This document shows, piece by piece, positions 1 to 64,000 of a stretch of 64,000 bases of DNA (position 1 is the first letter of the stretch; the number at the start of each line of letters is the position of its first letter). The notes beneath the pieces were generated by a model, which saw nothing but the letters and a program-made list of their open reading frames with translations, did no database searches and was not told the origin of the DNA. The translations under genes and the position numbers were made by a program. The stretch is taken from the NCBI RefSeq assembly GCF_026586665.1, contig NZ_JAODIY010000004.1, positions 118,120 through 182,119 on the forward strand, in the 5' to 3' direction. This DNA comes from Halovenus rubra (GTDB lineage: Archaea; Halobacteriota; Halobacteria; Halobacteriales; Haloarculaceae).

Positions 1-563
1 AGTGCGTTATGGGCTGTTCCGGCAATGCCGATAGCGTTGCGCAGCTGTTCGTGGTCGAGGTCAAGTATCGCACCCGAACCTGTGGCTACTGACAGGACCG
101 TGTGGGTAACGTGGTCCCACCCTTTGTCTCTGACGGGAGCATTCCACGCCAGCTCACCCTGTAACTCGTATGCGACGCCTACTGCCTCAATCAGGTCTTT
201 GCCCGAAGCATCAACACGCTCACCACAGGCAATTACGCTTGCGATGTTGTCGCTTGGATGGGGTGTCTCTCCCGGTGCAAGAAACGAATCCATGTAATCA
301 AGATAGCGCGTCAGCGCAGTGTTGTGCATGGCTGCTTGCGATGCCGACACGCTCTCCGAGCGGCCCCAGAGACCACAGGACCCTTCACTACTTACGTCGG
401 TGGCTGTGTCTGCCACAACCTCTACGGGTGTCTCGCCGAGTGCACCGACTCCGATACCGACAGAGTCCAACACTCGCTTTTTGAGTTCTTCGACAACATC
501 GTCATCGAATGTGTCGTAGTGAACGTCCTGTACAAAGTTAGCGACCGTTTCAGTGCTCGCCAT
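1..563 (-). CDS. MmgE/PrpD family protein (partial, C-terminus outside window)
   Basis: Translating the minus strand from the ATG at 563 gives an open frame that runs off the left edge (about 187 residues seen). It begins MASTETVANFVQDVHYD. The family's N-terminal features are present: a helical start, a 'VLDSVG' segment, and the active-site region 'TRYLDYMDSF' near residue 92 followed by 'PHPSDNIA'. MmgE/PrpD proteins include 2-methylcitrate dehydratase and related hydratase/isomerase enzymes, so a role in propionate or other carboxylate metabolism is likely, but the exact substrate cannot be told. The gene has its own promoter region with two strong palindromes (565-584 and 601-616), so it is probably tightly regulated. 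The start is set by the position of the TATA-like stretch between these palindromes. Confidence 0.85.
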   Translation of the reverse strand, partial: MASTETVANFVQDVHYDTFDDDVVEELKKRVLDSVGIGVGALGETPVEVVADTATDVSSEGSCGLWGRSESVSASQAAMHNTALTRYLDYMDSFLAPGETPHPSDNIASVIACGERVDASGKDLIEAVGVAYELQGELAWNAPVRDKGWDHVTHTVLSVATGSGAILDLDHEQLRNAIGIAGTAHNA

Positions 564-564
564 G

Positions 565-616
565 TTTTTAGGATGGCCTAAAAACAGTAAACGTTTATTG
601 TTTAGGTTTACCTAAA
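565..616 (-). promoter_or_regulatory. Twin palindromic operators around the MmgE/PrpD promoter
   Basis: Two inverted repeats share half-sites TTTAGG/CCTAAA with a 4-nt spacer. The first (565-584) is a perfect 8+8 bp repeat TTTTTAGG-N4-CCTAAAAA that abuts the start codon at 563. The second (601-616) is 6+6 bp with spacer TTTA. Their centres are 34 bp apart. An AT-rich TATA-like stretch (minus strand AATAAA, about 594-599) lies between them, so a repressor bound here would cover both the promoter and the transcription start. TTAGG/CCTAA half-sites recall DtxR/MntR-type metalloregulators; that link is inference. Confidence 0.7.
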
Positions 617-692
617 AACATGTCATGGTGTCGTCTCTTCTGCGTAAAAATTGCCTTTTATGGCGTGACAAAACGCTTACCGACAAGCAACG

Positions 693-1346
693 CTACGACT
701 CGGCGCTTTCGCCGTCTCGGAGAACGCTCGCACCCGGCAACAGCCCAGCAATCTTTCTGACGTATCCAAGCTTGAACAGTCCAAACTGTGAAAGAATACC
801 GAGCGCAAACAGCCCAACGAACAGCGGCTCACCGACGTCGAAGACAATTGGGTCCATATTTGGAAACTCGTCTGCAGCGTCAGTAATTGCATCCACCGTA
901 ATCGACTGGGAAGCCAGTGCTGCACCAATGAAGGATGTGATAATAACCATCGTCGTCCGTGTGAGCAACATGCCAAGAAACGCCAGCGCGATACCGGTCC
1001 CTACGCCAACGCCGACAGTAACAAGCAGCGAGTCGCCGCCAACAACCGGGTTTACAGCAACCACTCCAAGGTACGTTCCGACGAGGAAACCCATCGCCGC
1101 GATTGCCATCGACAGTAACACGTACGTAATGCCAACGCCGACAACTGCGCCGACAGCGACGGCTACCGCTGTCCCTGCTGGACCTTCAACGCCAGCAGCG
1201 CCCGCGATTGTCGGCGCGATAAGATAGCCTCCACCACCTCCCAGAACCGCTCCAAGCAGTCCTGCACCATACACCGAAAGCGCTGCACCTGAGAAGAGTA
1301 ATACAATCCCTGCAGCAACCATTCCGACTGCGATTGGGTCAACCAT
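693..1346 (-). CDS. Multi-pass membrane protein, glycine/alanine/valine-rich
   Basis: 217 residues, ATG start at 1346. About six or seven hydrophobic segments are visible, with glycine-rich stretches (for example GAVLGGGGGYL near residues 31-41) and alternating valine/glycine runs. The C-terminal tail is short and charged. The overall shape resembles small TMEM198/DUF4203-like membrane proteins, but I see no catalytic motif and cannot assign a function. It is transcribed in the same direction as the MmgE/PrpD gene downstream and lies 110 bp from the GINS gene, which is also on this strand. The frame has good haloarchaeal codon use and no competing open frame of similar quality. Confidence 0.75.
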   Translation of the reverse strand: MVDPIAVGMVAAGIVLLFSGAALSVYGAGLLGAVLGGGGGYLIAPTIAGAAGVEGPAGTAVAVAVGAVVGVGITYVLLSMAIAAMGFLVGTYLGVVAVNPVVGGDSLLVTVGVGVGTGIALAFLGMLLTRTTMVIITSFIGAALASQSITVDAITDAADEFPNMDPIVFDVGEPLFVGLFALGILSQFGLFKLGYVRKIAGLLPGASVLRDGESAES

Positions 1347-1456
1347 ACTGACTACATTCTGAGGGTGGTTTCAAAACAGTTTGGGGTACAGTTCCGCCGC
1401 CCTCGCGAGGTACTTTCAGCAGTACAGGAAGCCCCTATCCGCCCCGAGGGTAAATC

Positions 1457-2443
1457 TCATAGCTCGCGGGCAACTCCCTGTTCAATAAGGATATCTGCGT
1501 TCGTCTCTGGCAGCGTGACTACATCGTCTGCTTCGAGGTCATAATCGCGGTCATCAAACCCGAGGAATGTCTCGACACCCTCCAGCATCTGCACACGCTG
1601 GCGGTCCAGTTCACCAGTGGATTCCATGCTGTCGTCTTCGGTCTGTGTCTCCTGTGTGGCCGTTTCTGTGCCGCCATCGTTACGAACGGGGGGGTCAACA
1701 GGGTCGGCCGCCGGCGGCACTGATTCGTGTTCTTGTGGCGATGACTCGGTCGGTTCTGACGAGGTATCACCGCTGTTTGACTGTGGTGGCACCGCTTTTG
1801 GCTCCTCAGTAGTGGCTTCTGGAACCGGTGGCTCGGTCTCGCCACCCATCACGTCAGCGGGAGTCACCCCTGTTGAATCCGACTTGTCGTCCCAGCCGTT
1901 TGGTACATCGCCCTCACTCTCGCCTGCTTTGGGCTCGGAAGTAGTATCTGGGCTGTCTGTGTGGTCTGCAGGGCCAGTCCCAGTAACAGGAGAGTTCTCT
2001 GCGTGTCCAACCGCTGAGTTTCCAGCGCCAGCGCCTGTGGATTCCGCTGTCGGCTCATCGCCGTCAAGCAGTGCGAGGACGTGCCCGCGATTGCTTTCGA
2101 TGTCGTTGACGAGGTTTTCGAACAGCCCCTGCTCTTCAGCAGTCATGCCGTCGGCCTCCGCTGGCAGGTCTGCTGCCGCAAAGGAGGCGGCCTTAACGAT
2201 TTTTCCGACTCGTTTCTCGTAGATTGCCTCGACAGTCTGCTCTGCGGTCTTGATTTCGTCGCTGAGTTGGCGAACCTCGGGCGAGTCGAACGGGTTATCC
2301 ACGCGGTCGACCGCGCGGTCACGCTCGGTGTGCAACTGTTGGATAAATTCGCCCGCGTCGGCATAAAACGACTCCCGCAGCTGCTGGAGCTTGTCAGTCT
2401 GTCGCTCGCGGTCGCGCACCGACTGTAGCTCGTTTAGGTCCAT
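1457..2443 (-). CDS. GINS complex protein (replicative helicase cofactor)
   Basis: The start is placed at the ATG at 2443 (MDLNELQSVRDRE), giving 328 residues; an in-frame upstream ATG at 2485 would overlap priS. The N-terminal A domain is helical (residues 1 to about 120, with ESFYADAGEFIQQLHTERDRA). A very acidic, Ser/Thr/Pro/Glu-rich linker of roughly 130 residues follows, then a short C-terminal B domain (LDRQRVQMLEGVETFLGFDDRDYDL onward) ending ILIEQGVAREL. GINS bridges MCM and the Cdc45/RecJ-like factor in the archaeal CMG helicase and contacts primase. It lies directly downstream of priS with a 19-bp gap, so the two are very likely co-transcribed; this gene pair is a recurrent haloarchaeal arrangement. 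Confidence 0.88.
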   Translation of the reverse strand: MDLNELQSVRDRERQTDKLQQLRESFYADAGEFIQQLHTERDRAVDRVDNPFDSPEVRQLSDEIKTAEQTVEAIYEKRVGKIVKAASFAAADLPAEADGMTAEEQGLFENLVNDIESNRGHVLALLDGDEPTAESTGAGAGNSAVGHAENSPVTGTGPADHTDSPDTTSEPKAGESEGDVPNGWDDKSDSTGVTPADVMGGETEPPVPEATTEEPKAVPPQSNSGDTSSEPTESSPQEHESVPPAADPVDPPVRNDGGTETATQETQTEDDSMESTGELDRQRVQMLEGVETFLGFDDRDYDLEADDVVTLPETNADILIEQGVAREL

Positions 2444-2462
2444 GGTATGCCGTTTTCGTATG

Positions 2463-3677
2463 TCATTCTTTCCCCTTCTCAGCACGCCCCCTCGCCATCA
2501 GGAACGTGCCGACGTACTCCGGAACGGAGTGAACGCCCTCCTCCAGTGTAAAACTATCGCCACCGAGCTCGATAACGCCACCATCTGTCACATCGATGGC
2601 AATATCGTGGCCACGAAACGTCTCAGGAAGCGCATCGACGAGCGGGTCGAATCCATCGAGGTCGTCGGCTGGGATAGGTGTCACTGCAAGTGCGCTCCCA
2701 CCGTGGAGACTTCCTGGAAGTCGAATCAGCCGGTTCGTATCTGTTGAGACGGGCTCGTCAATCTGAGCGTTTTGCTCGGCGACAACCTCGGTCGCGAACG
2801 TTCGGGCGAGGTTCTCGAAGACGTTGTGTGCCGAAAGGTTTCCCTGTTCGATTTCAACGAAGCGGTTCTGCGCAAATTGGTAGGCTGTCTCGGCTTTTTT
2901 CTGTCCGACACCATCGTACTGTTGAAGAGCAGTGATTGCCTCATCCTCGTCCATCTCACCGATGTCTGCCATCATTGACTCCAACTTTTGTTGAATCCGT
3001 TTGCCCCAGCCGGCATCTGTCGGGAGATAACGGTTGCTTGCGGGACTCTCACGGCCAACAGTCCCATCGACAGTCTCTTCGGTCACAACTGCATCGAATT
3101 CCAGGCCGATACCTCTGACATAGTCGACGATATCGCGGCGGGCGTCGCTGTCCAGTGTCTGAATATTCTCGTCTCGGACGTGGACGTGATATCCGCGACT
3201 CCCCGAAAAGACGAGATGCATGTCATCGAATGAGAAGTCGTCACGGAGAAAGTCGAGGAGACGATAAAGTGCGTCCTTACACGCCGAGAGGTGGTCGGCA
3301 TAGCTGTCCTCCGGCGAGGTGTTGGGTAGGTGGTCGGCGTCAAGATCAAAAATAAGATCCGATGACTGCCAACCTTTGTCGTCCATCGTCTCCTCGGCCG
3401 GCTCATCGTAGCGACCCGCCGAGAAGTAGACGTGTCTGGGTCTCTCCCGTACGAGAAAGTCAGTAAGATCTCCCATTCCAAGCAGGGAATTATGACGGAC
3501 GTAGGTCTCACCGGGTCCTGCTGTCCACGGGACGTACCCCCATTCGCGTGCGTCACCGTCGGGTGGCGTCTCCACTTCTGTGCCACGATAGTAGTCTCCG
3601 AACCGACCACGCAGGTACGCAAGCGTCCGCTCGTTCACGTAGCCCCATACTTCGAGAGCAACAATAGGGTTTGTCAT
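2463..3677 (-). CDS. priS: DNA primase small (catalytic) subunit PriS
   Basis: 404 residues, close to the usual archaeal PriS length. The catalytic carboxylates are in FDLDADHL (D111 and D113), preceded by the YFSAGRYDEP segment and followed by a C-terminal half containing GSRGYHVHVRDE, the conserved SRG-H motif of the archaeo-eukaryotic primase fold. Residues FDAVVTEETVDG and the LIRLPGSLHG motif near the C-terminus also match the family. PriS synthesises RNA/DNA primers with PriL at the replication fork. It heads a two-gene unit with GINS, coupling primer synthesis to the helicase complex. The ATG at 3677 is the first good start after a short AT-rich upstream region that abuts the divergent SDR gene. 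Confidence 0.95.
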   Translation of the reverse strand: MTNPIVALEVWGYVNERTLAYLRGRFGDYYRGTEVETPPDGDAREWGYVPWTAGPGETYVRHNSLLGMGDLTDFLVRERPRHVYFSAGRYDEPAEETMDDKGWQSSDLIFDLDADHLPNTSPEDSYADHLSACKDALYRLLDFLRDDFSFDDMHLVFSGSRGYHVHVRDENIQTLDSDARRDIVDYVRGIGLEFDAVVTEETVDGTVGRESPASNRYLPTDAGWGKRIQQKLESMMADIGEMDEDEAITALQQYDGVGQKKAETAYQFAQNRFVEIEQGNLSAHNVFENLARTFATEVVAEQNAQIDEPVSTDTNRLIRLPGSLHGGSALAVTPIPADDLDGFDPLVDALPETFRGHDIAIDVTDGGVIELGGDSFTLEEGVHSVPEYVGTFLMARGRAEKGKE

Positions 3678-3747
3678 CTAGCCACTCCCAATACCGTTCG
3701 GTAATTAACCCGTGGAACCATATGGTCAAGCCGTCTCATATTGACAC

Positions 3748-4611
3748 ATGACTGAGGGGACATCTGAGCTAACTGCGCCAGAGTTGACACGAGACTCCAT
3801 ACTCGTTCTTGACGACAAACGGTTTATTGCCGACAACGTTGCGCTGGTTACGGGGGCAGCCTCTGGCATTGGTCGTGCGACGGCCGTTGCGCTCGCAGTA
3901 AACGGACTGACTGTCATCGGTGCTGATATTGATGGCGATGGCCTCATAGAAACGGCCGACATCATCGACGACTTGACGGCTTCTGGTCTGTTCTACGATG
4001 TCGAGACTGACCTAACCAACGCCGGTGATATCCGAGCAGTTGTCGAGGCAGCTACGAAAGAGGGGACACTGAGATACGTCGCCAACATTGCAGGGTTACA
4101 ACATATTGACCCAATTGCGGAGTTTCCGGTCGACCGATACGATCATCTACAAGACGTACTGATTCGTGCTCCATTTCTCACAGCTAGGGCAGCAATTCCG
4201 CATATCGAGGCAACAGACGACGGCGTCGGTGCAATCGCAAACATGTCCTCGGTTCACGGACAGTATGCGACACAGCGGAAGCCGGCGTATATAATCGCAA
4301 AACACGCGCTCAATGGTCTCACACGGTCGATTGCAGCTGAAGGTGATGGACTACTTCGAAGTTTTTCGGTTTCGGCCGGCTACGTCTTGACACCGCTGAT
4401 GATGAACCAGATTGAACAGACAGCCAACCAGCGTAATATCTCAACAGAGGCTGTTGTCGAGGACGTGATGCTGGGACAGGCCCGCACAAAAGAGATGATG
4501 ACGCCTGCCGAGGTAGCGAACCTGTTTGTGTTTGGTTTTTCTGGACACGGAAGGCATCTAAACGGTGGCGACCTGCTTTGGGATGGCGGGTTTACCACGA
4601 CCTATGAGTAA
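3748..4611 (+). CDS. SDR family NAD(P)-dependent oxidoreductase (3-hydroxybutyrate dehydrogenase-like)
   Basis: 287 residues. A short N-terminal extension (about 28 residues) precedes the Rossmann fold. The nucleotide-binding motif TGAASGIG is at 35-42, the NxAG motif appears as NIAG at 113-116, the catalytic Ser is S168 in MSSVHGQ, and the Tyr-Lys pair is Y181/K185 in YIIAK. D60-I-D after the second strand suggests an NAD preference. The 'MSSVHG' block and the overall layout are most like D-3-hydroxybutyrate dehydrogenases, but substrate assignment is inference. The gene is divergent from priS, with about 70 bp between the starts. Its stop at 4609-4611 overlaps an ATG at 4604 belonging to a very short frame. 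Confidence 0.88.
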   Translation: MTEGTSELTAPELTRDSILVLDDKRFIADNVALVTGAASGIGRATAVALAVNGLTVIGADIDGDGLIETADIIDDLTASGLFYDVETDLTNAGDIRAVVEAATKEGTLRYVANIAGLQHIDPIAEFPVDRYDHLQDVLIRAPFLTARAAIPHIEATDDGVGAIANMSSVHGQYATQRKPAYIIAKHALNGLTRSIAAEGDGLLRSFSVSAGYVLTPLMMNQIEQTANQRNISTEAVVEDVMLGQARTKEMMTPAEVANLFVFGFSGHGRHLNGGDLLWDGGFTTTYE

Positions 4612-4628
4612 CGAGCGGCGACCCAGAT

Positions 4629-4735
4629 ATGGAACGGGGTAGACAAGCGCTTCTCACTGCAAAAGAGAGCAGATCTTTGGACGCTTTGTCTGTCCCAGAC
4701 ATCGAAAAATACGTTCGAGACCGGGAGTACCGCTG
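4629..4735 (+). CDS. Possible small protein (35 aa) between SDR and sensor kinase
   Basis: An ATG at 4629 opens 35 codons ending TGA at 4733-4735, with peptide MERGRQALLTAKESRSLD... and a tail DIEKYVRDREYR. The composition is charged and helical and looks like a real protein tail rather than noise. A second frame starting at 4604 (MSNERRP...) overlaps the SDR stop and would join this one if there were a +1 shift near 4625, so the intact gene may have been about 44 residues and may now be frameshifted, or a downstream start may be used. I do not recognise the family. No promoter is obvious; read-through from the SDR gene is possible. Confidence 0.3.
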
Positions 4736-4785
4736 AATTGGCACAATGTTTTATACGTGTTCCTTCCACAAATATACCTATCTCC

Positions 4786-7206
4786 ATGCGGGATGAGTCT
4801 CCGCGAATCAGGGTGTTGCATGTCGATGACGACACAAACTTCGCCGAAGTCACGGAGAGTCTGCTGGAACGCGAAAGCGATCAGATAACTGTCGAAACTG
4901 TTTCTAAGGCCGCTGACGGACTTGAAGAGCTTGCTACCTCGTCGTTTGATTGTGTGGTGAGCGATTACGACATGCCAGAGATAGACGGCATCGAATTCCT
5001 CAAGCGTGTCCGCGAAGAGTTTTCTGAGTTACCGTTTATCCTCTTTACTGGCAAAGGTTCAGAAGAAATCGCTGCAGAAGCACTTTCGAACGGTGCGACT
5101 GATTATATCCAAAAAAAAGGTAATTCCAGCCAGTTCACCGTGCTGGCGAACAGAGTCGAAAACGCAGTCGAACGCTACAGGGGCCAACAGCGCGCTGAGC
5201 GAGCGAACCGGCGTCGACGCCGAACGCTTGAACGGATTACCGATGGGTTCGCGAGGCTAGATGAAAACCTCGTGTTCACCTATATTAACGAACAAGCGGA
5301 GACGGTGACCGGACTTGACCGCGAGGAACTGATCGGAAAACAGTATCTAGAGCTCGTCCAAGAGGCAGAGACAACACCGTTCAAACAGGCGTATGACGAT
5401 GTTCTCAAGAGCCGAAAGCCAAAGACGGTTGTTGCCAAAGCAGATGCTAACCCCGGACACTGGTACAGAGAGCGGATTTTCCCCGCAAAAGACGGCGACG
5501 GTATCTTCATCTACTTTCGGGACGTAACTGAACGGAAACGCAGAGAGAAACTACAGCAAATCATCATCGAGACATCGTCAGAGCTGATTGACGTCGACAG
5601 ACACAGTATTGATGAACAGATTGAGCGAACCCTTGCTCGGATTGGTAAGTTTGAATCGGTAGACCGGTGTTATGTGTTTGCGATATCTGACGATGGAAAA
5701 CAGATGAGCAACACACACGAGTGGTGTGCACCCGGCATTGACACACAGCAACCCGAACTTCAGAACCTCGAAACGGACGCATTCTCGTGGTTCATTCCAA
5801 AGATACTCGACCGACAGACACTGCGGGTCCCCGATGTGACTGACCTCCCTCCTGAGGCGTCACACTTGCACCAGACGCTCGAAGAAGGGAACATTCGGTC
5901 GATTCTTGCCGTCCCACTTACTCGGACTGGATCTGTGTTTGGGTTTATCGGGTTTGATTGGTCTAACCAGACACGGCCTTGGACGGACGAGACGCTTCAT
6001 CTGATAGAAGTAACTGGAAATATTATTGCGAATGCCCTCACACGAAAAAATACTGCGGACCAACGCCAAGAGCGTGAGAAGACCCTGTCGGCACTCCATG
6101 ACGCCGCAAAAGAAATCGGTCGTGCCGAGGAGACACAGCAGGTCTACAACACACTCATCGAGACGGCAAAGCAGATTCTTGAGTTTGACCTTGTTGTTAT
6201 CGACGTGGCGGAAGATGGGTACCTCACTCAGGAAGTCTGGTCGTTGTCCCACGACGAGCGTGAGTACTACGAGAGGGTATCGCTTGAAGAAGACCACCTC
6301 TTTACGGTTCGCGCGTACAATCAACAAGAAACACTCATCGTCGACGACATTCGAAAAACCGACAGTACGCCCGCCGATAGTGAGTATCGCTCTGCACTGA
6401 CAACCCCAATCGGCGAATTCGGCGTCTTCCAAACGGTAACAGGTACCATCGGTGCCTTCGACGAACACGACAGAGAATTTACCGAGTTACTGGTTGACCA
6501 TGCCCAAGTAAAGCTCAGGGAGCTACAAGAAAAGCAGACACTCAAAGACCAGACTGCAGAGCTAAAAGCGAAAAACGAGCGACTCGATGCCTTCGCGAGC
6601 GTAGTCAGTCACGACCTTCGGAACCCGCTTAATACGATCGAACTATCACTAGATGCGGCCAGACGAACTGGCGATACAGAGCATTTCGACCGCGGTCGAC
6701 GAGCACTCGACCGAATGAACCAACTTCTTGAAGATTTACTCACCCTTGCACGGCTCGGTGAAGTTATCAACGAACCCGAGCCAGTGCCACTGCAACGGGC
6801 GGCAAAAATGGCATGGACGACACTCGGCGCAGAAGACGGAGAGATCGCTATTCAAACCACTGTGACTATTCAAGCAGACCAGACGCGACTCAAACAGGTC
6901 CTTGAGAATCTAATTCGCAATGCGCTCGAACACGGATACACAGATACTGACGACACTGAACAGACCGTCACAATTGTTGTCGGTAGTGATGACGACGGGT
7001 TTTACGTTGCAGACGATGGGAGTGGTATTCCGGAAGACGAGCGCAGTGCGGTCTTCGAAACCGGCTACTCGACTACTGAAAATGGAACTGGCTTTGGACT
7101 TGCTATCGTTAAAGAAATTGTCGAGGCACATGGATGGGAAATAACTGTCACTGAGAGCGAGAGTGGCGGTGCCAAATTCGAAATATCTGGTGTCTCATTC
7201 TGCTGA
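4786..7206 (+). CDS. Hybrid sensor histidine kinase: receiver-PAS-GAF-GAF-HisKA-HATPase
   Basis: The start is taken at the ATG at 4786 (MRDESPRIRVLHVDDDT), which sits downstream of TATA-like stretches at about 4750 and 4771; the frame continues upstream to 4738. 806 residues, soluble. The order is: an N-terminal receiver with DDD pocket and phospho-acceptor D60 (VVSDYDMPEIDG); a PAS domain about 145-260 (LERITDGFARLDENLVFTYIN); two GAF domains of bacterio-opsin-activator type, about 270-420 and 430-590; a dimerisation helix with H609 in VVSHDLRNP; and an ATPase domain with N box ENLIRNALEHG, DDGSGIPED and GTGFGLAIV. It is an orphan signalling protein with no adjacent output regulator. The ligand is unknown. 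Confidence 0.92.
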   Translation: MRDESPRIRVLHVDDDTNFAEVTESLLERESDQITVETVSKAADGLEELATSSFDCVVSDYDMPEIDGIEFLKRVREEFSELPFILFTGKGSEEIAAEALSNGATDYIQKKGNSSQFTVLANRVENAVERYRGQQRAERANRRRRRTLERITDGFARLDENLVFTYINEQAETVTGLDREELIGKQYLELVQEAETTPFKQAYDDVLKSRKPKTVVAKADANPGHWYRERIFPAKDGDGIFIYFRDVTERKRREKLQQIIIETSSELIDVDRHSIDEQIERTLARIGKFESVDRCYVFAISDDGKQMSNTHEWCAPGIDTQQPELQNLETDAFSWFIPKILDRQTLRVPDVTDLPPEASHLHQTLEEGNIRSILAVPLTRTGSVFGFIGFDWSNQTRPWTDETLHLIEVTGNIIANALTRKNTADQRQEREKTLSALHDAAKEIGRAEETQQVYNTLIETAKQILEFDLVVIDVAEDGYLTQEVWSLSHDEREYYERVSLEEDHLFTVRAYNQQETLIVDDIRKTDSTPADSEYRSALTTPIGEFGVFQTVTGTIGAFDEHDREFTELLVDHAQVKLRELQEKQTLKDQTAELKAKNERLDAFASVVSHDLRNPLNTIELSLDAARRTGDTEHFDRGRRALDRMNQLLEDLLTLARLGEVINEPEPVPLQRAAKMAWTTLGAEDGEIAIQTTVTIQADQTRLKQVLENLIRNALEHGYTDTDDTEQTVTIVVGSDDDGFYVADDGSGIPEDERSAVFETGYSTTENGTGFGLAIVKEIVEAHGWEITVTESESGGAKFEISGVSFC

Positions 7207-7302
7207 TATCGTATGACCTGCCAACACGCGGGGCGACACAGGAATAAGTCGTCTGCGTAATATTTCTCACCGTCGCAAGCTGCTCACTTCCCACGAGACC
7301 CG

Positions 7303-7785
7303 TTATCGTCGCAGTAGGTTGGCAAGTTTCTCTCGGATCGTCGCATCCTCGCCGAGCTGAAGATAGTACGCGTCGCCACTGTCCTCGTAATAGTTCTCGA
7401 TGCGGCGGGCAATCTCGAATCCAAGTGATTGGTAGAAGTTCAGTGCATTCTGGTTTGTCGTCCGCGCATGGCAGGTCACTCGACCGAATTCTTCGGCAAC
7501 ACGAGCGATGAGACGCTTGCCAAAGCCTTGTCCGCGGTATGCCCTATCGACAGCAAGAAAGAGGAGATATCCATCACGCCTCACCGTCGCAAATCCAATG
7601 AGTCTATCTCTAGTTTCGTCCCTGTAGAGAAAGACCCGAGACCGCGTGTAGGCGTTCGTAAAGAAGTTCTTTCGCTGGCGGAGAACTCCCTCATCTTCGC
7701 GGATGCGCTCTTTCAACCGCCAGGCCTCCTCCACGAACTCATCGCTGCCGGGGGCCACCTCCAATCGACGGATATTGACGCTCAC
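7303..7785 (-). CDS. GNAT family N-acetyltransferase
   Basis: 160 residues from a GTG start at 7785 (MSVNIRRLEV). The acetyl-CoA pyrophosphate loop RGQGFGKR lies near residues 89-96, preceded by the beta-4 strand GYLLFLAVDRAY. The C-terminal motif NQNALNFYQSLGFEIARRIENYY is the usual GNAT 'ALNFYxxLGF' block. The acceptor cannot be told from the sequence; the general arrangement resembles RimI-like ribosomal or small-molecule acetyltransferases. It is transcribed divergently from archease, sharing an intergenic region of about 105 bp (7786-7891). Confidence 0.88.
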   Translation of the reverse strand: MSVNIRRLEVAPGSDEFVEEAWRLKERIREDEGVLRQRKNFFTNAYTRSRVFLYRDETRDRLIGFATVRRDGYLLFLAVDRAYRGQGFGKRLIARVAEEFGRVTCHARTTNQNALNFYQSLGFEIARRIENYYEDSGDAYYLQLGEDATIREKLANLLRR

Positions 7786-7891
7786 TGACCGTACGTTAGA
7801 ACGTGACGAATAATAATTCCTGTCGTTTTTTCTCTCTGTGTGGGGTCAACAACGCAACGTTTTCGGCAGGCGCTCACCTTTCCTCGGGAGA

Positions 7892-8299
7892 ATGCCCTAC
7901 GAACTCTGTGAGCATACTGCCGATGTCGCCGTCGAAGCGACCGGGGCAACCCTCGCTGAGACGTTTGCTTCCGTCGCAGATGGCATGACTGCTGCGATGT
8001 GTGAGTCTGTTCCAGCTGGCGGCGAACGACACACGCTGGATGTCCGCGCTGAATCCCGTGACGCGGTCCTCTTTGATTATCTCGATGAACTCATCTACGA
8101 ACGCGATGTGCGGGCCGTTCTTCCAGTCGAGAACCGAGTAACCATTCAACAAGGAGACGACTGGTCACTCTCGGGAAGCTACCGGGGCGTCTCACTGTCG
8201 GCAGTCACTGCCCGGGACCTCAAGGCAGTCACGTATTCTGAGATGGAAATTGCCAAGCGTGAGAGTTCGTGGTTTGCGTACGTTGTCTTCGACGTGTAA
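7892..8299 (+). CDS. Archease (activator of tRNA-splicing ligase RtcB)
   Basis: The start is set at the ATG at 7892 (MPYELCEHTADVAVEATG); the frame extends upstream but that part is not conserved in character. About 135 residues, the normal archease length. The N-terminal HTADVAVEA motif supplies a conserved metal-binding Asp, and the central LFDYLDELIYERD and C-terminal KAVTYSEMEI-KRESSWFAYVVFDV are diagnostic of the family. Archease accelerates RtcB guanylylation and turnover during tRNA splicing and RNA repair. RtcB itself is not adjacent. It is followed after about 47 bp by a DUF5788 gene that overlaps polX, so a nucleic-acid maintenance operon is plausible. Confidence 0.93.
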   Translation: MPYELCEHTADVAVEATGATLAETFASVADGMTAAMCESVPAGGERHTLDVRAESRDAVLFDYLDELIYERDVRAVLPVENRVTIQQGDDWSLSGSYRGVSLSAVTARDLKAVTYSEMEIAKRESSWFAYVVFDV

Positions 8300-8346
8300 G
8301 GAGAGTCAGCGAAGGAGCGAAGTAGCACAGGCAAGAACAGTACGTT

Positions 8347-8796
8347 GTGAAAGAGTTCCAGCGCAAGCAGCTACTGGAGCGCATCGAGCGAGAGGGCGCG
8401 ACCGTCGGAGTCGATATCCCCGACTCGATTACCGTACAGGGCGAGGATCTCGATTTGCACGCGTTCGTCATGGAGATTCGACGCCGCGACACAGTCCCTG
8501 CGGGCGAGCGCGAGCGTGTCGACCGTGCAAAAAAGAACCTCCGCAGAGAGCGCCTCGAACGCAAACAGCGACTCGAAGATGAGAATATCAGCGTCGAAAC
8601 GGGCGAACAGTTAGTGGAGGCGATTATCGGTATCGACCGTGCACTGAATGCACTCGAACAGCTCGGACCTGTCGATATCGAGGGGAAAGCCGATGCACAG
8701 GAGGTCGCCGACCGTAAGCGATGGATGCAGTTCCTCCAGAAGGCACTTGGCAAGAACGACGATACACACGGCGTCGGACGGGGGCAGGGACGATGA
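8347..8796 (+). CDS. DUF5788 family protein
   Basis: 149 residues from a GTG start at 8347 (MKEFQRKQLLERIEREGATVG). It is highly charged and helical, with a coiled-coil-like segment RAKKNLRRERLERKQRLEDE in the middle and a conserved second half, IIGIDRALNALEQLGPVDIEGKA, followed by RKRWMQFLQKALG. I recognise it as the haloarchaeal DUF5788 family, whose function is unknown. The last four bases overlap the polX start codon (ATGA at 8793-8796), which strongly suggests translational coupling with PolX and hence some link with DNA repair or processing. No catalytic motif is visible. Confidence 0.85.
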   Translation: MKEFQRKQLLERIEREGATVGVDIPDSITVQGEDLDLHAFVMEIRRRDTVPAGERERVDRAKKNLRRERLERKQRLEDENISVETGEQLVEAIIGIDRALNALEQLGPVDIEGKADAQEVADRKRWMQFLQKALGKNDDTHGVGRGQGR

Positions 8797-10529
8797 ACGA
8801 CGAGATTGCGTCCTTGCTTGAGGAGTTTGCACTCTTACTTGACGCCAAAGGTGTCGACTACAAACCTCGGGCCTACGAGCGGGCTGCCGAGAGTATCCGA
8901 GACCACACAGTCGATATCGAGTCACTCGCGGCCGAAGGAAAGGGAGCGGTCGCGGAAATCGACGATGTGGGCGACGCCATTTCCGAAAAAGTCATCGAGT
9001 ACGTCGAGACTGGTGAAATTGCGGAACTGACTGAACTTCGTGCCGAACTGCCCGTCGAGATGCGGGCATTGACCCGGGTAGAGGGTGTTGGCCCCCGTAC
9101 GGTCGGACAGCTCTATGAGGAACTCGGCGTCCAGACACTCGATGACCTCGAAGCCGTCGCTGACGCCGGCGAGATTCAGGAGCTTACTGGATTCGGTGAG
9201 AAGACACAGGCGAACATCCTCGATGGAATCCCCTTCGCCCGAGAAGCACACCAGCGCCAACTTCTCGGTGAAGCTCGCCCCCGTGGCGAACGTATCCGTG
9301 CGTATCTTGCCGACCAGCCTGCGGTGGACCGCTGTGATCTTGCAGGCTCGATTCGCCGATGGAAACCGACTATCGGTGATGTCGACGTGCTTGTCGGCAG
9401 TGATGACCCCACGGCTGTTGTCGATGCGTTTACTACGTATCCTGAGGCAAACGACGTTATCGAGGCCGGGACGACGAAGGCGAGTATCAGAGATGATGCT
9501 GTCCGGGTCGATCTACGAGTCGTCGCGCCCGAAGAGTTCGGAGCGGCACTCCAATATTTCACGGGGAGCAAAGGCCATAATGTCGCTGTCCGGAACCGCG
9601 CCATTGACCGTGAATTGAAAGTAAACGAGTACGGTGCCTTCGACGTGTCTGGTCTCGACGAAGACGAACAGGACGACCAGCGTGCTGGCGAGGTGGTCGC
9701 AGGTGAGCGTGAGGCGAAGATGTACGAGGAACTCTCGATGGCGTGGGTCCAGCCTGAACTACGCGAGGACCGCGGAGAGGTCGAGGCCGCGGCGACCGAA
9801 GACCTTCCAGACCTCATCGAACCGGCTGACATCTGTGGCGATATCCACACACACAGTCAGTGGTCAGATGGGACGACCAGTATCGAGGAGATGGTTGCCA
9901 GTGCGAGCACGTTCGGCCACGAGTACGTCGCCATCACCGACCACGCCAGTGGCCCCGGTATTGTCGGTGGCGTGGGACTCGACGATGAGGAGATACGCGA
10001 GCAGATTACTGCCGTCCAAAACGCCGAGGAGGAAGTGCCAATCGAGGTGTTCTCTGGAATCGAGGCAAATATCGAGGCCGGCGGCGGTATCTCGGTCGGC
10101 GATGACGTGTTGAATGACCTCGATGTAGTCGTCGCTTCACCCCACTCAGAGCTTGACGGCGATGGCACAGACAGGCTTACCGAGGCAGCCCGCCATCCGG
10201 CAGTTGATGTAATCGGCCACCCAACGGGCAGAAAACTTAATCAGCGCGAGGGGATGGACATTGATATCAGCCATCTCGCCAGCGTCGCGGCGGACCACGA
10301 CACTGCCCTCGAAATTAACGCTAATCCTCACAGACTCGACCTGAGCGGACGACTCGTCCAGCGTGCCATCGACGCTGGCGCACCAATCGTTATCAACACC
10401 GACGCACACGCTCCAGCGAGTTACGACTACATTCGCTATGGAGTGCATACAGCGCGCCGCGGGTGGGCAGAGCCGGCGGACGTGTTGAACACTTGGTCCG
10501 CGTCCGACCTCCGGTCGTTTCTCTCATGA
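8793..10529 (+). CDS. polX: Family X DNA polymerase with C-terminal PHP domain (PolX)
   Basis: The start is taken at the ATG at 8793 (MNDEIASLLEEFALLLD), overlapping the upstream stop; 578 residues. The N-terminal lyase-like helical domain (1-80) is followed by helix-hairpin-helix segments (RVEGVGPRTVGQLYEELGV at 95-113; LTGFGEKTQANIL at 131-143). The nucleotidyltransferase motif is GSIRR (185-189) with GDVDVLV (195-201) carrying catalytic aspartates, and the linked strand VDLRVVAPEEFGAAL. The C-terminal PHP phosphoesterase begins near residue 344 with GDIHTHSQWSDG and AITDHASG, and includes HPTGRKLNQREG and NTDAHAP. This is the usual archaeal/bacterial PolX layout for base-excision gap filling with 3' end processing. 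Confidence 0.95.
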   Translation: MNDEIASLLEEFALLLDAKGVDYKPRAYERAAESIRDHTVDIESLAAEGKGAVAEIDDVGDAISEKVIEYVETGEIAELTELRAELPVEMRALTRVEGVGPRTVGQLYEELGVQTLDDLEAVADAGEIQELTGFGEKTQANILDGIPFAREAHQRQLLGEARPRGERIRAYLADQPAVDRCDLAGSIRRWKPTIGDVDVLVGSDDPTAVVDAFTTYPEANDVIEAGTTKASIRDDAVRVDLRVVAPEEFGAALQYFTGSKGHNVAVRNRAIDRELKVNEYGAFDVSGLDEDEQDDQRAGEVVAGEREAKMYEELSMAWVQPELREDRGEVEAAATEDLPDLIEPADICGDIHTHSQWSDGTTSIEEMVASASTFGHEYVAITDHASGPGIVGGVGLDDEEIREQITAVQNAEEEVPIEVFSGIEANIEAGGGISVGDDVLNDLDVVVASPHSELDGDGTDRLTEAARHPAVDVIGHPTGRKLNQREGMDIDISHLASVAADHDTALEINANPHRLDLSGRLVQRAIDAGAPIVINTDAHAPASYDYIRYGVHTARRGWAEPADVLNTWSASDLRSFLS

Positions 10530-10984
10530 CACGCCTGCTGACCGACACAATGCTCGGTGGACTCACGACGTACCTGCGGATGTGTGGCTACGACACGGTT
10601 TACGCGCTAGATGTGGGTCTCGAAGCAAGCGACGCAGTCCGGACGTACGCAACTGCACAACATCGACAGCTGCTGACGCGTAACCGTGAGCTTGCAGGCC
10701 GGACAGATAATGCGCTTTTGCTTGAATCCCGGGACACAGAAACGATGCTCTCGACACTGTGGGACGAAGGATTCGAGTTACGGCTGTCTTCTTCTCCAGA
10801 ACGATGTGGCACCTGTAATGGAACAGTCACGCGCGTCGAGTCGGACGCCAGAACGCCGGCGTACGCACCGGCACCACATTCAATTGCGGTATGGGTGTGT
10901 CAGGACTGTGGACAGTACTTCTGGAAGGGAAGTCACTGGGATGATGTCGCCGAGACGCTTGAGGCGGTTCGAGAGAATCCATAA
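10526..10984 (+). CDS. Mut7-C RNase domain protein (PIN-like fold with zinc ribbon)
   Basis: The start is the ATG at 10526, overlapping the polX stop (ATGA); 152 residues. The N-terminal half, MTRLLTDTMLGGLTTYLRMCGYDT, is the Mut7-C signature (a conserved D followed by 'LGGLxxYLRxxGYDT'), with RQLLTRNREL and the acidic loop following. The C-terminal half has a zinc ribbon with CGTC and CQDC knuckles, ending in GQYFWKGSHWDD. Mut7-C proteins have a PIN-like nuclease fold, and related proteins act as RNases. Tight coupling to PolX suggests a shared nucleic-acid repair or quality-control role; that is inference. Confidence 0.9.
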   Translation: MTRLLTDTMLGGLTTYLRMCGYDTVYALDVGLEASDAVRTYATAQHRQLLTRNRELAGRTDNALLLESRDTETMLSTLWDEGFELRLSSSPERCGTCNGTVTRVESDARTPAYAPAPHSIAVWVCQDCGQYFWKGSHWDDVAETLEAVRENP

Positions 10985-11018
10985 TGGGGATAACCCCTCT
11001 GGGAGTAAGAGCAACTAC

Positions 11019-11498
11019 ATGACACTCTCAGATGAGGCACGTACGCGTGTTGAGGATCTTATCGAGTTACAGCCGACGAAAAATGCCGACCTACAGGAGC
11101 GCTGGGGTCTAGAAAGTGGGAGTGAGGTCCACAGCTACCTCGAATCAGAACTTAGCGACTACTATTACCGCAACGAAAACAGCCTCATCTGTGCGACGCC
11201 GGCGGCTGTGGAGTTGGCTGGTGATGGTGAGTCAAGCGATGGGGGCCAGACCGTCCGCGGAACGCCCCTACAAGCCACAATCGTCGATGTACTCCCTGAG
11301 CCTGAGTCGGAGCCACAGAGTGTTGTTGCGACGTTACATGATGTCGAGGAGGATATCGACACCGACGTCGACGACGTACGCTCAGCACTTCATATGCTCT
11401 CAGACAAGGGTGTCGTCGAGCGTGTCCGAACGACAGTCCCAACGTTTCGTCTTACGCTTGACCGCGACATGCTTGGAATCGAAACCGACGACGAGTAA
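11019..11498 (+). CDS. DUF5797 family protein (winged-helix-like)
   Basis: The start is the ATG at 11019 (MTLSDEARTRVEDLIELQP), 34 bp after the Mut7-C stop; 159 residues. The N-terminal helical part (KNADLQERWGLESGSEVHSYLESELSDYYYRNENSLI) reads like a small winged helix, followed by a short link and a second helical block (HDVEEDIDTDVDDVRSALHMLSDKGVVERV) that also looks like a winged-helix recognition unit. I recognise it as haloarchaeal DUF5797, without known function; DNA binding or transcription control is plausible from the shape alone. It closes the co-oriented run archease-DUF5788-polX-Mut7-C, and tRNA-His follows about 108 bp downstream. Confidence 0.82.
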   Translation: MTLSDEARTRVEDLIELQPTKNADLQERWGLESGSEVHSYLESELSDYYYRNENSLICATPAAVELAGDGESSDGGQTVRGTPLQATIVDVLPEPESEPQSVVATLHDVEEDIDTDVDDVRSALHMLSDKGVVERVRTTVPTFRLTLDRDMLGIETDDE

Positions 11499-11606
11499 CG
11501 AACGTTGGCGTTTTTCAGAAGAGTGTCCCTGTCTTGCGATACCATCCGTCAGCGTCGATAAGATTCGTAACGTATATTTGTATATCTCATCTACACCAAA
11601 TTACGT

Positions 11607-11678
11607 GTCCGGGCTGGGGTAGTGGTATCCTTTGGCCTTGTGGTGGCCAAGACGTGGGTTCAATTCCCGCGCCTGGAC
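11607..11678 (+). tRNA. tRNA-His (anticodon GTG), with encoded G-1
   Basis: A full cloverleaf can be folded. The acceptor stem is TCCGGGC (11608-11614) with GCCTGGA (11671-11677). The anticodon stem is TGGCC/GGCCA with loop TTGTGGT, giving anticodon GTG. The T arm is GTGGG-TTCAATT-CCCGC. A G at 11607 lies opposite the discriminator C at 11678, matching the G-1:C73 identity pair of histidine tRNA, here genomically encoded. No intron is seen and CCA is not encoded. A TATA-like stretch, about 11571-11583 (ACGTATATTTGTA), lies upstream at the usual distance. Confidence 0.95.
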
Positions 11679-11856
11679 CTTCCTGCGACGAACGACCACG
11701 CGACTGTTCTCGGTATACCAAAAATTTGCACAGTGATGGTGTCGTGATTATGTCGTTCGTGACGCTGTAGTACGGCTACCTCGACGGCGATACGTAACAC
11801 TCTATTTGAACCACGTGGTACTCTATCTGTTGTCGGCATTGCTAGTGCTTACCGTC

Positions 11857-12150
11857 TCAGTTGTCCGTTGATACCGGTTCGCCATTTTCAATCTGCCACT
11901 CGATTTCGACTTCAAACTCAGCCTCGTCGTCGGTTTCCTCGTACTCGACTTCCAACTCGAACTGTTCTGGCACTGCCACCGTGAACCCATCTTCTCCGTC
12001 AATCTCGATTTTCCCTGCTTCCACACTATCGGCGACTTCGTGGAGGACCTCTGCCCCATCTGCCCGACTCATCACTTTCTCACCTTCGCGCTCCGTCTCA
12101 TCATCGGTTGATGCCGATTCTGCTTTGGCTTCCTGGCTGTTGTTTGCCAT
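11857..12150 (-). CDS. Amphi-Trp domain-containing protein
   Basis: 97 residues from the ATG at 12150. An acidic, disordered N-terminal 26 residues lead into the domain: VMSRADGAEVLHEVADSVEAGKIEIDGEDGFTVAVPEQFELEVEYEET with a final EFEVEIEWQIEN. The alternating hydrophobic pattern in the last strands and the single tryptophan near the end fit the small amphi-Trp family found in haloarchaea and some bacteria. Its function is unknown. It stands alone between tRNA-His and the divergent nuclease gene. About 170 bp between the tRNA and this gene's stop show no other feature I can support. Confidence 0.85.
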   Translation of the reverse strand: MANNSQEAKAESASTDDETEREGEKVMSRADGAEVLHEVADSVEAGKIEIDGEDGFTVAVPEQFELEVEYEETDDEAEFEVEIEWQIENGEPVSTDN

Positions 12151-12364
12151 ACGGGGCCTACAAACGCTGCCAGTAAAATAACATGGGCACTGTCTCTGTC
12201 AACCTGTGTGGCAGTCGCTATCACTGTACTCGAAACACACTGAGTTAGGTATCGCGAGACGCCGACGTCGGCGCTTCTCATCTGTAAGTCGGCCAATATG
12301 GGACGCCTTCACCCACACGCTACGACCCGAAACCGTTAGTACTGTTCATGCCTCAATCACTCGG

Positions 12365-13126
12365 GTGTACGTCGAGAACTGCTTCCTCGGGGCAAAGAGC
12401 ATCGGCCGGACCATCGAACAGCGACTTTGGGAGCAGGGTATCACCCACTGGGAGGGGTTCGAGCCAGCCTGTGAGGGCATTGGCCCAACCCGTGCCGAGC
12501 GTATCGAGTCGTTCATCGAAGCGGGTGAACGCGCGCTTGACAACGGAAGGCCTGAGTTTTTCGCCCAACGGTTTCCGAGTGACTGTCGGTGGCGACTGTA
12601 CGAATCGTTCCGCGAGCAGGCGTGTTTTTTCGATATCGAAACGACTGGGCTTGACCATCGAACGAGTGTCGTAACGACCGTTACACTCCATCAAAACGGT
12701 GAGACGAAAACGCTCGTCCGGGGAGACAACTTGACCAGTGAGAACCTCCAAGCGGCCTTCGAAGCGGCTGGGTTGTTGGTAACGTTCAACGGCGCGCGCT
12801 TCGACATTCCGTTTCTTGAATCGAGCTTTGACTGTTCGCTTGACCACCCACACATCGACCTCATGCCGACTGCCCGGAAAGTCGGGCTCTCGGGTGGGTT
12901 GAGCGAGGTCGAACAGGAGTTGGGCATTTCACGAGAACTGCCCGATGTGGACGGCCGTGAGGCAGTTCGGCTGTGGCATGAACACGAACGCGGCGTCGAC
13001 GGCGCACTCGAACGACTCATCGACTACAATCAGGAAGATACAGTGAACATGGTCCCAGTTCTCGAATCAATCGTCGAGGAACTCGATAATCAGCTCTTCC
13101 CCGATGGGCAAGAATCGCGACACTAA
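12365..13126 (+). CDS. RNase H-fold 3'-5' exonuclease-like protein (YprB-type)
   Basis: The frame is open from 12206, but conservation-like sequence begins at the GTG at 12365 (VYVENCFLGAKSIGRTIEQRLWEQGITHWEGFE), so I place the start there; about 253 residues. A helix-hairpin-helix-like segment (CEGIGPTRAERIESFI) precedes the nuclease domain. DEDD-type motifs are visible: CFFDIETTGLDH (Exo I, DxE), TFNGARFDIPFLE (Exo II, NxxxFD) and a late YNQEDTVNM (Exo III, with D). It is a soluble nuclease probably acting on DNA or RNA ends; the substrate is unknown. Its stop overlaps the stop of the convergent MBL gene. A GC palindrome (12261-12272) lies upstream. Confidence 0.82.
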   Translation: MYVENCFLGAKSIGRTIEQRLWEQGITHWEGFEPACEGIGPTRAERIESFIEAGERALDNGRPEFFAQRFPSDCRWRLYESFREQACFFDIETTGLDHRTSVVTTVTLHQNGETKTLVRGDNLTSENLQAAFEAAGLLVTFNGARFDIPFLESSFDCSLDHPHIDLMPTARKVGLSGGLSEVEQELGISRELPDVDGREAVRLWHEHERGVDGALERLIDYNQEDTVNMVPVLESIVEELDNQLFPDGQESRH

Positions 13127-14121
13127 TCGTGACACAGCGGCCAACGCTCATCATCGCGCGTGGCTAATCGTTTTGCAGTCTCATCTGTAAGGCGATACTC
13201 TGTTTGCTCGGAGACGATACAGCCTTGCTGTTCAAGATGTTCGAGGTGGGCGTAGGATTCGCCGGGACCGTGGAGGATATGGATATGTTCTAGCTCACCG
13301 AATAGGTCATCGCTAACCGTCCACGTGTCACATGGGCCGAGTCGGCGAAGCGCATCAAGGACGCGATATGACCGCTCCTCGTGATGGTCAATAATAACGT
13401 TTGCCCGCTCAGTTGGGTCCGCAATACGGTCCCGGTGCCCCGGCCAGGCCCGGTCGTACTCTGCTGTCACAATTGATTGGAGCGTGTCGATATACTGTGC
13501 AAGCGGGTCGTCAACCCGAACGTCGGCGCCACCGACGTTTGGCGTATACTTCGGAAGCAGTGCGTCGCTACTGAGCACGTCACTGTTGTCGCTTCCATCG
13601 TCAAGTTCGAACAGACAAAGTCCAGCGGTATGGCCGGGGGCGTGAACAACGCGGATGGTATACTCGTTAATCGAAAACGTGTCGCCGTCTTCAATAGCAG
13701 TTACTTCTGGTGGGTTGTCTCTCCACGCGTAACTATCCAGTACGTCGGTGACTGTCTCTTTTTTTTCTTCGGGCATCCCCCATTGGTCGAAATAGCGCAT
13801 TTGCAAGTCTGTGAGTTCATCCCAGGCAGCTGTCTCCCCTCTAACAAGGTCGGCATCGGCCTTGTGGACGAATACGTCTGCCCCGCTTTCTTCTTGAATT
13901 GGGCCAGCGAGTCCACGGTGGTCTCCATGCCAGTGGCTCAGGAAGACCCGATCGATATCTTCGATAGCAACACCGTGGCTCGCAAGCTGTTGTTCCAGTT
14001 GGTCGTGGGTTCCCGGAAGGCGGTCGCCCGTATCGACCAGTACAGTGTCAGGCCCGTCCGCAAAGAGGTAAGCATTGTTGTTACCCTCAAACGTTCTGTT
14101 CGAGAGCGCGAGACACTCCAT
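13123..14121 (-). CDS. MBL-fold metallo-hydrolase
   Basis: 332 residues from the ATG at 14121. The metallo-beta-lactamase metal motif is LSHWHGDHRG (about residues 61-70), with upstream VLVDTG, downstream HAPGHTAG and a late WPGHRD, giving the full set of metal ligands. The C-terminal about 90 residues (VIIDHHEERSYRVLDALRRLG onward) form a winged-helix-like tail, as in LACTB2-type and glyoxalase-II-like hydrolases. The substrate is unknown; hydrolysis of a thioester or nucleic acid is possible. The gene is convergent with the exonuclease-like gene and the two stop codons overlap at 13123-13126. Confidence 0.9.
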   Translation of the reverse strand: MECLALSNRTFEGNNNAYLFADGPDTVLVDTGDRLPGTHDQLEQQLASHGVAIEDIDRVFLSHWHGDHRGLAGPIQEESGADVFVHKADADLVRGETAAWDELTDLQMRYFDQWGMPEEKKETVTDVLDSYAWRDNPPEVTAIEDGDTFSINEYTIRVVHAPGHTAGLCLFELDDGSDNSDVLSSDALLPKYTPNVGGADVRVDDPLAQYIDTLQSIVTAEYDRAWPGHRDRIADPTERANVIIDHHEERSYRVLDALRRLGPCDTWTVSDDLFGELEHIHILHGPGESYAHLEHLEQQGCIVSEQTEYRLTDETAKRLATRDDERWPLCHD

Positions 14122-14360
14122 ATAGCGGCTTTGGCGGGCCCTGCAAAAAACATCGCGTTCTCATCACGGGCGTCTGTTGTCTGTCTGACGCACGTCAGCC
14201 AGCAGTCTGCCGCAGTTTTATTATTGACATCTTGGAAGATATAACACTGGTCTCCCTCAGCAAAAGGGAAAACGTGTGACACTACGAGCGGAGATCAGGT
14301 GCCATTTTCCTGGCACGATTCAACCGTTGTTGATTACTTCCTCGCTGAAAAGAGTCATAT

Positions 14361-14942
14361 ATGCCTCCACAACCACATGTTGCTGCACTCTGTGGAAGTC
14401 TCAGAGATGGTAGCTATACACGTATTGCACTTGGCCACGCTCTCGACGAGGCCGAGGAACACGGTGCATCGACTGAACTGCTTGATCTCAGAGAGTACCA
14501 CCTACCAGTATTCGACCCTAATGCTGAAGAAATCTCGGACGCAGAGCGGCTCCGCTCCGAGTTACGCACGGCTGACTCGGTTATTCTTGGGTCGCCGATG
14601 TATCATGGCTCCTACGCGGCACCGTTGAAAAATGCGCTTGATTACTGTGGATTCGATGAGTTCGAAGACACGACGGTCGGACTCCTCGGCGTCGCCGGTG
14701 GAAGCTTTCCAACCGGGACACTCGACCACCTGCGTACAGTCAGTCGTGCAGTCAACGCCTGGGTGCTCCCACATCAGGCAGCCATCCCCTCGGCATCATC
14801 ACAGTTTGAAGATGGCGATTTTGTCGACGAGGCCCTCGAAGAGCGAACGAGACTGCTCGGACAGCGGGCTGTCGAATACGCACAAATCGAGCCTGAACTT
14901 CCGTCGTTCGAGAGTACACAGAACGTCGGTGGGGACGACTGA
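14361..14942 (+). CDS. NADPH-dependent FMN reductase family protein
   Basis: 193 residues from the ATG at 14361. The flavodoxin-like fold shows an FMN phosphate loop GSLRDGSYTR near the N-terminus, the second motif LLDLREYHLPVFD, and the diagnostic GSPMYHGSYAAPLKNALDYC near residues 75-94. GVAGGSFPTGTLDHLR follows as the flavin/NADPH contact region. This family reduces FMN, quinones or azo compounds with NAD(P)H. It is convergent with the MMPL exporter gene, leaving only 3 bp between stops. A small inverted repeat TGCCA/TGGCA (about 14300-14316) lies in the 240-bp upstream region. Confidence 0.9.
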   Translation: MPPQPHVAALCGSLRDGSYTRIALGHALDEAEEHGASTELLDLREYHLPVFDPNAEEISDAERLRSELRTADSVILGSPMYHGSYAAPLKNALDYCGFDEFEDTTVGLLGVAGGSFPTGTLDHLRTVSRAVNAWVLPHQAAIPSASSQFEDGDFVDEALEERTRLLGQRAVEYAQIEPELPSFESTQNVGGDD

Positions 14943-14945
14943 CAG

Positions 14946-17549
14946 TTACCGACCGTCTAACTGCTCGGCAAGTCGCTCGCGGAGGATGAATAGGCTAGGG
15001 AGTACTGTCATGACTGAGAGGAACGCGAAGATGATAGCCGCGGCAGTGACTGTTCCGAACCGTCGAAGCGGTGGCGAAAGCGAGAGCGCGAGGACGCCAA
15101 ACCCTGCTGCGGTTGTCGCAGCACTGGCTAGCAACGCACCACCGGTTCCGGTGAGCGTGGCCTCCAGTGCGCTCTCGACTGTGTCTCGCTGTTCGCGTTC
15201 TGCGACAAATCGCTCTCCGGCGTGGATGCTGTAATCGACGCCTAGACCGATTGCGAGGCTGGTGATGACAGCAGTCTCACTGTTAAATGGGATACCAAGG
15301 ACTGCCATCACACCCAGTAACCATGTGAGCGCGATGACAACTGGAATCACGACGATAATACCCTGTGTCGGTGAGCGGTATCGCACCCAAAAGAGAACAG
15401 TCAGAAAAACAAGAATAACGAGTAGCGTCACGACAAATGCCTCGATGAGCGTTTCCAGCAACGCATCCTGCAAGACCGCTTCTGTTACGGTGTTCCCTGT
15501 TGGCACTGCAGTTAGCGTCACGCCCGTTGCGCCACGCTCAATCTGGGTAGCAAACGCCTCAGTGTCTTCGGCAATTTTTTGGGCTGATTTGTCACTTTCG
15601 ATGCTGAGTCGGAGCCTCGCTGAGGTTACTTCGCCGTTCGTACGACTTAGCACATCTGAGGCGGCGGCCGAGTCGGCGGCGAACAGTTGTGCGTAGACGG
15701 AGTCGATATTCTCATCCGGGAGGCCATCACCGTTCGTATCTGCCTCGGCGACAGTCGTAGCGAAGGTTTTGTTCTCTTCTGCAACAGCCCGGATTACGGT
15801 GTGTGGTCCTTCGACGGCGGCGACACCGTCCGGTCTGGGTAGAATGACGCTGTTTTCATCGACGTTTGCAGTTGCCTCGTCGACAGCGGTGAGCATTTCT
15901 CCTGATGCGACATCTTCCCGTAACAGTATCGTCGACCGGCCACTTGAATCCCGAAGCTGGAAGTTCTGGCTCAGGTATTCGAACTCGTCGCTGATAGTGT
16001 AGGTACCGGGTTCTAGCGGGCCGGGCAGATACTCGGTCCACTCTGGTGCGTCCTGTGGGATGAAATCAGCTTGGTTAAACTCGGTGTCGATGGTCGTGGC
16101 TCCGTAGACACCGCCCGTCGTCAACAACAGCGCAATCACGAGCACAACAACCGGTGCCCGCGATGTTACTGAAGACAGCCCAGCAAGAATCGTGTTCGTG
16201 CTGCCACCGGACGAGCCGAAGGCGGGTTTGTCCCGAGAGCGGCCAAACCGCCCTTCAAGTAGCCCATCGACCTCAACTTTCAGCGCAGGCATGAGACAAC
16301 CGAAGGCAACGAACGTCGCAAAGATGCCGCCGGAACTCACAATAGCGAAGTCTTGGATTGCGGGGAGCGGACTCACAACGTTCGAGAGAAAGCCAACGCC
16401 TGTCGAAAACGTGGCGGCCACGAGTGCAAGAATAACAGTTCCAAGGCCAACTGTCATCGCGCCGCGAATTGTGGCTGCACTGTTGGCTGTCTCCGTTGCT
16501 GGTGTCTGTGTCGGACTGTTGTCTACAGTGATGTCGAGTGACCCTTGTCTCGCCTCTCGGTAACGCATCACAACGTGGACCGCGTAGTCGATAGAGAGTC
16601 CGATAAGCAAGAATGGAACTGCGATAAGGATGACGTTCATCGGGATTGCGAGCCATCCCATAATTCCCTGAAGCCACACCAGCACGACGGCGATACAGAC
16701 AATCGCGAGGAGGATATCAGTGATATCCCGGTAAGACACACCCAACACAAACAGGATAAGGACGAGTGCAAAGGGTGTGATGATTGTGAAACTATCACCG
16801 GTTGCATTCGAGGACGCTTCGTCCAAGACGCCTTGGCCGAAGACGAACCCGTTACCGGACCGCTGTTCGACGAGTTCATCGATTGCTACTTGGGCATCGT
16901 ACGCTGCCAGTGGCTCCTCATCCTCGCTGGTCGTATCGACTTGCCTAACAAGCGAAAGCCGTGCCGGGGAACTCGTCTCGCCCGGGACGTATCCCTGAGG
17001 GAGAAACGCGTATGGGTCCACATCACTGGGTACCTGTGTGGACCCATCTGGATCGAGTAACTGTTCCAATAAGTCATCGACTTCTTGGGCGCTCAGTGCT
17101 TCGAGTGCTTGTTGTTGCTCTTCGAGCGAGGGCTGTGTCGACGGGGCTTGGCCCTGTGTTGTCGAGTACACTGCTGCTGTTCCGACGAGATTTTCGAGGC
17201 CGACAACTCCCTGCTCGGACAGCGTTGAGTCGATTGACTCGTCTGCCCGGAGCTCCGTCTGTATCTGTAACCCAGTCAGCAGAGAGTCCCGAGTTAGTAC
17301 GTCTCCGCCTTCCTCTCTGATGATTACTTGTGAGACGATGCTGTTGTCACTGGCGTAGTTAGCATCGATGAAGTCTGCGGCGTCGAATTCAGCCGAGTCG
17401 ACTTCGAACTCACCAACTCCGGCGTCTCCGGCATCTCCCATTCCAATACCAACGCCGACAACCACCGTCGTCAGCAACACGAGCGCGATAACTGCTTTGC
17501 TATGGGTACTCACCCACTCTGCGTATCGTTTCGAGTAGCCCCCGTTCAT
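14946..17549 (-). CDS. MMPL/RND family transporter
   Basis: 867 residues. One N-terminal membrane helix is followed by an extracellular domain (about 40-250), five to six helices (FALVLILFVLGVSYRDITDILLA onward, with GLSIDYAVHVVMRYREAR), then a second copy: helix, extracellular domain (about 480-690) and a final helix block containing GLGVDYSIHAGERFVAERE. The repeated 'GLSIDYAVH/GLGVDYSIH' motifs at the core of helix 4 and its equivalent are the RND/MMPL proton-coupling segments. It is a large exporter of lipids or hydrophobic compounds, or a sterol-sensing-like transporter; cargo unknown. The start is the ATG at 17549. The 224 bp upstream, to the aroA stop, is AT-rich and holds nothing else I can name. 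Confidence 0.9.
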   Translation of the reverse strand: MNGGYSKRYAEWVSTHSKAVIALVLLTTVVVGVGIGMGDAGDAGVGEFEVDSAEFDAADFIDANYASDNSIVSQVIIREEGGDVLTRDSLLTGLQIQTELRADESIDSTLSEQGVVGLENLVGTAAVYSTTQGQAPSTQPSLEEQQQALEALSAQEVDDLLEQLLDPDGSTQVPSDVDPYAFLPQGYVPGETSSPARLSLVRQVDTTSEDEEPLAAYDAQVAIDELVEQRSGNGFVFGQGVLDEASSNATGDSFTIITPFALVLILFVLGVSYRDITDILLAIVCIAVVLVWLQGIMGWLAIPMNVILIAVPFLLIGLSIDYAVHVVMRYREARQGSLDITVDNSPTQTPATETANSAATIRGAMTVGLGTVILALVAATFSTGVGFLSNVVSPLPAIQDFAIVSSGGIFATFVAFGCLMPALKVEVDGLLEGRFGRSRDKPAFGSSGGSTNTILAGLSSVTSRAPVVVLVIALLLTTGGVYGATTIDTEFNQADFIPQDAPEWTEYLPGPLEPGTYTISDEFEYLSQNFQLRDSSGRSTILLREDVASGEMLTAVDEATANVDENSVILPRPDGVAAVEGPHTVIRAVAEENKTFATTVAEADTNGDGLPDENIDSVYAQLFAADSAAASDVLSRTNGEVTSARLRLSIESDKSAQKIAEDTEAFATQIERGATGVTLTAVPTGNTVTEAVLQDALLETLIEAFVVTLLVILVFLTVLFWVRYRSPTQGIIVVIPVVIALTWLLGVMAVLGIPFNSETAVITSLAIGLGVDYSIHAGERFVAEREQRDTVESALEATLTGTGGALLASAATTAAGFGVLALSLSPPLRRFGTVTAAAIIFAFLSVMTVLPSLFILRERLAEQLDGR

Positions 17550-17773
17550 ATGGCGACAGCCTCACTGCTTGCAGGACAGCTATCTGCAGTTTTGGTTGTG
17601 TGTGGTATTCTCTTTTCTCTCATATCCTGCTTATCAACTGGAGTAAGTAAATAACCACTGGCCAATCCCGATTTGATAAATATTTGAACATTTCAGCAGA
17701 CGGCTACACGTCGGAAAATTATTCAATACTGATATATTGATTCACTACTGTGCTGGAGTAGCAGTGTTTTTTC

Positions 17774-19069
17774 CTATTCGCTGCGAGACAGGGCGACGCC
17801 GAGTGTCTCCATCACGTCGAAAAAGTTTGGGAAGGAAACATCGACATGCTCAGCACCCTTTATTTTCGTTTTGCCGGCGGCGGTCAGGGCTGCAACCGAC
17901 AGCGCCATAATGACTCTGTGGTCTGCTCGGCCGTCAACTGTTGTGCCCTGGAGCGTACTCTCGCTGCCGTGGACGACGAGCTTGTTCTCGTATTCGTCGA
18001 CAGTGGCACCCATTTTCGACAGTGTGTCTGCCATCGCCCCAACGCGGTCAGTTTCCTTGTAGCGAACGTGCTCACACTCGGTGAGTGTCGTGGTGCCATC
18101 GGCAGCCGCACCAAGCACGGCCAGCGTCGGGAGCAGGTCGGGTGTGTCAGCGACAGCAACCTCGACGCCTGAGAGTGATTCCGCGGTCACGGTAAGTTCT
18201 CCTGTCTCATGGTTCCAGTCGATAGAGGCACCCATCTCTTCGAGAATTGTGACGATAGCCTGATCTCCTTGGGGGCCGGGGTACGCTTCGGTCACGGTGA
18301 CGCTTTCGTTCCCTGCGAGCGCACCGGCCGCGAGCAGGTACGAGATAGATGAGAAGTCACCGGGGACACTGTAGGCACCATCCCGAAGGCGGTAAGACTG
18401 ACGACCACCGACAGAGAACCCTTGGCTCGTCCGCCGCGCTGAGATGCCAAAAGCATCTAGCACATCCAGCGTGATATCCACGTAAGGGGCCGATTTAAGT
18501 TCGTTCTGGAGGGCAATGTTGATGCCGGCATCGGTCGCCGCACCGGCAAACAACAGTGCAGTGACAAACTGCGAGGAGACATCGCCGGGGAGTGGCGCAC
18601 TCCCGCCCATCAGCGGCCCACCGACGACAAGCGGGGCCTGTCCGTTCTCTCGCGTGCTCTGTGCACGTCCAGCAAGCTGGTCAATTGCCAACAAAAGTGG
18701 CTCCTGTGGACGGCTTCGGAGTGACTCGTCGCCGGTCAGCACTGTCGACCCGTCCGCGAGTGCCCCAGTCGCTGTCGCCAGACGGATTGTCGTCCCGCTG
18801 TTTGCACAGTCGATAACATCCTCGGGTACCTCGGGATTCCCGTCAAAGCCTGTAATTTCCAGCGTCCCCGTTTCGGTGTTGTGTATAACCTCGCCGCCAA
18901 AAGCGTTGACTGCCCGCATCGTAGCACGCGTATCTGCACTCACCAGCGGATTCCGGACGGTAACCTCGTCGCTGTACCCGCCGGCCAGAATCGCCCGGTG
19001 GGTGTAACTCTTTGAGGGCGGTGCCGCAGTAGTCCCTGCAACCTGTGACGGCGTGATGGTAACATCCAT
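17774..19069 (-). CDS. aroA: 3-phosphoshikimate 1-carboxyvinyltransferase (EPSP synthase)
   Basis: The start is placed at the ATG at 19069 (MDVTITPSQVAGTTAAPPSKSYTHRA); an upstream in-frame ATG at 19132 would overlap the pncC promoter. 431 residues, the normal size. Motifs: PPSKSYTHRAI (substrate phosphate binding), ANSGTTIRLATA (the 'NSGT' motif), LTGDESLRSRP, DVSSQFVTALL, and near the C-terminus ECEHVRYKETDRVGAM and DHRVIMALSVAAL. The two-domain inverse alpha/beta fold repeats are evident. It makes EPSP for chorismate and aromatic amino acids. It is divergent from pncC with about 97 bp between starts. Confidence 0.96.
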   Translation of the reverse strand: MDVTITPSQVAGTTAAPPSKSYTHRAILAGGYSDEVTVRNPLVSADTRATMRAVNAFGGEVIHNTETGTLEITGFDGNPEVPEDVIDCANSGTTIRLATATGALADGSTVLTGDESLRSRPQEPLLLAIDQLAGRAQSTRENGQAPLVVGGPLMGGSAPLPGDVSSQFVTALLFAGAATDAGINIALQNELKSAPYVDITLDVLDAFGISARRTSQGFSVGGRQSYRLRDGAYSVPGDFSSISYLLAAGALAGNESVTVTEAYPGPQGDQAIVTILEEMGASIDWNHETGELTVTAESLSGVEVAVADTPDLLPTLAVLGAAADGTTTLTECEHVRYKETDRVGAMADTLSKMGATVDEYENKLVVHGSESTLQGTTVDGRADHRVIMALSVAALTAAGKTKIKGAEHVDVSFPNFFDVMETLGVALSRSE

Positions 19070-19166
19070 GTCGCCTCCATAGAAGCCAGCAGGTATGAGC
19101 GTACCGCACTCGTCTTTGCAGTAATTGACCAACTCAATTCATTACCATCTCGCTCAAACTATCTGC

Positions 19167-19688
19167 ATGAGCAAACGAAAAACTGCGGCCCGAACAACCG
19201 GCGACCATCTTCGCACTAACGACGAGACGCTTGCACTCGCCGAGTCCTGTACCGGTGGATTGCTTGCCTCGACCGTGACCGACGTTCCGGGGTCGAGCGA
19301 TTATTTTGACCGGAGCACAGTCACATACTCGAACGACGCAAAACAGGAACTGCTGGGTGTCTCCCGAGAATCGCTTGACTCCCATGGCGCTGTTTCTTCA
19401 CCTGTTGCCATCGAGATGGCACAAGGCATCAGGGATACAGCAGGGACAACATGGGGTGTCTCGACGACCGGCATCGCGGGACCGGGTGGTGGAACTGAAG
19501 AGAAGCCGGTAGGGACGGTCTACATCGGCGTGGCATACGGCGGGCCATGGGGAAGCGAATCGTCGGGCGCACGTGCACGACGCTACGAGTTTGAGGGTGA
19601 CAGAGGCGACTGCAAATCACAGTTCGTTGCACAGGCACTTGCTGACCTTCTGTGGGCCATCGAGAACAGAGAGAACATCGAGAACTGA
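19167..19688 (+). CDS. pncC: CinA C-terminal domain protein / NMN amidohydrolase PncC
   Basis: The start is chosen at the ATG at 19167 ([10 protein letters not shown]), with an AT-rich TATA-like stretch at 19138-19146; 173 residues. The family motifs are [23 protein letters not shown], with the catalytic Ser-Lys/Cys region, [17 protein letters not shown], and [24 protein letters not shown]. Stand-alone CinA-C proteins deamidate nicotinamide mononucleotide to nicotinate mononucleotide, recycling NMN from DNA ligase and other reactions. It faces nadM (NMN adenylyltransferase), with 9 bp between stops, so two competing uses of NMN are neighbours. Confidence 0.9.
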
Positions 19689-19697
19689 CGCGCTGGC

Positions 19698-20204
19698 CTA
19701 GCTAACTGCTTGGACGCGCTGAATCCCGTCGATTTCCTCGATTACTTCCACAACTGCATCAGGGACGTGTGGCTCCCATGCCTCGCCTTCGACCATTCGT
19801 TCCCGGATTTCACTCCCTTTCAACACGTCACGGTTATACATTGGCGTCTGACGGACTTCAACGCCCGATTCGGTAAACAGCCGAACAACGAGTGGGTTGT
19901 TTGAATAGGCGATATCGAACCGAGGGGACATGCTCTCGACGTGGCTCACCCACACCGAATTGCGGTTCAGGTCTTCGATAGGGACAGTGTAGACTGTCGT
20001 CTCGATATCCATCGCCTCAATTGATTTGGTTGCCATCATAATTCGTTCGCCCGCAGTGAACGGGTTGCGAACTGTGTGTGAGTCACCTGCGCTGCCGATA
20101 CCGAAGACGAGCTCGTCGACGTCGTTGACGATTTCCTTGACGAGGTGGGCGTGCCCGGCGTGAAAAGGTTGGAAGCGACCAATTACGAGGCCCCGAGTAG
20201 TCAT
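19698..20204 (-). CDS. nadM: Nicotinamide-nucleotide adenylyltransferase (archaeal NMNAT)
   Basis: The start is placed at the ATG at 20204 ([21 protein letters not shown]); 168 residues, the usual archaeal size. [10 protein letters not shown] is the nucleotidyltransferase HxGH motif. [11 protein letters not shown] follows, then [14 protein letters not shown], and the C-terminal [16 protein letters not shown] carries the ISxTxxR-equivalent region. It makes NAD+ from NMN and ATP. The gene is divergent from lonB and convergent with pncC. From memory, a nadM-lonB-CPBP order is common in haloarchaea, and the same order is seen here. Confidence 0.95.
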
Positions 20205-20335
20205 TGGTGAAACCAAGCCGGGCGAGTTTCTTAAATCCCGCTATCGGCCCATGGGAATTCTTTGTTCACCATCGTTGGCGCGCCTTGTTGCGGTTTGTTG
20301 GCTTTCACGAGTCGGAAGAGGGGAGAAAGTATATC

Positions 20336-20344
20336 AGTATATGG
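20336..20344 (+). promoter_or_regulatory. TATA-like box of lonB
   Basis: AGTATATGG lies about 31-39 nt before the chosen ATG at 20375, and a second copy GTATAT (20329-20334) lies just upstream. This supports the downstream start for LonB and a very short leader, as is usual in haloarchaea. Transcription of the long in-frame upstream extension (from 20204) would not be explained by these boxes. Confidence 0.6.
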
Positions 20345-20374
20345 TACTTCCAAAAAGATGGTAGCAACGATTGC

Positions 20375-22657
20375 ATGAGTAACGACACAAACGCTCCAGA
20401 CAACGAGCGGGAGACGGACACCGCGGAGGATCAGGACACTCCGTCTCCGGACGGAGCACCCCCAACAACCGACTCGTCGGGCGACGAGCCAACTGCCTCG
20501 ACTGAGGAGTCTCGGTCAGGCGAGCAGGCATCGACCGATGCCGTCGAGGAGTCAGATGACTCCGCCAGCGAGGGCACGGAGTCGCCCAGTTCGCCTGCCG
20601 GCGATAACGACGACCGGCACGGCGACAGTGTGTTGGACGCTCCGCCTCGGAATCCGACCCCCGACAGTGTTGAGCGTGACAGCGACGAAACGGACGATGA
20701 GTACGAGACAGAGATTGATGAAGTTCTCGGGAGCGATGTCGACGAGGACATGGAAGTCGACGAGGAAATCGCCGAGGACGACCTTCTCGGTGGACTACAG
20801 ATCGACACCTCAAAAGAGATTAAGGTGCCGGATAGACTCGTTGACCAGGTCATCGGACAGGACCACGCCCGCGATATCATCCTAAAGGCGGCCAAACAGC
20901 GACGCCACGTGATGATGATTGGTTCGCCGGGTACTGGTAAATCGATGCTGGCAAAAGCGATGAGTCAGCTGCTTCCCAAAGAAGACCTGCAGGATATCCT
21001 TGTCTATCATAACCCTGACGACGGGAACGAACCGAAAATCCGGACCGTTCCCTCCGGCAAGGGTGAGCAGATAGTTGACGCACACAAGGAAGAAGCCCGC
21101 AAGCGCAACCAGATGCGCCGGTTCATTATGTGGGTGCTCATTATCCTTGTCTTAGCCTACTCGTTCATCATTCTGAGCCAGATTCTTATCGGTATCATCG
21201 CTGCCGGGATTGTCTATCTCGTCTTCCGGTACATGTCTCGGGGCAACGATTCGATGGTGCCTAACATGATTGTGAACACAGCAAACCAGCAGACGGCACC
21301 GTTCGAGGACGGTACTGGTGCCCACGCCGGTGCGCTGCTGGGCGATGTCCGCCACGACCCGTTCCAGTCTGGCGGAATGGAGACACCCAGCCACGACCGT
21401 GTCGAGCCTGGCGCCATCCACAAGAGCAACAAGGGTGTGTTGTACATCGACGAAATCAACACGCTCGACATTCGGTCACAGCAAAAGCTGATGACTGCCA
21501 TCCAAGAAGGTGAGTTCTCCATCACCGGCCAGAGCGAACGCTCCTCTGGTGCGATGGTTCAGACCGAACCTGTCCCGTGTGACTTCGTGATGGTTGCCGC
21601 TGGGAATATGGACGCGATGCAGAACATGCACCCAGCACTACGCTCGCGTATCAAGGGTAACGGGTACGAGGTGTATATGGATGACACCATCGACGACACG
21701 GCAGAGATGCGCCGCAAGTACTCCCGCTTTGTCGCTCAGGAAGTCGAGAAAGACGGTCGTCTTCCACACTTCACGCGGGGTGCAATCGAGGAAATCATCC
21801 TCGAAGCTCGCCGTCGTGCGGGCCGCAAAGGACAGCTCACGCTGGAAATGCGTGACCTCGGTGGACTTGTCCGTGTCGCTGGCGACGTTGCACGTTCCAG
21901 TGACAAGCAACACACCGAGCGCGACGACGTGCTCGAAGCCAAAAAGCGCTCACGCTCTATCGAGCAGCAACTCGCTGACGAGATGATTGAGCGCCGCCGC
22001 GACTACGAGATGACAATTTCCGAGGGCGGCCTTGTTGGCCGCGTTAACGGACTCGCCGTGATGGGCGAAGACTCCGGTATCATGCTCCCGGTGATGGCTG
22101 AAATCGCCGAAGCACACGGTCCGGGTGAAGTTATCGCAACTGGGCAGCTTCAGGAGATGGCGAAAGAATCTGTTCAGAACGTCTCGGCGATTATCAAGAA
22201 ATTCTCGGACGAGAATCTGGACAAGAAAGATATCCACATTCAGTTCGCCAACGACGGTATCGAGGTTGACGGGCCGTCCGCTTCGGTCACGGTCGCGACA
22301 GCCGTCATCTCGGCACTTGAGGATATCCCGATAAACCAGAATGTCGCCATGTCTGGGTCACTGTCGGTCCGTGGAGATGTTCTCCCGGTCGGCGGAGTTA
22401 CCCACAAAATCGAGGCGGCGGCCAAATCGGGCTGTGATACGGTTATCATCCCCAAGGCCAACGAGCAAGATGTGATGATCGAAGATGAGTACGAGGATAT
22501 GGTCGAAGTTATCCCAGTCGCACACATCTCCGAGGTGCTCGAAATCGCGCTCGAAGGTGAGGCGAGAAAAGAGACACTCATCGACCGCCTCAGGACGATT
22601 ACCGGCACTGCCCTCAGCAGCGACGTTGAGCCGGGCGGTAATCCGAGTCCACAGTAG
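20375..22657 (+). CDS. lonB: Membrane-anchored ATP-dependent protease LonB
   Basis: The start is the ATG at 20375, supported by TATA-like boxes; 760 residues. Residues 1-135 are a very acidic Ser/Thr/Asp/Glu-rich extension. AAA+ domain: Walker A GSPGTGKS 183-190, Walker B VLYIDEIN about 355-362. Inserted between them is a pair of membrane helices (about 250-285), the feature that distinguishes archaeal LonB. The protease domain carries the Ser-Lys dyad S635 in GPSAS and K678 in THKIEAA. LonB is the main membrane ATP-dependent protease of archaea, essential in haloarchaea and linked there to lipid and carotenoid control. A CPBP protease gene follows 2 bp downstream. Confidence 0.97.
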
Positions 22658-22659
22658 CT

Positions 22660-23508
22660 GTGCCAGCGTGGGCAGCGTTCCTTGGGTTGACGGTGCTCAC
22701 ACTCGGTGTGGTACTTGCTTTTGCACGTCGTTCTGCGGATTCGATTGACCAGTTCGCACCAACCGACGCGCCAACAACAGAGTCAACGGCTATCCCACCT
22801 GACGACAGTTCGGCGCTTTTTCCCCGGAACGCTACGACGAACCGTCCCGAGTCTCCGGAGCCGGTTCTGCGTAACCCCGATGCCACGACCGATTCGGAAT
22901 CGAAACGTGAGCCAGATATTGTGCTCACGCCTGTGGCAATGATGGCCAATGTCGCGTTCACGCAGGGAGTGATACTCTTTGGGTTAGTCCTTTCAGCCTG
23001 GTATTTCGACATTCCAGCCGACGCCTTCGGTAGTGGGATTGGGACTGGTGGGGGCGCTGCTGTTGTGGTGGGCGTTGGCTTTGGCATTGTTCTCTGGGGA
23101 GCAAACGAACTCTCCACCACGGTCGCCGACGCTGTGGGTGCAGCCTACGACGAGCGTGTCCGAGAACTTCTGGCCCCTGAATCGATAGGCGGCTGGATTG
23201 CACTCTTTGGCGTGGTCTTACCCATTATCGCCGTCAGTGAAGAACTTCTCTTCCGTGGCGCACTTATTGGTGTCCCTGAGATGGGATTTGGACTCAACGT
23301 CTGGGTCCTCGCTTTCCTTTCGTCGCTCGCGTTCGCGCTCGGGCACGGAGCACAAGGGCGCGTGGGTGTCGTCGTTACCGGCGCACTGGGTCTTGTTCTT
23401 GCAGGCGGCTACGTTGTCACTGGTAGTTTGCTAATTGTTATTGTTGCCCACTACGTTATCAACGCACTGGAGTTTGCCGTGCACGAACTCCCTGCTATTT
23501 CTATCTGA
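22660..23508 (+). CDS. CPBP (Abi/CAAX) family intramembrane metalloprotease
   Basis: 282 residues from a GTG at 22660, 2 bp after the lonB stop, so probably co-transcribed. The first helix (1-22) is followed by a polar loop of about 65 residues and several membrane segments. The family catalytic residues are present: E194-E195 with R199 in SEELLFRG, H229 in FALGHGAQ, and H264/N268 in VAHYVIN. CPBP proteins include Rce1-type CAAX proteases and bacteriocin-immunity proteins; the archaeal substrates are unknown. The pairing with LonB suggests joint membrane-protein turnover; that is inference. Confidence 0.9.
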   Translation: MPAWAAFLGLTVLTLGVVLAFARRSADSIDQFAPTDAPTTESTAIPPDDSSALFPRNATTNRPESPEPVLRNPDATTDSESKREPDIVLTPVAMMANVAFTQGVILFGLVLSAWYFDIPADAFGSGIGTGGGAAVVVGVGFGIVLWGANELSTTVADAVGAAYDERVRELLAPESIGGWIALFGVVLPIIAVSEELLFRGALIGVPEMGFGLNVWVLAFLSSLAFALGHGAQGRVGVVVTGALGLVLAGGYVVTGSLLIVIVAHYVINALEFAVHELPAISI

Positions 23509-23547
23509 GTGGCGACCGATTGAGCGCCCATGGCGAGTTTCCCGCTT

Positions 23548-24027
23548 TCAGTCGCTGACGATATCGGTAAAACTCTCACCGACACGGAAGTCAATTGGGG
23601 CAGCCACCTCGCTTGCTCCGAGTGAAACAAGAAGCATCTCCTCGTCGGTATTGGCGAGAGTCACAGTTTCAGACGATTTATTGACACCGTCGATTTCAGT
23701 GTCACGCAACGCGATTGTTACCTCGTAGGAACCGGTTGTCGTCCAGATATCTGGGTAGAACTCGATATTACCGTCTTCTTGATTGCTGGACCCATCCCGA
23801 GAGGGTAGCTCAAACATTTCATCTAGACGGACTACTCTGTCCGGATCGGTGACGGTAATACGACCGCTGACCGACCGGTTTAGCTCATTGATGATGTTGA
23901 CATCTTTGAATGCCTTGTCAGCAATCCAATTAACAACAGTCGAACAGCCGGCAACTGCTGTGATGGCCGCTGTTGTTGTCCCAGCAATGAATCGGCGACG
24001 GGACCACCGCGCGAGCGGGTCTGGCAT
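23548..24027 (-). CDS. Secreted lipoprotein, function unknown
   Basis: 159 residues. The N-terminus has a twin-arginine signal (SRRRFIAGTTTAAI) and a lipobox AVAGC with the lipid-acceptor Cys at residue 28, so it should be a Tat-exported lipoprotein on the outer face of the membrane. The mature part shows alternating beta-strand-like pattern (SGRITVTDPDRVV, GSYEVTIALRDTEID) consistent with a small immunoglobulin-like beta sandwich. I do not recognise the family. It is convergent with the CPBP gene and divergent from the DUF389 gene. No operon partner. Confidence 0.72.
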   Translation of the reverse strand: MPDPLARWSRRRFIAGTTTAAITAVAGCSTVVNWIADKAFKDVNIINELNRSVSGRITVTDPDRVVRLDEMFELPSRDGSSNQEDGNIEFYPDIWTTTGSYEVTIALRDTEIDGVNKSSETVTLANTDEEMLLVSLGASEVAAPIDFRVGESFTDIVSD

Positions 24028-24163
24028 ATACGAAGAGTTTCCGCTATCGCAAATAAGCGTACTCTGGCGTTTCTGGCCGAGAAACTGACGCAGTTCAGTG
24101 TTTGTCGTGTCGAGTTAGTCGTATACCCTGCCCTATTTTATTCTAGTCGTCATCTGGGAACAC

Positions 24164-25456
24164 ATGCGTTTGGTTCAAATAACGATTCCGGCGGGAAAGC
24201 GTGACCAACTGCTCCGGAGTCTTGACGATGACGGAATCGAGTACGTCGTCACCGATGAAACAAGCGGGCGGGAGTTCGACAGCGTCGCCTATATTCCGCT
24301 CCCAACTACTGCCGTTGAGCCGACGCTTGACAGCCTCAGGGAGGCTGGACTGGACGATACCTCGTTTACGGTCGTCTTGGAAGCAAACACGGTAGTCTCC
24401 GAGCGGTTTGAGGCGTTACAAGAAGAGTACGCCGAGGACCAAGACGAAGACCGAATCGCCCGCGACGAGCTTGTCAGCGCAGCATCAAACCTTGCACCTT
24501 CGCTGTCAACCTACATTATCATGACAGTCGTCAGTGCTGTCGTCGCGACAGCCGGGCTGTTGTTGGATTCGGCTGCTGTCGTCGTGGGGTCGATGGTTAT
24601 TGCGCCGCTTGTTGGACCAGCATTATCGGCCAGTGTCGGCACGGTTGTCAACGACAGAGAGATGTTCAAGCGTGGTGTTCGACTGCAGATATTCGGATTG
24701 GGGCTCGCTATTGTATCGGCATTTGTTTTCGCGTTTGTCGTCAGATACGCACATCTCACAGCACCAGTCGACGATGTCACGACTGTGCCGGAGATACACG
24801 AACGGGTCGCCCCAGATTTCCTCATGTTGGCCATCGCTATCGGTGCGGGCATCGCCGGTATTGTGAGTCTTACCAGCGGAGTTTCGTCGGCACTGGTTGG
24901 GGTGATGATTGCTGTTGCACTCATTCCGCCCGCTGCAACCGTTGGTATCGGGCTTGCATGGTGGCAACCTCGCGTCAGTATTGGTTCGGGCGTGTTGTTG
25001 TTGGTAAACGTTCTCTCTATCAACCTTGCCTCACTGGTCGTGCTCTGGTACAAGGGGTACCGGCCCCAACAGTGGTTTCTCCAAGACGAAGCACGGCACG
25101 CGCTTATCAAGCGTGTCGGGACACTTGCAGTCGCAATACTGATTCTGTCAGCGTTTCTTGGTGGGGTCACGCTTGACTCGTTCCAGCGGGCATCGACGGA
25201 GGATGCGATTCAAGCCGGTGCGGCGGACGCAATCGAGCGGTTTGATAGCGGTGAACGACTCGAACTGGTCAGTGTCGAGGTCGGGTATCAGCGCGCGCTT
25301 CCCTTCCAAGACCCGCAAAACGTTGTCGTGACCGTCGGTATCCCTCCGGGAAAATCTGTCTCTGGGCTCGCGACTCTTATGGGTGACCGAATCCGTGCTG
25401 AAAGTAGCCGTGATATCGAAATACAAGTGCAATACGTCCAGACCGAACACGCCTGA
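24164..25456 (+). CDS. DUF389 / TIGR00341 family membrane protein
   Basis: 430 residues. An N-terminal ACT-like soluble domain (1 to about 110: MRLVQITIPAGKRDQL, then EYVVTDETSGREFDSVAYIPLP) precedes a block of six to seven helices starting STYIIMTVVSAVVATAGLLLDSAAVVVGSMVIAPLVGPALSAS; 'VVVGSMVIAPLVGP' is the DUF389 signature. A C-terminal soluble domain (about 340-430) includes LVSVEVGYQRALP. The function of the family is not known, though transport is often suggested. It is convergent with the NOG1-type GTPase gene (11 bp apart). Confidence 0.9.
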   Translation: MRLVQITIPAGKRDQLLRSLDDDGIEYVVTDETSGREFDSVAYIPLPTTAVEPTLDSLREAGLDDTSFTVVLEANTVVSERFEALQEEYAEDQDEDRIARDELVSAASNLAPSLSTYIIMTVVSAVVATAGLLLDSAAVVVGSMVIAPLVGPALSASVGTVVNDREMFKRGVRLQIFGLGLAIVSAFVFAFVVRYAHLTAPVDDVTTVPEIHERVAPDFLMLAIAIGAGIAGIVSLTSGVSSALVGVMIAVALIPPAATVGIGLAWWQPRVSIGSGVLLLVNVLSINLASLVVLWYKGYRPQQWFLQDEARHALIKRVGTLAVAILILSAFLGGVTLDSFQRASTEDAIQAGAADAIERFDSGERLELVSVEVGYQRALPFQDPQNVVVTVGIPPGKSVSGLATLMGDRIRAESSRDIEIQVQYVQTEHA

Positions 25457-25467
25457 CCGGCGGGTCG

Positions 25468-26448
25468 CTACGTCTCCTCGTCAATCGGAAGCTCTGGCTC
25501 GTAACCGACAGCATCGATGGTTGCCTCGAGTACTGTCTCAACGTTTTCTCCGTTGGTGATACTCATCATGTAATCGGCATCGTCGAATGTCTTGCCTTCG
25601 ACGCGGTCTTGCTTGTTGAACACCGTCACAACAGGCACGTCGAACTGCGACTCGATATCAGCGTGGAGTGACCGCTGTACGTCGAGTGGATAGCCACAGT
25701 CGCCACTCGGGTCGATGATGACAAGAACTGCATCTGCCGCATGTTCGAGCGCGCTGACAGCCTGTGATTCGACTTCGTTCCGGTTCTCGGGAGGCCGGTC
25801 GAGTAACCCCGGTGTGTCCACAAGCTGGTACCGGATGTGCTGGTGTTCGACGTGTCCGACGTGGACTCGTGTTGTGGTAAACGGGTAAGACGCCTCCTTA
25901 TTGCTTGCGCGTGTAACTCCATTGACGAATGAAGATTTCCCCACGTTCGGGTACCCTGCAACTGCGATAGTTGGTTCGTCAGGGCGGATGTCCGGTAGGT
26001 CACGAAGCTCTTGTCTGGCGTCGAGAAGCGCTTTGAGGTCATCCCCAACTTCCTCGACAACATCTGCAAGCCGCGCAAATGCCTGTTTACGGTGTTTGCG
26101 TGCCAGTTCAGCGTCACTGTTTCGCATCTTTGATTCGTACTCTTGACGAATATCTCCCGCTTTCTGACTCGCCCACGTCACCTCGTTGAGATGCTGGCGG
26201 AGTTCGTCAACGTTGACGATCGCATCAGCAAGGTTAACGTAGAACGGGTCAAGCAGGTTGAAATCGGGCCAGCCAGCGACGACATTCTCCAGATTATCGG
26301 AGATAATGTTTGTGGCCGTCAACAACATGGACTGCTGGGCGTCGTGACCGGATTTGGCTCGCCCGGCGCGTGCCGCCCGGGAGAAGGCCTGGTCGACGAG
26401 CTCGTCGGCCAGCGGCGTCGTCGGGAGGCCCTCGAACGGTTGACTCAT
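25468..26448 (-). CDS. NOG1-family GTPase (ribosome biogenesis)
   Basis: 326 residues. The N-terminal helical bundle (1-155, MSQPFEGLPTTPLADELVDQAFSRA...) is the NOG1 N-terminal domain. The GTPase domain has G1 GYPNVGKSS, a G2 region YPFTTTRVHVGHVE, G3 DTPG, G4 NKQD and a final 'SITNGENVETVLE'. Archaeal NOG1/Obg-like proteins act in large-subunit assembly. A Thr-rich TTTR switch motif follows the P-loop. The gene is alone on this strand; its start is separated by 96 bp from the pitA stop, and readthrough is possible. Confidence 0.93.
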   Translation of the reverse strand: MSQPFEGLPTTPLADELVDQAFSRAARAGRAKSGHDAQQSMLLTATNIISDNLENVVAGWPDFNLLDPFYVNLADAIVNVDELRQHLNEVTWASQKAGDIRQEYESKMRNSDAELARKHRKQAFARLADVVEEVGDDLKALLDARQELRDLPDIRPDEPTIAVAGYPNVGKSSFVNGVTRASNKEASYPFTTTRVHVGHVEHQHIRYQLVDTPGLLDRPPENRNEVESQAVSALEHAADAVLVIIDPSGDCGYPLDVQRSLHADIESQFDVPVVTVFNKQDRVEGKTFDDADYMMSITNGENVETVLEATIDAVGYEPELPIDEET

Positions 26449-26544
26449 TGAATGCTCGTAATCAGTCGGGGCCTAAAACCCGTTCGCTCTGGAACAGCGA
26501 CAGCGATATTCTCGTCTATCGCCAAGACATGGCTGCGCCCGACC

Positions 26545-28440
26545 CTATGCCAGAAAGACGTGGCGTGGTTTATCAGCCAACATCTCCCGGCCTGCATCGA
26601 GTGTCTCGGCAAATGCGTCGGACTGGAAGAACTCCATTGCATGTTCCTTGGAGTCCCACCGGCTGGCGATGAACATATCGTTTTCGTCGTCAGTGTTGAC
26701 CAGCAGTGCGGTGTCGCGGTGGCCGTCCATTCCGTCAAGCATGCTGCCAACCTCACCGAATGTCTCTACGAACGCCCCGCGTTTCTCCGGTTTAACCGTA
26801 TAGAACATCCCCATCGTCTCGAACCCATCGCCCTGATCTGCCCAGCCGACGATGTCGGGAAGTTCAGCAAGGTAGTCGCTTGCTGTCTCGGCCGCGTCGA
26901 CTGTCTCCCAGAGGCTGACTACTGCGGCTGTGTCTCCGTCTGGGTCGTTGTAGACCGCGGTCCCCTCGTGTGTGTCATATCGGTCGAATCCGTCACTCAG
27001 GTCAACGACTTCTGATTCGAGGGTCGCTAGCTCAGACTCTGAATACAGTACGAGTGCGACCATATCCTCGCCGTGGGGTTGGCCACCGTAGACATCCAAG
27101 TCAGACAGCGTCTCTCTGATGTCAGCTGACTCCTCAGCCGCTTGTGGGGTCCCTACGTCATCTGTCTCTGTTGTACCGTCAAGCCCCTCGACTGTGCCGC
27201 CATAGCTCTCAGAAATGCCTGGCAGGTCTTGCAAGAATCCGTATGCGGTGTCGGCAGCGCGCTCGGCGTCCCAGATACTGATTATCGCAGACTGCCCACT
27301 TTCGGCACGAACGTTGGTGAGCACGTGTGAGTCGTAGTGGTCGAAATTCTCTCGTAGGCTGTCAACCTCGTTGGCAAGCTCTTGGGCATCGGCATCGGAG
27401 TACAGTACCAGTGCGTATCCTTCCTGCTCGAACTCTTCGCCCGGAGTGATACCGAGACGAACGAGACGGCCAGCAATCTCTGTTTCTTCTTGCCATGTTC
27501 CGTCCGTATCAGCTATGGGCGGCTTCCCACTCTCGCCTGCAGACTCGTCGTCTGTTGGTTCCTCTGTGGCCTCGTCAGGATGGACGGCAACTGAATCGAC
27601 GCTGTCGCCGGATGATTCCGTTTTGTCCTCGCTGCTGTGTTCGTCTGGTGCTGGGACCGGCTCACCAGCGAGTAACGCCGGTAGGTCTGTTGGCGTCATA
27701 CGCCGGCCCACGTAGAAGCTGCCAAACTCGGCGAACTGTGAGGTTGAAGGATCAAACCGCATCTCGTAGAGGAGGTCTTTCATGTCGACAAGGTCGTCTC
27801 CCCAGAGCGTGACGCCCCATTCCCAGTCGTCAATAGCAATTGCACCAGTAATCATCTGGACGACACGGCCGCCGTAGTCTCTGCCAATGTCGCCGTGGGC
27901 CTCCATATGATCAGCACGCTCTTGGAAAGAGAGCTCATACCAGTTTTGCTCGGGCTGGCGGCGTTTGTCCATCGGGTAAAAACAGACGTGTGTCGCATCC
28001 GGAATCGTTGGATGGAGTCGTGTCCTGATATAGTTTGCCAGCCCTGAGTCTTCATCGAGGTCACCCTCGAAGTAGTCTCGCGCGCGCTCGGAGTACCCCG
28101 ACGCTTCAGTGACCGAGACGAACGACGTCTGGCGTTCGGTGAACTCGGCGAAGGCAGTCCCCTCGAAGCCCCGTTCAAGCGCCCCGATGTGAGCGGTCGA
28201 TGGCCGAAGGTGTAACACGAGGAAATCGGCCTTATGACCGAGTATGGAGTAGATTGCAGTGGCTCCCTCCTCTGCCTCATCGACAGCAATCGTCGATTCG
28301 AGATGGTCGATTGCCTCATCAAGAATCCTGTCGCGTTCGTGCTCCGGCGTAGCGCGCCAAGCATCCCAGTCGATGGTCCGGAAGTCATGAAGTGCGTACC
28401 ACCCCTCATCTGTCGGTGGTGGGTCGCGTGGTTCTGGCAT
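26545..28440 (-). CDS. pitA: PitA-type fusion: HemQ (chlorite dismutase-like) domain + tandem repeats + ABM domain
   Basis: 631 residues. Residues 1-250 form a HemQ/chlorite-dismutase-like domain: CFYPMDKRR carries Y155 (equivalent to the catalytic Tyr of coproheme decarboxylase), NWYEL follows, and H182 in MEAHGDIGRDYGGR is the expected proximal heme ligand. A flexible Ser/Glu/Pro linker (about 260-320) leads to two similar ferredoxin-like repeats (about 326-405 and 445-525), each with ALVLYS...LP-I, and a final ABM monooxygenase-like domain. The haloarchaeal PitA proteins fuse these folds; this one seems to have an extra repeat. A role in heme synthesis by coproheme decarboxylation or heme binding is likely. 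Confidence 0.9.
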   Translation of the reverse strand: MPEPRDPPPTDEGWYALHDFRTIDWDAWRATPEHERDRILDEAIDHLESTIAVDEAEEGATAIYSILGHKADFLVLHLRPSTAHIGALERGFEGTAFAEFTERQTSFVSVTEASGYSERARDYFEGDLDEDSGLANYIRTRLHPTIPDATHVCFYPMDKRRQPEQNWYELSFQERADHMEAHGDIGRDYGGRVVQMITGAIAIDDWEWGVTLWGDDLVDMKDLLYEMRFDPSTSQFAEFGSFYVGRRMTPTDLPALLAGEPVPAPDEHSSEDKTESSGDSVDSVAVHPDEATEEPTDDESAGESGKPPIADTDGTWQEETEIAGRLVRLGITPGEEFEQEGYALVLYSDADAQELANEVDSLRENFDHYDSHVLTNVRAESGQSAIISIWDAERAADTAYGFLQDLPGISESYGGTVEGLDGTTETDDVGTPQAAEESADIRETLSDLDVYGGQPHGEDMVALVLYSESELATLESEVVDLSDGFDRYDTHEGTAVYNDPDGDTAAVVSLWETVDAAETASDYLAELPDIVGWADQGDGFETMGMFYTVKPEKRGAFVETFGEVGSMLDGMDGHRDTALLVNTDDENDMFIASRWDSKEHAMEFFQSDAFAETLDAGREMLADKPRHVFLA

Positions 28441-28507
28441 ACACAGGTGTTACGAGAGCGCTGTAGGAAAGGTTTCGTTTCGATTCCCGTCAGCTACGAA
28501 CAGCCCA

Positions 28508-30283
28508 TCATGTTAAGACAAGCGGGCCAAAGAGAAGCACGCCAAGCGACACTACCATCGATAGTGTCATGCCAACGGTTATGAGCGTGACAATTGTCCG
28601 CCCATGAGCTGTGGGCAGCCGTGAGACGACAGACTCAGCTGCCGCTCTAAAGATGTGCCCACCATCAAGTGGGAACGATGGGATACAGTTGAAGATAGCG
28701 AGGTTGAAGTTCAGCCACCACGTCCAAAAGAGAAGGTTGATGCCGATAAGTGTCCCACTCCCGAGAACTGAAAACGGGCCACTGACGGTGAAAAAGCCGG
28801 CCACGCCGGGAGTGAACCCGGCGAAGTTGTAGGAGACTCCCTCCATGATGAGCGTCGCGAAAGGCAACATGAGCAACTGGAGGTGGTACCAGAGGAACCC
28901 AGTGACAGTCGACATCTCATCCGGAATTGCATTGCCTCCAAGCATCGACAAGAAGTTCTCGGCAGGGTAGGGGTCGATACCGAAGTCGTTGAGCAATAGT
29001 GCGCTGTACCCCTCTGCCGCTCGAACATCAATCTGCGGGTCGTCGGCCGAGCCACCAACTGTTACGTTGTACGTGTTCTTCTCACCGCTGACAAAGGCTG
29101 TTATCGGTACCTCCTGTCCGGGTTCAAGTCCGTCAATTTGCTCACCGAAGGCCGACGTATTCGAGACGCGGACGCCACTGACATGTGTAATCAAAAGCTC
29201 CCTATCTTCGGGAGCGCCGGCATCGGCAAACTGCCCGTCAGGGTCGACGTGGAAGATATACGCACCTATCGGTAGAGTCGCCTCTCCTCTGTTGGTTTGG
29301 ATGGTCGCAACTGTCCTGTTTTCGACGGCCGCGGCGAACTCACCTTCTGTCTGGACGGCTGTCCCGTTGACCGACGCGATTTTCGGTGGCTCTTTTTCGC
29401 TCAACTGAATACCCGGAACAAGCTCTTGGACGCCACCGGTAACAAGTAACTCCCGTTCGACGGTGACATCTTCACCATCCTCGCGTGAGACCATCACTTG
29501 CCCGTCGTCGTTGCGTTCGAGATAATCCTCGAACTGTGATACGTTCTCGACCGGTGTTCCATCGATATGCGTGATAACATCCCCGCGTTCGATACCTGTG
29601 TCGGCAGCACCTGACCCCGCGAACGTATCCCCGACCGGTGCGCCCGGTACGACAGAGACAAAGCTAGCGAGGGCAACAATCCCAACCAGTGCAACGATTG
29701 TCACCGCAAAGTTGTTCGTGATGCCAGCCGCAAACATCCGGGCCCGTGCCCCCCGGTCGGCTTCGCGCTGGTCATCAATATCAGGCTCGACAAACGCCCC
29801 AAGCGGGACAAGTGAGAAAAACGCCACTCCCATCGAGTCGATATCAATCCCCTCGACTCGACAGAGGAGTCCGTGGCCACCCTCGTGAACGATTAACCCG
29901 ACCAGCAGGCCGAAAACAATTCCGGGGGCAGCCGATAACGGAAGGAAATCGTTGACGCCCGGAATGACCAGCGCATTCTGTGGACTTTCTATTGTCGCGC
30001 TGTCGGGTTGTGAAAAGACTGCCGGCACCGAGAGGAGGACAAAGATCCCTGCAAGGACCATCACGACCAACGCGATTCCAACACCGAGATTCCCCCACGC
30101 GCGCCAGAATCGCTTGCGGCTGGCCACTCGGTCCAGAAACTGCCGCCCGCGTTTTGTCTTGATTGTCAACAGTGGGCCGGTGACACTGAAATACTCCGGT
30201 AGATAACCATAGGTCCGCAACGCCATTGCGAGCACCGAATAAATGACAACGCCCGCGATAGCGCCGATCAGCAAATCAACCAT
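28508..30283 (-). CDS. Site-2 protease-like M50 metalloprotease with PDZ domains
   Basis: 591 residues from the ATG at 30283 (a GTG lies one codon upstream). Membrane helices flank HEGGH at 133-137, the zinc-binding motif. The central extracellular part has a PDZ-like module (GAADTGIERGDVITHIDGTPVENVSQFEDYL) and a second divergent PDZ-like module (about 290-420). The second zinc ligand is in FPLDGGHIF near the C-terminus. It should cleave membrane-bound regulators or clear signal remnants; the target is unknown. It lies 67 bp upstream of pitA on the same strand; a shared transcript is possible. Confidence 0.92.
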   Translation of the reverse strand: MVDLLIGAIAGVVIYSVLAMALRTYGYLPEYFSVTGPLLTIKTKRGRQFLDRVASRKRFWRAWGNLGVGIALVVMVLAGIFVLLSVPAVFSQPDSATIESPQNALVIPGVNDFLPLSAAPGIVFGLLVGLIVHEGGHGLLCRVEGIDIDSMGVAFFSLVPLGAFVEPDIDDQREADRGARARMFAAGITNNFAVTIVALVGIVALASFVSVVPGAPVGDTFAGSGAADTGIERGDVITHIDGTPVENVSQFEDYLERNDDGQVMVSREDGEDVTVERELLVTGGVQELVPGIQLSEKEPPKIASVNGTAVQTEGEFAAAVENRTVATIQTNRGEATLPIGAYIFHVDPDGQFADAGAPEDRELLITHVSGVRVSNTSAFGEQIDGLEPGQEVPITAFVSGEKNTYNVTVGGSADDPQIDVRAAEGYSALLLNDFGIDPYPAENFLSMLGGNAIPDEMSTVTGFLWYHLQLLMLPFATLIMEGVSYNFAGFTPGVAGFFTVSGPFSVLGSGTLIGINLLFWTWWLNFNLAIFNCIPSFPLDGGHIFRAAAESVVSRLPTAHGRTIVTLITVGMTLSMVVSLGVLLFGPLVLT

Positions 30284-30395
30284 CACCTACACAGTAGGGG
30301 TGTCCCGAAAAGAGGGTTTGGATACCTGAGTATCCGTCCGGCTCTGTCACGGAGGTTCGGGTAAACATAACTATCTTCCTTCCGTTAAATACAAT

Positions 30396-30788
30396 ATGCC
30401 AGCAATTCCGGATTCGTTTCACGACCTGTTTGAGAAAGCAACCTTCGCCCACGTCGTAACGATGCAGCCCGATGGCCGGCCACATACGACGCCAGTGTGG
30501 GTTGATTACGATACTGAAGACAATCGACTCCTCGTCAATACGGAGCGACATCGACGAAAAGCCCGCAACGTAGACGAAAATCCCGCCGTCTCAGTGAGCA
30601 TGACAGACCCTGACGACCCGTATCGATTCCTCTCAGTTACTGGAGTCGTCGAGGAGACAACAACAGAAGGGGCCCGCCAGCACGCCGACGAGCTAGCACA
30701 GCGATATATTGACGACGACTATCCCAGCGAAATCCAGACTGAGCGACTTCTTCTTCGTATCCGGCCCGATGACATCTATCACAACTGA
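30396..30788 (+). CDS. PPOX-class flavin/F420-dependent oxidoreductase
   Basis: 130 residues from the ATG at 30396. The split-barrel motif FAHVVTMQPDGRPHTTPVWVDYD is typical for the PNPOx-like family, followed by LLVNTERHRRKARNVDENP, and VSVSMTDPDDPYRFLSVTGVVEE, which closely matches the F420-dependent TIGR03618 type. The predicted role is F420 or FMN-dependent reduction of a small molecule, substrate unknown. It faces the signal peptidase gene, with stops 30 bp apart. A TATA-like AT-rich stretch precedes the start by about 27 nt. Confidence 0.88.
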   Translation: MPAIPDSFHDLFEKATFAHVVTMQPDGRPHTTPVWVDYDTEDNRLLVNTERHRRKARNVDENPAVSVSMTDPDDPYRFLSVTGVVEETTTEGARQHADELAQRYIDDDYPSEIQTERLLLRIRPDDIYHN

Positions 30789-30818
30789 CGCTGCGCCTCT
30801 CGCCGCGTCGACAGCCGC

Positions 30819-31955
30819 TTAGAGCCTGCGCTTGATTCGTAGCACAAGCGGCACACCACGGTCGGCCTGCCGGACACGCCGCCTGCGCAGCCCGAGCAAC
30901 CCGACCACCAGCGTTGTGATACTGACGATGATTGTTACGTTGATCGCGCCAAGCGCAACCATGGGGTGGATATCGTGCAACGCCATGAGAAACGACGGCG
31001 GCAAAATCATGACGTATCTGTTTTCGTCGATACTCACCGTTCGTTGTTCATCTGGTGGCGGTGCAGGGACGTACATCGTCGTCGACACCGTATCGCCGCC
31101 CGGAAGGCCAAGCTGCCTGTCCTGTAGTGTTGTATCTGGTGCAGATTCGAAGGCGACAAGCATCGTTACAAGCCCCTCGTTTGTCGCAGAGAGACTCACA
31201 TCGACAGGCTCTCCAGGTGTTGCCTCGTCCTGAAATGCGGCACCCTCAACTGGGACTTGGTGGGTACTGCTTGGGAGGACCATCGCGGCGTTTGCCGGAA
31301 GTGCGACAACTGCGACTAGTACGATAACTGCGTACCGTGGGTCAAGCCACTCGCTTTCGCCTTGTTTTCGACTCCGAGTTCGGTCTGACCCGCGGATGCT
31401 ATCGCCAACTGTTATGCCGAGCAATACGAGGCCAGCGAGAAGGAGAACTGACCCCATCTGGCCAGCGGTATCGGCACCCTCTAACCCGAGTACGGTCGTT
31501 ACGGTCTCTTGGACCTCGAATATGAGGGACCGACCGCCAAGCACCACCGTTCCAAGTGAGGGGAGTGTCACGACGTTTCCGCCTGGTTGCCAAGCGGTTG
31601 CAACAATCTGGTCGTCGGTTACCGGTGGTTCGACACCATCTTGGTCAGTAAATGGATTGCCATCTCCTTTCGTAATGTACCCATCTTCGGTTTCATCGAC
31701 AACCCGATGTGTGGTGAGCTTACCGCCTTCGATTTCTTCGGCTTCGAAGACGACCACATCTCCTTTCTCAATATCACCTGTGACAACATCTGGGACTGCG
31801 ATGAACCCGTCTCCGGTCTGAATCGTCGGTGACATGCTATCGGACGTAACGAAGCTCAAGACCGCAGGCTGCCCGATGATGGCCCCACCGGCAGTTGCGA
31901 GAATTAGCAGGACAACGATGATTTTCGCGACGCTTCTAATCCGTCTTCGAAACAT
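30819..31955 (-). CDS. Type I signal peptidase with extended C-terminal membrane domain
   Basis: 378 residues, much longer than a minimal archaeal signal peptidase. The catalytic set is S40 (FVTSDSMSPTIQ), H83 (LTTHRVV, the His that replaces Lys in archaeal/ER-type enzymes) and D98 (YITKGDGNPFTD). The N-terminal anchor is residues 9-30. After about residue 150, three further helices (160-185, 205-225, 330-352) flank an extracellular beta-rich segment (about 235-325). The lone enzyme lies next to three proteins with SipW-like signal peptides, so it is a good candidate for the dedicated peptidase of this locus. It is the last gene of a unit (DUF1102, anchor, peptidase), separated from its upstream neighbour by 129 bp that hold a TnpB relic. 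Confidence 0.9.
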   Translation of the reverse strand: MFRRRIRSVAKIIVVLLILATAGGAIIGQPAVLSFVTSDSMSPTIQTGDGFIAVPDVVTGDIEKGDVVVFEAEEIEGGKLTTHRVVDETEDGYITKGDGNPFTDQDGVEPPVTDDQIVATAWQPGGNVVTLPSLGTVVLGGRSLIFEVQETVTTVLGLEGADTAGQMGSVLLLAGLVLLGITVGDSIRGSDRTRSRKQGESEWLDPRYAVIVLVAVVALPANAAMVLPSSTHQVPVEGAAFQDEATPGEPVDVSLSATNEGLVTMLVAFESAPDTTLQDRQLGLPGGDTVSTTMYVPAPPPDEQRTVSIDENRYVMILPPSFLMALHDIHPMVALGAINVTIIVSITTLVVGLLGLRRRRVRQADRGVPLVLRIKRRL

Positions 31956-32027
31956 GCCAGTATCGCGGTACCACCTGTTTGTTTACTGGCGTAAATAGCT
32001 GTTTCGTCCTCTCTGTCCCCTTCGATG

Positions 32028-32088
32028 TGTCATAAAAGCAGGAACCCCAACCTCAGCGCGTTCGCGCGAGCAAGTTGAGGTCATTTAG
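32028..32088 (+). mobile_element. Relic of an IS200/IS605-type (TnpB) right end with hairpin
   Basis: In one frame (32035-32088) the sequence reads KAGTPTSARSREQVEVI followed by TAG, much like the C-terminal tail of haloarchaeal TnpB (IS1341-type) proteins that often ends in 'AGTPT/AGSPT' plus a few residues. The same stretch forms a hairpin: ACCTCA (32050-32055) pairs with TGAGGT (32076-32081), and inside it GCGCG pairs with CGCGC (32056-32067). This hairpin is the type found in the right end and guide-RNA scaffold of such elements. No transposase body is present, so the element is a remnant. Its 3' bases overlap the end of the convergent anchor gene (32085). Confidence 0.5.
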
Positions 32089-33284
32089 GCGTTCTCGGTT
32101 TCGTCTTCGTGAGTGGCTTCGATGTACTCACCCTCAATATCCGGGAGGCGGCGGTAGCCAAGCATACCCCCAAGGATTGCTGACCCACCCAGCACGGTCA
32201 GGAACAGTGCCATCCCACGGATGCCAGCCGACCAGAGGCCACCCATCGCCACCAGCGAGAGTACCAGCACATTCAGCCAGAGCAGGCCTAGACGGACCAA
32301 TGCGTATCTGACTCGTGGTCGCCGTGTCTGAGCTGGTGTTTTCAGTAGCGGCCTGACATCCCGAACCCGCGTCTGAGTCAGGTAATTGGTCAGGACCGCG
32401 ATGATCGCGATAAACGGAAGCCACACATACCAAGGGAAGATGAAGCTGCCGAAGTCAAACGGTAGGGCCCCAAGCAGCGGAACTGCTGTTGGCTCCTCAC
32501 CGGGAACGAACTCATCGGTATCTTGTGACCCGTTGTCTGGTGTCGTATCCGTTCCGGGGTCGGTATCCGGGTCAGGTGTCGCTGTGGGGTCGGTATCCGG
32601 GTCAGGTGTCGCTGTGGGGTCGGTATCCGGGTCAGGCGTCGCTGTGGGGTCGGTATCCGGGTCAGGTGTTGGTGTGGTCTCAGTCTCATCATCCGGTGTT
32701 TGAGTCGGGGTCGAATCCGGATCTGTCGGCGTATCAGTTTCCTGCTCTGATACGTCCGGTGGTCCCTGTCCTGGTGATTCAGTCTCGGTCTCCGATTCGT
32801 CCTCAGGGAGACGCTGCCTGTAGGTTACTGTCTCGACAAAGGTGCCAGACGTATCTGAGTCGGCCTCAACAACGAAGCCGAGCGCGACGTGTTCGTCAGG
32901 TTCGAGCCTAATAGCGTTGTCCTCGCCTTCGACCGGTTGCTTGGTGTCCATCCGCAGGAGGGTCAACTCGTCGGTACCACTCTGTTCGAGCCAGACTTCT
33001 GCAGTTTCAACACTGTCTTGAGTATCCTCCAATCCCACCACAAACACGTCGTCTATCCACATCTTGGTCCCCGCAAAGACATCAATCTCAACAGACAGGT
33101 TTCCTTGGCTGTTTAGCTCCGCGTACTCGTTACCGTTCTCTGTGTCGGCTGGGCTCAGAAAGACACCAGAGTCGTTTGTCGGGTCAAGCCTGTCGCGTTG
33201 CCCATCCATCGGAACAGCACCCGTCGCTATGACAGTGCCGCAGGCGATTAAGACGAGTGCCGTGGTGAGGAGTAACCGATTCAT
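32085..33284 (-). CDS. Membrane-anchored protein with DUF1102-like domain and TPDPDTDP repeats
   Basis: 399 residues. A signal/anchor segment (1-24) is followed by a domain (about 28-165) with GVFLSPADTENGNEYAEL and NLSVEIDVFAG, closely resembling the core of DUF1102/SipW-type secreted proteins. A low-complexity Thr/Pro/Asp linker (about 170-265) contains four near-perfect TPDPDTDPTA repeats. The C-terminal part has a first helix (about 278-297) and two more (about 325-365), then a short acidic tail. It looks like a cell-surface anchor for the adjacent secreted subunits, with a linker that may span the S-layer and could be O-glycosylated. That role is inference. It is 51 bp after the DUF1102 gene. 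Confidence 0.78.
   Translation of the reverse strand: MNRLLLTTALVLIACGTVIATGAVPMDGQRDRLDPTNDSGVFLSPADTENGNEYAELNSQGNLSVEIDVFAGTKMWIDDVFVVGLEDTQDSVETAEVWLEQSGTDELTLLRMDTKQPVEGEDNAIRLEPDEHVALGFVVEADSDTSGTFVETVTYRQRLPEDESETETESPGQGPPDVSEQETDTPTDPDSTPTQTPDDETETTPTPDPDTDPTATPDPDTDPTATPDPDTDPTATPDPDTDPGTDTTPDNGSQDTDEFVPGEEPTAVPLLGALPFDFGSFIFPWYVWLPFIAIIAVLTNYLTQTRVRDVRPLLKTPAQTRRPRVRYALVRLGLLWLNVLVLSLVAMGGLWSAGIRGMALFLTVLGGSAILGGMLGYRRLPDIEGEYIEATHEDETENA
32551..32670 (-). repeat. Tandem 30-bp repeat encoding TPDPDTDPTA
   Basis: Four copies of a 30-bp unit (gtcggtatccgggtcaggtgt and flanks), the first and last slightly diverged. The repeats are in frame within the anchor protein and encode a Thr/Pro/Asp-rich linker. 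Near-identity at the DNA level suggests recent expansion by slippage and possible length variation between strains. Confidence 0.9.
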
Positions 33285-33296
33285 CTGAAAAGTAGA

Positions 33297-33315
33297 CAGC
33301 GAGTGACGGTCGCTG
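33297..33315 (-). terminator. Small hairpin between DUF1102 gene and anchor gene
   Basis: CAGCGA (33297-33302) and TCGCTG (33310-33315) form a 6-bp stem with a 7-nt loop in the 51-bp gap between two co-oriented genes. It could be a weak terminator or mRNA processing site that lowers expression of the downstream anchor and peptidase relative to the presumed major subunit. It has no long T-run after it. Confidence 0.3.
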
Positions 33316-33335
33316 CCTAGAGAACTGTGTCAGGC

Positions 33336-33890
33336 CTAGCTGTGGTCTCCTTTACGCGCAGCGAAGACAATACTGCTGATGGTGTCGATAGCTGCTCCTG
33401 TATTGTTCTGTAGGTCAATCACGACTGTGAGCTTGATATTACTGCCCGAGGATAGGTCAACAGCGTTATCGCCCTCTGTTGAACTATCGACGATTGAGGT
33501 GCCGCTACTATCTTGGATATCCAAGACATCCCCGATAAGATTGTTTGTGTCGTCGCTTGCGTCTGGGTTTACTGAGATACCAACGTCTTTACTTCCATCA
33601 TTTGTTACCTTGAGTGCATCCGCAAACGTCGTCGTTGCCCGCTCGTTGAGGTCCGCTTGCTTGATTTTAATTACTGAAGTTCCAGACTCATTTTCCGTTG
33701 TGATGATGTTGTTATTTGAGCTTGGATTATTCGGTTCGAACTTCAGAATCGCACTGGAGTCGTCGCTCGTGTTTATCTCGACTGAACGTGTCGCCTCGAC
33801 TGAAGTAAACGCACCCGAACTAAACAGGCCACCAATACCGACGCTAGCCGTCCCAAGTCCGAGCAGTATAGATCGTCTATTAATTTCCAT
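33336..33890 (-). CDS. SipW-type/DUF1102 secreted protein (presumed filament subunit)
   Basis: The start is the ATG at 33890 (MEINRRSILLGLG), supported by a TATA-like box at 33915-33923; 184 residues. The signal region has a twin arginine, a hydrophobic core and the sequence FSSGAFTSVEA, followed by RSVEIN. GAFTSVEA is shared exactly with the divergent gene at 34067. The mature part is rich in Asn, Ser, Thr and Asp and in alternating beta-strand pattern, with conserved DUF1102 features (FADALKVTNDGSKDVGISVNPD). TasA, camelysin and archaeal bundling-pilus proteins share this architecture and polymerise by donor-strand exchange; I infer a similar role. Confidence 0.82.
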   Translation of the reverse strand: MEINRRSILLGLGTASVGIGGLFSSGAFTSVEATRSVEINTSDDSSAILKFEPNNPSSNNNIITTENESGTSVIKIKQADLNERATTTFADALKVTNDGSKDVGISVNPDASDDTNNLIGDVLDIQDSSGTSIVDSSTEGDNAVDLSSGSNIKLTVVIDLQNNTGAAIDTISSIVFAARKGDHS

Positions 33891-33914
33891 AGTTCGTGCT
33901 TGCATGTGTTGATG

Positions 33915-33923
33915 CACTATACT
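33915..33923 (-). promoter_or_regulatory. TATA-like box for the DUF1102 gene at 33890
   Basis: Minus-strand AGTATAGTG lies 25-33 nt before the ATG at 33890. It supports this start over the longer in-frame extension (from 33917) and a leaderless transcript. On the other side, AATAATATACC (34007-34015, plus strand) may serve the divergent gene, giving it a leader of roughly 29 nt. Confidence 0.55.
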
Positions 33924-34066
33924 CTCTTAGTAATTGGCAGCAATATAGTGGTTAATGCCGTCCATTATCGTCTCAAGCACCGATTTAGCTCCGATAAAGC
34001 GGCCTAATAATATACCAATGGGGGTCTTTGAGATGAGCAAGGCACGCTTCAGGTGCTAGATCTCTA

Positions 34067-34672
34067 ATGAAAATGAATCGCAGAAACGTACTGACAGGAT
34101 TGGGCGGATTGGCAATTGGTGGCGGCGCACTTGTCGGCTCAGGTGCATTTACTTCCGTCGAGGCAGAGCGCGACGTAGAAGTGAATGTTCTCGTCGAGAA
34201 CGAGATTGGTGACTCCGAGGAAGTGGCTGACGTGCTCGTCAACGTCGGCGGCTACGAGACGGTCGCAGCTGACGACGGAACTACTACTAGTACGGACGGC
34301 ACTGACTTCTTCCCAAGTAGTGGCACTAGCACCTACAGCAGTCCGAGTTACGGAGAAGACTACGTCAGCCTCATCGATAACGATGTGACTCTCGTGTTCG
34401 GACACAGCGGTAGCGAACTCGTTCCTAACGCAACCACCTCATACGATAATCTCTTTGCGCTGGTCAACAGCGCCGGTAGCCAGACAACGGGATCGCACTC
34501 ACTTTCGTTTGGCAACGGTGGCTTCACCGAACCAAATACTGGCGTCAGCTTCCAGAGCCCACCCAGTGGGGTACAGATCGGCGCTACAAGTGCACAGGAG
34601 TTCGATGTGGACGTGACGGCTGATGGCGCAGACGATACCTCCACCGGTGAACTCGTGATCACGATCCAGTAG
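34067..34672 (+). CDS. SipW-type/DUF1102 secreted protein, second copy
   Basis: 201 residues from the ATG at 34067 (a second in-frame ATG is at 34073). The N-terminus MKMNRRNVLTGLGGLAIGGGALVGSGAFTSVEA is a Tat-like/SipW-like signal, followed by ERDVEVNVLVEN, the probable N-terminal strand of the mature protein. The rest is beta-rich with Gly/Ser/Thr runs (TTTSTDGTDFFPSSGTSTYSSPSYG) and a C-terminal STGELVITIQ strand. It is transcribed divergently from the first DUF1102 gene and may be a minor or alternate subunit. The 297 bp downstream, up to the regulator gene, is AT-rich with no gene I can support. Confidence 0.8.
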   Translation: MKMNRRNVLTGLGGLAIGGGALVGSGAFTSVEAERDVEVNVLVENEIGDSEEVADVLVNVGGYETVAADDGTTTSTDGTDFFPSSGTSTYSSPSYGEDYVSLIDNDVTLVFGHSGSELVPNATTSYDNLFALVNSAGSQTTGSHSLSFGNGGFTEPNTGVSFQSPPSGVQIGATSAQEFDVDVTADGADDTSTGELVITIQ

Positions 34673-34938
34673 TAACGAACGCTATTGGAGAGTGCCACTC
34701 AGGGGTGATGAGCCATCAACGACTCTCCGAAAGATAAGAAAGCAGTCAAAAAACTGGCTTGACATGCAGGGGACATTGGGCTGGGACTCTCTGGGCCGCG
34801 TGACACAACCAGTGAGTTACCACATATAAACCCAATGTACAAACGGAGTACAAGCGGCGGTAATCACTCAATAGTAAAACAGGATTATCATTGTCTTATT
34901 TCCAGAGTTTTACATCTTACTAAGACTCACCGATACTG

Positions 34939-34948
34939 TTTAGTATCC
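34939..34948 (+). promoter_or_regulatory. TATA-like box of the winged-helix regulator gene
   Basis: TTTAGTATCC lies 22-31 nt before the ATG at 34970, placing the transcription start at or next to the start codon. This argues that the regulator, the 765-residue protein and the DUF5305 gene form a transcript separate from the DUF1102 gene upstream. Confidence 0.5.
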
Positions 34949-34969
34949 AAATCACTCGATTAGTAACAG

Positions 34970-35536
34970 ATGGCCACCAGCAATTTGAATCATGAAAAAA
35001 AGAATAATTCGGGGCTTACACGAGACGAGGTTTTTGAGTTATTAAGTAACCACCGCCGTAGATACGCATTGCATATTGCAAAACAGACTGATGGATCTCT
35101 AGAACTTTCGGATATTGCTGAGCAGATTGCAGCTTGGGAGAATGGCAAAAGCTTAGCCGAAATCACGTCCGACGAGCGACACCGCGTATACACCTCGATG
35201 CAGCAGACACACCTTCCGACGATGGACCGTGCGGGAGTCATCAACTACGACAACGGAACGGTAACGCTGACCGAGGAAGCGACCAATCTCGACGTGTATT
35301 TGGATGTTGTTCCCGAACAATCGATTCCGTGGGGACAGTATTATTTGGGTCTCTCAGCATTTTCAGCAGCACTACTGGCCTCCGTGCTCATGGGTGTGTT
35401 CCCGGCGAGCGTTCCCAACCTTGCGTGGGGTGGGATTGTCGTTGGGTTGTTTTCGGTCTCAGCTCTGTACCACGTCTGGGAGAGCCAGCGCATGCGTCTC
35501 GGAGCTGCGGAGACGCCACCTGATATCGGGCAATGA
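34970..35536 (+). CDS. Membrane-tethered winged-helix protein (DUF7344-like)
   Basis: 188 residues. The N-terminal domain (about 15-100) reads LTRDEVFELLSNHRRRYALHIAKQTDGSLELSDIAEQIAAWE, a winged helix of the haloarchaeal DUF7344 type, with THLPTMDRAGVINYDNGTVTLTEE as the wing. Two hydrophobic segments follow (about 125-143 and 150-168), so the DNA-binding domain should be held at the membrane. Its stop overlaps the start of the 765-residue gene (ATGA at 35533-35536), indicating translational coupling. It is the obvious candidate for local control of the surface locus; whether it activates or represses is unknown. Confidence 0.83.
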   Translation: MATSNLNHEKKNNSGLTRDEVFELLSNHRRRYALHIAKQTDGSLELSDIAEQIAAWENGKSLAEITSDERHRVYTSMQQTHLPTMDRAGVINYDNGTVTLTEEATNLDVYLDVVPEQSIPWGQYYLGLSAFSAALLASVLMGVFPASVPNLAWGGIVVGLFSVSALYHVWESQRMRLGAAETPPDIGQ

Positions 35537-37830
35537 GCAAGAAGTGGACGCGCCGGAGTGCGTTGGCACTTATCGGGAGTGGTGCCGGCCTGCTCGCAGT
35601 GGGTACCGGCGGGTTTACTGAAACTGACGTTGACCGCACAACCGATGTTGATACGTCGAGTGACGGACCAAACAGCAACGCATTGCTCGGCATCAATCCC
35701 TTTGGAGGCCAGCTTGTCTTCGAAGCCGAAACCAGAGAGCTGGTCGAATTGACGAACAATACTGGTGAACAACTGGACACAGTCTCTGCAACCGTCGAGA
35801 ACAACCCAGCTCTTCCGTTCAACGTCGAAGTCGAAACGACGCCCAACTCGCTAGATCCTGGCAGTTCTGGAACGCTGACTGCCACAATTACCGGCGCAAG
35901 CAGTAGCTGTGAGGAACAGTCTGGCGTTGTTAAACTAGAGATTTTCGCGTCGAGTTCGAACAACTCTGACACCGACATCAAGGCCACTCGTACTATCGAC
36001 ATCTCGCTCGTAAACTGTCTCAACTTCGAAACAGCGAGCACCACAACACCATTGGGATTCATCCCAGACACTGGCAATCAGTTCGCGCTACGTGATGGGT
36101 TCGATTCGAAGTCGACACTCGAATACGGTTGGAATCGTGACCAAACTACAGAATCACGGGATCGCAACACGGTTTCAGCGACTGAGGAAAATACGTTGAA
36201 CCACTTTGTCATTAACAGCCGAATTCCGACAAGCTACGATAGCTCCCAAGATGCGTTCTGGAAGATTGACCTTCCAGCGGGCTGGTACGACGTGCGGATG
36301 CGGTGTCACGACCCGGATTATCTCGACCAAGAGTACTCTTTCGATGTTGATGGCGGAGCCGCTGTCGTCCCGCTTCGTGACCCGGAATTTGCGGACGGGA
36401 GCCGTCCGTCGGGTGAAAATGCTGAGACGTATAACTTCACCGTTGAAGTTGTAGATGGCAAAGATCTGAGTATTATCCCACCGGACGGAACGTACAACCC
36501 GAAGGTTTCGTGGCTCCAGTTCCAGTCTCTTGAAGAGGCGGCTGACCCAGCAACCTTTGATGTCGATATCTTCGCCTACGACAGCCCGGTCGACAAGGGT
36601 GATACTGCTATTGTTGATGTCGAAATCGAAAACACTGGCGACCAGCGCGACATCCAGCCGATAACGCTCGATGTCGCAGGCCAGGGGCAAGTTGATAGCG
36701 AGACAATTGCACTCACGTCCGGCGAAACGACACAGATACAACTCGAATGGGATACAGATAATATCAACCCCGGACCATACGACCTGACGGCTGCAAGCGA
36801 GGACACGAGCGACACTGCGACGACAGACGTAAGCGGCGAGGTGAAATATGAGGACGGGACGGCAAACACCGGCCAACGAGCCCGCTACGAACAGGATGTC
36901 GTCTTCGATATTGTGAACAACCGGGCCAGAGAAATCAAGTTTACTGGTATCCGGGTCGAGAGCACAAACACGTCCGCCGACCGCATAAAGAATACTGATG
37001 TCCAAGGCGACACCAAGGAAGCGTTCATCTGGGTTACCGACGAGTACGACCCTGCTTCCAGAGGTGACCATGACTACGACAACAAGGAGAACAATGGTCC
37101 GCCGTACTTTATCGATGACAACGGCCAGAGTGACCGCCTCGACATGGGGCCAAACGGAAGCACCGAGACACTGGCATCTGGTGATACCGCAACAGTAGAG
37201 CTGACAGCGTTCAGAAGTGGAAACAAGTCTATCACAATGGGTGGCACAGAAGTCAGTGAGATTAAAGTCGGCGACAAAACGGACATCGGCGGCACCACGC
37301 TCGATGTCACGCTCTTTTTCGAGATGCCGGACGGGACCGAACGGAGCAAAACGCTGACAATCGACGGTGTTTCCGGTAATCTGGAATTCATCCGCGACTC
37401 CAAAAAGCTGGCCAACGAGAATGGCTCAAATGACATTCTCGCATTCAACGTCCTGAACAACGACGCGAAAAACCTTGGATCCGGTCCTGCGGTCGAATTC
37501 AGCAGTGTCACCGTCAAAAGCACGAGTACGAACGCTGACCAGTACGACGGCAATCCTGATCTCGGGATTGTCACCGAGGGAACTAGCTATGATTACACAG
37601 ACAATGGCAGCGATGGATTCTCAATTAGCCAGACGGTCGATCTGTCCGGTTCCGGTCTGAGCTTAGCAAGTGGTGAGGACGCACGGTGGAATCTTCGTGG
37701 ATTTGAGGAAGAAGATGGACGCTATGATGACCCCGTTGACCTGAGTGGCGAGGACGTACTGATCGAAATAGAATACGAGGACAGTTCACCACCGGGTGGA
37801 GGAATCCGGTTCAAAATCACGGACCTCTGA
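35533..37830 (+). CDS. Large secreted beta-domain protein with SipW/DUF1102-style signal
   Basis: 765 residues. The signal region MSKKWTRRSALALIGSGAGLLAVGTGGFTETDVDRTTDVD parallels the DUF1102 proteins (twin Arg; G-x-G-x-FT before a charged R-x-x-x-V stretch). The mature part shows several modules: an Ig-like domain (about 50-165) including a CEEQ...C pair, a carbohydrate-binding-like part (about 200-345; AFWKIDLPAGWYDVRMRCHDPD), a CARDB-like domain (about 350-445; KGDTAIVDVEIENTGDQRD), then two similar beta domains with 'VVFDIVNNRAREIKFTGIRVEST' and 'LAFNVLNNDAKNLGSGPAVEFSSVTVKST', apparently a repeat. It has no C-terminal anchor. An adhesin or tip-like component is a reasonable guess. Confidence 0.8.
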   Translation: MSKKWTRRSALALIGSGAGLLAVGTGGFTETDVDRTTDVDTSSDGPNSNALLGINPFGGQLVFEAETRELVELTNNTGEQLDTVSATVENNPALPFNVEVETTPNSLDPGSSGTLTATITGASSSCEEQSGVVKLEIFASSSNNSDTDIKATRTIDISLVNCLNFETASTTTPLGFIPDTGNQFALRDGFDSKSTLEYGWNRDQTTESRDRNTVSATEENTLNHFVINSRIPTSYDSSQDAFWKIDLPAGWYDVRMRCHDPDYLDQEYSFDVDGGAAVVPLRDPEFADGSRPSGENAETYNFTVEVVDGKDLSIIPPDGTYNPKVSWLQFQSLEEAADPATFDVDIFAYDSPVDKGDTAIVDVEIENTGDQRDIQPITLDVAGQGQVDSETIALTSGETTQIQLEWDTDNINPGPYDLTAASEDTSDTATTDVSGEVKYEDGTANTGQRARYEQDVVFDIVNNRAREIKFTGIRVESTNTSADRIKNTDVQGDTKEAFIWVTDEYDPASRGDHDYDNKENNGPPYFIDDNGQSDRLDMGPNGSTETLASGDTATVELTAFRSGNKSITMGGTEVSEIKVGDKTDIGGTTLDVTLFFEMPDGTERSKTLTIDGVSGNLEFIRDSKKLANENGSNDILAFNVLNNDAKNLGSGPAVEFSSVTVKSTSTNADQYDGNPDLGIVTEGTSYDYTDNGSDGFSISQTVDLSGSGLSLASGEDARWNLRGFEEEDGRYDDPVDLSGEDVLIEIEYEDSSPPGGGIRFKITDL

Positions 37831-37862
37831 ACTGAGAGACAGAGACAAACCAGATCCTATAA

Positions 37863-39092
37863 ATGAACGAACCTGATATACCACTTTCTGTCCGCTGGTT
37901 TCTGGAAGACTGGCTCTCTGCTGTCTTACTGGTACTGCTCGTATTCTCACTCCTTGGCGGGTACGTCGCCTACGACGCACACATCAACGGCGCAGACACT
38001 GTCGTCGAGCAACGGACAGAGGGGACATGGACTGTCGAAAGCGGGTTCGACCATGCTGGAACGGTCCAGCGCGAGTCTAACGTCTTTTCGATGGGGACTC
38101 GCCTCGAAAATCGCCCACTCTATTTCACCACCGTTGTACCTACTCTGGAGGCAAACTACACACTCGGCCACGACAACACCGACGGCAGGGAAGCGACCGC
38201 CTCGACAGAACTCTCTCTTGTTATCCGCGCCTTCGAGGAACGCGACGAACAAAAAGTCATCTTCTGGGACACAACGGAGACACTCAAAACCAAAGAAACC
38301 ACAATTGCCGACGGTGACCAACGTTCAGTGGCTGTCCGCGTCAACGTGTCTGCGGTCCTTGAACGTATCCGAGCCGCGGAGAGAGACCTCAAAGCTGCAC
38401 CAGGGGAAACAGAAGCGTTGATTATCGCCGACACAACCTTCGACGGGACCGTTGCGGGTGAGTCGTTTACTGATACCCGTACTGACCGTCTTGTAATCGA
38501 GCCACAAGACGCTCTCTACCGTGTCAGCACGGCTGTCGAAGATCAGAAATCCTACGATGCGACCGGGTCGGTAACCCGAACGGTAGAACCATCTGCCGTA
38601 GCACTCTATGGCGCGCCACTACTGTTTATTATCGGAGTACTTACTATAGTTGGACTCGCCATTGCAAGCTCGCAGGGATGGTTACAAGTCACAGAAGTCG
38701 AGCGAACACGTCACGAATTTGAGAGCGAACGCGACGACTTCGATGAGTGGATTTCGGCGGTCACGATTCCCGACAGCGGCAACCGAACTGTTGTCCCCAG
38801 CGAGACGATGGAGGACCTAGTCGATATTGCAATTGACAGCGACAGACGTGTTCTTGAAGAGGGCGACCGGTACGCGGTCATCGTTGACGACATTATGTAC
38901 ACATACTCAGCACCGACTAGTAGCGACCCGCTTGAAGCGACCGACAGCACCGATAGTACTAGTACACAGGTGCCATCAGGGTCAGCACAGAGAGAAGAGC
39001 AAGCAGGTTCTTCAACTGTTGACTCGGACAACGAGGGCCTCGCCGCGAGTGACCGTGGCGTTTCCTCTGGCTCCGATGAAAACAGTGAGTGA
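37863..39092 (+). CDS. DUF5305 family membrane protein
   Basis: 409 residues. A first helix (about 17-38) leads into an extracellular beta-rich domain (about 45-240) containing TVVPTLEANYTLGHDNT and the NVSAVLERI motif, then a second helix (about 242-265: GAPLLFIIGVLTIVGLAIA) and a cytoplasmic C-terminal domain with EWISAVTIPDSGN and RYAVIVDD, ending in a Ser/Thr/Asp-rich tail. This is the DUF5305 layout, which in haloarchaea tends to accompany DUF1102/signal peptidase genes (from memory). It lies 32 bp after the 765-residue gene and is probably in one transcript with it. A periplasm-side assembly or anchoring role is possible. Confidence 0.85.
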   Translation: MNEPDIPLSVRWFLEDWLSAVLLVLLVFSLLGGYVAYDAHINGADTVVEQRTEGTWTVESGFDHAGTVQRESNVFSMGTRLENRPLYFTTVVPTLEANYTLGHDNTDGREATASTELSLVIRAFEERDEQKVIFWDTTETLKTKETTIADGDQRSVAVRVNVSAVLERIRAAERDLKAAPGETEALIIADTTFDGTVAGESFTDTRTDRLVIEPQDALYRVSTAVEDQKSYDATGSVTRTVEPSAVALYGAPLLFIIGVLTIVGLAIASSQGWLQVTEVERTRHEFESERDDFDEWISAVTIPDSGNRTVVPSETMEDLVDIAIDSDRRVLEEGDRYAVIVDDIMYTYSAPTSSDPLEATDSTDSTSTQVPSGSAQREEQAGSSTVDSDNEGLAASDRGVSSGSDENSE

Positions 39093-39099
39093 CCGCAGC

Positions 39100-39942
39100 T
39101 TACTCAAGGATAACTGCTGTCACGTAGACAACAATAAACGCAAGACAGAATCCGAGAAGATGTGTGTAGAGGTCGAACACAGCACCGTCGCCGGTGAACT
39201 GTTGGTTAAAGCCGAAAAACGGGAACAGTAGTAACACACCCAGACCGAGAAGCCCAACCTCGATACGACCACCACTCCAGCCATCAACAACCTCATCCCA
39301 CTCCGGGATGCCGATATAGCTAAGCAACGTTACCACGTACGCCAATCCAATCCCAACAGAGAGGACCACAATCTCGCCCATCCACGCACGAGACGGCACT
39401 GACAGAACTGTGATAATTGCCATAATAAAAAAGAGGAGTGCTGGCGCATCAGTTTCGTCGACAGTACTCGAAAGGTGGGTACTGGTGTAGCTGACAACTG
39501 CGAAACACAACAGCCCAAACAACGCGGCATTAATTGACGAAAACCCGTACAGTTGGCGGTGGCGGTCGAATGCGAGTTGCATCGCGCTCAAAGCAAACGG
39601 AAAAACAAGCAGAAACGTTAGCAACGCTTTCCTAAACAGCCATCGCCGATGGCTCTGGAGACAGAGGACATACGCTGTCGGTGCGACGACGACGTAGCTA
39701 ACAAGGTTTCCGACTAGATGACTCTCGGTCAGGTGAATATAGTGTGAGGTGTACGCCGTCACGACTCTAGGACTGGCGATACGGAACACGAGTTCCTCGC
39801 GCACCGCAATGGGGACACTGAATACGGCAAGTAACGCAACCGGCCCAACACACAACAAGAGCAAATCAACCACATACCAGAAACGCACCGAATCACTGTC
39901 ACGTGGTGTCTTGCCGACTGTTCTCTGACTGGATTCGGCCAC
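39100..39942 (-). CDS. Rhomboid-family intramembrane protease (predicted)
   Basis: 280 residues with about seven membrane segments. The rhomboid features are H75-x3-N79 (ESHLVGNLVSY) in an early helix, G133-F-S135-S136 (YGFSSINAALFGLL), with the catalytic Ser in GxS where the usual following Gly is Ser, and H261 in a late helix followed by LLGFCLAF, matching the H-x2-G pattern. All dyad and oxyanion residues are therefore present, so the protein is likely active, though distant from classical members. The gene is convergent with DUF5305 (7 bp between stops) at the edge of the surface-protein locus; a processing role there is speculation. Confidence 0.75.
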   Translation of the reverse strand: MAESSQRTVGKTPRDSDSVRFWYVVDLLLLCVGPVALLAVFSVPIAVREELVFRIASPRVVTAYTSHYIHLTESHLVGNLVSYVVVAPTAYVLCLQSHRRWLFRKALLTFLLVFPFALSAMQLAFDRHRQLYGFSSINAALFGLLCFAVVSYTSTHLSSTVDETDAPALLFFIMAIITVLSVPSRAWMGEIVVLSVGIGLAYVVTLLSYIGIPEWDEVVDGWSGGRIEVGLLGLGVLLLFPFFGFNQQFTGDGAVFDLYTHLLGFCLAFIVVYVTAVILE

Positions 39943-40078
39943 ACAGTTGGTTGACGATACCAGTGTATGTCCTTTTCGCTGTCGTCTGTCGTTTGTGTGC
40001 GTTATTGCGTTTCTCTCTGGTAGTCTGGCGCTGTTGACCGGTGAACGGCTCTGAAAGTATGGCGCTTATGATTGGTTC

Positions 40079-40105
40079 AGTTACCAACTCTGTTACTCGG
40101 TAACT
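40079..40105. promoter_or_regulatory. Inverted repeat AGTTACC/GGTAACT upstream of 40161 gene
   Basis: A perfect 7+7 bp inverted repeat with a 13-nt spacer lies about 24 bp upstream of a TATA-like TTTTTATTC (40130-40138), which itself is placed about 27 nt before the ATG at 40161. The geometry fits an upstream regulator site. It lies between divergent genes (rhomboid and zinc-ribbon protein) and could act on either. Confidence 0.4.
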
Positions 40106-40160
40106 CATAGCGACAGTATGGCACTGCTGTTTTTATTCTCGGCGCCCCAACAGAGAGACG

Positions 40161-40823
40161 ATGAACCGCCTGCGACGCGTCGTTGCTTTCGGGCTGTTCG
40201 TCCTGTTTGCGCTTTGGCTTGTATCCTGGCCAACAACTCGGTTATTCGTGGCTGGGCTCGGCGAGAGCGGCGTCGAGCGTTGGGTCATCCTGTTCGCTAC
40301 TCTGTGCAGTGTTATTCTGCTGGCGAGACTCGTAACGACGGGGTCGGTCTCTGGAGGGGACGGCCAAGACTCGGAGACGTCTCCCGGAAGTACCCACACG
40401 ACACATAGCCTGTCAGCGTCTGGACCGGCGCAGGCGTCATCCAAAACAGGAAACGAGGGTGAGTCAACAGTTGAACGTGGCGACGGATGGACCGGCGACC
40501 GATTCTTGACTGGGCAGGGAGGAACGCGAAACAAGGGGTTCCAAATCGAGGAACAACCTCCTGAGACAGATGTAGACGAGCATCTCCAGTATCTCGCAGA
40601 GAAGCTTGGTGAAGACGTGCGGGACACTGGCAACGATACGACATCTGGCACTGGCGCGCAATCGCCATCTGATGCCGACATCCCGGAACAGTGTCCACAA
40701 CCGTACTGTGACGCGGTGTGGGCACACAGCGGGCTGTTGAGTGGCAGTGACGGCTACGAAGTACTCTCCGATGGGACGCAGGTACGGTGTGGAAGCTGTG
40801 GTGCAATTGCATCACTGACCTAG
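40161..40823 (+). CDS. Membrane protein with C-terminal zinc ribbon
   Basis: 220 residues. Two N-terminal helices (about 5-28 and 42-60) are followed by a long polar, Ser/Thr/Gly-rich linker (about 65-175) and a C-terminal zinc ribbon: CPQPYC (about 174-179) with a second knuckle CGSCG (about 211-215). The LTxQGGTRNKGFQIEEQPPETDVDEHLQYLAEKLGED region before it is conserved-looking and helical. No family was recognised. The topology places the zinc ribbon in the cytoplasm, possibly to bind nucleic acid or a partner protein at the membrane. It stands alone upstream of asd (about 80 bp). Confidence 0.7.
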   Translation: MNRLRRVVAFGLFVLFALWLVSWPTTRLFVAGLGESGVERWVILFATLCSVILLARLVTTGSVSGGDGQDSETSPGSTHTTHSLSASGPAQASSKTGNEGESTVERGDGWTGDRFLTGQGGTRNKGFQIEEQPPETDVDEHLQYLAEKLGEDVRDTGNDTTSGTGAQSPSDADIPEQCPQPYCDAVWAHSGLLSGSDGYEVLSDGTQVRCGSCGAIASLT

Positions 40824-40905
40824 TTTGCTATCGGAGCAACGTGCTCTATCACATATGTGGACGATTTCCAAACTATTTTGATGTGTCTCCCACCTACAAA
40901 CGCCT

Positions 40906-41943
40906 ATGTCAGTACGTGCAGGAGTTCTTGGCGCGACTGGAGCAGTAGGACAACGACTCGTACAGTTGCTCGACCCACATCCCGAGTTCGAGATTACAGC
41001 ACTTACCGCGAGTGAATCGAGTGCTGGTCAGTCGTATCGTGAGGCAGCCAAATGGCGTATCGACTCACCGATTCCAGCAGACGTGGCTGAGATGACCGTG
41101 ACCGAGACGACGCCGGAAGCAGTCTCTGATAATCTTGATATTATCTTCTCGTCGCTCCCGTCTGGGGTCGGGCGTGACGTTGAGCCGGCGTTCTGTGAGG
41201 CGGGCTATGTCGTCTCTTCAAACTCCTCAAACCATCGCACTGCGTCGGATATACCGTTAACAGTTCCTGAAGTGAACCCGTCACACCTCGACCTCATCGA
41301 GGTACAGCGAGACGAACGAGGGTGGGACGGAGCGTTGGTCAAAAATCCCAACTGCTCGACAATCACCATGGTCCCGCCGTTGGCTGCAGTTGAGGAGGAA
41401 TTCGGTCTTGACCGCGTCACCGTCGCAACACTACAGGCGGTGTCGGGCGCTGGCTACGACGGAGTTTCTTCGATGGAGATTATCGACAATGCCATCCCCC
41501 ATATCGGCGGTGAGGAGAACAAGATGGAGTCCGAGTCACGGAAGCTGCTCGGTGAGTTCGATGGCGCGGAGGTGCAGTGGCACGACGCCCGTGTCGAAGC
41601 CTCCTGTAACCGGATTCCGACACTTGACGGACACCTCGAAAACGTGTGGGTCGATACCGTAGACGAGACGAACGCAGACGACATCATTGAGGCGATGGAA
41701 ACGTATCCGTCTGCGGAACTACACAGTTCTCCGGATGACCTCATTCACGTATTCGACGATGCAAAGCGGCCACAGCCACGGCTTGACCGCACCCGTGAAG
41801 ATGGGATGACAGTGACAGCCGGCGGCGTCCAAGAGACTGATGGTGGCGTGCAGTTCAACTGTCTGGCACACAACACACTCCGTGGCGCGGCCGGCGCCTC
41901 CGTACTTAACGGCGAGTTGCTCGCAAAGCAAGGGTATCTATAG
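40906..41943 (+). CDS. asd: Aspartate-semialdehyde dehydrogenase
   Basis: 345 residues, the archaeal/fungal-type size. NADP-binding motif GATGAVGQR at 9-17; the catalytic Cys is C150 in KNPNCSTITMVPPLAAV; SGAGYDGVSSMEIIDNAIPHIGGEE and the substrate-binding RVEASCNRIPTLDGH follow, supplying Glu and His. It reduces aspartyl phosphate to aspartate semialdehyde, the branch point for threonine, methionine and lysine. The start is the ATG at 40906. No neighbour belongs to the same pathway, so it is probably monocistronic. Confidence 0.96.
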   Translation: MSVRAGVLGATGAVGQRLVQLLDPHPEFEITALTASESSAGQSYREAAKWRIDSPIPADVAEMTVTETTPEAVSDNLDIIFSSLPSGVGRDVEPAFCEAGYVVSSNSSNHRTASDIPLTVPEVNPSHLDLIEVQRDERGWDGALVKNPNCSTITMVPPLAAVEEEFGLDRVTVATLQAVSGAGYDGVSSMEIIDNAIPHIGGEENKMESESRKLLGEFDGAEVQWHDARVEASCNRIPTLDGHLENVWVDTVDETNADDIIEAMETYPSAELHSSPDDLIHVFDDAKRPQPRLDRTREDGMTVTAGGVQETDGGVQFNCLAHNTLRGAAGASVLNGELLAKQGYL

Positions 41944-42054
41944 ACACATTCTTCCCCGACGTATTCAGAGACATACCTCTTCCCCGGGCGTTTTAACCGT
42001 ACGCTGTCACTCTGGATGGCAGGGAATATAAACGCCGCGCGAGAGTAAGTGGAT

Positions 42055-43413
42055 ATGGAGCGAATCGACGTCGCAATTGTTGGCGGTGGTCCTGCCGGGA
42101 CTTCGGCGGCGTGGACGGCCGCCCAACATGGAGCCGACGCGGTCGTGTTCGAAAAAGGAGTTCCCCGTGCAGATAGGGAGAATCTCGGTCCGGACTCGAC
42201 AGACGCTGCGGGCTTACTGGATTACTGGGTCGATTTGATGGGTTTTACCCCTGATGAGATTCCGGACGACGTTATCCTCACTCGATTAACAGGTGCTGAT
42301 TTTATCGGCCCGTCGGCCGACATCTCTATCGATAATACTGGTATCGACTCTGCCTACCCGCATTTTGGCTGTGCATTCCACCGCGCCCGCTTCGACGACT
42401 GGCTACGCGGGCGTGCAGAAGAGGCTGGGGGACGTTACGAGATTGGCGACAGCGTCACCGATATCGAGACAAACCCAGAAAACGGATACAGCCACACGCT
42501 GACGCTCTCCAGCGGAGACCAGTTCGAAGCCACCTCTCTCGTATTAGCTGATGGCCCCCAACGAACCGTCACCATCGACACCTTGGACCAGTTCACTCCT
42601 GCGGGGCAATCTATCGCTGATGTCCTTGACCCATCAGTGGTAAACCACATCGCATATCAGGAACACCGCAAGGTCCCTGAGGAACTCTATGACCCACACC
42701 GGCTGAAGTTCTGGTGGGGTGTTATGCCAGGGCATACTGCCTACCCCTGGGTGTTCCCGAACGACCAGAGCGTCGCACGCATTGGTCTCACGATGCCCAT
42801 TGGGCTTGATATCGACGACTACAACCACCGCGACTGGTCGCTGCTTCGAGCTGACGATGACAAGATTCCACGCGGTAACGTCTACATCGAGCGCCTCCTC
42901 GAACAGGAGTATCCCGAATATGACATTGATGACTTCCCGCTCGTCGAAGATAGAGGAAAGCGTGACGGGACAGAGACGTACGCTATCTCTTCGACACGAC
43001 CAATCGAGTCACCGACACAGGCCAACATCGCCGTAGTCGGTGGTGCGATGGGTGGGACTTCCGCGTTCCACGAGGGTGGCGATCACGTTGCTGTCAGGAC
43101 TGGCAAAATTGCCGGCAAACTGGCCGCACAGGGCCGACTCGAAGAGTACAATGAGAGATGGCAGGCTGCACTCGACACAGAGATGGTTCGCAACGTAACG
43201 ATGGCCGACCTAGTCCGGGGATACGGACCCGCAGACTGGGACCGCGCCTTCAAGACAACCGATACGATGGTAAACCGTGGAGAGTATTCATTATTTGGTG
43301 TTCTCAAATCGGGACTTAGCGGTCTAAAACTATTCCGTGAGTACCAGCAGACAAGACGCCAGTTTACCGACAGTGACTACGTTCAGTTCGAAGAATCTGC
43401 GTACTCACTCTGA
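42055..43413 (+). CDS. Geranylgeranyl reductase-type FAD-dependent oxidoreductase
   Basis: 452 residues. A TATA-like AATATAAAC (42025-42033) lies about 26 nt before the ATG at 42055, which I prefer over the GTG at 42049. The Rossmann motif GGGPAGTSAAW at residues 8-18 binds FAD, and FEKGVPRADRENLGPD follows. The middle contains a conserved WWGVMPGHTAYPWVFPN and the C-terminal FAD motif VVGGAMGGTSAFHEGG, with aromatic and 'GRLEEYNERW' elements as in digeranylgeranylglycerophospholipid reductases. Haloarchaeal relatives saturate the isoprenoid chains of membrane lipids; a lipid or isoprenoid substrate is likely, but it may be one of several paralogs. Confidence 0.87.
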   Translation: MERIDVAIVGGGPAGTSAAWTAAQHGADAVVFEKGVPRADRENLGPDSTDAAGLLDYWVDLMGFTPDEIPDDVILTRLTGADFIGPSADISIDNTGIDSAYPHFGCAFHRARFDDWLRGRAEEAGGRYEIGDSVTDIETNPENGYSHTLTLSSGDQFEATSLVLADGPQRTVTIDTLDQFTPAGQSIADVLDPSVVNHIAYQEHRKVPEELYDPHRLKFWWGVMPGHTAYPWVFPNDQSVARIGLTMPIGLDIDDYNHRDWSLLRADDDKIPRGNVYIERLLEQEYPEYDIDDFPLVEDRGKRDGTETYAISSTRPIESPTQANIAVVGGAMGGTSAFHEGGDHVAVRTGKIAGKLAAQGRLEEYNERWQAALDTEMVRNVTMADLVRGYGPADWDRAFKTTDTMVNRGEYSLFGVLKSGLSGLKLFREYQQTRRQFTDSDYVQFEESAYSL

Positions 43414-43436
43414 AGGCTGTCTCAGCACTCTGTTTG

Positions 43437-43955
43437 TCACTCCAACAAGCGACCGTGTTCGTCTATTTCTCCGTTCCGAATGCGAGTGCTACTGATGCGT
43501 GTGCCATCTTCGGCGACGACGAACGGTGCGGTATGGATTTCGAGTCGAGGGAGGTCGTTTTCTGCGCGATCCTCGTTTAGTTCGTAGGCCCGGCGTTGTG
43601 CTTTTGCCTCCGGTGAGACGATCAGTGCGTCAATGTCGGCGCGCGACGCTGCAGGACCGTGTGTGTCTTCGAGTTTTACAATCTCGTAGCTGGCGCTGTA
43701 GGTCGTCCCGAGTTTCTGCAACTCCTCGTCGAGTTGCGCTTGTCGGTCGGTAAACGAACCGAGCTTGGATGCATGGTCAGGGTCACTTCGTGTCTGCTTT
43801 GCCACTGCAGAGTCAGTTAGACCAACAACTACGTGTCCATCCCCAGCGCCATCGTGGCTCGCCGTTTGGAACGCGGTATGTAACAGCGCCCGATGCCCAT
43901 TGTGGACTGGCGTGAATGTTCCGCCAAGAATCGCCGCCCGTTCGCTTCGAGTCAC
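43437..43955 (-). CDS. coaD: Phosphopantetheine adenylyltransferase (archaeal type)
   Basis: The start is taken as the GTG at 43955 (MTRSERAAILGGTFTPVHNGHR), with TATA-like GTATAC at 43981-43986; 172 residues. The frame stays open upstream to 44147 only because of the GC-rich structured region and does not look like protein. GGTFTPVHNGH is the nucleotidyltransferase HxGH motif; VVGLTDSAVAKQT follows, LIVSPEAK is the pantetheine region and ISSTRIRNGEID the C-terminal ISSTxIR motif. It catalyses the penultimate step of CoA synthesis. It is convergent with the flavoprotein gene (23 bp apart). Confidence 0.93.
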   Translation of the reverse strand: MTRSERAAILGGTFTPVHNGHRALLHTAFQTASHDGAGDGHVVVGLTDSAVAKQTRSDPDHASKLGSFTDRQAQLDEELQKLGTTYSASYEIVKLEDTHGPAASRADIDALIVSPEAKAQRRAYELNEDRAENDLPRLEIHTAPFVVAEDGTRISSTRIRNGEIDEHGRLLE

Positions 43956-43977
43956 GCTCAGTTCTATACGCTGGGTC

Positions 43978-43988
43978 GTAGTATACGT
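43978..43988. promoter_or_regulatory. Palindromic TATA-like box between coaD and the structured RNA region
   Basis: The core GTATAC, inside GTAGTATACGTAC, is almost symmetric. It lies 26-31 nt before the coaD GTG on the minus strand. On the plus strand it would put a transcription start near 44010, at the beginning of the GC-rich structured region. It may serve both directions. Confidence 0.5.
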
Positions 43989-44009
43989 ACTGGTCTCGAC
44001 TGAGGAGTT

Positions 44010-44245
44010 ACGCGATGGGTTCTTACACACGGGTGCCATACTCGTTGTTGCGTGCCCTAGTCCCCGCCTGAGCGGACCCACACGGGTGCGATGACACGCG
44101 GTGAACCCGGGCATGCGACAGTTTCGGACGGGAACACTCCGTCCCAATAGAGACGTTTCCCGTCTCCTGTGCCCGCACGAGGGTTAGCCGACTGACTCGG
44201 CACACCGCCAGGAATGATGTCGGTCGTTAGTGTTCGGGCACATAT
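44010..44245 (+). ncRNA. Candidate structured non-coding RNA (H/ACA-like hairpins)
   Basis: A GC-rich segment in an AT-richer neighbourhood folds densely. Stem 1: GCGTGCCC (44050-44057) with GGGCATGC (44109-44116, one G-U), followed by ACA at 44118-44120. Stem 2: GCCCG (44171-44175) with CGGGC (44235-44239), followed by ACA at 44240-44242; inside it are GCCGA/TCGGC (44187-44201) and ACCG/CGGT (44204-44224). Two perfect 6-bp hairpins lie between them (44126-44144 and 44150-44166), and CCGC/GCGG plus CGGGT/ACCCG lie within stem 1. A hairpin ending in ACA occurs twice, as in H/ACA pseudouridylation guides. I found no canonical kink-turn, and the inner branching is unusual, so the class and strand are uncertain. 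Confidence 0.4.
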
Positions 44246-44477
44246 TTCGACACAATGTAGCTACTGCCCAACTCTATTCTTGCTGTCACAAATAGTAGCG
44301 TACATCAGGATATGGCACGGCTCTTCTGTAGCTGGAATTGCGTACCGAGACGAGAGGGTGGGGAAGTCCTTTGAAATCCAGTAGAAATGCTGTAACATGG
44401 CATATGAGTAATGCCCAGATTGTCCACCGGCCCGGTTTATCTTCTGGAACTGGTCCAACACGGCCACTGTTTTGGGG
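44246..44477. other. Intergenic stretch with no supported feature
   Basis: Between the structured RNA candidate and the membrane-protein stop codon there is no open frame with haloarchaeal composition and no clear repeat. A 68-codon minus-strand frame (44261-44467) has neither acidic bias nor a promoter and was not accepted. Confidence 0.6.
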
Positions 44478-44879
44478 TTACAGAGATCGTTCAGCTTCTA
44501 CCCGTGCTTCGCTCACAGTTGAGTCTTGATACCCTATCCAAACTTCGTGAACGAAAACAACCGTGATTGAGACACCGACAATTCCCCAGAGAACCGCGGA
44601 CTCGGTTCCCGAAACGTCGCTCGAAAACAGTCCGGCGATAATAATACACATAAACGTGCAAACACCCATCCGCGAAGTGCGTGATACAGCTCCGTCTCTC
44701 CGCATCAACAGTGCTTGCGGAATCGCATATGCGATTGCTACCCATAATAAAAACCCCAGAACGTAGACCCATTCTCCAAACACTCCGAATCTCATCTCAA
44801 AAAGGGCTAATCCGAAAAGCACAGCTACAGTTGCGAGTGCTGAAACGGTGATGAGTTTGTTTTCGTAGGAGACCAACAT
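44478..44879 (-). CDS. Small membrane protein (four helices), function unknown
   Basis: The start is set at the ATG at 44879 (MLVSYENKLITVSALATVAVLFG); a TATA-like TTATAA stretch (minus strand, about 44910-44917) lies 31-38 nt upstream. 133 residues with four hydrophobic segments (about 8-25, 35-52, 70-86, 95-113) and a charged C-terminal tail YQDSTVSEARVEAERSL. No family was recognised. Base composition is AT-rich compared with the housekeeping genes, and it lies in the accessory patch between coaD and the epimerase gene. Confidence 0.6.
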   Translation of the reverse strand: MLVSYENKLITVSALATVAVLFGLALFEMRFGVFGEWVYVLGFLLWVAIAYAIPQALLMRRDGAVSRTSRMGVCTFMCIIIAGLFSSDVSGTESAVLWGIVGVSITVVFVHEVWIGYQDSTVSEARVEAERSL

Positions 44880-45135
44880 TCGTCTGTATGTATATATGTA
44901 TAGCGGAGTTATAAAAAAACACATACATCTGCGTCGTCGAATCCGCTACGAGGAGACCAGTCGAACAAAACGCTATCTCTTCGATGTGCGGCCTAGAATC
45001 TCTGTTATCGCCTGAGACTAGCCCAGCAAGGATATCACGCCGTACTACTGTCTCGCCAATCTCGTGACAGACGTACATCCGCACTGCGATTGCCGACCCT
45101 ATGCTCGACTCCGATACGTCTTCTATGTTAGCTTT

Positions 45136-45188
45136 ATCCAACACCTGGGTTTAGTAAAACTAATGCCAGTAGTGTAATGGTGTTGGAT
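45136..45188. repeat. Nested inverted repeats in AT-rich spacer
   Basis: ATCCAACACC (45136-45145) and GGTGTTGGAT (45179-45188) are perfect 10-bp inverted repeats with a 33-nt loop, and within the loop TTAGT (45151-45155) and ACTAA (45159-45163) form a second small stem. The surrounding 366 bp (44880-45245) hold no accepted gene, but a minus-strand frame at 44797-45144 starts right at the left arm. Could be a bidirectional terminator or the trace of an insertion. Confidence 0.55.
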
Positions 45189-45210
45189 TTGATTAACATC
45201 AGTGTGGGGA

Positions 45211-45245
45211 ATGTGTTATATATGTAGAAAATAGAAATAACACAT
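45211..45245 (+). promoter_or_regulatory. 9-bp inverted repeat flanking the HTH gene promoter
   Basis: ATGTGTTAT (45211-45219) and ATAACACAT (45237-45245) are perfect inverted repeats separated by 17 nt. The right arm ends one base before the ATG at 45246 and the left arm overlaps TATA-like TTATATATG. A protein bound to both arms would block transcription. The gene encodes a small HTH protein, so autoregulation is likely. Confidence 0.6.
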
Positions 45246-45593
45246 ATGTCAGGAAATTCCGACACCGAACCGGCGGAAAATGTTGAGAATACCAAGGAAG
45301 AAACAGAGAAGCGTATCCGCGAAATTCGAGAGAAAGACCGCCTAACGAAGCTATTCACTCAGTCGAACGGGAAGATAATCGCGGCACTCCTAACCTCTCC
45401 TCACGACATGAGCGCAACCGGTCTCTCGGAAGCGTCAGGTGTGAATCGAACTACGGTGTACGAGAAGAAAGATGTCCTCCTAGATCTCGATGTCATCGAA
45501 CAGACACGGACAGAGGGACAAAGCCCGATGTACGATATTGCAGATACCGATGTTGCTGAGGCTGTTGCAGACGTGTACGCGAAACTCTACTAA
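45246..45593 (+). CDS. Small winged-helix/HTH transcription regulator
   Basis: 115 residues. An acidic N-terminus with a coiled-coil-like run (TKEETEKRIREIREKDRLTKLF) leads into a winged helix: GKIIAALLTSPHDMSATGLSEASGVNRTTVYEKKDVLLDLDVIEQTRTEGQSPMYDI. The helix-turn-helix is clear (SATGLSEASGVNRTTVYEKKD), with the wing 'GQSPMYDIAD'. Proteins of this size and type are frequent in haloarchaeal mobile or accessory regions. The promoter region contains a 9-bp inverted repeat, suggesting self-control. The following micro-ORF starts 9 bp after the stop. Confidence 0.85.
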   Translation: MSGNSDTEPAENVENTKEETEKRIREIREKDRLTKLFTQSNGKIIAALLTSPHDMSATGLSEASGVNRTTVYEKKDVLLDLDVIEQTRTEGQSPMYDIADTDVAEAVADVYAKLY

Positions 45594-45602
45594 CCCATTT
45601 GC

Positions 45603-45668
45603 GTGACCTGTACCACTGGACAGGTGACGCTTGACGACCTGAAAGAGTACGTCGAAAATCAACCATGA
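45603..45668 (+). CDS. Micro-ORF (21 aa) or gene remnant
   Basis: A GTG at 45603 opens 21 codons, VTCTTGQVTLDDLKEYVENQP, ending TGA at 45666-45668. The TGA overlaps the next ATG (ATGA at 45665-45668). The peptide is acidic, with helix-forming 'LDDLKEYVE', and looks like the tail of a haloarchaeal protein rather than random sequence, so it may be the leftover C-terminus of a deleted gene. Coupling to the zinc-ribbon gene by the ATGA overlap is the best evidence that it is translated. Confidence 0.4.
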   Translation: MTCTTGQVTLDDLKEYVENQP

Positions 45669-46015
45669 TACGGGCAATAGAAGAACAAGAAGTTGCCTGC
45701 GAATACTGTAGCAAAACTGCTCAGATAGACACTAAGACGATGTTTTTTGGCAGAGCGTCATACCAGAAGACAACTGAGCAAGGACAAGAGAATGGCCCTA
45801 CATTTTACGAGACTAACGACGGATGGCTCTGTGAAGATTGCTGGAGCAGGCAGAGAGAGAAACAGCAAGAGTTACGAAGGCGACCAGAATACGGCCCTCC
45901 GGAACCACCGAATGAATGGCGTTTCTGTCAGTCTTGCGGCGACCAAATTAGCACAACAAGACTAGATGGGCAACGTTGTGAGAAGTGTGTTTCGGGGGCT
46001 GAACAGAACCGATGA
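45665..46015 (+). CDS. Zinc-ribbon protein, function unknown
   Basis: 116 residues from the ATG at 45665, overlapping the micro-ORF stop. Three CxxC pairs plus one further are visible: CEYC (residues 11-14) with CEDC (about 56-59), and CQSC (about 88-91) with CEKC (about 104-107), giving two zinc fingers that flank a charged helical section (WSRQREKQQELRRRPEYGPPEPP). No family was recognised; nucleic-acid binding is plausible. Its stop overlaps the ATG of the TnpB-like fragment (46012-46015), another ATGA coupling. Confidence 0.7.
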   Translation: MIRAIEEQEVACEYCSKTAQIDTKTMFFGRASYQKTTEQGQENGPTFYETNDGWLCEDCWSRQREKQQELRRRPEYGPPEPPNEWRFCQSCGDQISTTRLDGQRCEKCVSGAEQNR

Positions 46016-46302
46016 GCCAGACCGTCATGAAAACGTTGCAGGCCACGCTCGCACCACCGACGCGCCACAAGGAGCGGAAGCTTCGAGAGACACTTTCGAC
46101 GTACCGTGAGGCGCTTCGAGAGGCGTTCGACGCCGGGTGTGCAACAATGAGCGCCACCAACGACATCGTGACGCCCTACGACCTGAATTACCACTCGAAG
46201 AACGCGCTCAAATCCTACGTCCCGAAACTGCATGGTACCTACGATGCCGACGAGATTACTGCCATCAGTATGAGTTGGGTCCAGTTTTCCCCTCTCTGTT
46301 AG
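46012..46302 (+). pseudogene. Truncated TnpB-like (IS200/IS605 OrfB) N-terminus
   Basis: 96 codons. The first about 85 residues (MSQTVMKTLQATLAPPTRHKERKLRETLSTYREAL...) closely follow the N-terminus of the haloarchaeal IS1341-type TnpB family, up to YVPKLHGTYDADEIT. The body with the RuvC-like DED residues and the zinc finger is missing. Downstream, in a different frame (to 46367), the sequence ends FRPNGSVKRYVAYGECNPMH, which may be a leftover of the far end, but I could not confirm it. The element is inactive. The start is coupled by ATGA to the zinc-ribbon gene. Confidence 0.7.
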
Positions 46303-46392
46303 AGTTCCGGCCAAACGGTTCTGTGAAGCGCTATGTCGCCTACGGAGAGTGTAACCCGATGCATTGAATACCAGAATAGCTGAAGACTAGGT

Positions 46393-47202
46393 ATGGACGC
46401 ACTCGTTACGGGTCACGCAGGATATATTGGCGGTGTGTTGGCTGACCAGTTAGTAGAAAACGGTCATAATGTCATTGGGTTTGACCGTACAGCCGATGCA
46501 GGCGACGATATCCGTGACCGCGACCGAGTCGAGGAGGTTATCACCACCAAGGAGTTGGATATCGTCTATCATCTGGCTGCTGACGCCGATGTCTGGGTTG
46601 ACGACTGGCCATATCTGCTCGAAAACAATGTTGTCGGCACTGCCAACGTCGCTGCCGCCACAGCTGAGGCAGACATTCCGCTTGTGTTTGCATCCAGTGT
46701 TGCTGCGTCAGGCGAGTTCAACCGATATGGCCGCTCCAAGAACCTTGCCGAGCAGGCGGTCAGTGAGTACGACAACGTGACAACGGTCCGCTTTCCGAAC
46801 GTCGCCGGACGTGGCGCGCCTCGTGGACAGGCACAGGACATGATTCAAGAAGCACTGTCTGGCGACATCGAAGTATGGGACAACGGGAACATCCGTCGCT
46901 CGTACATTGATGTTCGCGACCTCGCATCGGCGCTTATCGACATTGGGACGAATGCGTACACGGTTCGTACACCGTCGTCGATTTTCGCACACACCGTCAC
47001 AAATCTGGAACTCGGCGAATCTATCCAAACGGTCGTTGCCGAAGAAACGGACACAGAGCCGACGCTCTCACTTGTTGATCGGACGCCGCCATCTCCACGA
47101 ACACTTACGGCTGCAGAGTGGTGTCTCCAGAACCCGATACCGCTGAAAGAATCACTCCGCTCACAAGTACAGGCCGCGCTGAACGATACTGGGTCAGCGT
47201 AA
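46393..47202 (+). CDS. NAD-dependent epimerase/dehydratase family protein
   Basis: 269 residues from the ATG at 46393. Extended-SDR motif TGHAGYIGG (about 6-14) binds NAD; the DIVYHLAADADVWVDD segment follows, then SSVAASGE with catalytic Ser, and Y-x3-K in YGRSKNLAE. The C-terminal region (LRSQVQAALNDTGSA) is short, so the protein is somewhat smaller than typical UDP-sugar epimerases. Sugar-nucleotide modification is the best guess. It sits just after the TnpB fragment; the adjacent 90 bp hold the possible TnpB end. Confidence 0.87.
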   Translation: MDALVTGHAGYIGGVLADQLVENGHNVIGFDRTADAGDDIRDRDRVEEVITTKELDIVYHLAADADVWVDDWPYLLENNVVGTANVAAATAEADIPLVFASSVAASGEFNRYGRSKNLAEQAVSEYDNVTTVRFPNVAGRGAPRGQAQDMIQEALSGDIEVWDNGNIRRSYIDVRDLASALIDIGTNAYTVRTPSSIFAHTVTNLELGESIQTVVAEETDTEPTLSLVDRTPPSPRTLTAAEWCLQNPIPLKESLRSQVQAALNDTGSA

Positions 47203-47307
47203 GCCAGTTTACAGACGGTCGCTCGCAAGCTGACAGGGGGCGCTGTGTCCTTGCGTGGCGTTCCGGCACTCCTTTTGAGATGACGCCAACGTCTGTAACT
47301 GGCCTAG

Positions 47308-48009
47308 TTAGTTGCTTTGGGGTTTATCAACTACCCACGCCCCGAGTGCCAGAACTGAACCACAGAGCAAGAATAGCGATTCGCTGTGCCCGTGAGAAAT
47401 CCCGACCCAGACTGCACTCAGAAGAACTGCTGTTGTTAGTACTGTTGTCTCGGATGGGAGTGACAGTCGGGGGATTCCGTGGAATGCAAATGCAAGCAAA
47501 GTCAGACCGAGACCCATCCCAGCGATAACGTCGACAAGGAAGTGAACCCCGAGCGCGACACGGCTGAACGCCACAAGCACGACGATGATTCCTGCTCCGA
47601 GGAACCGCTGTCGCCGTGACCCGCTATCTAGAACTGTTGCCAAACCGAGATACGCGACTGTTGCCATCGTTGCGTGACCACTCGGAAAGCCATAGCCCGA
47701 AGCGTGTGCAGTAAACTCATACAGCGGAGCAATCATCTCGGGAAGAGTTGTCGGGTCAAGAAGTGATGCTGTTGGGCGTGGACGGGCGAATAGCTGTTTG
47801 AGTGTACTGTAGGCTCCGACACCACATGCAAGTACGCCACCGACAAGCACAATTCCTGTCTGGCTCTCTCGTTGAGTTACGTACAATCCTCCGAGCAGAG
47901 CAAGGAGGAACCACCCATCACCCAATTGTGTTATAACTGCGACAAGAACGCCTAGCCAGTCTGGAATCGTCGATTGAATCGGTTCGATGACGCCCAACCC
48001 GCGCGACAT
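47308..48009 (-). CDS. PAP2-family phosphatase (membrane)
   Basis: 233 residues with about six helices. The phosphatase signature is present in three parts: KQLFARPRP, YGFPSGHA and SRVALGVHFLVDV, giving the Lys/Arg, Ser-Gly-His and Arg/His of the active site. It dephosphorylates lipid or isoprenoid phosphates at the membrane. The start at 48009 (ATG, MSRGLGV) follows a 157-bp gap from the DUF502 stop; both genes are on this strand. Confidence 0.93.
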   Translation of the reverse strand: MSRGLGVIEPIQSTIPDWLGVLVAVITQLGDGWFLLALLGGLYVTQRESQTGIVLVGGVLACGVGAYSTLKQLFARPRPTASLLDPTTLPEMIAPLYEFTAHASGYGFPSGHATMATVAYLGLATVLDSGSRRQRFLGAGIIVVLVAFSRVALGVHFLVDVIAGMGLGLTLLAFAFHGIPRLSLPSETTVLTTAVLLSAVWVGISHGHSESLFLLCGSVLALGAWVVDKPQSN

Positions 48010-48166
48010 ATCGTTGGTTCAGGAAGGCAACAGAGATAACGATGTCCTTCGCAGCGTGCTGGTCTTGTCTTGGAGCGCCGGCTGTTGTTTATCTCTGCCA
48101 ACGCCTCCACATCCTACCGATAAAGAGCGTGTACTTCGCTGGCAAGACGCTTTTAGACGCAGTTCG

Positions 48167-48913
48167 TTATTCGACGCTTTCAGAGCCCTCATCCGCCTGT
48201 TGTTGAGTCACCGCTATCTCGTCAGTTCCAGCATCTTCCAGCTCTTCAAGCGCAGCGATGGCTTCTTCGGGAGAGACGGTCACATCTGTTGGAGGGGTCG
48301 TTGATTGGTCACTTCCTGCCCCTGTCGTCATGAGCAGTCCCATCCCCTGCCGGACCGAGATATCAATCTCATGGACTTCGTCCTCGGGAACGAGCACAAG
48401 CCGACCGCTCGCGGGATTGGGACTACTCGGAAGAAACACGTTATAAACGGTCTTTCCAACTGTCTCATTCACCGCTTCCGGGCTTTTACTAGTCACAAGG
48501 CCGATTGTATAGAGTCCTTTCCGTGGAAACTCGACAAGTACGAGACTATCGTAGGATGTCTCAGTGTTAGAAAACGACTGCGAAATTTGTCGGACAGTCG
48601 TATAAATTGTCCGGAAGACGGGAATAACCTTGACCGACCGTCCCAAGCTACCGAACAGTCGCTGCCCGACCTGCCTTTGAGCGAGAAACCCGATAAGTGT
48701 AAGCACCACCACAATAAGTACGGCGGCAAGAACCCGAGCGACGGCTTCGACGTTTCGAGTAAACGATTCTAGCTCTGTCTCCTGAACGACAGGGTCGATA
48801 ATCAAGAACGCGAAGTCACTCAGTAACTGGAGAATATAGAGTGTGACGACCAGCGGTATGACAAGTACAAGCCCGGCGATGAAGCTGTCTCGGGCCTTCT
48901 GCAAGTAACTCAT
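48167..48913 (-). CDS. DUF502 family membrane protein
   Basis: 248 residues. Two N-terminal helices (about 12-40 and 57-78) enclose 'GLVLVIPLVVTLYILQLL', then the conserved DUF502 core LFGSLGRSVKVIPVFRTIYTTVRQIS and LVEFPRKGLYTIGLVTS with FLPSSPNPASGRLVLVPEDEV. The C-terminal about 60 residues are acidic and disordered (SPEEAIAALEELEDAG...). The function of the family is unknown, though it is widespread in archaea and bacteria. Possibly in one unit with the PAP2 gene. Confidence 0.9.
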   Translation of the reverse strand: MSYLQKARDSFIAGLVLVIPLVVTLYILQLLSDFAFLIIDPVVQETELESFTRNVEAVARVLAAVLIVVVLTLIGFLAQRQVGQRLFGSLGRSVKVIPVFRTIYTTVRQISQSFSNTETSYDSLVLVEFPRKGLYTIGLVTSKSPEAVNETVGKTVYNVFLPSSPNPASGRLVLVPEDEVHEIDISVRQGMGLLMTTGAGSDQSTTPPTDVTVSPEEAIAALEELEDAGTDEIAVTQQQADEGSESVE

Positions 48914-49017
48914 TGTTTATACGACCTATTCGAAAGTAAATAAATCTAGCTGCACAACAGACAGACGAGAACAGGTGTTTCCCGTACCAATCGATAAGAA
49001 CGCCCTGGTATCTTCTC

Positions 49018-50469
49018 TTATCGAATGTAGCCGAGATCTTCGAGTTGCTCTTCGAGGTTGTCGTCTATTTCAGATGTTTCTTCGGCGAGAATCTCGCTAT
49101 CGACTAGTGGCTCGTAGGCCTCTTGGACCCGCTTATGAGGCGCTGTCGAGACAACTGTCGCATCATCTGCTCCGGCAACATCGGCTGTTAGGAACGAGTC
49201 GTCTTTCTGTGCAAACTTTCTGATGCCATCTTCGCCGTTCTCGTAGACTGCTCTCCACGGGCCGATGTAGTCGTTGACATTCTCAACAGAGCTGTATTTC
49301 TTGATTTTCTTCTCTGGGATTCTGTAGGTCGACGCAAGCACTTCTTTTCTCCCGGTCAGTGGGTCCTCGCCGTCGCCGGTGGCCCCTGCTCGCAGGAGGT
49401 CCGGCGTATCTGTCAGTGAGACGACTTTATCGACGGTACGGCCCACCTCCTGTCCGGGATAGCTGACTACCAGAGGAACATGCGTTAATACCTCTGGAAT
49501 ACCCCACTTATGACCACGGAGACGGACGTTCTCCTTTAGGCGACTCTGCTCGCCGAATGCTTCCCCGTGGTCACTCGTTACCACGAGAAGGGTGTCAGAG
49601 AGCTCTCCTTTGGCTTCAAGTTTGGTAACAAGGTCTTTGAGGATAGCGTCTGCCTGTCTGATTGTCCCATCGTAGAGGTCTTCAAGCGCTTCGATGTTAT
49701 CCCAGCCACTGCCCCGGAGCGTCTCCCAGACACTCGGTTTCTCGTTTTCCTGAATGTCCCAGTGGCGCTCGTCAGCCCACTTGTCGTACGTTGCTTCCGG
49801 TTCGTACGGAGAGTGAGTATCCATCAGGTTGATACACGCTGCCCAAGCATCGTCTTGTTGAGATTGCCAGTCAAGAAACGAATCGGTAAATTCGTCACCA
49901 AAGAGCGTCCGGTAGCCCGAGTCTGCGTCTGTCTCCGACGACGGGCCAATATCGGCCACGCGACCGATGCTGTCACTGACTCGGCTCACCAGCCCGTTCT
50001 CAGAGACTGACTCTGTGAGCCGAGAAAATGCATCGTATCCCCGGAAGTACGCACGCTTTAATACGGTCCCATCAACTGCATTTTCAAGCCGTTCCGCTAT
50101 CGGATACTCCGGCTCGTGACGGTATTGAAACCCGTCACCGAGGTTGGAGGCGTTTGCGACGATACGGTTATTGGTAAAGAGCCCAGTCGCGTACCCCTCG
50201 TTCTGTAGCTCACGCCAGATTGTCCGGTCGAGATCGATTTGAGCAGTATGGCGTGTCGCTTCGTGTTCCTCAACGTGTGCCCCGGTAAACATGCTGACGT
50301 GACTGGCGATGCTATGTATGCTTGGCGCTCTCGCCTGCGTGTATACCGTTGCGCGGTCGGCAAACTCCGAAAGAAATGGTGTCGTCTCCCGCTCATACCC
50401 GTACAAACTGGTGTTCTTTGCGCGAACGGAATCCAGTATGACGAGCAAGACGTTGTTCCGTTCGTTCAC
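49018..50469 (-). CDS. Sulfatase-family / alkaline-phosphatase-superfamily hydrolase
   Basis: The start is placed at the GTG at 50469 (MNERNNVLLVILDSVRAKN), with TATA-like GTTTATCAA (50491-50499) 22-30 nt upstream; the frame extends much further up but that part is unlike protein. 483 residues. Motifs: VILDSVRAKNTSLYGYERETTP (metal-binding Asp), APSIHSIASHVSMFTG, where a sulfatase nucleophile Cys/Ser motif would be but lacking the CxPxR pattern, NLMDTHSPYEP and TSDHGEAFGE (metal Asp/His). Members cleave sulfate or transfer phosphoglycerol to surface glycans. The catalytic class is uncertain. Confidence 0.88.
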   Translation of the reverse strand: MNERNNVLLVILDSVRAKNTSLYGYERETTPFLSEFADRATVYTQARAPSIHSIASHVSMFTGAHVEEHEATRHTAQIDLDRTIWRELQNEGYATGLFTNNRIVANASNLGDGFQYRHEPEYPIAERLENAVDGTVLKRAYFRGYDAFSRLTESVSENGLVSRVSDSIGRVADIGPSSETDADSGYRTLFGDEFTDSFLDWQSQQDDAWAACINLMDTHSPYEPEATYDKWADERHWDIQENEKPSVWETLRGSGWDNIEALEDLYDGTIRQADAILKDLVTKLEAKGELSDTLLVVTSDHGEAFGEQSRLKENVRLRGHKWGIPEVLTHVPLVVSYPGQEVGRTVDKVVSLTDTPDLLRAGATGDGEDPLTGRKEVLASTYRIPEKKIKKYSSVENVNDYIGPWRAVYENGEDGIRKFAQKDDSFLTADVAGADDATVVSTAPHKRVQEAYEPLVDSEILAEETSEIDDNLEEQLEDLGYIR

Positions 50470-50490
50470 ACCGGTAGATTGCTTGGCGCG

Positions 50491-50499
50491 TTGATAAAC
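50491..50499 (-). promoter_or_regulatory. TATA-like box of the sulfatase gene
   Basis: Minus-strand GTTTATCAA lies 22-30 nt before the GTG at 50469. It argues against the longer in-frame extension (to 50838), which would run through the divergent promoter and into the sugar dehydrogenase gene. Confidence 0.5.
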
Positions 50500-50622
50500 A
50501 TACGGATTGAAACGAACAACAAACACGTCAGTCAGACAGACAGAACTACTATGGCCGTATTTCGGTGTCGAAACGTTATTTTGGCTTCTGCCCGATATTT
50601 GAGTAATGGTAGGGTTCGATAG

Positions 50623-51981
50623 ATGAACCGGCGACAGTTTCTCAGCCTCGGCGCAGGTGCTGGTATGGCTGGACTGGCTGGCTGTACTCTCGGAACGGCG
50701 ACGGACAGCTTGAAAAGTGATGGATTGAATGTAAGACTTGAAGATGTCGTTTCGGGTGTCTCGTTCCCGACTGGGATGGTTTTCTTGCCTAACGGGGACC
50801 GACTCATCATCGAACGGACCGGACAGTTGCTCCGGCATACCGATTCAGGTCTCGCGCAGGGATTGTTCCACGACGTAAGTGGTCAGATGGCCGAGGTTGA
50901 GGGTGAACGGGGACTAGTCGGCATCGCGCTTCATCCCAACTTCGAGGAGAACAGTCGGTTTTACCTGCGCTACAGTGGCCAGCTTCCGGAGTCGCTGTCC
51001 GCTGACGAATACTCTCATGTCGCTGTCCTTGCAGAGTATGAGGCAAACGCTGACAGGACAGGTGTGGTACAAGAGTCCGAGCGGCGGATTCTTACAGTCC
51101 CCGAACCGGGCCCCATGCACAACGCCGGTTCGCTCACATTTGGTCCAGAGGGGTATCTCTACGTCGCACTCGGTGACGGTCAACGGACTAGTTTCAATGA
51201 GGACGGCAAGTCGTGGTGGTACGACCAGGGACAGGCCGCACAGAACGTCACTGACAATCTCCTCGGCGGCATCCACCGTATCGACGTTGACAATCCCGAA
51301 GACGGAAAGGAGTACGGTATCCCGGATGACAACCCACTCGTGGGCAAAGAAGGCCGCGACGAGTACTATGCCTGGGGGTTTCGCAATCCCTACAAAATGT
51401 CAATCGACGACGGCCGGGTGTTCGTCGGCGATGTTGGCGAACACACACGTGAGTCGGTCTATCTCGTAGAGAAGGGAGCAAACCATGGCTGGCCCATTGT
51501 CGAGGGGTCGTCGTGTGCCCCCTCTACTTCGATAGGACACACGATAGCTGACAATCCGCTTAACGTCTTCAATCCCAAGACGTGGCAGGCACTAACTAAC
51601 CGGGTTTCGCCAGTCAAGGTGTGTGCAACACCGAAAACGTCGAAGGGGTCGATTCGTGACCCAATTGTCGAGTACCAACGTACCGGTTCCCGTGCAGTCA
51701 CCGGCGGTTACGTCTACCGCGGCGAAGCGTTACCCGAACTGCAGGGGAAATACGTCTTTGGTGACTACATGGTTCCTGCTCCGCTGTTCGCGGTCGACCC
51801 TGCCCATGACGGCAAGAGACCGTATCCGCTCGAAGAACTTACTGTCGAAAATACAGAGAGTGGTCGGCTTAACAGCGCAATCCTCTCGTTTGCTCGCGAC
51901 CCCAACGACGAAATGTACGTCCTGACGACTGGATTCGAAGAAGGCTCGGGACTCATCAGGCGAATTGCTGCTGCCGAGTGA
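50623..51981 (+). CDS. PQQ-type sugar dehydrogenase, Tat-exported lipoprotein
   Basis: 452 residues. The signal has NRRQFLSLG (twin Arg) and a lipobox GLAGC with the lipidated Cys at residue 21, so it is anchored outside the cell. The beta-propeller has the soluble glucose-dehydrogenase-like motifs: FPTGMVFLPNGDRLIIERTGQL, GERGLVGIALHPNF, GPMHNAGSLTFGPEGYLYVALGDG, and EYYAWGFRNPYKMSIDDGRVFVGDVGE. Family members oxidise aldoses with pyrroloquinoline quinone; whether this organism makes PQQ is not shown here. It is divergent from the sulfatase gene and convergent with a methyltransferase gene. Confidence 0.9.
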   Translation: MNRRQFLSLGAGAGMAGLAGCTLGTATDSLKSDGLNVRLEDVVSGVSFPTGMVFLPNGDRLIIERTGQLLRHTDSGLAQGLFHDVSGQMAEVEGERGLVGIALHPNFEENSRFYLRYSGQLPESLSADEYSHVAVLAEYEANADRTGVVQESERRILTVPEPGPMHNAGSLTFGPEGYLYVALGDGQRTSFNEDGKSWWYDQGQAAQNVTDNLLGGIHRIDVDNPEDGKEYGIPDDNPLVGKEGRDEYYAWGFRNPYKMSIDDGRVFVGDVGEHTRESVYLVEKGANHGWPIVEGSSCAPSTSIGHTIADNPLNVFNPKTWQALTNRVSPVKVCATPKTSKGSIRDPIVEYQRTGSRAVTGGYVYRGEALPELQGKYVFGDYMVPAPLFAVDPAHDGKRPYPLEELTVENTESGRLNSAILSFARDPNDEMYVLTTGFEEGSGLIRRIAAAE

Positions 51982-51987
51982 CGCCAC

Positions 51988-52590
51988 TCAGTTACCGCTG
52001 TGCTCGGCGAAGACAAATTCGCTTTCGCTCCCAAGCGGGTCACCAACTGTTTTTGTTTGCAGGTTTCCAAATCCGGCGTCTGATAACTGGGTAAGTGTTT
52101 GGTCCCGTCCAGGTGCCGAAAAGAACATCTCGCCGCCCATCCAGCCTCGGCGCACTGTCTCGAATCGGCCACCCGGGAGAGTCATCAAAAGCATCCCGCC
52201 GGGCTTTAGAACGCGAGCGAACTCTCTGTACACGGTCGGGTGTGACGTCCGTTCCACGTGAAAGACGGCGTGGTACGCAGTGAGTGCGTCAGCACAGCTA
52301 TCGTCCAACGGCAGCGCACACATATCGGCTTGGACGCGTTTCGCTGATGGCACAGTACTGCCTGCCAACTGAAGCCCCTGGCGAGAAAAGTCGATTCCGA
52401 GACTCCCGTCTGGAAGGTTGCTGAGCGTTCGTGCACCGTCGCCACACCCAATATCGACGATTTGGGGGTCTTGTGGGCAATCAGAACGGAGTTCATCAAT
52501 CAAGTCTGCGTCCGAACCGTCTGGGTCTCGTCGTGTGGCGTAGGTCTGTGAGACATCATCCCACGCCTGTCGAACATCGTCTCGCTCCAT
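51988..52590 (-). CDS. Class I SAM-dependent methyltransferase
   Basis: 200 residues. The SAM motif I VDIGCGDGARTLSNL lies near residues 45-59, motif II GIDFSRQGLQLA follows, then the ADMCALPLDDSCADAL loop and motif IV region, and EFARVLKPGGMLLMTLPG closes the core. It resembles the UbiE/Alkb8-TRM9-like small methyltransferase group, in which 'DxGCGxG...ARVLKPGG' is typical; a tRNA wobble or small-molecule substrate is possible. It ends 7 bp from the sugar dehydrogenase stop. Confidence 0.92.
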   Translation of the reverse strand: MERDDVRQAWDDVSQTYATRRDPDGSDADLIDELRSDCPQDPQIVDIGCGDGARTLSNLPDGSLGIDFSRQGLQLAGSTVPSAKRVQADMCALPLDDSCADALTAYHAVFHVERTSHPTVYREFARVLKPGGMLLMTLPGGRFETVRRGWMGGEMFFSAPGRDQTLTQLSDAGFGNLQTKTVGDPLGSESEFVFAEHSGN

Positions 52591-52675
52591 ATTGGTTCTT
52601 TGCGCTCGACTCGCATCAACATTTGCCGAGACTCAGCCCCATCCCGTCGTCGGTACTGGCCCGTAACTGTCTGGC

Positions 52676-53119
52676 TCACTCGGTCAGCCAAGGCTTGACG
52701 AGCTTAGACCCAACGGCGATACCGAATCCTGAAAGAGCACTCCAACCAGCAACCGCCCCAACAAGAAGCAGCGGGCTGTCAAACAGCGTCAACACCGGCC
52801 CGCTAAACGCCGCGAGAGCGGTGATTAGTACCATGATGGGAGCAACACCAATAGCAATTGCTGGGGCAACGAGCAACCCATGACGTTTTCCAACCCACAA
52901 TCCGACCGCAAACGGCGGGAGGGCGTACATCACCAGAATCGCGACTGTCTGGGTCACCACGTTATTAACAATAAGCCCTTCTGCCACGAACAGTATACCA
53001 GCGACGACAGAGAACGCGACAGCCATCGCCCCAATCGTGCCCAACGCGGGAATGACACCTCTACTCACGAGATACTCGCGGTCACTCCCGATACCGGGGC
53101 CGTACCATTGCTCAAACAT
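52676..53119 (-). CDS. Four-helix membrane protein, function unknown
   Basis: 147 residues with about four hydrophobic segments (22-50, 53-72, 83-103, 115-140) and short loops. 'MFEQWYGPGIGSDREYLVSRG' at the N-terminus is cytoplasmic and charged. There is no catalytic motif and I do not recognise the family. The frame has good codon use. It is on the same strand as the methyltransferase (85 bp upstream of its start) and downstream of the aldo/keto reductase (66 bp), but no functional link is apparent. Confidence 0.65.
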   Translation of the reverse strand: MFEQWYGPGIGSDREYLVSRGVIPALGTIGAMAVAFSVVAGILFVAEGLIVNNVVTQTVAILVMYALPPFAVGLWVGKRHGLLVAPAIAIGVAPIMVLITALAAFSGPVLTLFDSPLLLVGAVAGWSALSGFGIAVGSKLVKPWLTE

Positions 53120-53185
53120 TCGCGTCTCCGCTTTTGGCTGAGAGTCACTTTACTCTGCCGTCTTCCCCGTTCGACCGTTTCAACG

Positions 53186-54160
53186 TTACTCGTGACCGCT
53201 GACAGGAACTGTCTCGTAGGGTGCCTCGAGCCAGTCGATGTCGCTCTCTGACAGCGAGATATCGAGTGCTTCGACAGCAGCTTCGAGATGTTCGACGCTT
53301 GTCGTGCCAACGATTGGGGCGTCAACCCAGTCTTTGTGCAACAGCCACGACAGCGCTATCTGCGCCATCGTTACGTCCTTTTGGGCGGCAATCTCCTGTA
53401 CACGCTCGTTTATCTCTCGACCGTTTCCGTCGAAATAGGGATGTTGCTGTGCGTAAGTGTCGGATTGGCCCCGTACTGTCGCATCGAACTCCTCGTGGGG
53501 ACGTGTGAGATATCCTCGCGCGAGTGGACTCCATGGAATCACGCCGATGTTCTGTTTCTTACAAAGGGGAAGCATCTCGCGTTCTTCTTCCCGGTAGAGA
53601 AGGTTGTAGTGATTTTGCATCGTGGCAAACTGCTCCAAGCCAACGCTGTCACTCGTGTGGAGTGCCTCTGCAAACTGGTGGGACCACATCGAACTTGTCC
53701 CGATATATCTGGTTTTTCCACGTCTCACTGCGTCGTCAAGTGCCCGTAATGTCTCCTCGATAGGAGTCCCGTCGTCCCAGCGGTGGGTCTGGTACAGATC
53801 GACGGTTTCCATGCCAAGCCTGTCGAGGCTTGCCTGGAGTTCTTGCTCGATTGCTTTTCGTGAGAGTCCACCACTGTTGGGGTCGTCCTCGTCCATTTGG
53901 AAGAAACCCTTAGTAGCGACGACCATCTGATTGCGGTGGCCGTCTAATGCCTTTCCGAGAACGCGTTCGGATTCACCGTTGGAGTACATATTTGCGGTGT
54001 CAAAAAAGTTGATTCCGAGGTCGATTGCTCGGTCAATGATTGGGCGGCTCTCGTCGGGGTCGAGTACCCAGTCCCGCCAGTCTGACGTTCCAAAACTCAT
54101 ACACCCCAGACAGATGCGGCTGACCTCCATTCCTGTCCGGCCAAGTGTTGTATACTCCAT
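53186..54160 (-). CDS. Aldo/keto reductase
   Basis: The start is placed at the ATG at 54160 (MEYTTLGRTGMEVSRICLGCM); 324 residues. The catalytic tetrad is visible: Asp and Tyr in FFDTANMYSNGESE, Lys in VVATKGFF, and His in YQTHRWDDGTP. The C-terminal NADPH motif PIVGTTSVEHLEAAVEAL is of the AKR11/YajO type. It reduces aldehydes or ketones; the substrate is unknown. It is divergent from the DUF5800 gene with about 94 bp between starts. Confidence 0.94.
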   Translation of the reverse strand: MEYTTLGRTGMEVSRICLGCMSFGTSDWRDWVLDPDESRPIIDRAIDLGINFFDTANMYSNGESERVLGKALDGHRNQMVVATKGFFQMDEDDPNSGGLSRKAIEQELQASLDRLGMETVDLYQTHRWDDGTPIEETLRALDDAVRRGKTRYIGTSSMWSHQFAEALHTSDSVGLEQFATMQNHYNLLYREEEREMLPLCKKQNIGVIPWSPLARGYLTRPHEEFDATVRGQSDTYAQQHPYFDGNGREINERVQEIAAQKDVTMAQIALSWLLHKDWVDAPIVGTTSVEHLEAAVEALDISLSESDIDWLEAPYETVPVSGHE

Positions 54161-54254
54161 AACGCCATGCTGGACCGGTGGGCGTGAAAAAGTTCCCCCG
54201 ATTGTGTAGCGCGTCATCTACAGACTTTTATTTACAGTCGTCATACTGGCGCGT

Positions 54255-54452
54255 ATGACGGCTCTTTCCTTTGATGAAAACGGTGTCGACGTAGTCTACC
54301 AGGGGACGGATTTTCGACTCGAAAAGTCACTTATCGAGGAGGCAATCGAAAAGGAGTATCCCGACGTGACCGACCACGAAGTGTTACAGATAATCGAGGA
54401 CAACCCATCACTCTCCGGTGAACCGCGACGCGTCGGTGACATTATCAAGTGA
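54255..54452 (+). CDS. DUF5800 family small protein
   Basis: 65 residues from the ATG at 54255 (MTALSFDENGVDVVYQGTDFRLEKSLIEEAIEKEYPDVTDHEVLQIIEDNP). The sequence is compact, acidic and shows a beta-hairpin followed by two helices. I recognise it as the small haloarchaeal DUF5800 family, whose function is unknown. It is monocistronic and convergent with ccdA (30 bp between stops). TATA-like TTTTATTTAC lies about 27 nt before the start. Confidence 0.88.
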   Translation: MTALSFDENGVDVVYQGTDFRLEKSLIEEAIEKEYPDVTDHEVLQIIEDNPSLSGEPRRVGDIIK

Positions 54453-54482
54453 CCGCAACTTCGAGACCGCTGGGCACCGTCC

Positions 54483-55169
54483 TCAAAACACGAACGGGAC
54501 GGAAATAACTTTGAAGACTGGCCCCAAGTAGTACAGCGAGACAGCGAGCAACACTGCGCCGGTCGCACGATTGATAGGGTTGCTGTACCGGGCTAGCGTC
54601 GTCGTGACGCGCCGACCAAACGACTCCGACAGCAATGCGAACGCGAGCAACGGCGCGCCGATGCCGAGACCGAAGGCAAGAAAGCCGAGCATGCTCTCGA
54701 CGTGCGTATCGTAAAGAACCGGTGTTCGGGCGAAAAACAGCGAGATAGTTGCCGGGTTACAGGGAATAATGATTGCACCAAAAAAGAAACCGTAGCTGAA
54801 CGCCGAAGCGCTGGGGTAGCGCGACTGTGGCGGTTCAAATGCTGGGAGCCGAGAGAATCCTTTCGGGTCGATCAAGAGGACCGCTCCAACGACAGCTAAA
54901 ACCCCAAACGCGATGGGAGACAGGTCTTCGACGACGGTATTTATTGACTCTTCGAGGACGACAGTGAACACGATACCAATAGTCGCCATAAACGCAAGGA
55001 CTCCGATAACAACCAAACTTCCGAGAACAGCGACCGACCGTCCGCCATCGTCGTCGCCAGTACTTGCCAGATACGCGATAAACGCCGGATACAGCGGAAT
55101 GACACAGGAGGCCGTTAATGGCGTTGCAATCCCAAGAAGAAAATGTTCGACAAGCCCCGAGAGTGTCAT
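54483..55169 (-). CDS. ccdA: CcdA/DsbD-type thiol-disulfide transmembrane transporter
   Basis: 228 residues with six helices. The two characteristic Cys residues lie in helix 1 (TASCVIPLYPAFIAYL) and helix 4 (IIIPCNPATISLFFA), each followed by Pro, as in CcdA. It moves reducing equivalents across the membrane to extracytoplasmic thioredoxin-like proteins. Its start overlaps the stop of the thioredoxin-like lipoprotein gene (4 bp), so the pair forms an operon for extracellular redox control or cytochrome c maturation. Confidence 0.92.
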   Translation of the reverse strand: MTLSGLVEHFLLGIATPLTASCVIPLYPAFIAYLASTGDDDGGRSVAVLGSLVVIGVLAFMATIGIVFTVVLEESINTVVEDLSPIAFGVLAVVGAVLLIDPKGFSRLPAFEPPQSRYPSASAFSYGFFFGAIIIPCNPATISLFFARTPVLYDTHVESMLGFLAFGLGIGAPLLAFALLSESFGRRVTTTLARYSNPINRATGAVLLAVSLYYLGPVFKVISVPFVF

Positions 55170-55738
55170 TGACAGGAAGTTGCTGTGTCCTCGATTTTGC
55201 CTGCCGACACGCCCTTGTCTAACGTCTTTGTCGTTCCGTCGGGACAGACAACGATGACTGGGGACTGTGGAGCGATGGCAACCCGCTGGCCGTAGTTGTC
55301 GACGAGGTCGCTCGTCATCTGGTTGGGTGCGACCGCGAACCGCCAGCCAAACTCGTTGTCATTGGCGTGTTCACGGAGGTCAGCAGGGTTGTCGTTCTCG
55401 TCGATAGTGATATCGATGAACGTAACATCGTCCCCACTGTTCTCGTAGGCGTTTGCGAGCGTGTCCTGCTGTCGCTTGCACGTTGAACACCACGTCGCGA
55501 ACGTATGGAGGACAACCGGCTGCTCGATATCCGCGATAGTGAACTCCTCGCCTGAGCGCACGTCTTCCAGCGCAACCGCCTGCCAACTTTCATCTGAGTT
55601 GGCAGTTGCGTCACCGTCACTCGCGCCCGTCTCGCCACTATCTGTTCCACCGTCAGAGTCGCCGCCAACACAGCCTGCAAGTGCTAGACTGCCGGCGACG
55701 CCAACCAGCATTTGACGACGCGTTCGCTGTTGTACCAT
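55166..55738 (-). CDS. TlpA-like thioredoxin-fold lipoprotein
   Basis: 190 residues. The N-terminus has a twin-arginine signal (TRRQMLVG) and lipobox ALAGC (Cys at 23), followed by a Gly/Ser/Asp-rich spacer and a thioredoxin fold with active site WCSTC (about 83-87). VVLHTFATWCSTCKRQQDTLANAYENSG and a cis-Pro equivalent (APQSPVIVV) support the TlpA/ResA class. It is an extracellular thiol-disulfide protein that should receive electrons from the overlapping CcdA. Confidence 0.93.
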   Translation of the reverse strand: MVQQRTRRQMLVGVAGSLALAGCVGGDSDGGTDSGETGASDGDATANSDESWQAVALEDVRSGEEFTIADIEQPVVLHTFATWCSTCKRQQDTLANAYENSGDDVTFIDITIDENDNPADLREHANDNEFGWRFAVAPNQMTSDLVDNYGQRVAIAPQSPVIVVCPDGTTKTLDKGVSAGKIEDTATSCQ

Positions 55739-55890
55739 ATCTGATAGCTATGACTACATTCGTAAATTCATTATTCGAGTGTGTACAGCTGATACACAAG
55801 CGGTACGACTGAGACGTTTTGAGCGCCGTCAGGTTCTGCTAAAGCCCACAACCCGTGACGTTTTAATCGGAGACGCACACAGCAATGGGT

Positions 55891-58611
55891 ATGACGACAG
55901 CAGGGGGTATCGTCGGTGAGTTCTTTGACCTGAAACGCGAGACGGACGCGGACTTGCTGGCGATGCAATGTGGCGACTTCTATGAATTCTTCGACGACGA
56001 TGCTGAGACCGTCGCAAATGAGCTCGACTTGAAAGTTTCACAGAAATCTTCGCATGGCTCTTCCTATGCGATGGCTGGGGTCCCTGTCGATGACCTCACG
56101 CCGTATCTGACCGCACTCGTTGAGCGCGGCTATCGGGTTGCAGTCGCCGACCAGTACGAAACTGAGAACGGCCACGCGCGAGAAATCACTCGAGTCGTGA
56201 CACCGGGAACTCTCATCGAGACGGGTGATGCAGACGCGCAGTATCTCGGTGCAGTTGTCTACGATGATGACGAGTTCGGCGTTGCCTTTGCCGACGTGAC
56301 GACTGGACAGTTCCACGTCACTGAATGTGTAGACGAGAGTGCAACCGACGAACTGCTGACAGAACTGTACAGATTCGACCCGGTAGAACTACTCCCCGGG
56401 CCGACGCTTCGGAACAAAGACGAGTTACTGGGAACGCTCCGCGAGCGAACCAGTGCAACGCTTACGCTCCATGCGACTGACGCCTTTGCCCCAGGCCGGG
56501 CACGCCATCAGGTCCGCGAACAGTTCGGGGATGAGACGCTCGAAAGTGTTGGGGTTGCCGAGAGTGACCTCGCAGTCCAGGCTGCCGGTGCTGTCCTGTC
56601 GTATGTCGATGAAAGCGGTGCTGGTGTCCTTGCTTCGATGACACGATTACAGAGCCACGGCTCCACCGACCACGTCGAACTCGATGCAACGACACAGCGA
56701 AATCTCGAACTGACAGAGACGATGCAGGGCGACCGAAGTGGGAGCCTACTCGATACTATCGACCACACGGTGACCAGCGCCGGACGGCGGCTACTCGCAG
56801 AGTGGTTGCGACGCCCCCGACAGTCCCGAGGTGAACTACTGCACCGACAGTCTGCGGTAGCGGCCCTTACAGAAGCTGTCATGGCACGCGAGCGGATACA
56901 AGAAGAGTTAGATGGGAGTTACGACCTCGAACGTCTTGCGTCACGGGCTGCTTCCGGAAGCGCGAATGCACGTGACCTGCGCGCTGCTGCGGAGACGCTT
57001 TCTGTGCTCCCTGCGTTGGTTCACATTGTCGAGGAGACAGACCGTCTCGCTGAGTCGGAACTGGCCACTGCACTTGACCGGCCCGACCAGCCGGCAGCTG
57101 ATACACTTGCGACTAAGCTTGATGAAGCTATCGTCGACGACCCGCCAGGAACTATCTCACAGGGTGGTCTCATCCGGACAGGATACGACGATGAACTCGA
57201 CGAAATCGTCGAGCAACACGAGGAAGCGCTGACGTGGATTGAGACGTTGGCTGACCGCGAAAAACAGAAACACAACATCACACACCTCTCGGTTGACCGA
57301 AATAAGACTGACGGCTACTACATTCAGGTCGGCAACAGCGAGGCCGACCAAGTCCCCGATGCCTACGAGCAAATCAAGTCACTGAAAAATAGCGAGCGGT
57401 TCACAATTCCGGAACTTGAGGAACACGAGCGCGACATTCTCCGGCTGGAAGAACAGCGTCACGACCTCGAACGCGACATCTTCGAGGACCTCCGAGCACA
57501 GGTCGCACGTGCAGCCGAGACGTTGCAGGCTGTCGGTCGTGCCCTCGCCAAGATAGACGTGTTTGTGAGTCTGGCGACACACGCTGTCCGGAACGACTGG
57601 ACCCGACCGGAACTGCACGATGACAACCGACTTGATATCGAAAGCGGCCGTCACCCAGTTGTTGAACAGACAACGGAATTCGTCCCCAACGACCTCCGGC
57701 TAGATGATGACCGTCGCTTTCTGGTTGTCACTGGCCCGAACATGAGCGGCAAATCAACGTACATGCGTCAGGCTGCTCTCATCACGCTTCTCGCACAGGT
57801 TGGCAGCTTTGTCCCGGCACGTCAAGCAGCAATCGGGCTCGTTGACGGTATTTACACCCGGGTTGGCGCGCTTGACGAGCTCGCACAGGGTCGCTCAACG
57901 TTCATGGTCGAGATGCAGGAGCTTTCGAATATTCTTCACTCTGCGACCGAAGACTCGCTTGTCATTCTCGATGAAGTTGGCCGCGGAACAGCAACCTATG
58001 ACGGCATCTCGATTGCTTGGGCGGCAACCGAATACCTACACAATATGGTCCGGGCAAAAACACTATTTGCAACACATTACCACGAGCTTACATCGCTCTC
58101 CGAGCATCTCGGCCACGTCGAGAACGTCCACGTGGCAGTCGACGGCGAGCCACGTTCGTCGTCTACAGGCGCACCTCACGAATCTGACGGCGATGTAACT
58201 TTCCTCCGGACAGTTAGAGACGGCCCGACAGACCGAAGTTACGGAGTTCACGTCGCCGACCTCGCTGGCGTGCCCGAACCTGTCGTCGACCGGTCTCGGG
58301 AAGTGCTTGAACGCCTCCGTGAGGAGAAAGCTATCGAGGCTAAGGGTGGCGACACAGACTCAGTCCAGACAGTGTTCGACCTCGGCTCTGGGCAGTTCAA
58401 AACAGAGTCTTCAACCGACCAGTCTGTCTCGAAAGAGAGTGACGATATTATATCTGACAATAACGAAGAAACAGCCCCGAGAGCGGAGACACGGAGCAAC
58501 GTTGAACAGGACGTTCTGGATGCGGTCTTGGATTTAGATGTCACACAAACACCACCTGTGGAAGTCATCCAGCAGGTCCAACAGTGGCAAAATGAGCTTG
58601 AACAGTCATAG
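55891..58611 (+). CDS. mutS: DNA mismatch repair protein MutS
   Basis: The start is set at the second ATG, 55891 (MTTAGGIVGEFFDLKRE), because TTTTAA (55861-55866) lies 25-30 nt upstream; an ATG at 55885 is also possible. About 906 residues. Domain I has the mismatch-contact motif GDFYEFF; the connector and lever domains follow, then the ABC ATPase with Walker A GPNMSGKST (about 615-623), the STFMVEMQEL signature, and Walker B SLVILDEVGRGT. A C-terminal region rich in Ser/Glu ends in a helical 'VLDAVLDLDVTQTPP' part. It is a MutS1-type repair protein; mutL is not in the window. Confidence 0.95.
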   Translation: MTTAGGIVGEFFDLKRETDADLLAMQCGDFYEFFDDDAETVANELDLKVSQKSSHGSSYAMAGVPVDDLTPYLTALVERGYRVAVADQYETENGHAREITRVVTPGTLIETGDADAQYLGAVVYDDDEFGVAFADVTTGQFHVTECVDESATDELLTELYRFDPVELLPGPTLRNKDELLGTLRERTSATLTLHATDAFAPGRARHQVREQFGDETLESVGVAESDLAVQAAGAVLSYVDESGAGVLASMTRLQSHGSTDHVELDATTQRNLELTETMQGDRSGSLLDTIDHTVTSAGRRLLAEWLRRPRQSRGELLHRQSAVAALTEAVMARERIQEELDGSYDLERLASRAASGSANARDLRAAAETLSVLPALVHIVEETDRLAESELATALDRPDQPAADTLATKLDEAIVDDPPGTISQGGLIRTGYDDELDEIVEQHEEALTWIETLADREKQKHNITHLSVDRNKTDGYYIQVGNSEADQVPDAYEQIKSLKNSERFTIPELEEHERDILRLEEQRHDLERDIFEDLRAQVARAAETLQAVGRALAKIDVFVSLATHAVRNDWTRPELHDDNRLDIESGRHPVVEQTTEFVPNDLRLDDDRRFLVVTGPNMSGKSTYMRQAALITLLAQVGSFVPARQAAIGLVDGIYTRVGALDELAQGRSTFMVEMQELSNILHSATEDSLVILDEVGRGTATYDGISIAWAATEYLHNMVRAKTLFATHYHELTSLSEHLGHVENVHVAVDGEPRSSSTGAPHESDGDVTFLRTVRDGPTDRSYGVHVADLAGVPEPVVDRSREVLERLREEKAIEAKGGDTDSVQTVFDLGSGQFKTESSTDQSVSKESDDIISDNNEETAPRAETRSNVEQDVLDAVLDLDVTQTPPVEVIQQVQQWQNELEQS

Positions 58612-58673
58612 CTCTGCTGACCAGAGACTGTAACGATAGAGCGCCACTGACCGATGAAAACGGTTGTATCCCG

Positions 58674-59144
58674 TCAGGAAGAGACGGGTCCGTCGCTGTC
58701 ACTCGGCTTGTCGCCTTGCTCCGTTGCAGTCAACTCGTAGGCGTGTTCGCTGAATTGGTCTTCTTCGAAGACGAACACACGACCGTCGATCATCGCGTCG
58801 TCGATATCAATTTTGTACGTGAGGTTGTCCCGCGTCGCTTCGACTCCTGCAAACAGCGACCTGCGCTCTTCGTTGTCGAGCAGTATTCGCCCTACTCCTG
58901 AGGACTCAAGAATATCAGATTCGGTGGCCCGCTCGTCGACGTACACCAGAATCCCGCTTGTCTCGGTGTCGTCGGTTACGAGGACGTGTACGTCTTTTCC
59001 GGGCTTGGTTCCGTGTGGCGGTGTTGCTTGCTCTGGAACGCCATGATAGAACACCTCTCGTCCGTCAAGATATTCGACGGCGATACCGCCCTCAGTTAGC
59101 CGAACCGAGAGCGTATCCGGTGGCACGTCCGAAAATGATGTCAT
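58674..59144 (-). CDS. DUF5796 family protein
   Basis: 156 residues from the ATG at 59144 (MTSFSDVPPDTLSVRLTEGGIAVEYLDGREVFYHGVP). It is a soluble acidic protein with a beta-rich N-terminus and VHVLVTDDTETSGILVYVDERATESDILESSGVGRILL in the middle. I recognise it as the haloarchaeal DUF5796 family, function unknown. It is convergent with mutS and about 45 bp upstream of nothing but another small membrane-protein stop; no operon is evident. Confidence 0.85.
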   Translation of the reverse strand: MTSFSDVPPDTLSVRLTEGGIAVEYLDGREVFYHGVPEQATPPHGTKPGKDVHVLVTDDTETSGILVYVDERATESDILESSGVGRILLDNEERRSLFAGVEATRDNLTYKIDIDDAMIDGRVFVFEEDQFSEHAYELTATEQGDKPSDSDGPVSS

Positions 59145-59189
59145 GACCCTCAGTAACGTCGTCCGAAATAAAACGGCGTCCCTTCGGTC

Positions 59190-59531
59190 CTACTCACTCC
59201 CAGAGAGTTCGTCTTCGGTCGGATAGAGGCTGTGCCCGACGAGCCAGTACACGATGCCAGCGCCGAACAATCCAGCAAGGAGTGGCATGGCCTTGGGGAG
59301 CGACGGGTAATGCTGAAGACTGCTGATTGTGAGTGCAAATCCAGAAATGAGTGCGGCACCGACGCCGACAGCATACTGTTGTCGCCTGAGTGCAACCGAC
59401 TGCGGGGTTGCATCTGGCTGTGAGGGGTCGTCTTCAGCTGATTTTTCGGCCTCCATGGAGTCACCTGTCTCGGTATTTTCACTCCCATTCTCACTCAAAG
59501 CGGGGTCACTGGACTCCTCGGTGGCTGTCAT
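59190..59531 (-). CDS. Small two-helix membrane protein, function unknown
   Basis: 113 residues. An acidic, disordered N-terminal half (about 1-45) precedes RRQQYAVGVGAALISGFALTISS and a second helix, MPLLAGLFGAGIVYWLVGHSLY, then a short acidic tail. Haloarchaeal composition is strong. I do not recognise the family. It lies 48 bp after queC on the same strand and may be part of its transcript. Confidence 0.7.
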   Translation of the reverse strand: MTATEESSDPALSENGSENTETGDSMEAEKSAEDDPSQPDATPQSVALRRQQYAVGVGAALISGFALTISSLQHYPSLPKAMPLLAGLFGAGIVYWLVGHSLYPTEDELSGSE

Positions 59532-59579
59532 TGTCCGCGGTACGGAATCGTGTCAGAAATACATTTCGTCAGCCAGTCG

Positions 59580-60278
59580 TCACCTCGTCTCCGTGTGGTT
59601 GGGCCGGGTCTCGTACGGAATCGGGTCCCGCTCGCCAACGTGCTGGAACGCTTCCAACCGATACGTACAGGCGTCACAGGTGCCACATGCGGGTTCGTCG
59701 CTACGATAGCAACTCCACGTATATTCATAGGGGACAGCAAGCTCACGGCCATGTCGGACGATGTCCGTTTTTGACCACTCCGCAAACGGTGCGGTAATTT
59801 CAATCTCGGTGTCAGGTCGGGTTCCGCTATCGACGACAGATTGGAACGTCTCAAAAAACGCTGGGCGACAGTCGGGATACCCCGAAAAATCTTCGGAGTG
59901 TGCACCAATAAACACAGCAGCACAGTCGGTCGCTTCTGCGTAGGAAACGGCCATCGACAGCAGGTTTGCGTTCCGAAACGGAACGTATGACGCGGGAATC
60001 TCGTCGCTTTCGGTGTCTGCGTCGGCCACAGCCATTTCGTCGTCAGTGAGACTTGATGTCCCGATTGCAGCAAGGTGTCCCGTCTCGGCATGATGCAGTT
60101 GTGCATCAACGACCTCAGCGAGTTTCTTTGCACAGGCGAGTTCTTTGGTTTCAGTGTTTTGCCCGTAGGAAGTGTGTAAGAATACGGGCTCGTACCCCTG
60201 CTCTATCGCCTCGTAGACGGCGGTCGCACTATCCATCCCGCCCGAAACAAGCACCACTGCCCGCTCGTCGGCTGTCAT
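59580..60278 (-). CDS. queC: 7-cyano-7-deazaguanine synthase QueC
   Basis: 232 residues. The ATP pyrophosphatase loop SGGMDSATA is at 13-21, FLHTSYGQNTETKELACA follows, then PFRNANLLSMAVSYA and the C-terminal zinc site CYRSDEPACGTCDAC. It makes preQ0 for archaeosine in tRNA. The start overlaps the SBDS stop by 4 bp (60275-60278), so the two are translationally coupled. QueD and QueE are not in the window. Confidence 0.96.
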   Translation of the reverse strand: MTADERAVVLVSGGMDSATAVYEAIEQGYEPVFLHTSYGQNTETKELACAKKLAEVVDAQLHHAETGHLAAIGTSSLTDDEMAVADADTESDEIPASYVPFRNANLLSMAVSYAEATDCAAVFIGAHSEDFSGYPDCRPAFFETFQSVVDSGTRPDTEIEITAPFAEWSKTDIVRHGRELAVPYEYTWSCYRSDEPACGTCDACTYRLEAFQHVGERDPIPYETRPNHTETR

Positions 60279-61000
60279 CGCGTTTTGATATCGTCCTTGT
60301 CTTCGATAATCTGGGTTTCAGCTTCACCGCTCGACACCTCATTGGCGAGGTCGTAGAACTCATTTTGGAGACCAGCCGGGAATTCGAGTACCCCAACCCA
60401 CGAACCGTCTGCCTGCCACTCTTCTTTTTCGAGGTCGCCAAACTCGCGGATTTTGGCCTGACCGCTGCCGGCATAGTCCGGTGGGAGTTGCGTAGCAACA
60501 GTAACCGTTTCGAATCGGATAGGGATGACTGGCCGTAGTTCGTCGAGTGCTTCATCAACCTGACTCTCGACGCGCTCCATCGGGTCGATACGGAAGTCGG
60601 TTTCTTCGAGTGCTGATTCGATACGTTCTGGCGGGTGTGGCGCGTTGTCCATCTGGGGGTTAACCGCGTTTCTGGCAATCTGATTGATGAGGGCTTTCCG
60701 TTTTTGCTCTTGCATCTCCCGGCGCTGTTCGGCCGTAATCTGTATCTCGCCTTGTTTGATTACCTCCGGGATAATGTCGAGTGGCTCGGTCGTTTCGAAC
60801 ACGTCTTCGAGCGCCTTCTCTGGTGGCCTGTCGCCACTGGAGGCATCTTCGAACACGTCTTCGGCTGCGATGACGTCTTCGAGTTCGTCCTCAAACTCGT
60901 CACGCTTGATCTCTAGCGCAGCGTCCGGATCAATCAGTACCTCGAATCGCTCACCGTGTGATTCAAGTCGTGCAGTGACTGCTTCGTCGAGTGATATCAT
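60275..61000 (-). CDS. SBDS-family ribosome maturation protein
   Basis: 241 residues. The N-terminal FYSH-like domain (1-90: MISLDEAVTARLESHGERFEVLIDPDAALEIK) is followed by domain II with GEIQITAEQRREMQEQKRKALINQIARNAVNPQMDNAPHPPERIE, a family hallmark, and a ferredoxin-like domain III. Archaeal SBDS helps to release aIF6 from the large subunit. TATA-like TTTAAA (about 61023-61028) lies 23-28 nt before the start, giving a transcript separate from the proteasome genes. queC overlaps its end. Confidence 0.96.
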   Translation of the reverse strand: MISLDEAVTARLESHGERFEVLIDPDAALEIKRDEFEDELEDVIAAEDVFEDASSGDRPPEKALEDVFETTEPLDIIPEVIKQGEIQITAEQRREMQEQKRKALINQIARNAVNPQMDNAPHPPERIESALEETDFRIDPMERVESQVDEALDELRPVIPIRFETVTVATQLPPDYAGSGQAKIREFGDLEKEEWQADGSWVGVLEFPAGLQNEFYDLANEVSSGEAETQIIEDKDDIKTR

Positions 61001-61169
61001 ACCCTGTTGTTCTTGTGGGCAGTTTAAATGTGTTTGTGCCTACTTTCGGCCATTGTTTGTGATTTCATTGCAGAGACTGTTCGGTCAGTGTTCGTTCCGT
61101 GTTTTCAGTCCATAGAAAATACTGCCGCTACGAGTGTGTTGTATACAATTCGGGAGAGAGGAGCGGGCG

Positions 61170-61943
61170 TTACTCCTCGTCGTCTTCGTCTGCTTCGTCC
61201 GCTTCGTCGTCGCTCGCAAGGAGATCAAACGTTTCGAGATACTCCAATTTCTCGTCTTCAGAGAGCGTGTGGAACGACTCCGTCTCCGTATCGATGGTTG
61301 CCATGCCGATGCCTTCCGGCGTCAGCCCGTCATCATTGACGGAAGCAAGCCCTTCGAGTGCAAGCTCAATGCCGCCATCGAGGTCGGCGTCTTCGTCGTA
61401 GTGCTCTTCGAGGTACTCTCGGATATCGCCGCGGTCAGACCCGACAGCGAGGGCCTTCCACTCGTACGGCGTCCCGGATGGGTCAGTCTCGTAGAGCTTT
61501 GGCTCACCGTCTGCAATGCCGGCAATGATAAGCGCGACACCGAACGGGCGTGCGCCACCAACTTGCGTGTACTGCTGGATGTAGTCCGTGACTTCCTTCG
61601 TCAGCGTTTCAACGGCGATTGGCTCGCCGTAGCGAAGCTCGTTAATCTGCGTGCGTCGCCGGGCGAAGTCGATAAGCTGGCGTGCATCAGCCACATGACC
61701 GGCGCTGGCGATGCCGATATGATCGTCTGCCTTGTGTATTTTCTCGACGCTGTCACGCTCCATCAGTGGGGAGCGGATGCGTTTGTCGACTGCCAGCACG
61801 ACACCGTCCGTCGTTCGTACGCCGATACTTGCTGTGCCGCGCTTGACCGCTTCTCGCGCGTACTCGACCTGATAGAGGCGGCCGTCCGGGGAGAAGATGG
61901 TAATCCCTCGGTCGTACGCCTGCTGTTGATTTTGTCCCTGCAT
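61170..61943 (-). CDS. psmA: Proteasome alpha subunit
   Basis: 257 residues. The N-terminal signature YDRGITIFSPDGRLYQVEYA and KRGTASIGVR mark an alpha subunit (no N-terminal nucleophile Thr). The remainder fits the Ntn-hydrolase fold (SAGHVADARQLIDFARR; GARPFGVALIIAGI), and the C-terminus has a strongly acidic tail as in haloarchaea. Together with beta subunits it forms the 20S core. It lies 6 bp after rnp2, in an operon. Confidence 0.97.
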   Translation of the reverse strand: MQGQNQQQAYDRGITIFSPDGRLYQVEYAREAVKRGTASIGVRTTDGVVLAVDKRIRSPLMERDSVEKIHKADDHIGIASAGHVADARQLIDFARRRTQINELRYGEPIAVETLTKEVTDYIQQYTQVGGARPFGVALIIAGIADGEPKLYETDPSGTPYEWKALAVGSDRGDIREYLEEHYDEDADLDGGIELALEGLASVNDDGLTPEGIGMATIDTETESFHTLSEDEKLEYLETFDLLASDDEADEADEDDEE

Positions 61944-61949
61944 AGTTGC

Positions 61950-62429
61950 CTAGTTATCGGTGTCGAGGGTCGTCGCACCCGTCGGGTTGTCGGTCCCGAT
62001 ATCGACCCGTCCATTCCGGACGAGTGCGGGCCGTTCTGTCCCGTCGAACACGACGTGTCTCTGGTCGGGTTCTATCGGTCCCCGACGCATATACTTTTCC
62101 TCACAGGCTCGAACTGTCCCGCTTGTCCCGACTACTCTGAGACCAACTTCCATCCCCGCAACTTCGTCGAGACAGGCCAGTACCGCCCGAGCGTCCTCGA
62201 CTTCGCCGCGTCGGACTCGGACGAGTGCTTCGCCGTTGTTTCCGACGAACTCGAAACGGAGGACTGACAGGTCCAGCTTCGCACTTCCGGTATCGCCGAG
62301 CACGTTCTGTGCGCTGTACCAGAGTGCTCGCTGGAACGGCTCGCGTGTCACCTCCTCGTCGGCCCAGGTTTCCAGCGCGACCGCGAGATACCGCCATCGC
62401 GGTTGGAGATGTTTTGGAAGGTGTTTCAT
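61950..62429 (-). CDS. rnp2: RNase P protein component 2 (Pop5/Rpp14 type)
   Basis: 159 residues. MKHLPKHLQPRWRYLAVALETW is the usual Pop5 start, followed by the conserved RAL-YSAQNVLGDTGSAKLDLSVLRF and VRRGEVEDARAVLACLDEV, and a longer C-terminal tail. Pop5 pairs with Rpp30 to help the RNA subunit process tRNA precursors. The usual partner gene for Rpp30 (rnp3) is absent here; the upstream neighbour is a methyltransferase whose stop overlaps this start by 1 bp (TGATG). Confidence 0.94.
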   Translation of the reverse strand: MKHLPKHLQPRWRYLAVALETWADEEVTREPFQRALWYSAQNVLGDTGSAKLDLSVLRFEFVGNNGEALVRVRRGEVEDARAVLACLDEVAGMEVGLRVVGTSGTVRACEEKYMRRGPIEPDQRHVVFDGTERPALVRNGRVDIGTDNPTGATTLDTDN

Positions 62430-63052
62430 CAGCGGTCGCCGTCATCACTAGGAAGCGACTCTGCAACGAGGACACCGACTTGTTCGTGTACTCGCTCGAC
62501 AGCAGTGAGTACATATCCGGCATCGGTAAAGGCGTCGGCAAGCACACCGACGGTTGCTGGGTCGTCGACTTCCGGTGAGTAGAAAGGCTCGTCTGGATTC
62601 GGCTCGCCGAAGAACATCACGTCACCGAGTACAATACGACGGGGTTCAAGACCCGCAATTACGTTGATTGCCTCGCGCTTTTGACCGTCCGTGAGGTGAT
62701 GCATCGCGAAATTCGAGGTGACAATATCGGTATTTTCGGGTGCGTTTGGCTCCCGGAAGCGACCGTCTCCGAAGGCCACGTTCTCGACACCACGGTCGGC
62801 GGCTTTCTCCCGCCCCTCTTCGAGCATCCCGTCACTGATATCGCGACCAACAACTTCGCCTGCATCCTCGGCAAGTGCCAGCGCAATCGCTCCAGTGCCT
62901 GTCCCGAGATCAAGTACTGTGTCGTCGTTTCTGGGTCGTGCGTGGCTTACTACCAGCGAGACAGTGGCCTTGTACTCCTCGTTTTTGCTCGAATCGTACT
63001 CTGGTGCTTTTTCATCGAACCGCTCAGCGTGCTCTTTGAGCGACTGTTTCAT
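62429..63052 (-). CDS. Class I SAM-dependent methyltransferase in the rnp2-psmA operon
   Basis: The start is placed at the ATG at 63052 (MKQSLKEHAERFDEKAPEYDSSKNEEY), shorter than the longest frame (63082). 207 residues. SAM motif I DLGTGTGAIALALA, then GRDISDGMLEEGREKA and NFAMHHLTDGQKREAI; VMFFGEPNPDEPFY near the end. A UbiE/COQ5-like small methyltransferase with unknown substrate. The stop overlaps the rnp2 start, so it belongs to this operon and might act on RNA; that is inference. Confidence 0.9.
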   Translation of the reverse strand: MKQSLKEHAERFDEKAPEYDSSKNEEYKATVSLVVSHARPRNDDTVLDLGTGTGAIALALAEDAGEVVGRDISDGMLEEGREKAADRGVENVAFGDGRFREPNAPENTDIVTSNFAMHHLTDGQKREAINVIAGLEPRRIVLGDVMFFGEPNPDEPFYSPEVDDPATVGVLADAFTDAGYVLTAVERVHEQVGVLVAESLPSDDGDR

Positions 63053-63205
63053 GCCTGGGCGTTGTTGCTCCACTGCTATCAACGATACGACTGCTTACCG
63101 GACACAGCACACTGACGGTATTGCACAGTTTCACACCATCGCAACTATTGCCGGTTTTCTGGGGACATTTTATATACAGATAGCAAGTAGTGAGTACTGT
63201 TGACA

Positions 63206-64000
63206 ATGGAAGCACGCGACCTTTCGGCAGGTGGGATTATGATATCGGGGTTCGTACTCGTCGTGCTCCAACTGTTTCAGGGGGTCCAACAGTTAGAGGG
63301 ATTCGACGGAACTGACCTTTATATCGTGTTTATATTCGAAACGATACCGTTCGTCCTTGTTGGTCTGGCGCTTATGTACATTGGCTCATGGCTCCTGACA
63401 CAGGCCGATCTCGACGACGAGATAGAACGTGTCGTTGCGTGGGCCGTTGGGAGCAGTATCCTCTTTTCGTCGATCGCTGCGTTGTTAATCTTTAGTCTGG
63501 AGGTTACCCTCTCCAGCGCTGCAAATGTGCTCGAACAGGCTCCGTTCATCGTGGTTAATCTTCTCACAGTTGGGGCACTGGCAGGGACACTGGTTGGCAT
63601 CTACGATGCTCGCCGCCGAATCCATCAGCGCGAACTCGAACACGAGCGTGACCGAGTCGAACAGTTTGCGAACAAAGCCGCAGACATCAACAACTATGGC
63701 CGAGAACTTAACCGGAGTGACTCAGTTGAAGAGGTAAGCTCGCTTTGCCTCCAGGCAACGGAAACATTCCTGGGTCTCACGAACCTCGCATTCGCCGTCA
63801 TGGATACCGAAGAGACGGTACTTGTTGACGATACGACCGTTGGTGTCCCCGAGTCGGTTCTGTTCGATCTAGCAACTGACTCACTGGAGCAACAGCCGGC
63901 GACAGCCGTTTCTCATGACCTCCCTGCTGGCAACGAGCGTCGTTCTGATGGTGCACTGACGCTGCTCATCACCAATACCGACGATGAAACAATCGTTTTG
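63206..64000 (+). CDS. Membrane sensor protein with GAF domain (partial, C-terminus outside window)
   Basis: The frame opens at the ATG at 63206 (MEARDLSAGGIMISGFVLVV) and is still open at the right edge (265 codons). Four helices are visible (about 8-28, 42-62, 75-98, 106-128), then a coiled linker RRRIHQRELEHERDRVEQFANKAADINNYGREL and the start of a GAF-like domain (SDSVEEVSSLCLQATETFLGLTNLAFAVMDTEE). The arrangement is that of a haloarchaeal histidine kinase; the HisKA and ATPase parts would lie beyond the window. A TATA-like TTTTATATAC (63169-63178) lies about 28-37 nt upstream. Confidence 0.82.
   Translation, partial: MEARDLSAGGIMISGFVLVVLQLFQGVQQLEGFDGTDLYIVFIFETIPFVLVGLALMYIGSWLLTQADLDDEIERVVAWAVGSSILFSSIAALLIFSLEVTLSSAANVLEQAPFIVVNLLTVGALAGTLVGIYDARRRIHQRELEHERDRVEQFANKAADINNYGRELNRSDSVEEVSSLCLQATETFLGLTNLAFAVMDTEETVLVDDTTVGVPESVLFDLATDSLEQQPATAVSHDLPAGNERRSDGALTLLITNTDDETIVL

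Follow-up and report, generated by a model that had tools for sequence, protein, structure and literature searches.

A probable Tat-fimbriae cluster of Halovenus rubra with an apparently exchanged TafC head and a neighbouring rhomboid protease gene

Gene content of the locus

The stretch analysed (the window) comprises 64,000 nt of Halovenus rubra (GCF_026586665.1, contig NZ_JAODIY010000004.1, 118,120 to 182,119), and coordinates are positions within it. Seven ORFs were confirmed at 30819-39092, all of them as listed in the original prediction (peptidase, anchor, secreted proteins, regulator and DUF5305 protein). Together with an adjoining eighth gene the features are:

30819-31955, minus strand: long SipW/Sec11-type signal peptidase, 378 aa, in the TafG position (TIGR02228)
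32085-33284, minus strand: TafF-like anchor, 399 aa (NCBIfam TafF)
33336-33890, minus strand, ORF open from 33917 (193 aa as listed): TafE adapter pilin (NCBIfam TafE; RR signal MEINRRSIL)
34067-34672, plus strand: TafA-like major pilin, 201 aa (NCBIfam TafA; RR signal MKMNRRNVL)
34970-35536, plus strand: DUF7344 winged-helix protein, 188 aa, in the TafB position (PF24035, E 4e-28)
35533-37830, plus strand: long TafC, 765 aa (NCBIfam TafC, residues 1-162 only)
37863-39092, plus strand: DUF5305 membrane protein in the TafD position (PF17231, E 5e-50)
39100-39942, minus strand: rhomboid intramembrane protease, 280 aa, the eighth gene (catalytic residues, fold and linkage)

TafE exceeds its curated NCBIfam cut-off (227 vs 155 bits); TafA and TafF match over the whole of their profiles, below the cut-offs (153 vs 190 bits and 322 vs 420 bits, respectively). 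DUF7344, DUF5305 and peptidase S26 were assigned by Pfam. The seven genes very probably form a complete cluster for tafi, the Tat-dependent haloarchaeal fimbriae whose core component is TafA (Galeva et al. 2025 iScience 28:111793, as cited in PMC12687288), with A-B-C-D on the plus strand and E-F-G divergent on the minus strand. The gene order fits the A-G letter scheme, from which we infer that DUF7344, DUF5305 and the peptidase correspond to B, D and G. The expectation of a locus for a surface fibre, equipped with its anchor, subunits and regulator and with an additional SipW/Sec11-type peptidase, is supported, and the system is one already known, described in 2025. None of the window proteins reaches Pfam DUF1102, the family to which some of them had been assigned, although 14 of 27 relatives do. 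On the minus strand at 28508-30286 the locus is flanked by a gene for a large membrane protein, which contains an HEGGH stretch and by eye resembles a site-2 protease.

Pilins, anchor and accessory proteins

Twin-arginine (RR) signals, not remarked on in the original prediction, were found on TafA, TafC and TafE, and the RR is invariant in 12/12 TafA/TafE sequences and 6/6 TafC sequences; the TafF signal has no RR. With such signals on three subunits, the export route is probably Tat and not Sec. For TafE, translation probably begins from the ATG at 33890, not the GTG at 33917.

In a sequence search the N-terminus of TafA matched the tafi pilin of PDB 9p0a (E 7e-9). For TafE a structural model was predicted (pLDDT 69, with residues 11-31 below 50), and its best fold matches were 9p0a (E 7e-4), 7pnb (E 8e-4) and 7ueg (E 8e-3). 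As far as a model of moderate confidence goes, the TafE subunit fold is related to solved archaeal donor-strand fibres. The proposal of a donor-strand fibre served by a SipW-like peptidase was thus right in kind, the export route apart.

The TafF-like protein consists of a signal, a pilin-like domain, a PTPDPDTD repeat linker and three C-terminal TM segments, at about 281, 329 and 357. The DUF7344 protein has two C-terminal TM segments, is 51-70% identical across nine related loci, and is likely a regulator. The signal peptidase scores 67 bits with TIGR02228, above the cut-off, and Ser40 and His83 are conserved in the alignment. It is not the only signal peptidase of the genome, as a divergent Sec11-like ORF of 312 aa with weak matches lies separately on contig C39.

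The following working model is consistent with these features. TafA as major subunit, TafE as adapter and TafC as a large, probably adhesive subunit would fold in the cytoplasm and leave via Tat, after which the extra membrane peptidase would remove their signals. Each freed N-terminal strand would complete the beta sandwich of the next subunit and so extend the fibre, while the linker and TM segments of TafF would hold the fibre base in the membrane. The DUF5305 protein may aid assembly, and the DUF7344 protein may act as the regulator.

A TafC with an apparently exchanged head

Residues 1-162 of TafC comprise the Tat signal and the standard N-terminal domain, followed by about 600 residues where the LamG lectin head would be. 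LamG_3 (PF13385, best E 2.6e-24) occurs in TafC of five other aligned loci, and no LamG_3 was found in TafC of the window. The replacement is shared with one other genus: a full-length relative was found in one other genome (G151, 67% identity), likewise within a tafi cluster. One segment of the replacement (query residues about 170-270) recurs widely among haloarchaeal proteins. We read this pattern of alignments as an exchange of the TafC head. The exchange probably changes what the fibre binds, the head being probably adhesive, and it suggests that fibre specificity shifts by adhesive-domain swapping.

Conservation of the gene set

The same seven families were found in nine other Haloarculaceae-level relatives, some of whose loci run into the end of a contig or region; this recurrence shows that the set is not a chance assembly. 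Divergent tafE and tafA are seen in every one of the nine, while the positions of DUF5305 and the peptidase vary. The genes also co-occur across haloarchaea, so that the lack of co-occurrence which the original prediction had named as refuting it was not seen. Related loci with Tat pilins, DUF7344, a long peptidase and DUF5305 form a wider group that is common in the class, and DUF5305 is present in 91/117 sampled genomes. Next to one intact tafi cluster there is a damaged second DUF5305 copy with an internal TAG stop (L199 737-1675, genome G143).

The genome of the window carries a second tafi-like cluster about 250 kb away (G000:C34 about 393-414 kb; L144 6942-8761 with L003). Its contents include DUF7344 genes and several RR pilins, together with another long signal peptidase and another DUF5305, and the ORF of its TafF-like protein overlaps a second rhomboid gene by 16 bases. 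Between this rhomboid and the pilins lie two large secreted-looking proteins with a dockerin-like repeat at the end (GDIDQDGDVTSADVS), at L144 9317-12589 and at L144 13689-16877 (into L003 8-2377), the second of which is subtilase-like by eye. The pilins and the signal peptidase of this cluster are separated by a response-regulator/histidine-kinase-like ORF (L003 7938-9365).

The rhomboid protease gene

The seven genes at 30819-39092 are real, but the association does not stop where the original prediction had ended it: it extends to the rhomboid gene at 39100-39942, which begins 8 bases past the DUF5305 gene, in convergent orientation. Among 44 rhomboid sequences H70, H75, S135 and H261 are invariant and N79 is near-invariant, which covers the catalytic Ser in GxS, the His in TM6 and HxxxxHxxxN, and the family motifs H....H..N, GFS and H..G are kept. 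The first 27 Foldseek matches of the predicted model are all E. coli GlpG, with probability 0.97-1.00 and weak E-values of about 0.06-0.2. Pfam Rhomboid matches 14/44 family members. Searched against PDB sequences, the rhomboid profile hit only short stretches of designed repeat proteins and of other chains. Judged by its residues, the gene is a rhomboid protease with a full catalytic set.

At E<=0.1 the rhombosortase model TIGR03902 matches 39/44 family members, below its cut-off of 84 bits, and does not match the rhomboid of the window. Since it also matches 4/10 unlinked rhomboids, we rejected it as proof of a rhombosortase.

A C-terminal tail beside the rhomboid in related loci

In related loci the rhomboid is often immediately preceded by a gene for a TafF-like protein, whose C-terminus consists of E-x-(G/S/A)-G-(F/I/L) followed by a TM segment and arginines. 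This pattern fits 40/2592 ORFs in rhomboid loci, 39 of them no more than 350 bp from the rhomboid. Where a locus lacks the rhomboid, the protein at the equivalent position has a C-terminal TM segment, with the motif in 0/11. We further built a profile from the rhomboid-adjacent proteins, taking E<=1e-5 as a strong match. Strong matches occur in 26/117 genomes, every one with the rhomboid; among DUF5305-bearing genomes they occur in 26/41 with the rhomboid vs 0/50 without it, although it should be noted that the profile stems from rhomboid-adjacent proteins to begin with, and that the sampled genomes are related and the rhomboid/tail tests hence not independent.

Nine strong matches are not adjacent to the rhomboid. 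Six of these are TafF-like proteins from additional pilin clusters, where no rhomboid was seen; a single protease serving several clusters would give this picture. The tail-bearing ectodomains at first fell into one cluster, and into nine when low-complexity filtering and a coverage rule were applied; as the nine partly share a short domain we do not call them unrelated. L112, L128, L129 and L169 also contain large proteins of several domains, 508 to 3295 aa long, that bear a similar tail and adjoin a rhomboid; within these stretches they are not near pilin genes.

Another explanation would be that the tail and the rhomboid are unrelated: archaeosortase would cut the tail, as a variant of PGF-CTERM, and the rhomboid would have another role. 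The tripartite layout is similar and several tail-bearing proteins contain PGF-pre-PGF domains, but only 1/26 tails matches PGF-CTERM TIGR04126, at E 0.99, for which we rejected that identity for the tail, and P-G-F is missing from many of them. That archaeosortase is widespread in haloarchaea was also counted against this explanation, since the strong tails follow the rhomboid, and on the whole we find it unlikely. The tail/rhomboid pair looks instead like an archaeal counterpart of rhombosortase/GlyGly-CTERM, and the likely target of the rhomboid in related loci would be its TafF-like neighbour, cut at E-x-G-G before the last TM segment.

Linkage of the rhomboid to pilus genes

In the 117 genomes a DUF5305 gene lies within 10 kb of 37/46 high-scoring rhomboid copies, mostly at about 2.5 kb, vs 1/44 low-scoring rhomboids, and all 41 genomes with this rhomboid also have DUF5305. 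Around 58 named rhomboid loci we counted the peptidase in 47, DUF5305 in 46, pilins in 44 and DUF7344 in 40, and no further neighbourhood gene family was comparably conserved. In most of these loci the TafF-like gene lies on one side of the rhomboid and the peptidase on the other.

Such linkage speaks against the rhomboid being a passenger neighbour without function in the fibre system, a reading favoured by the convergent rather than co-directional orientation of the copy in the window and by the canonical tafi loci, where the rhomboid is intact in five of ten, decayed in one and missing from four. We regard the passenger reading as quite improbable. The canonical loci do rule out the rhomboid as a core tafi component; it is accessory in canonical tafi, the window included. 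Beside one canonical cluster the rhomboid has decayed to fragments (L197 13272-15075, genome G147).

TafF of the window has no E-x-G-G tail, and no tail match at E<=0.01 was found in the genome; F2 of the second cluster has a C-terminal TM segment, an Arg end and a weak GG. Given this, and a rhomboid intact in only half of the canonical loci, sorting by the rhomboid is supported for the wider group of loci and only suggested for the locus described here. Our proposal, for and against which we see the case as evenly balanced, is a haloarchaeal rhomboid-based C-terminal sorting system that cuts TafF-like anchors at the E-x-G-G/TM/Arg tail, serves one Tat-pilus cluster in a genome or several and anchors or sheds the fibres, with the rhomboid of the window as a member kept beside canonical tafi. 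Here the rhomboid would probably cut a membrane anchor belonging either to this system or to the second cluster.

The source consulted on tafi (PMC12687288) gives no account of how tafi are anchored, processed or regulated. The linkage of the rhomboid and the matching tail on its neighbour in related loci suggest an unrecognised way of anchoring or releasing the fibres, and if the pairing is true, archaea have a C-terminal sorting route besides archaeosortase. Two features go beyond the known description of tafi, the exchanged head of TafC and the linked protease, whose role is likely new. In addition the survey yields a conserved toolkit of rhomboid, long signal peptidase, DUF5305, DUF7344 and Tat pilins, together with named species.

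Comparison with known systems

The locus had been taken for an undescribed analogue of TasA/SipW. Like the TasA/SipW locus of Bacillus subtilis, it has an ER/archaeal-type signal peptidase adjoining short beta-sandwich fibre subunits; it differs in its Tat-type signals and in a fold closer to archaeal fibres. A Sec-exported TasA/SipW-type matrix fibre distinct from tafi is highly improbable: the long SipW/Sec11-type peptidase does adjoin short subunits, the NCBIfam SipW model does match it at 1.2e-10 and related pilins do match DUF1102, but the SipW score of 41 bits is far under the cut-off of 190, the Taf families match instead, the RR signals of TafA, TafE and TafC are invariant, and TasA is absent among the 50 best fold matches listed for TafE, where 9p0a, 7pnb and 7ueg are present. 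The SipW cut-off and the TafE fold together rule out TasA/SipW membership, and with the Taf family matches the 9p0a match places the locus among the Tat-fimbriae clusters.

The archaeal thread of Sulfolobus (7pnb) and the bundling pilus AbpA of Pyrobaculum (7ueg) are the second and third fold matches to TafE, with only 11% identity over the aligned part. The closest fold is that of the tafi pilus of Natrinema sp. J7-2 (PDB 9p0a). With tafi the locus shares the TafA, TafC, TafE and TafF families, the RR signals and the divergent A/E layout common to its relatives. It differs in that the TafC head appears swapped and the length of TafC doubled, in that TafA and TafF lie under the curated cut-offs, and in the linked rhomboid gene, which we did not find named among the Taf families.

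Outside Proteobacteria GlyGly-CTERM is described as rare. Where a rhombosortase is dedicated to a single target, the two genes are adjacent (Haft 2011, PMC3237569), and our rhomboid/tail argument follows the same logic. The related loci likewise pair a rhomboid with an adjacent protein having a Gly motif, a TM segment and a basic end. Known from sequence, they are instead archaeal and pilus-linked, with an E-x-G-G motif and rhomboids under the TIGR03902 cut-off.
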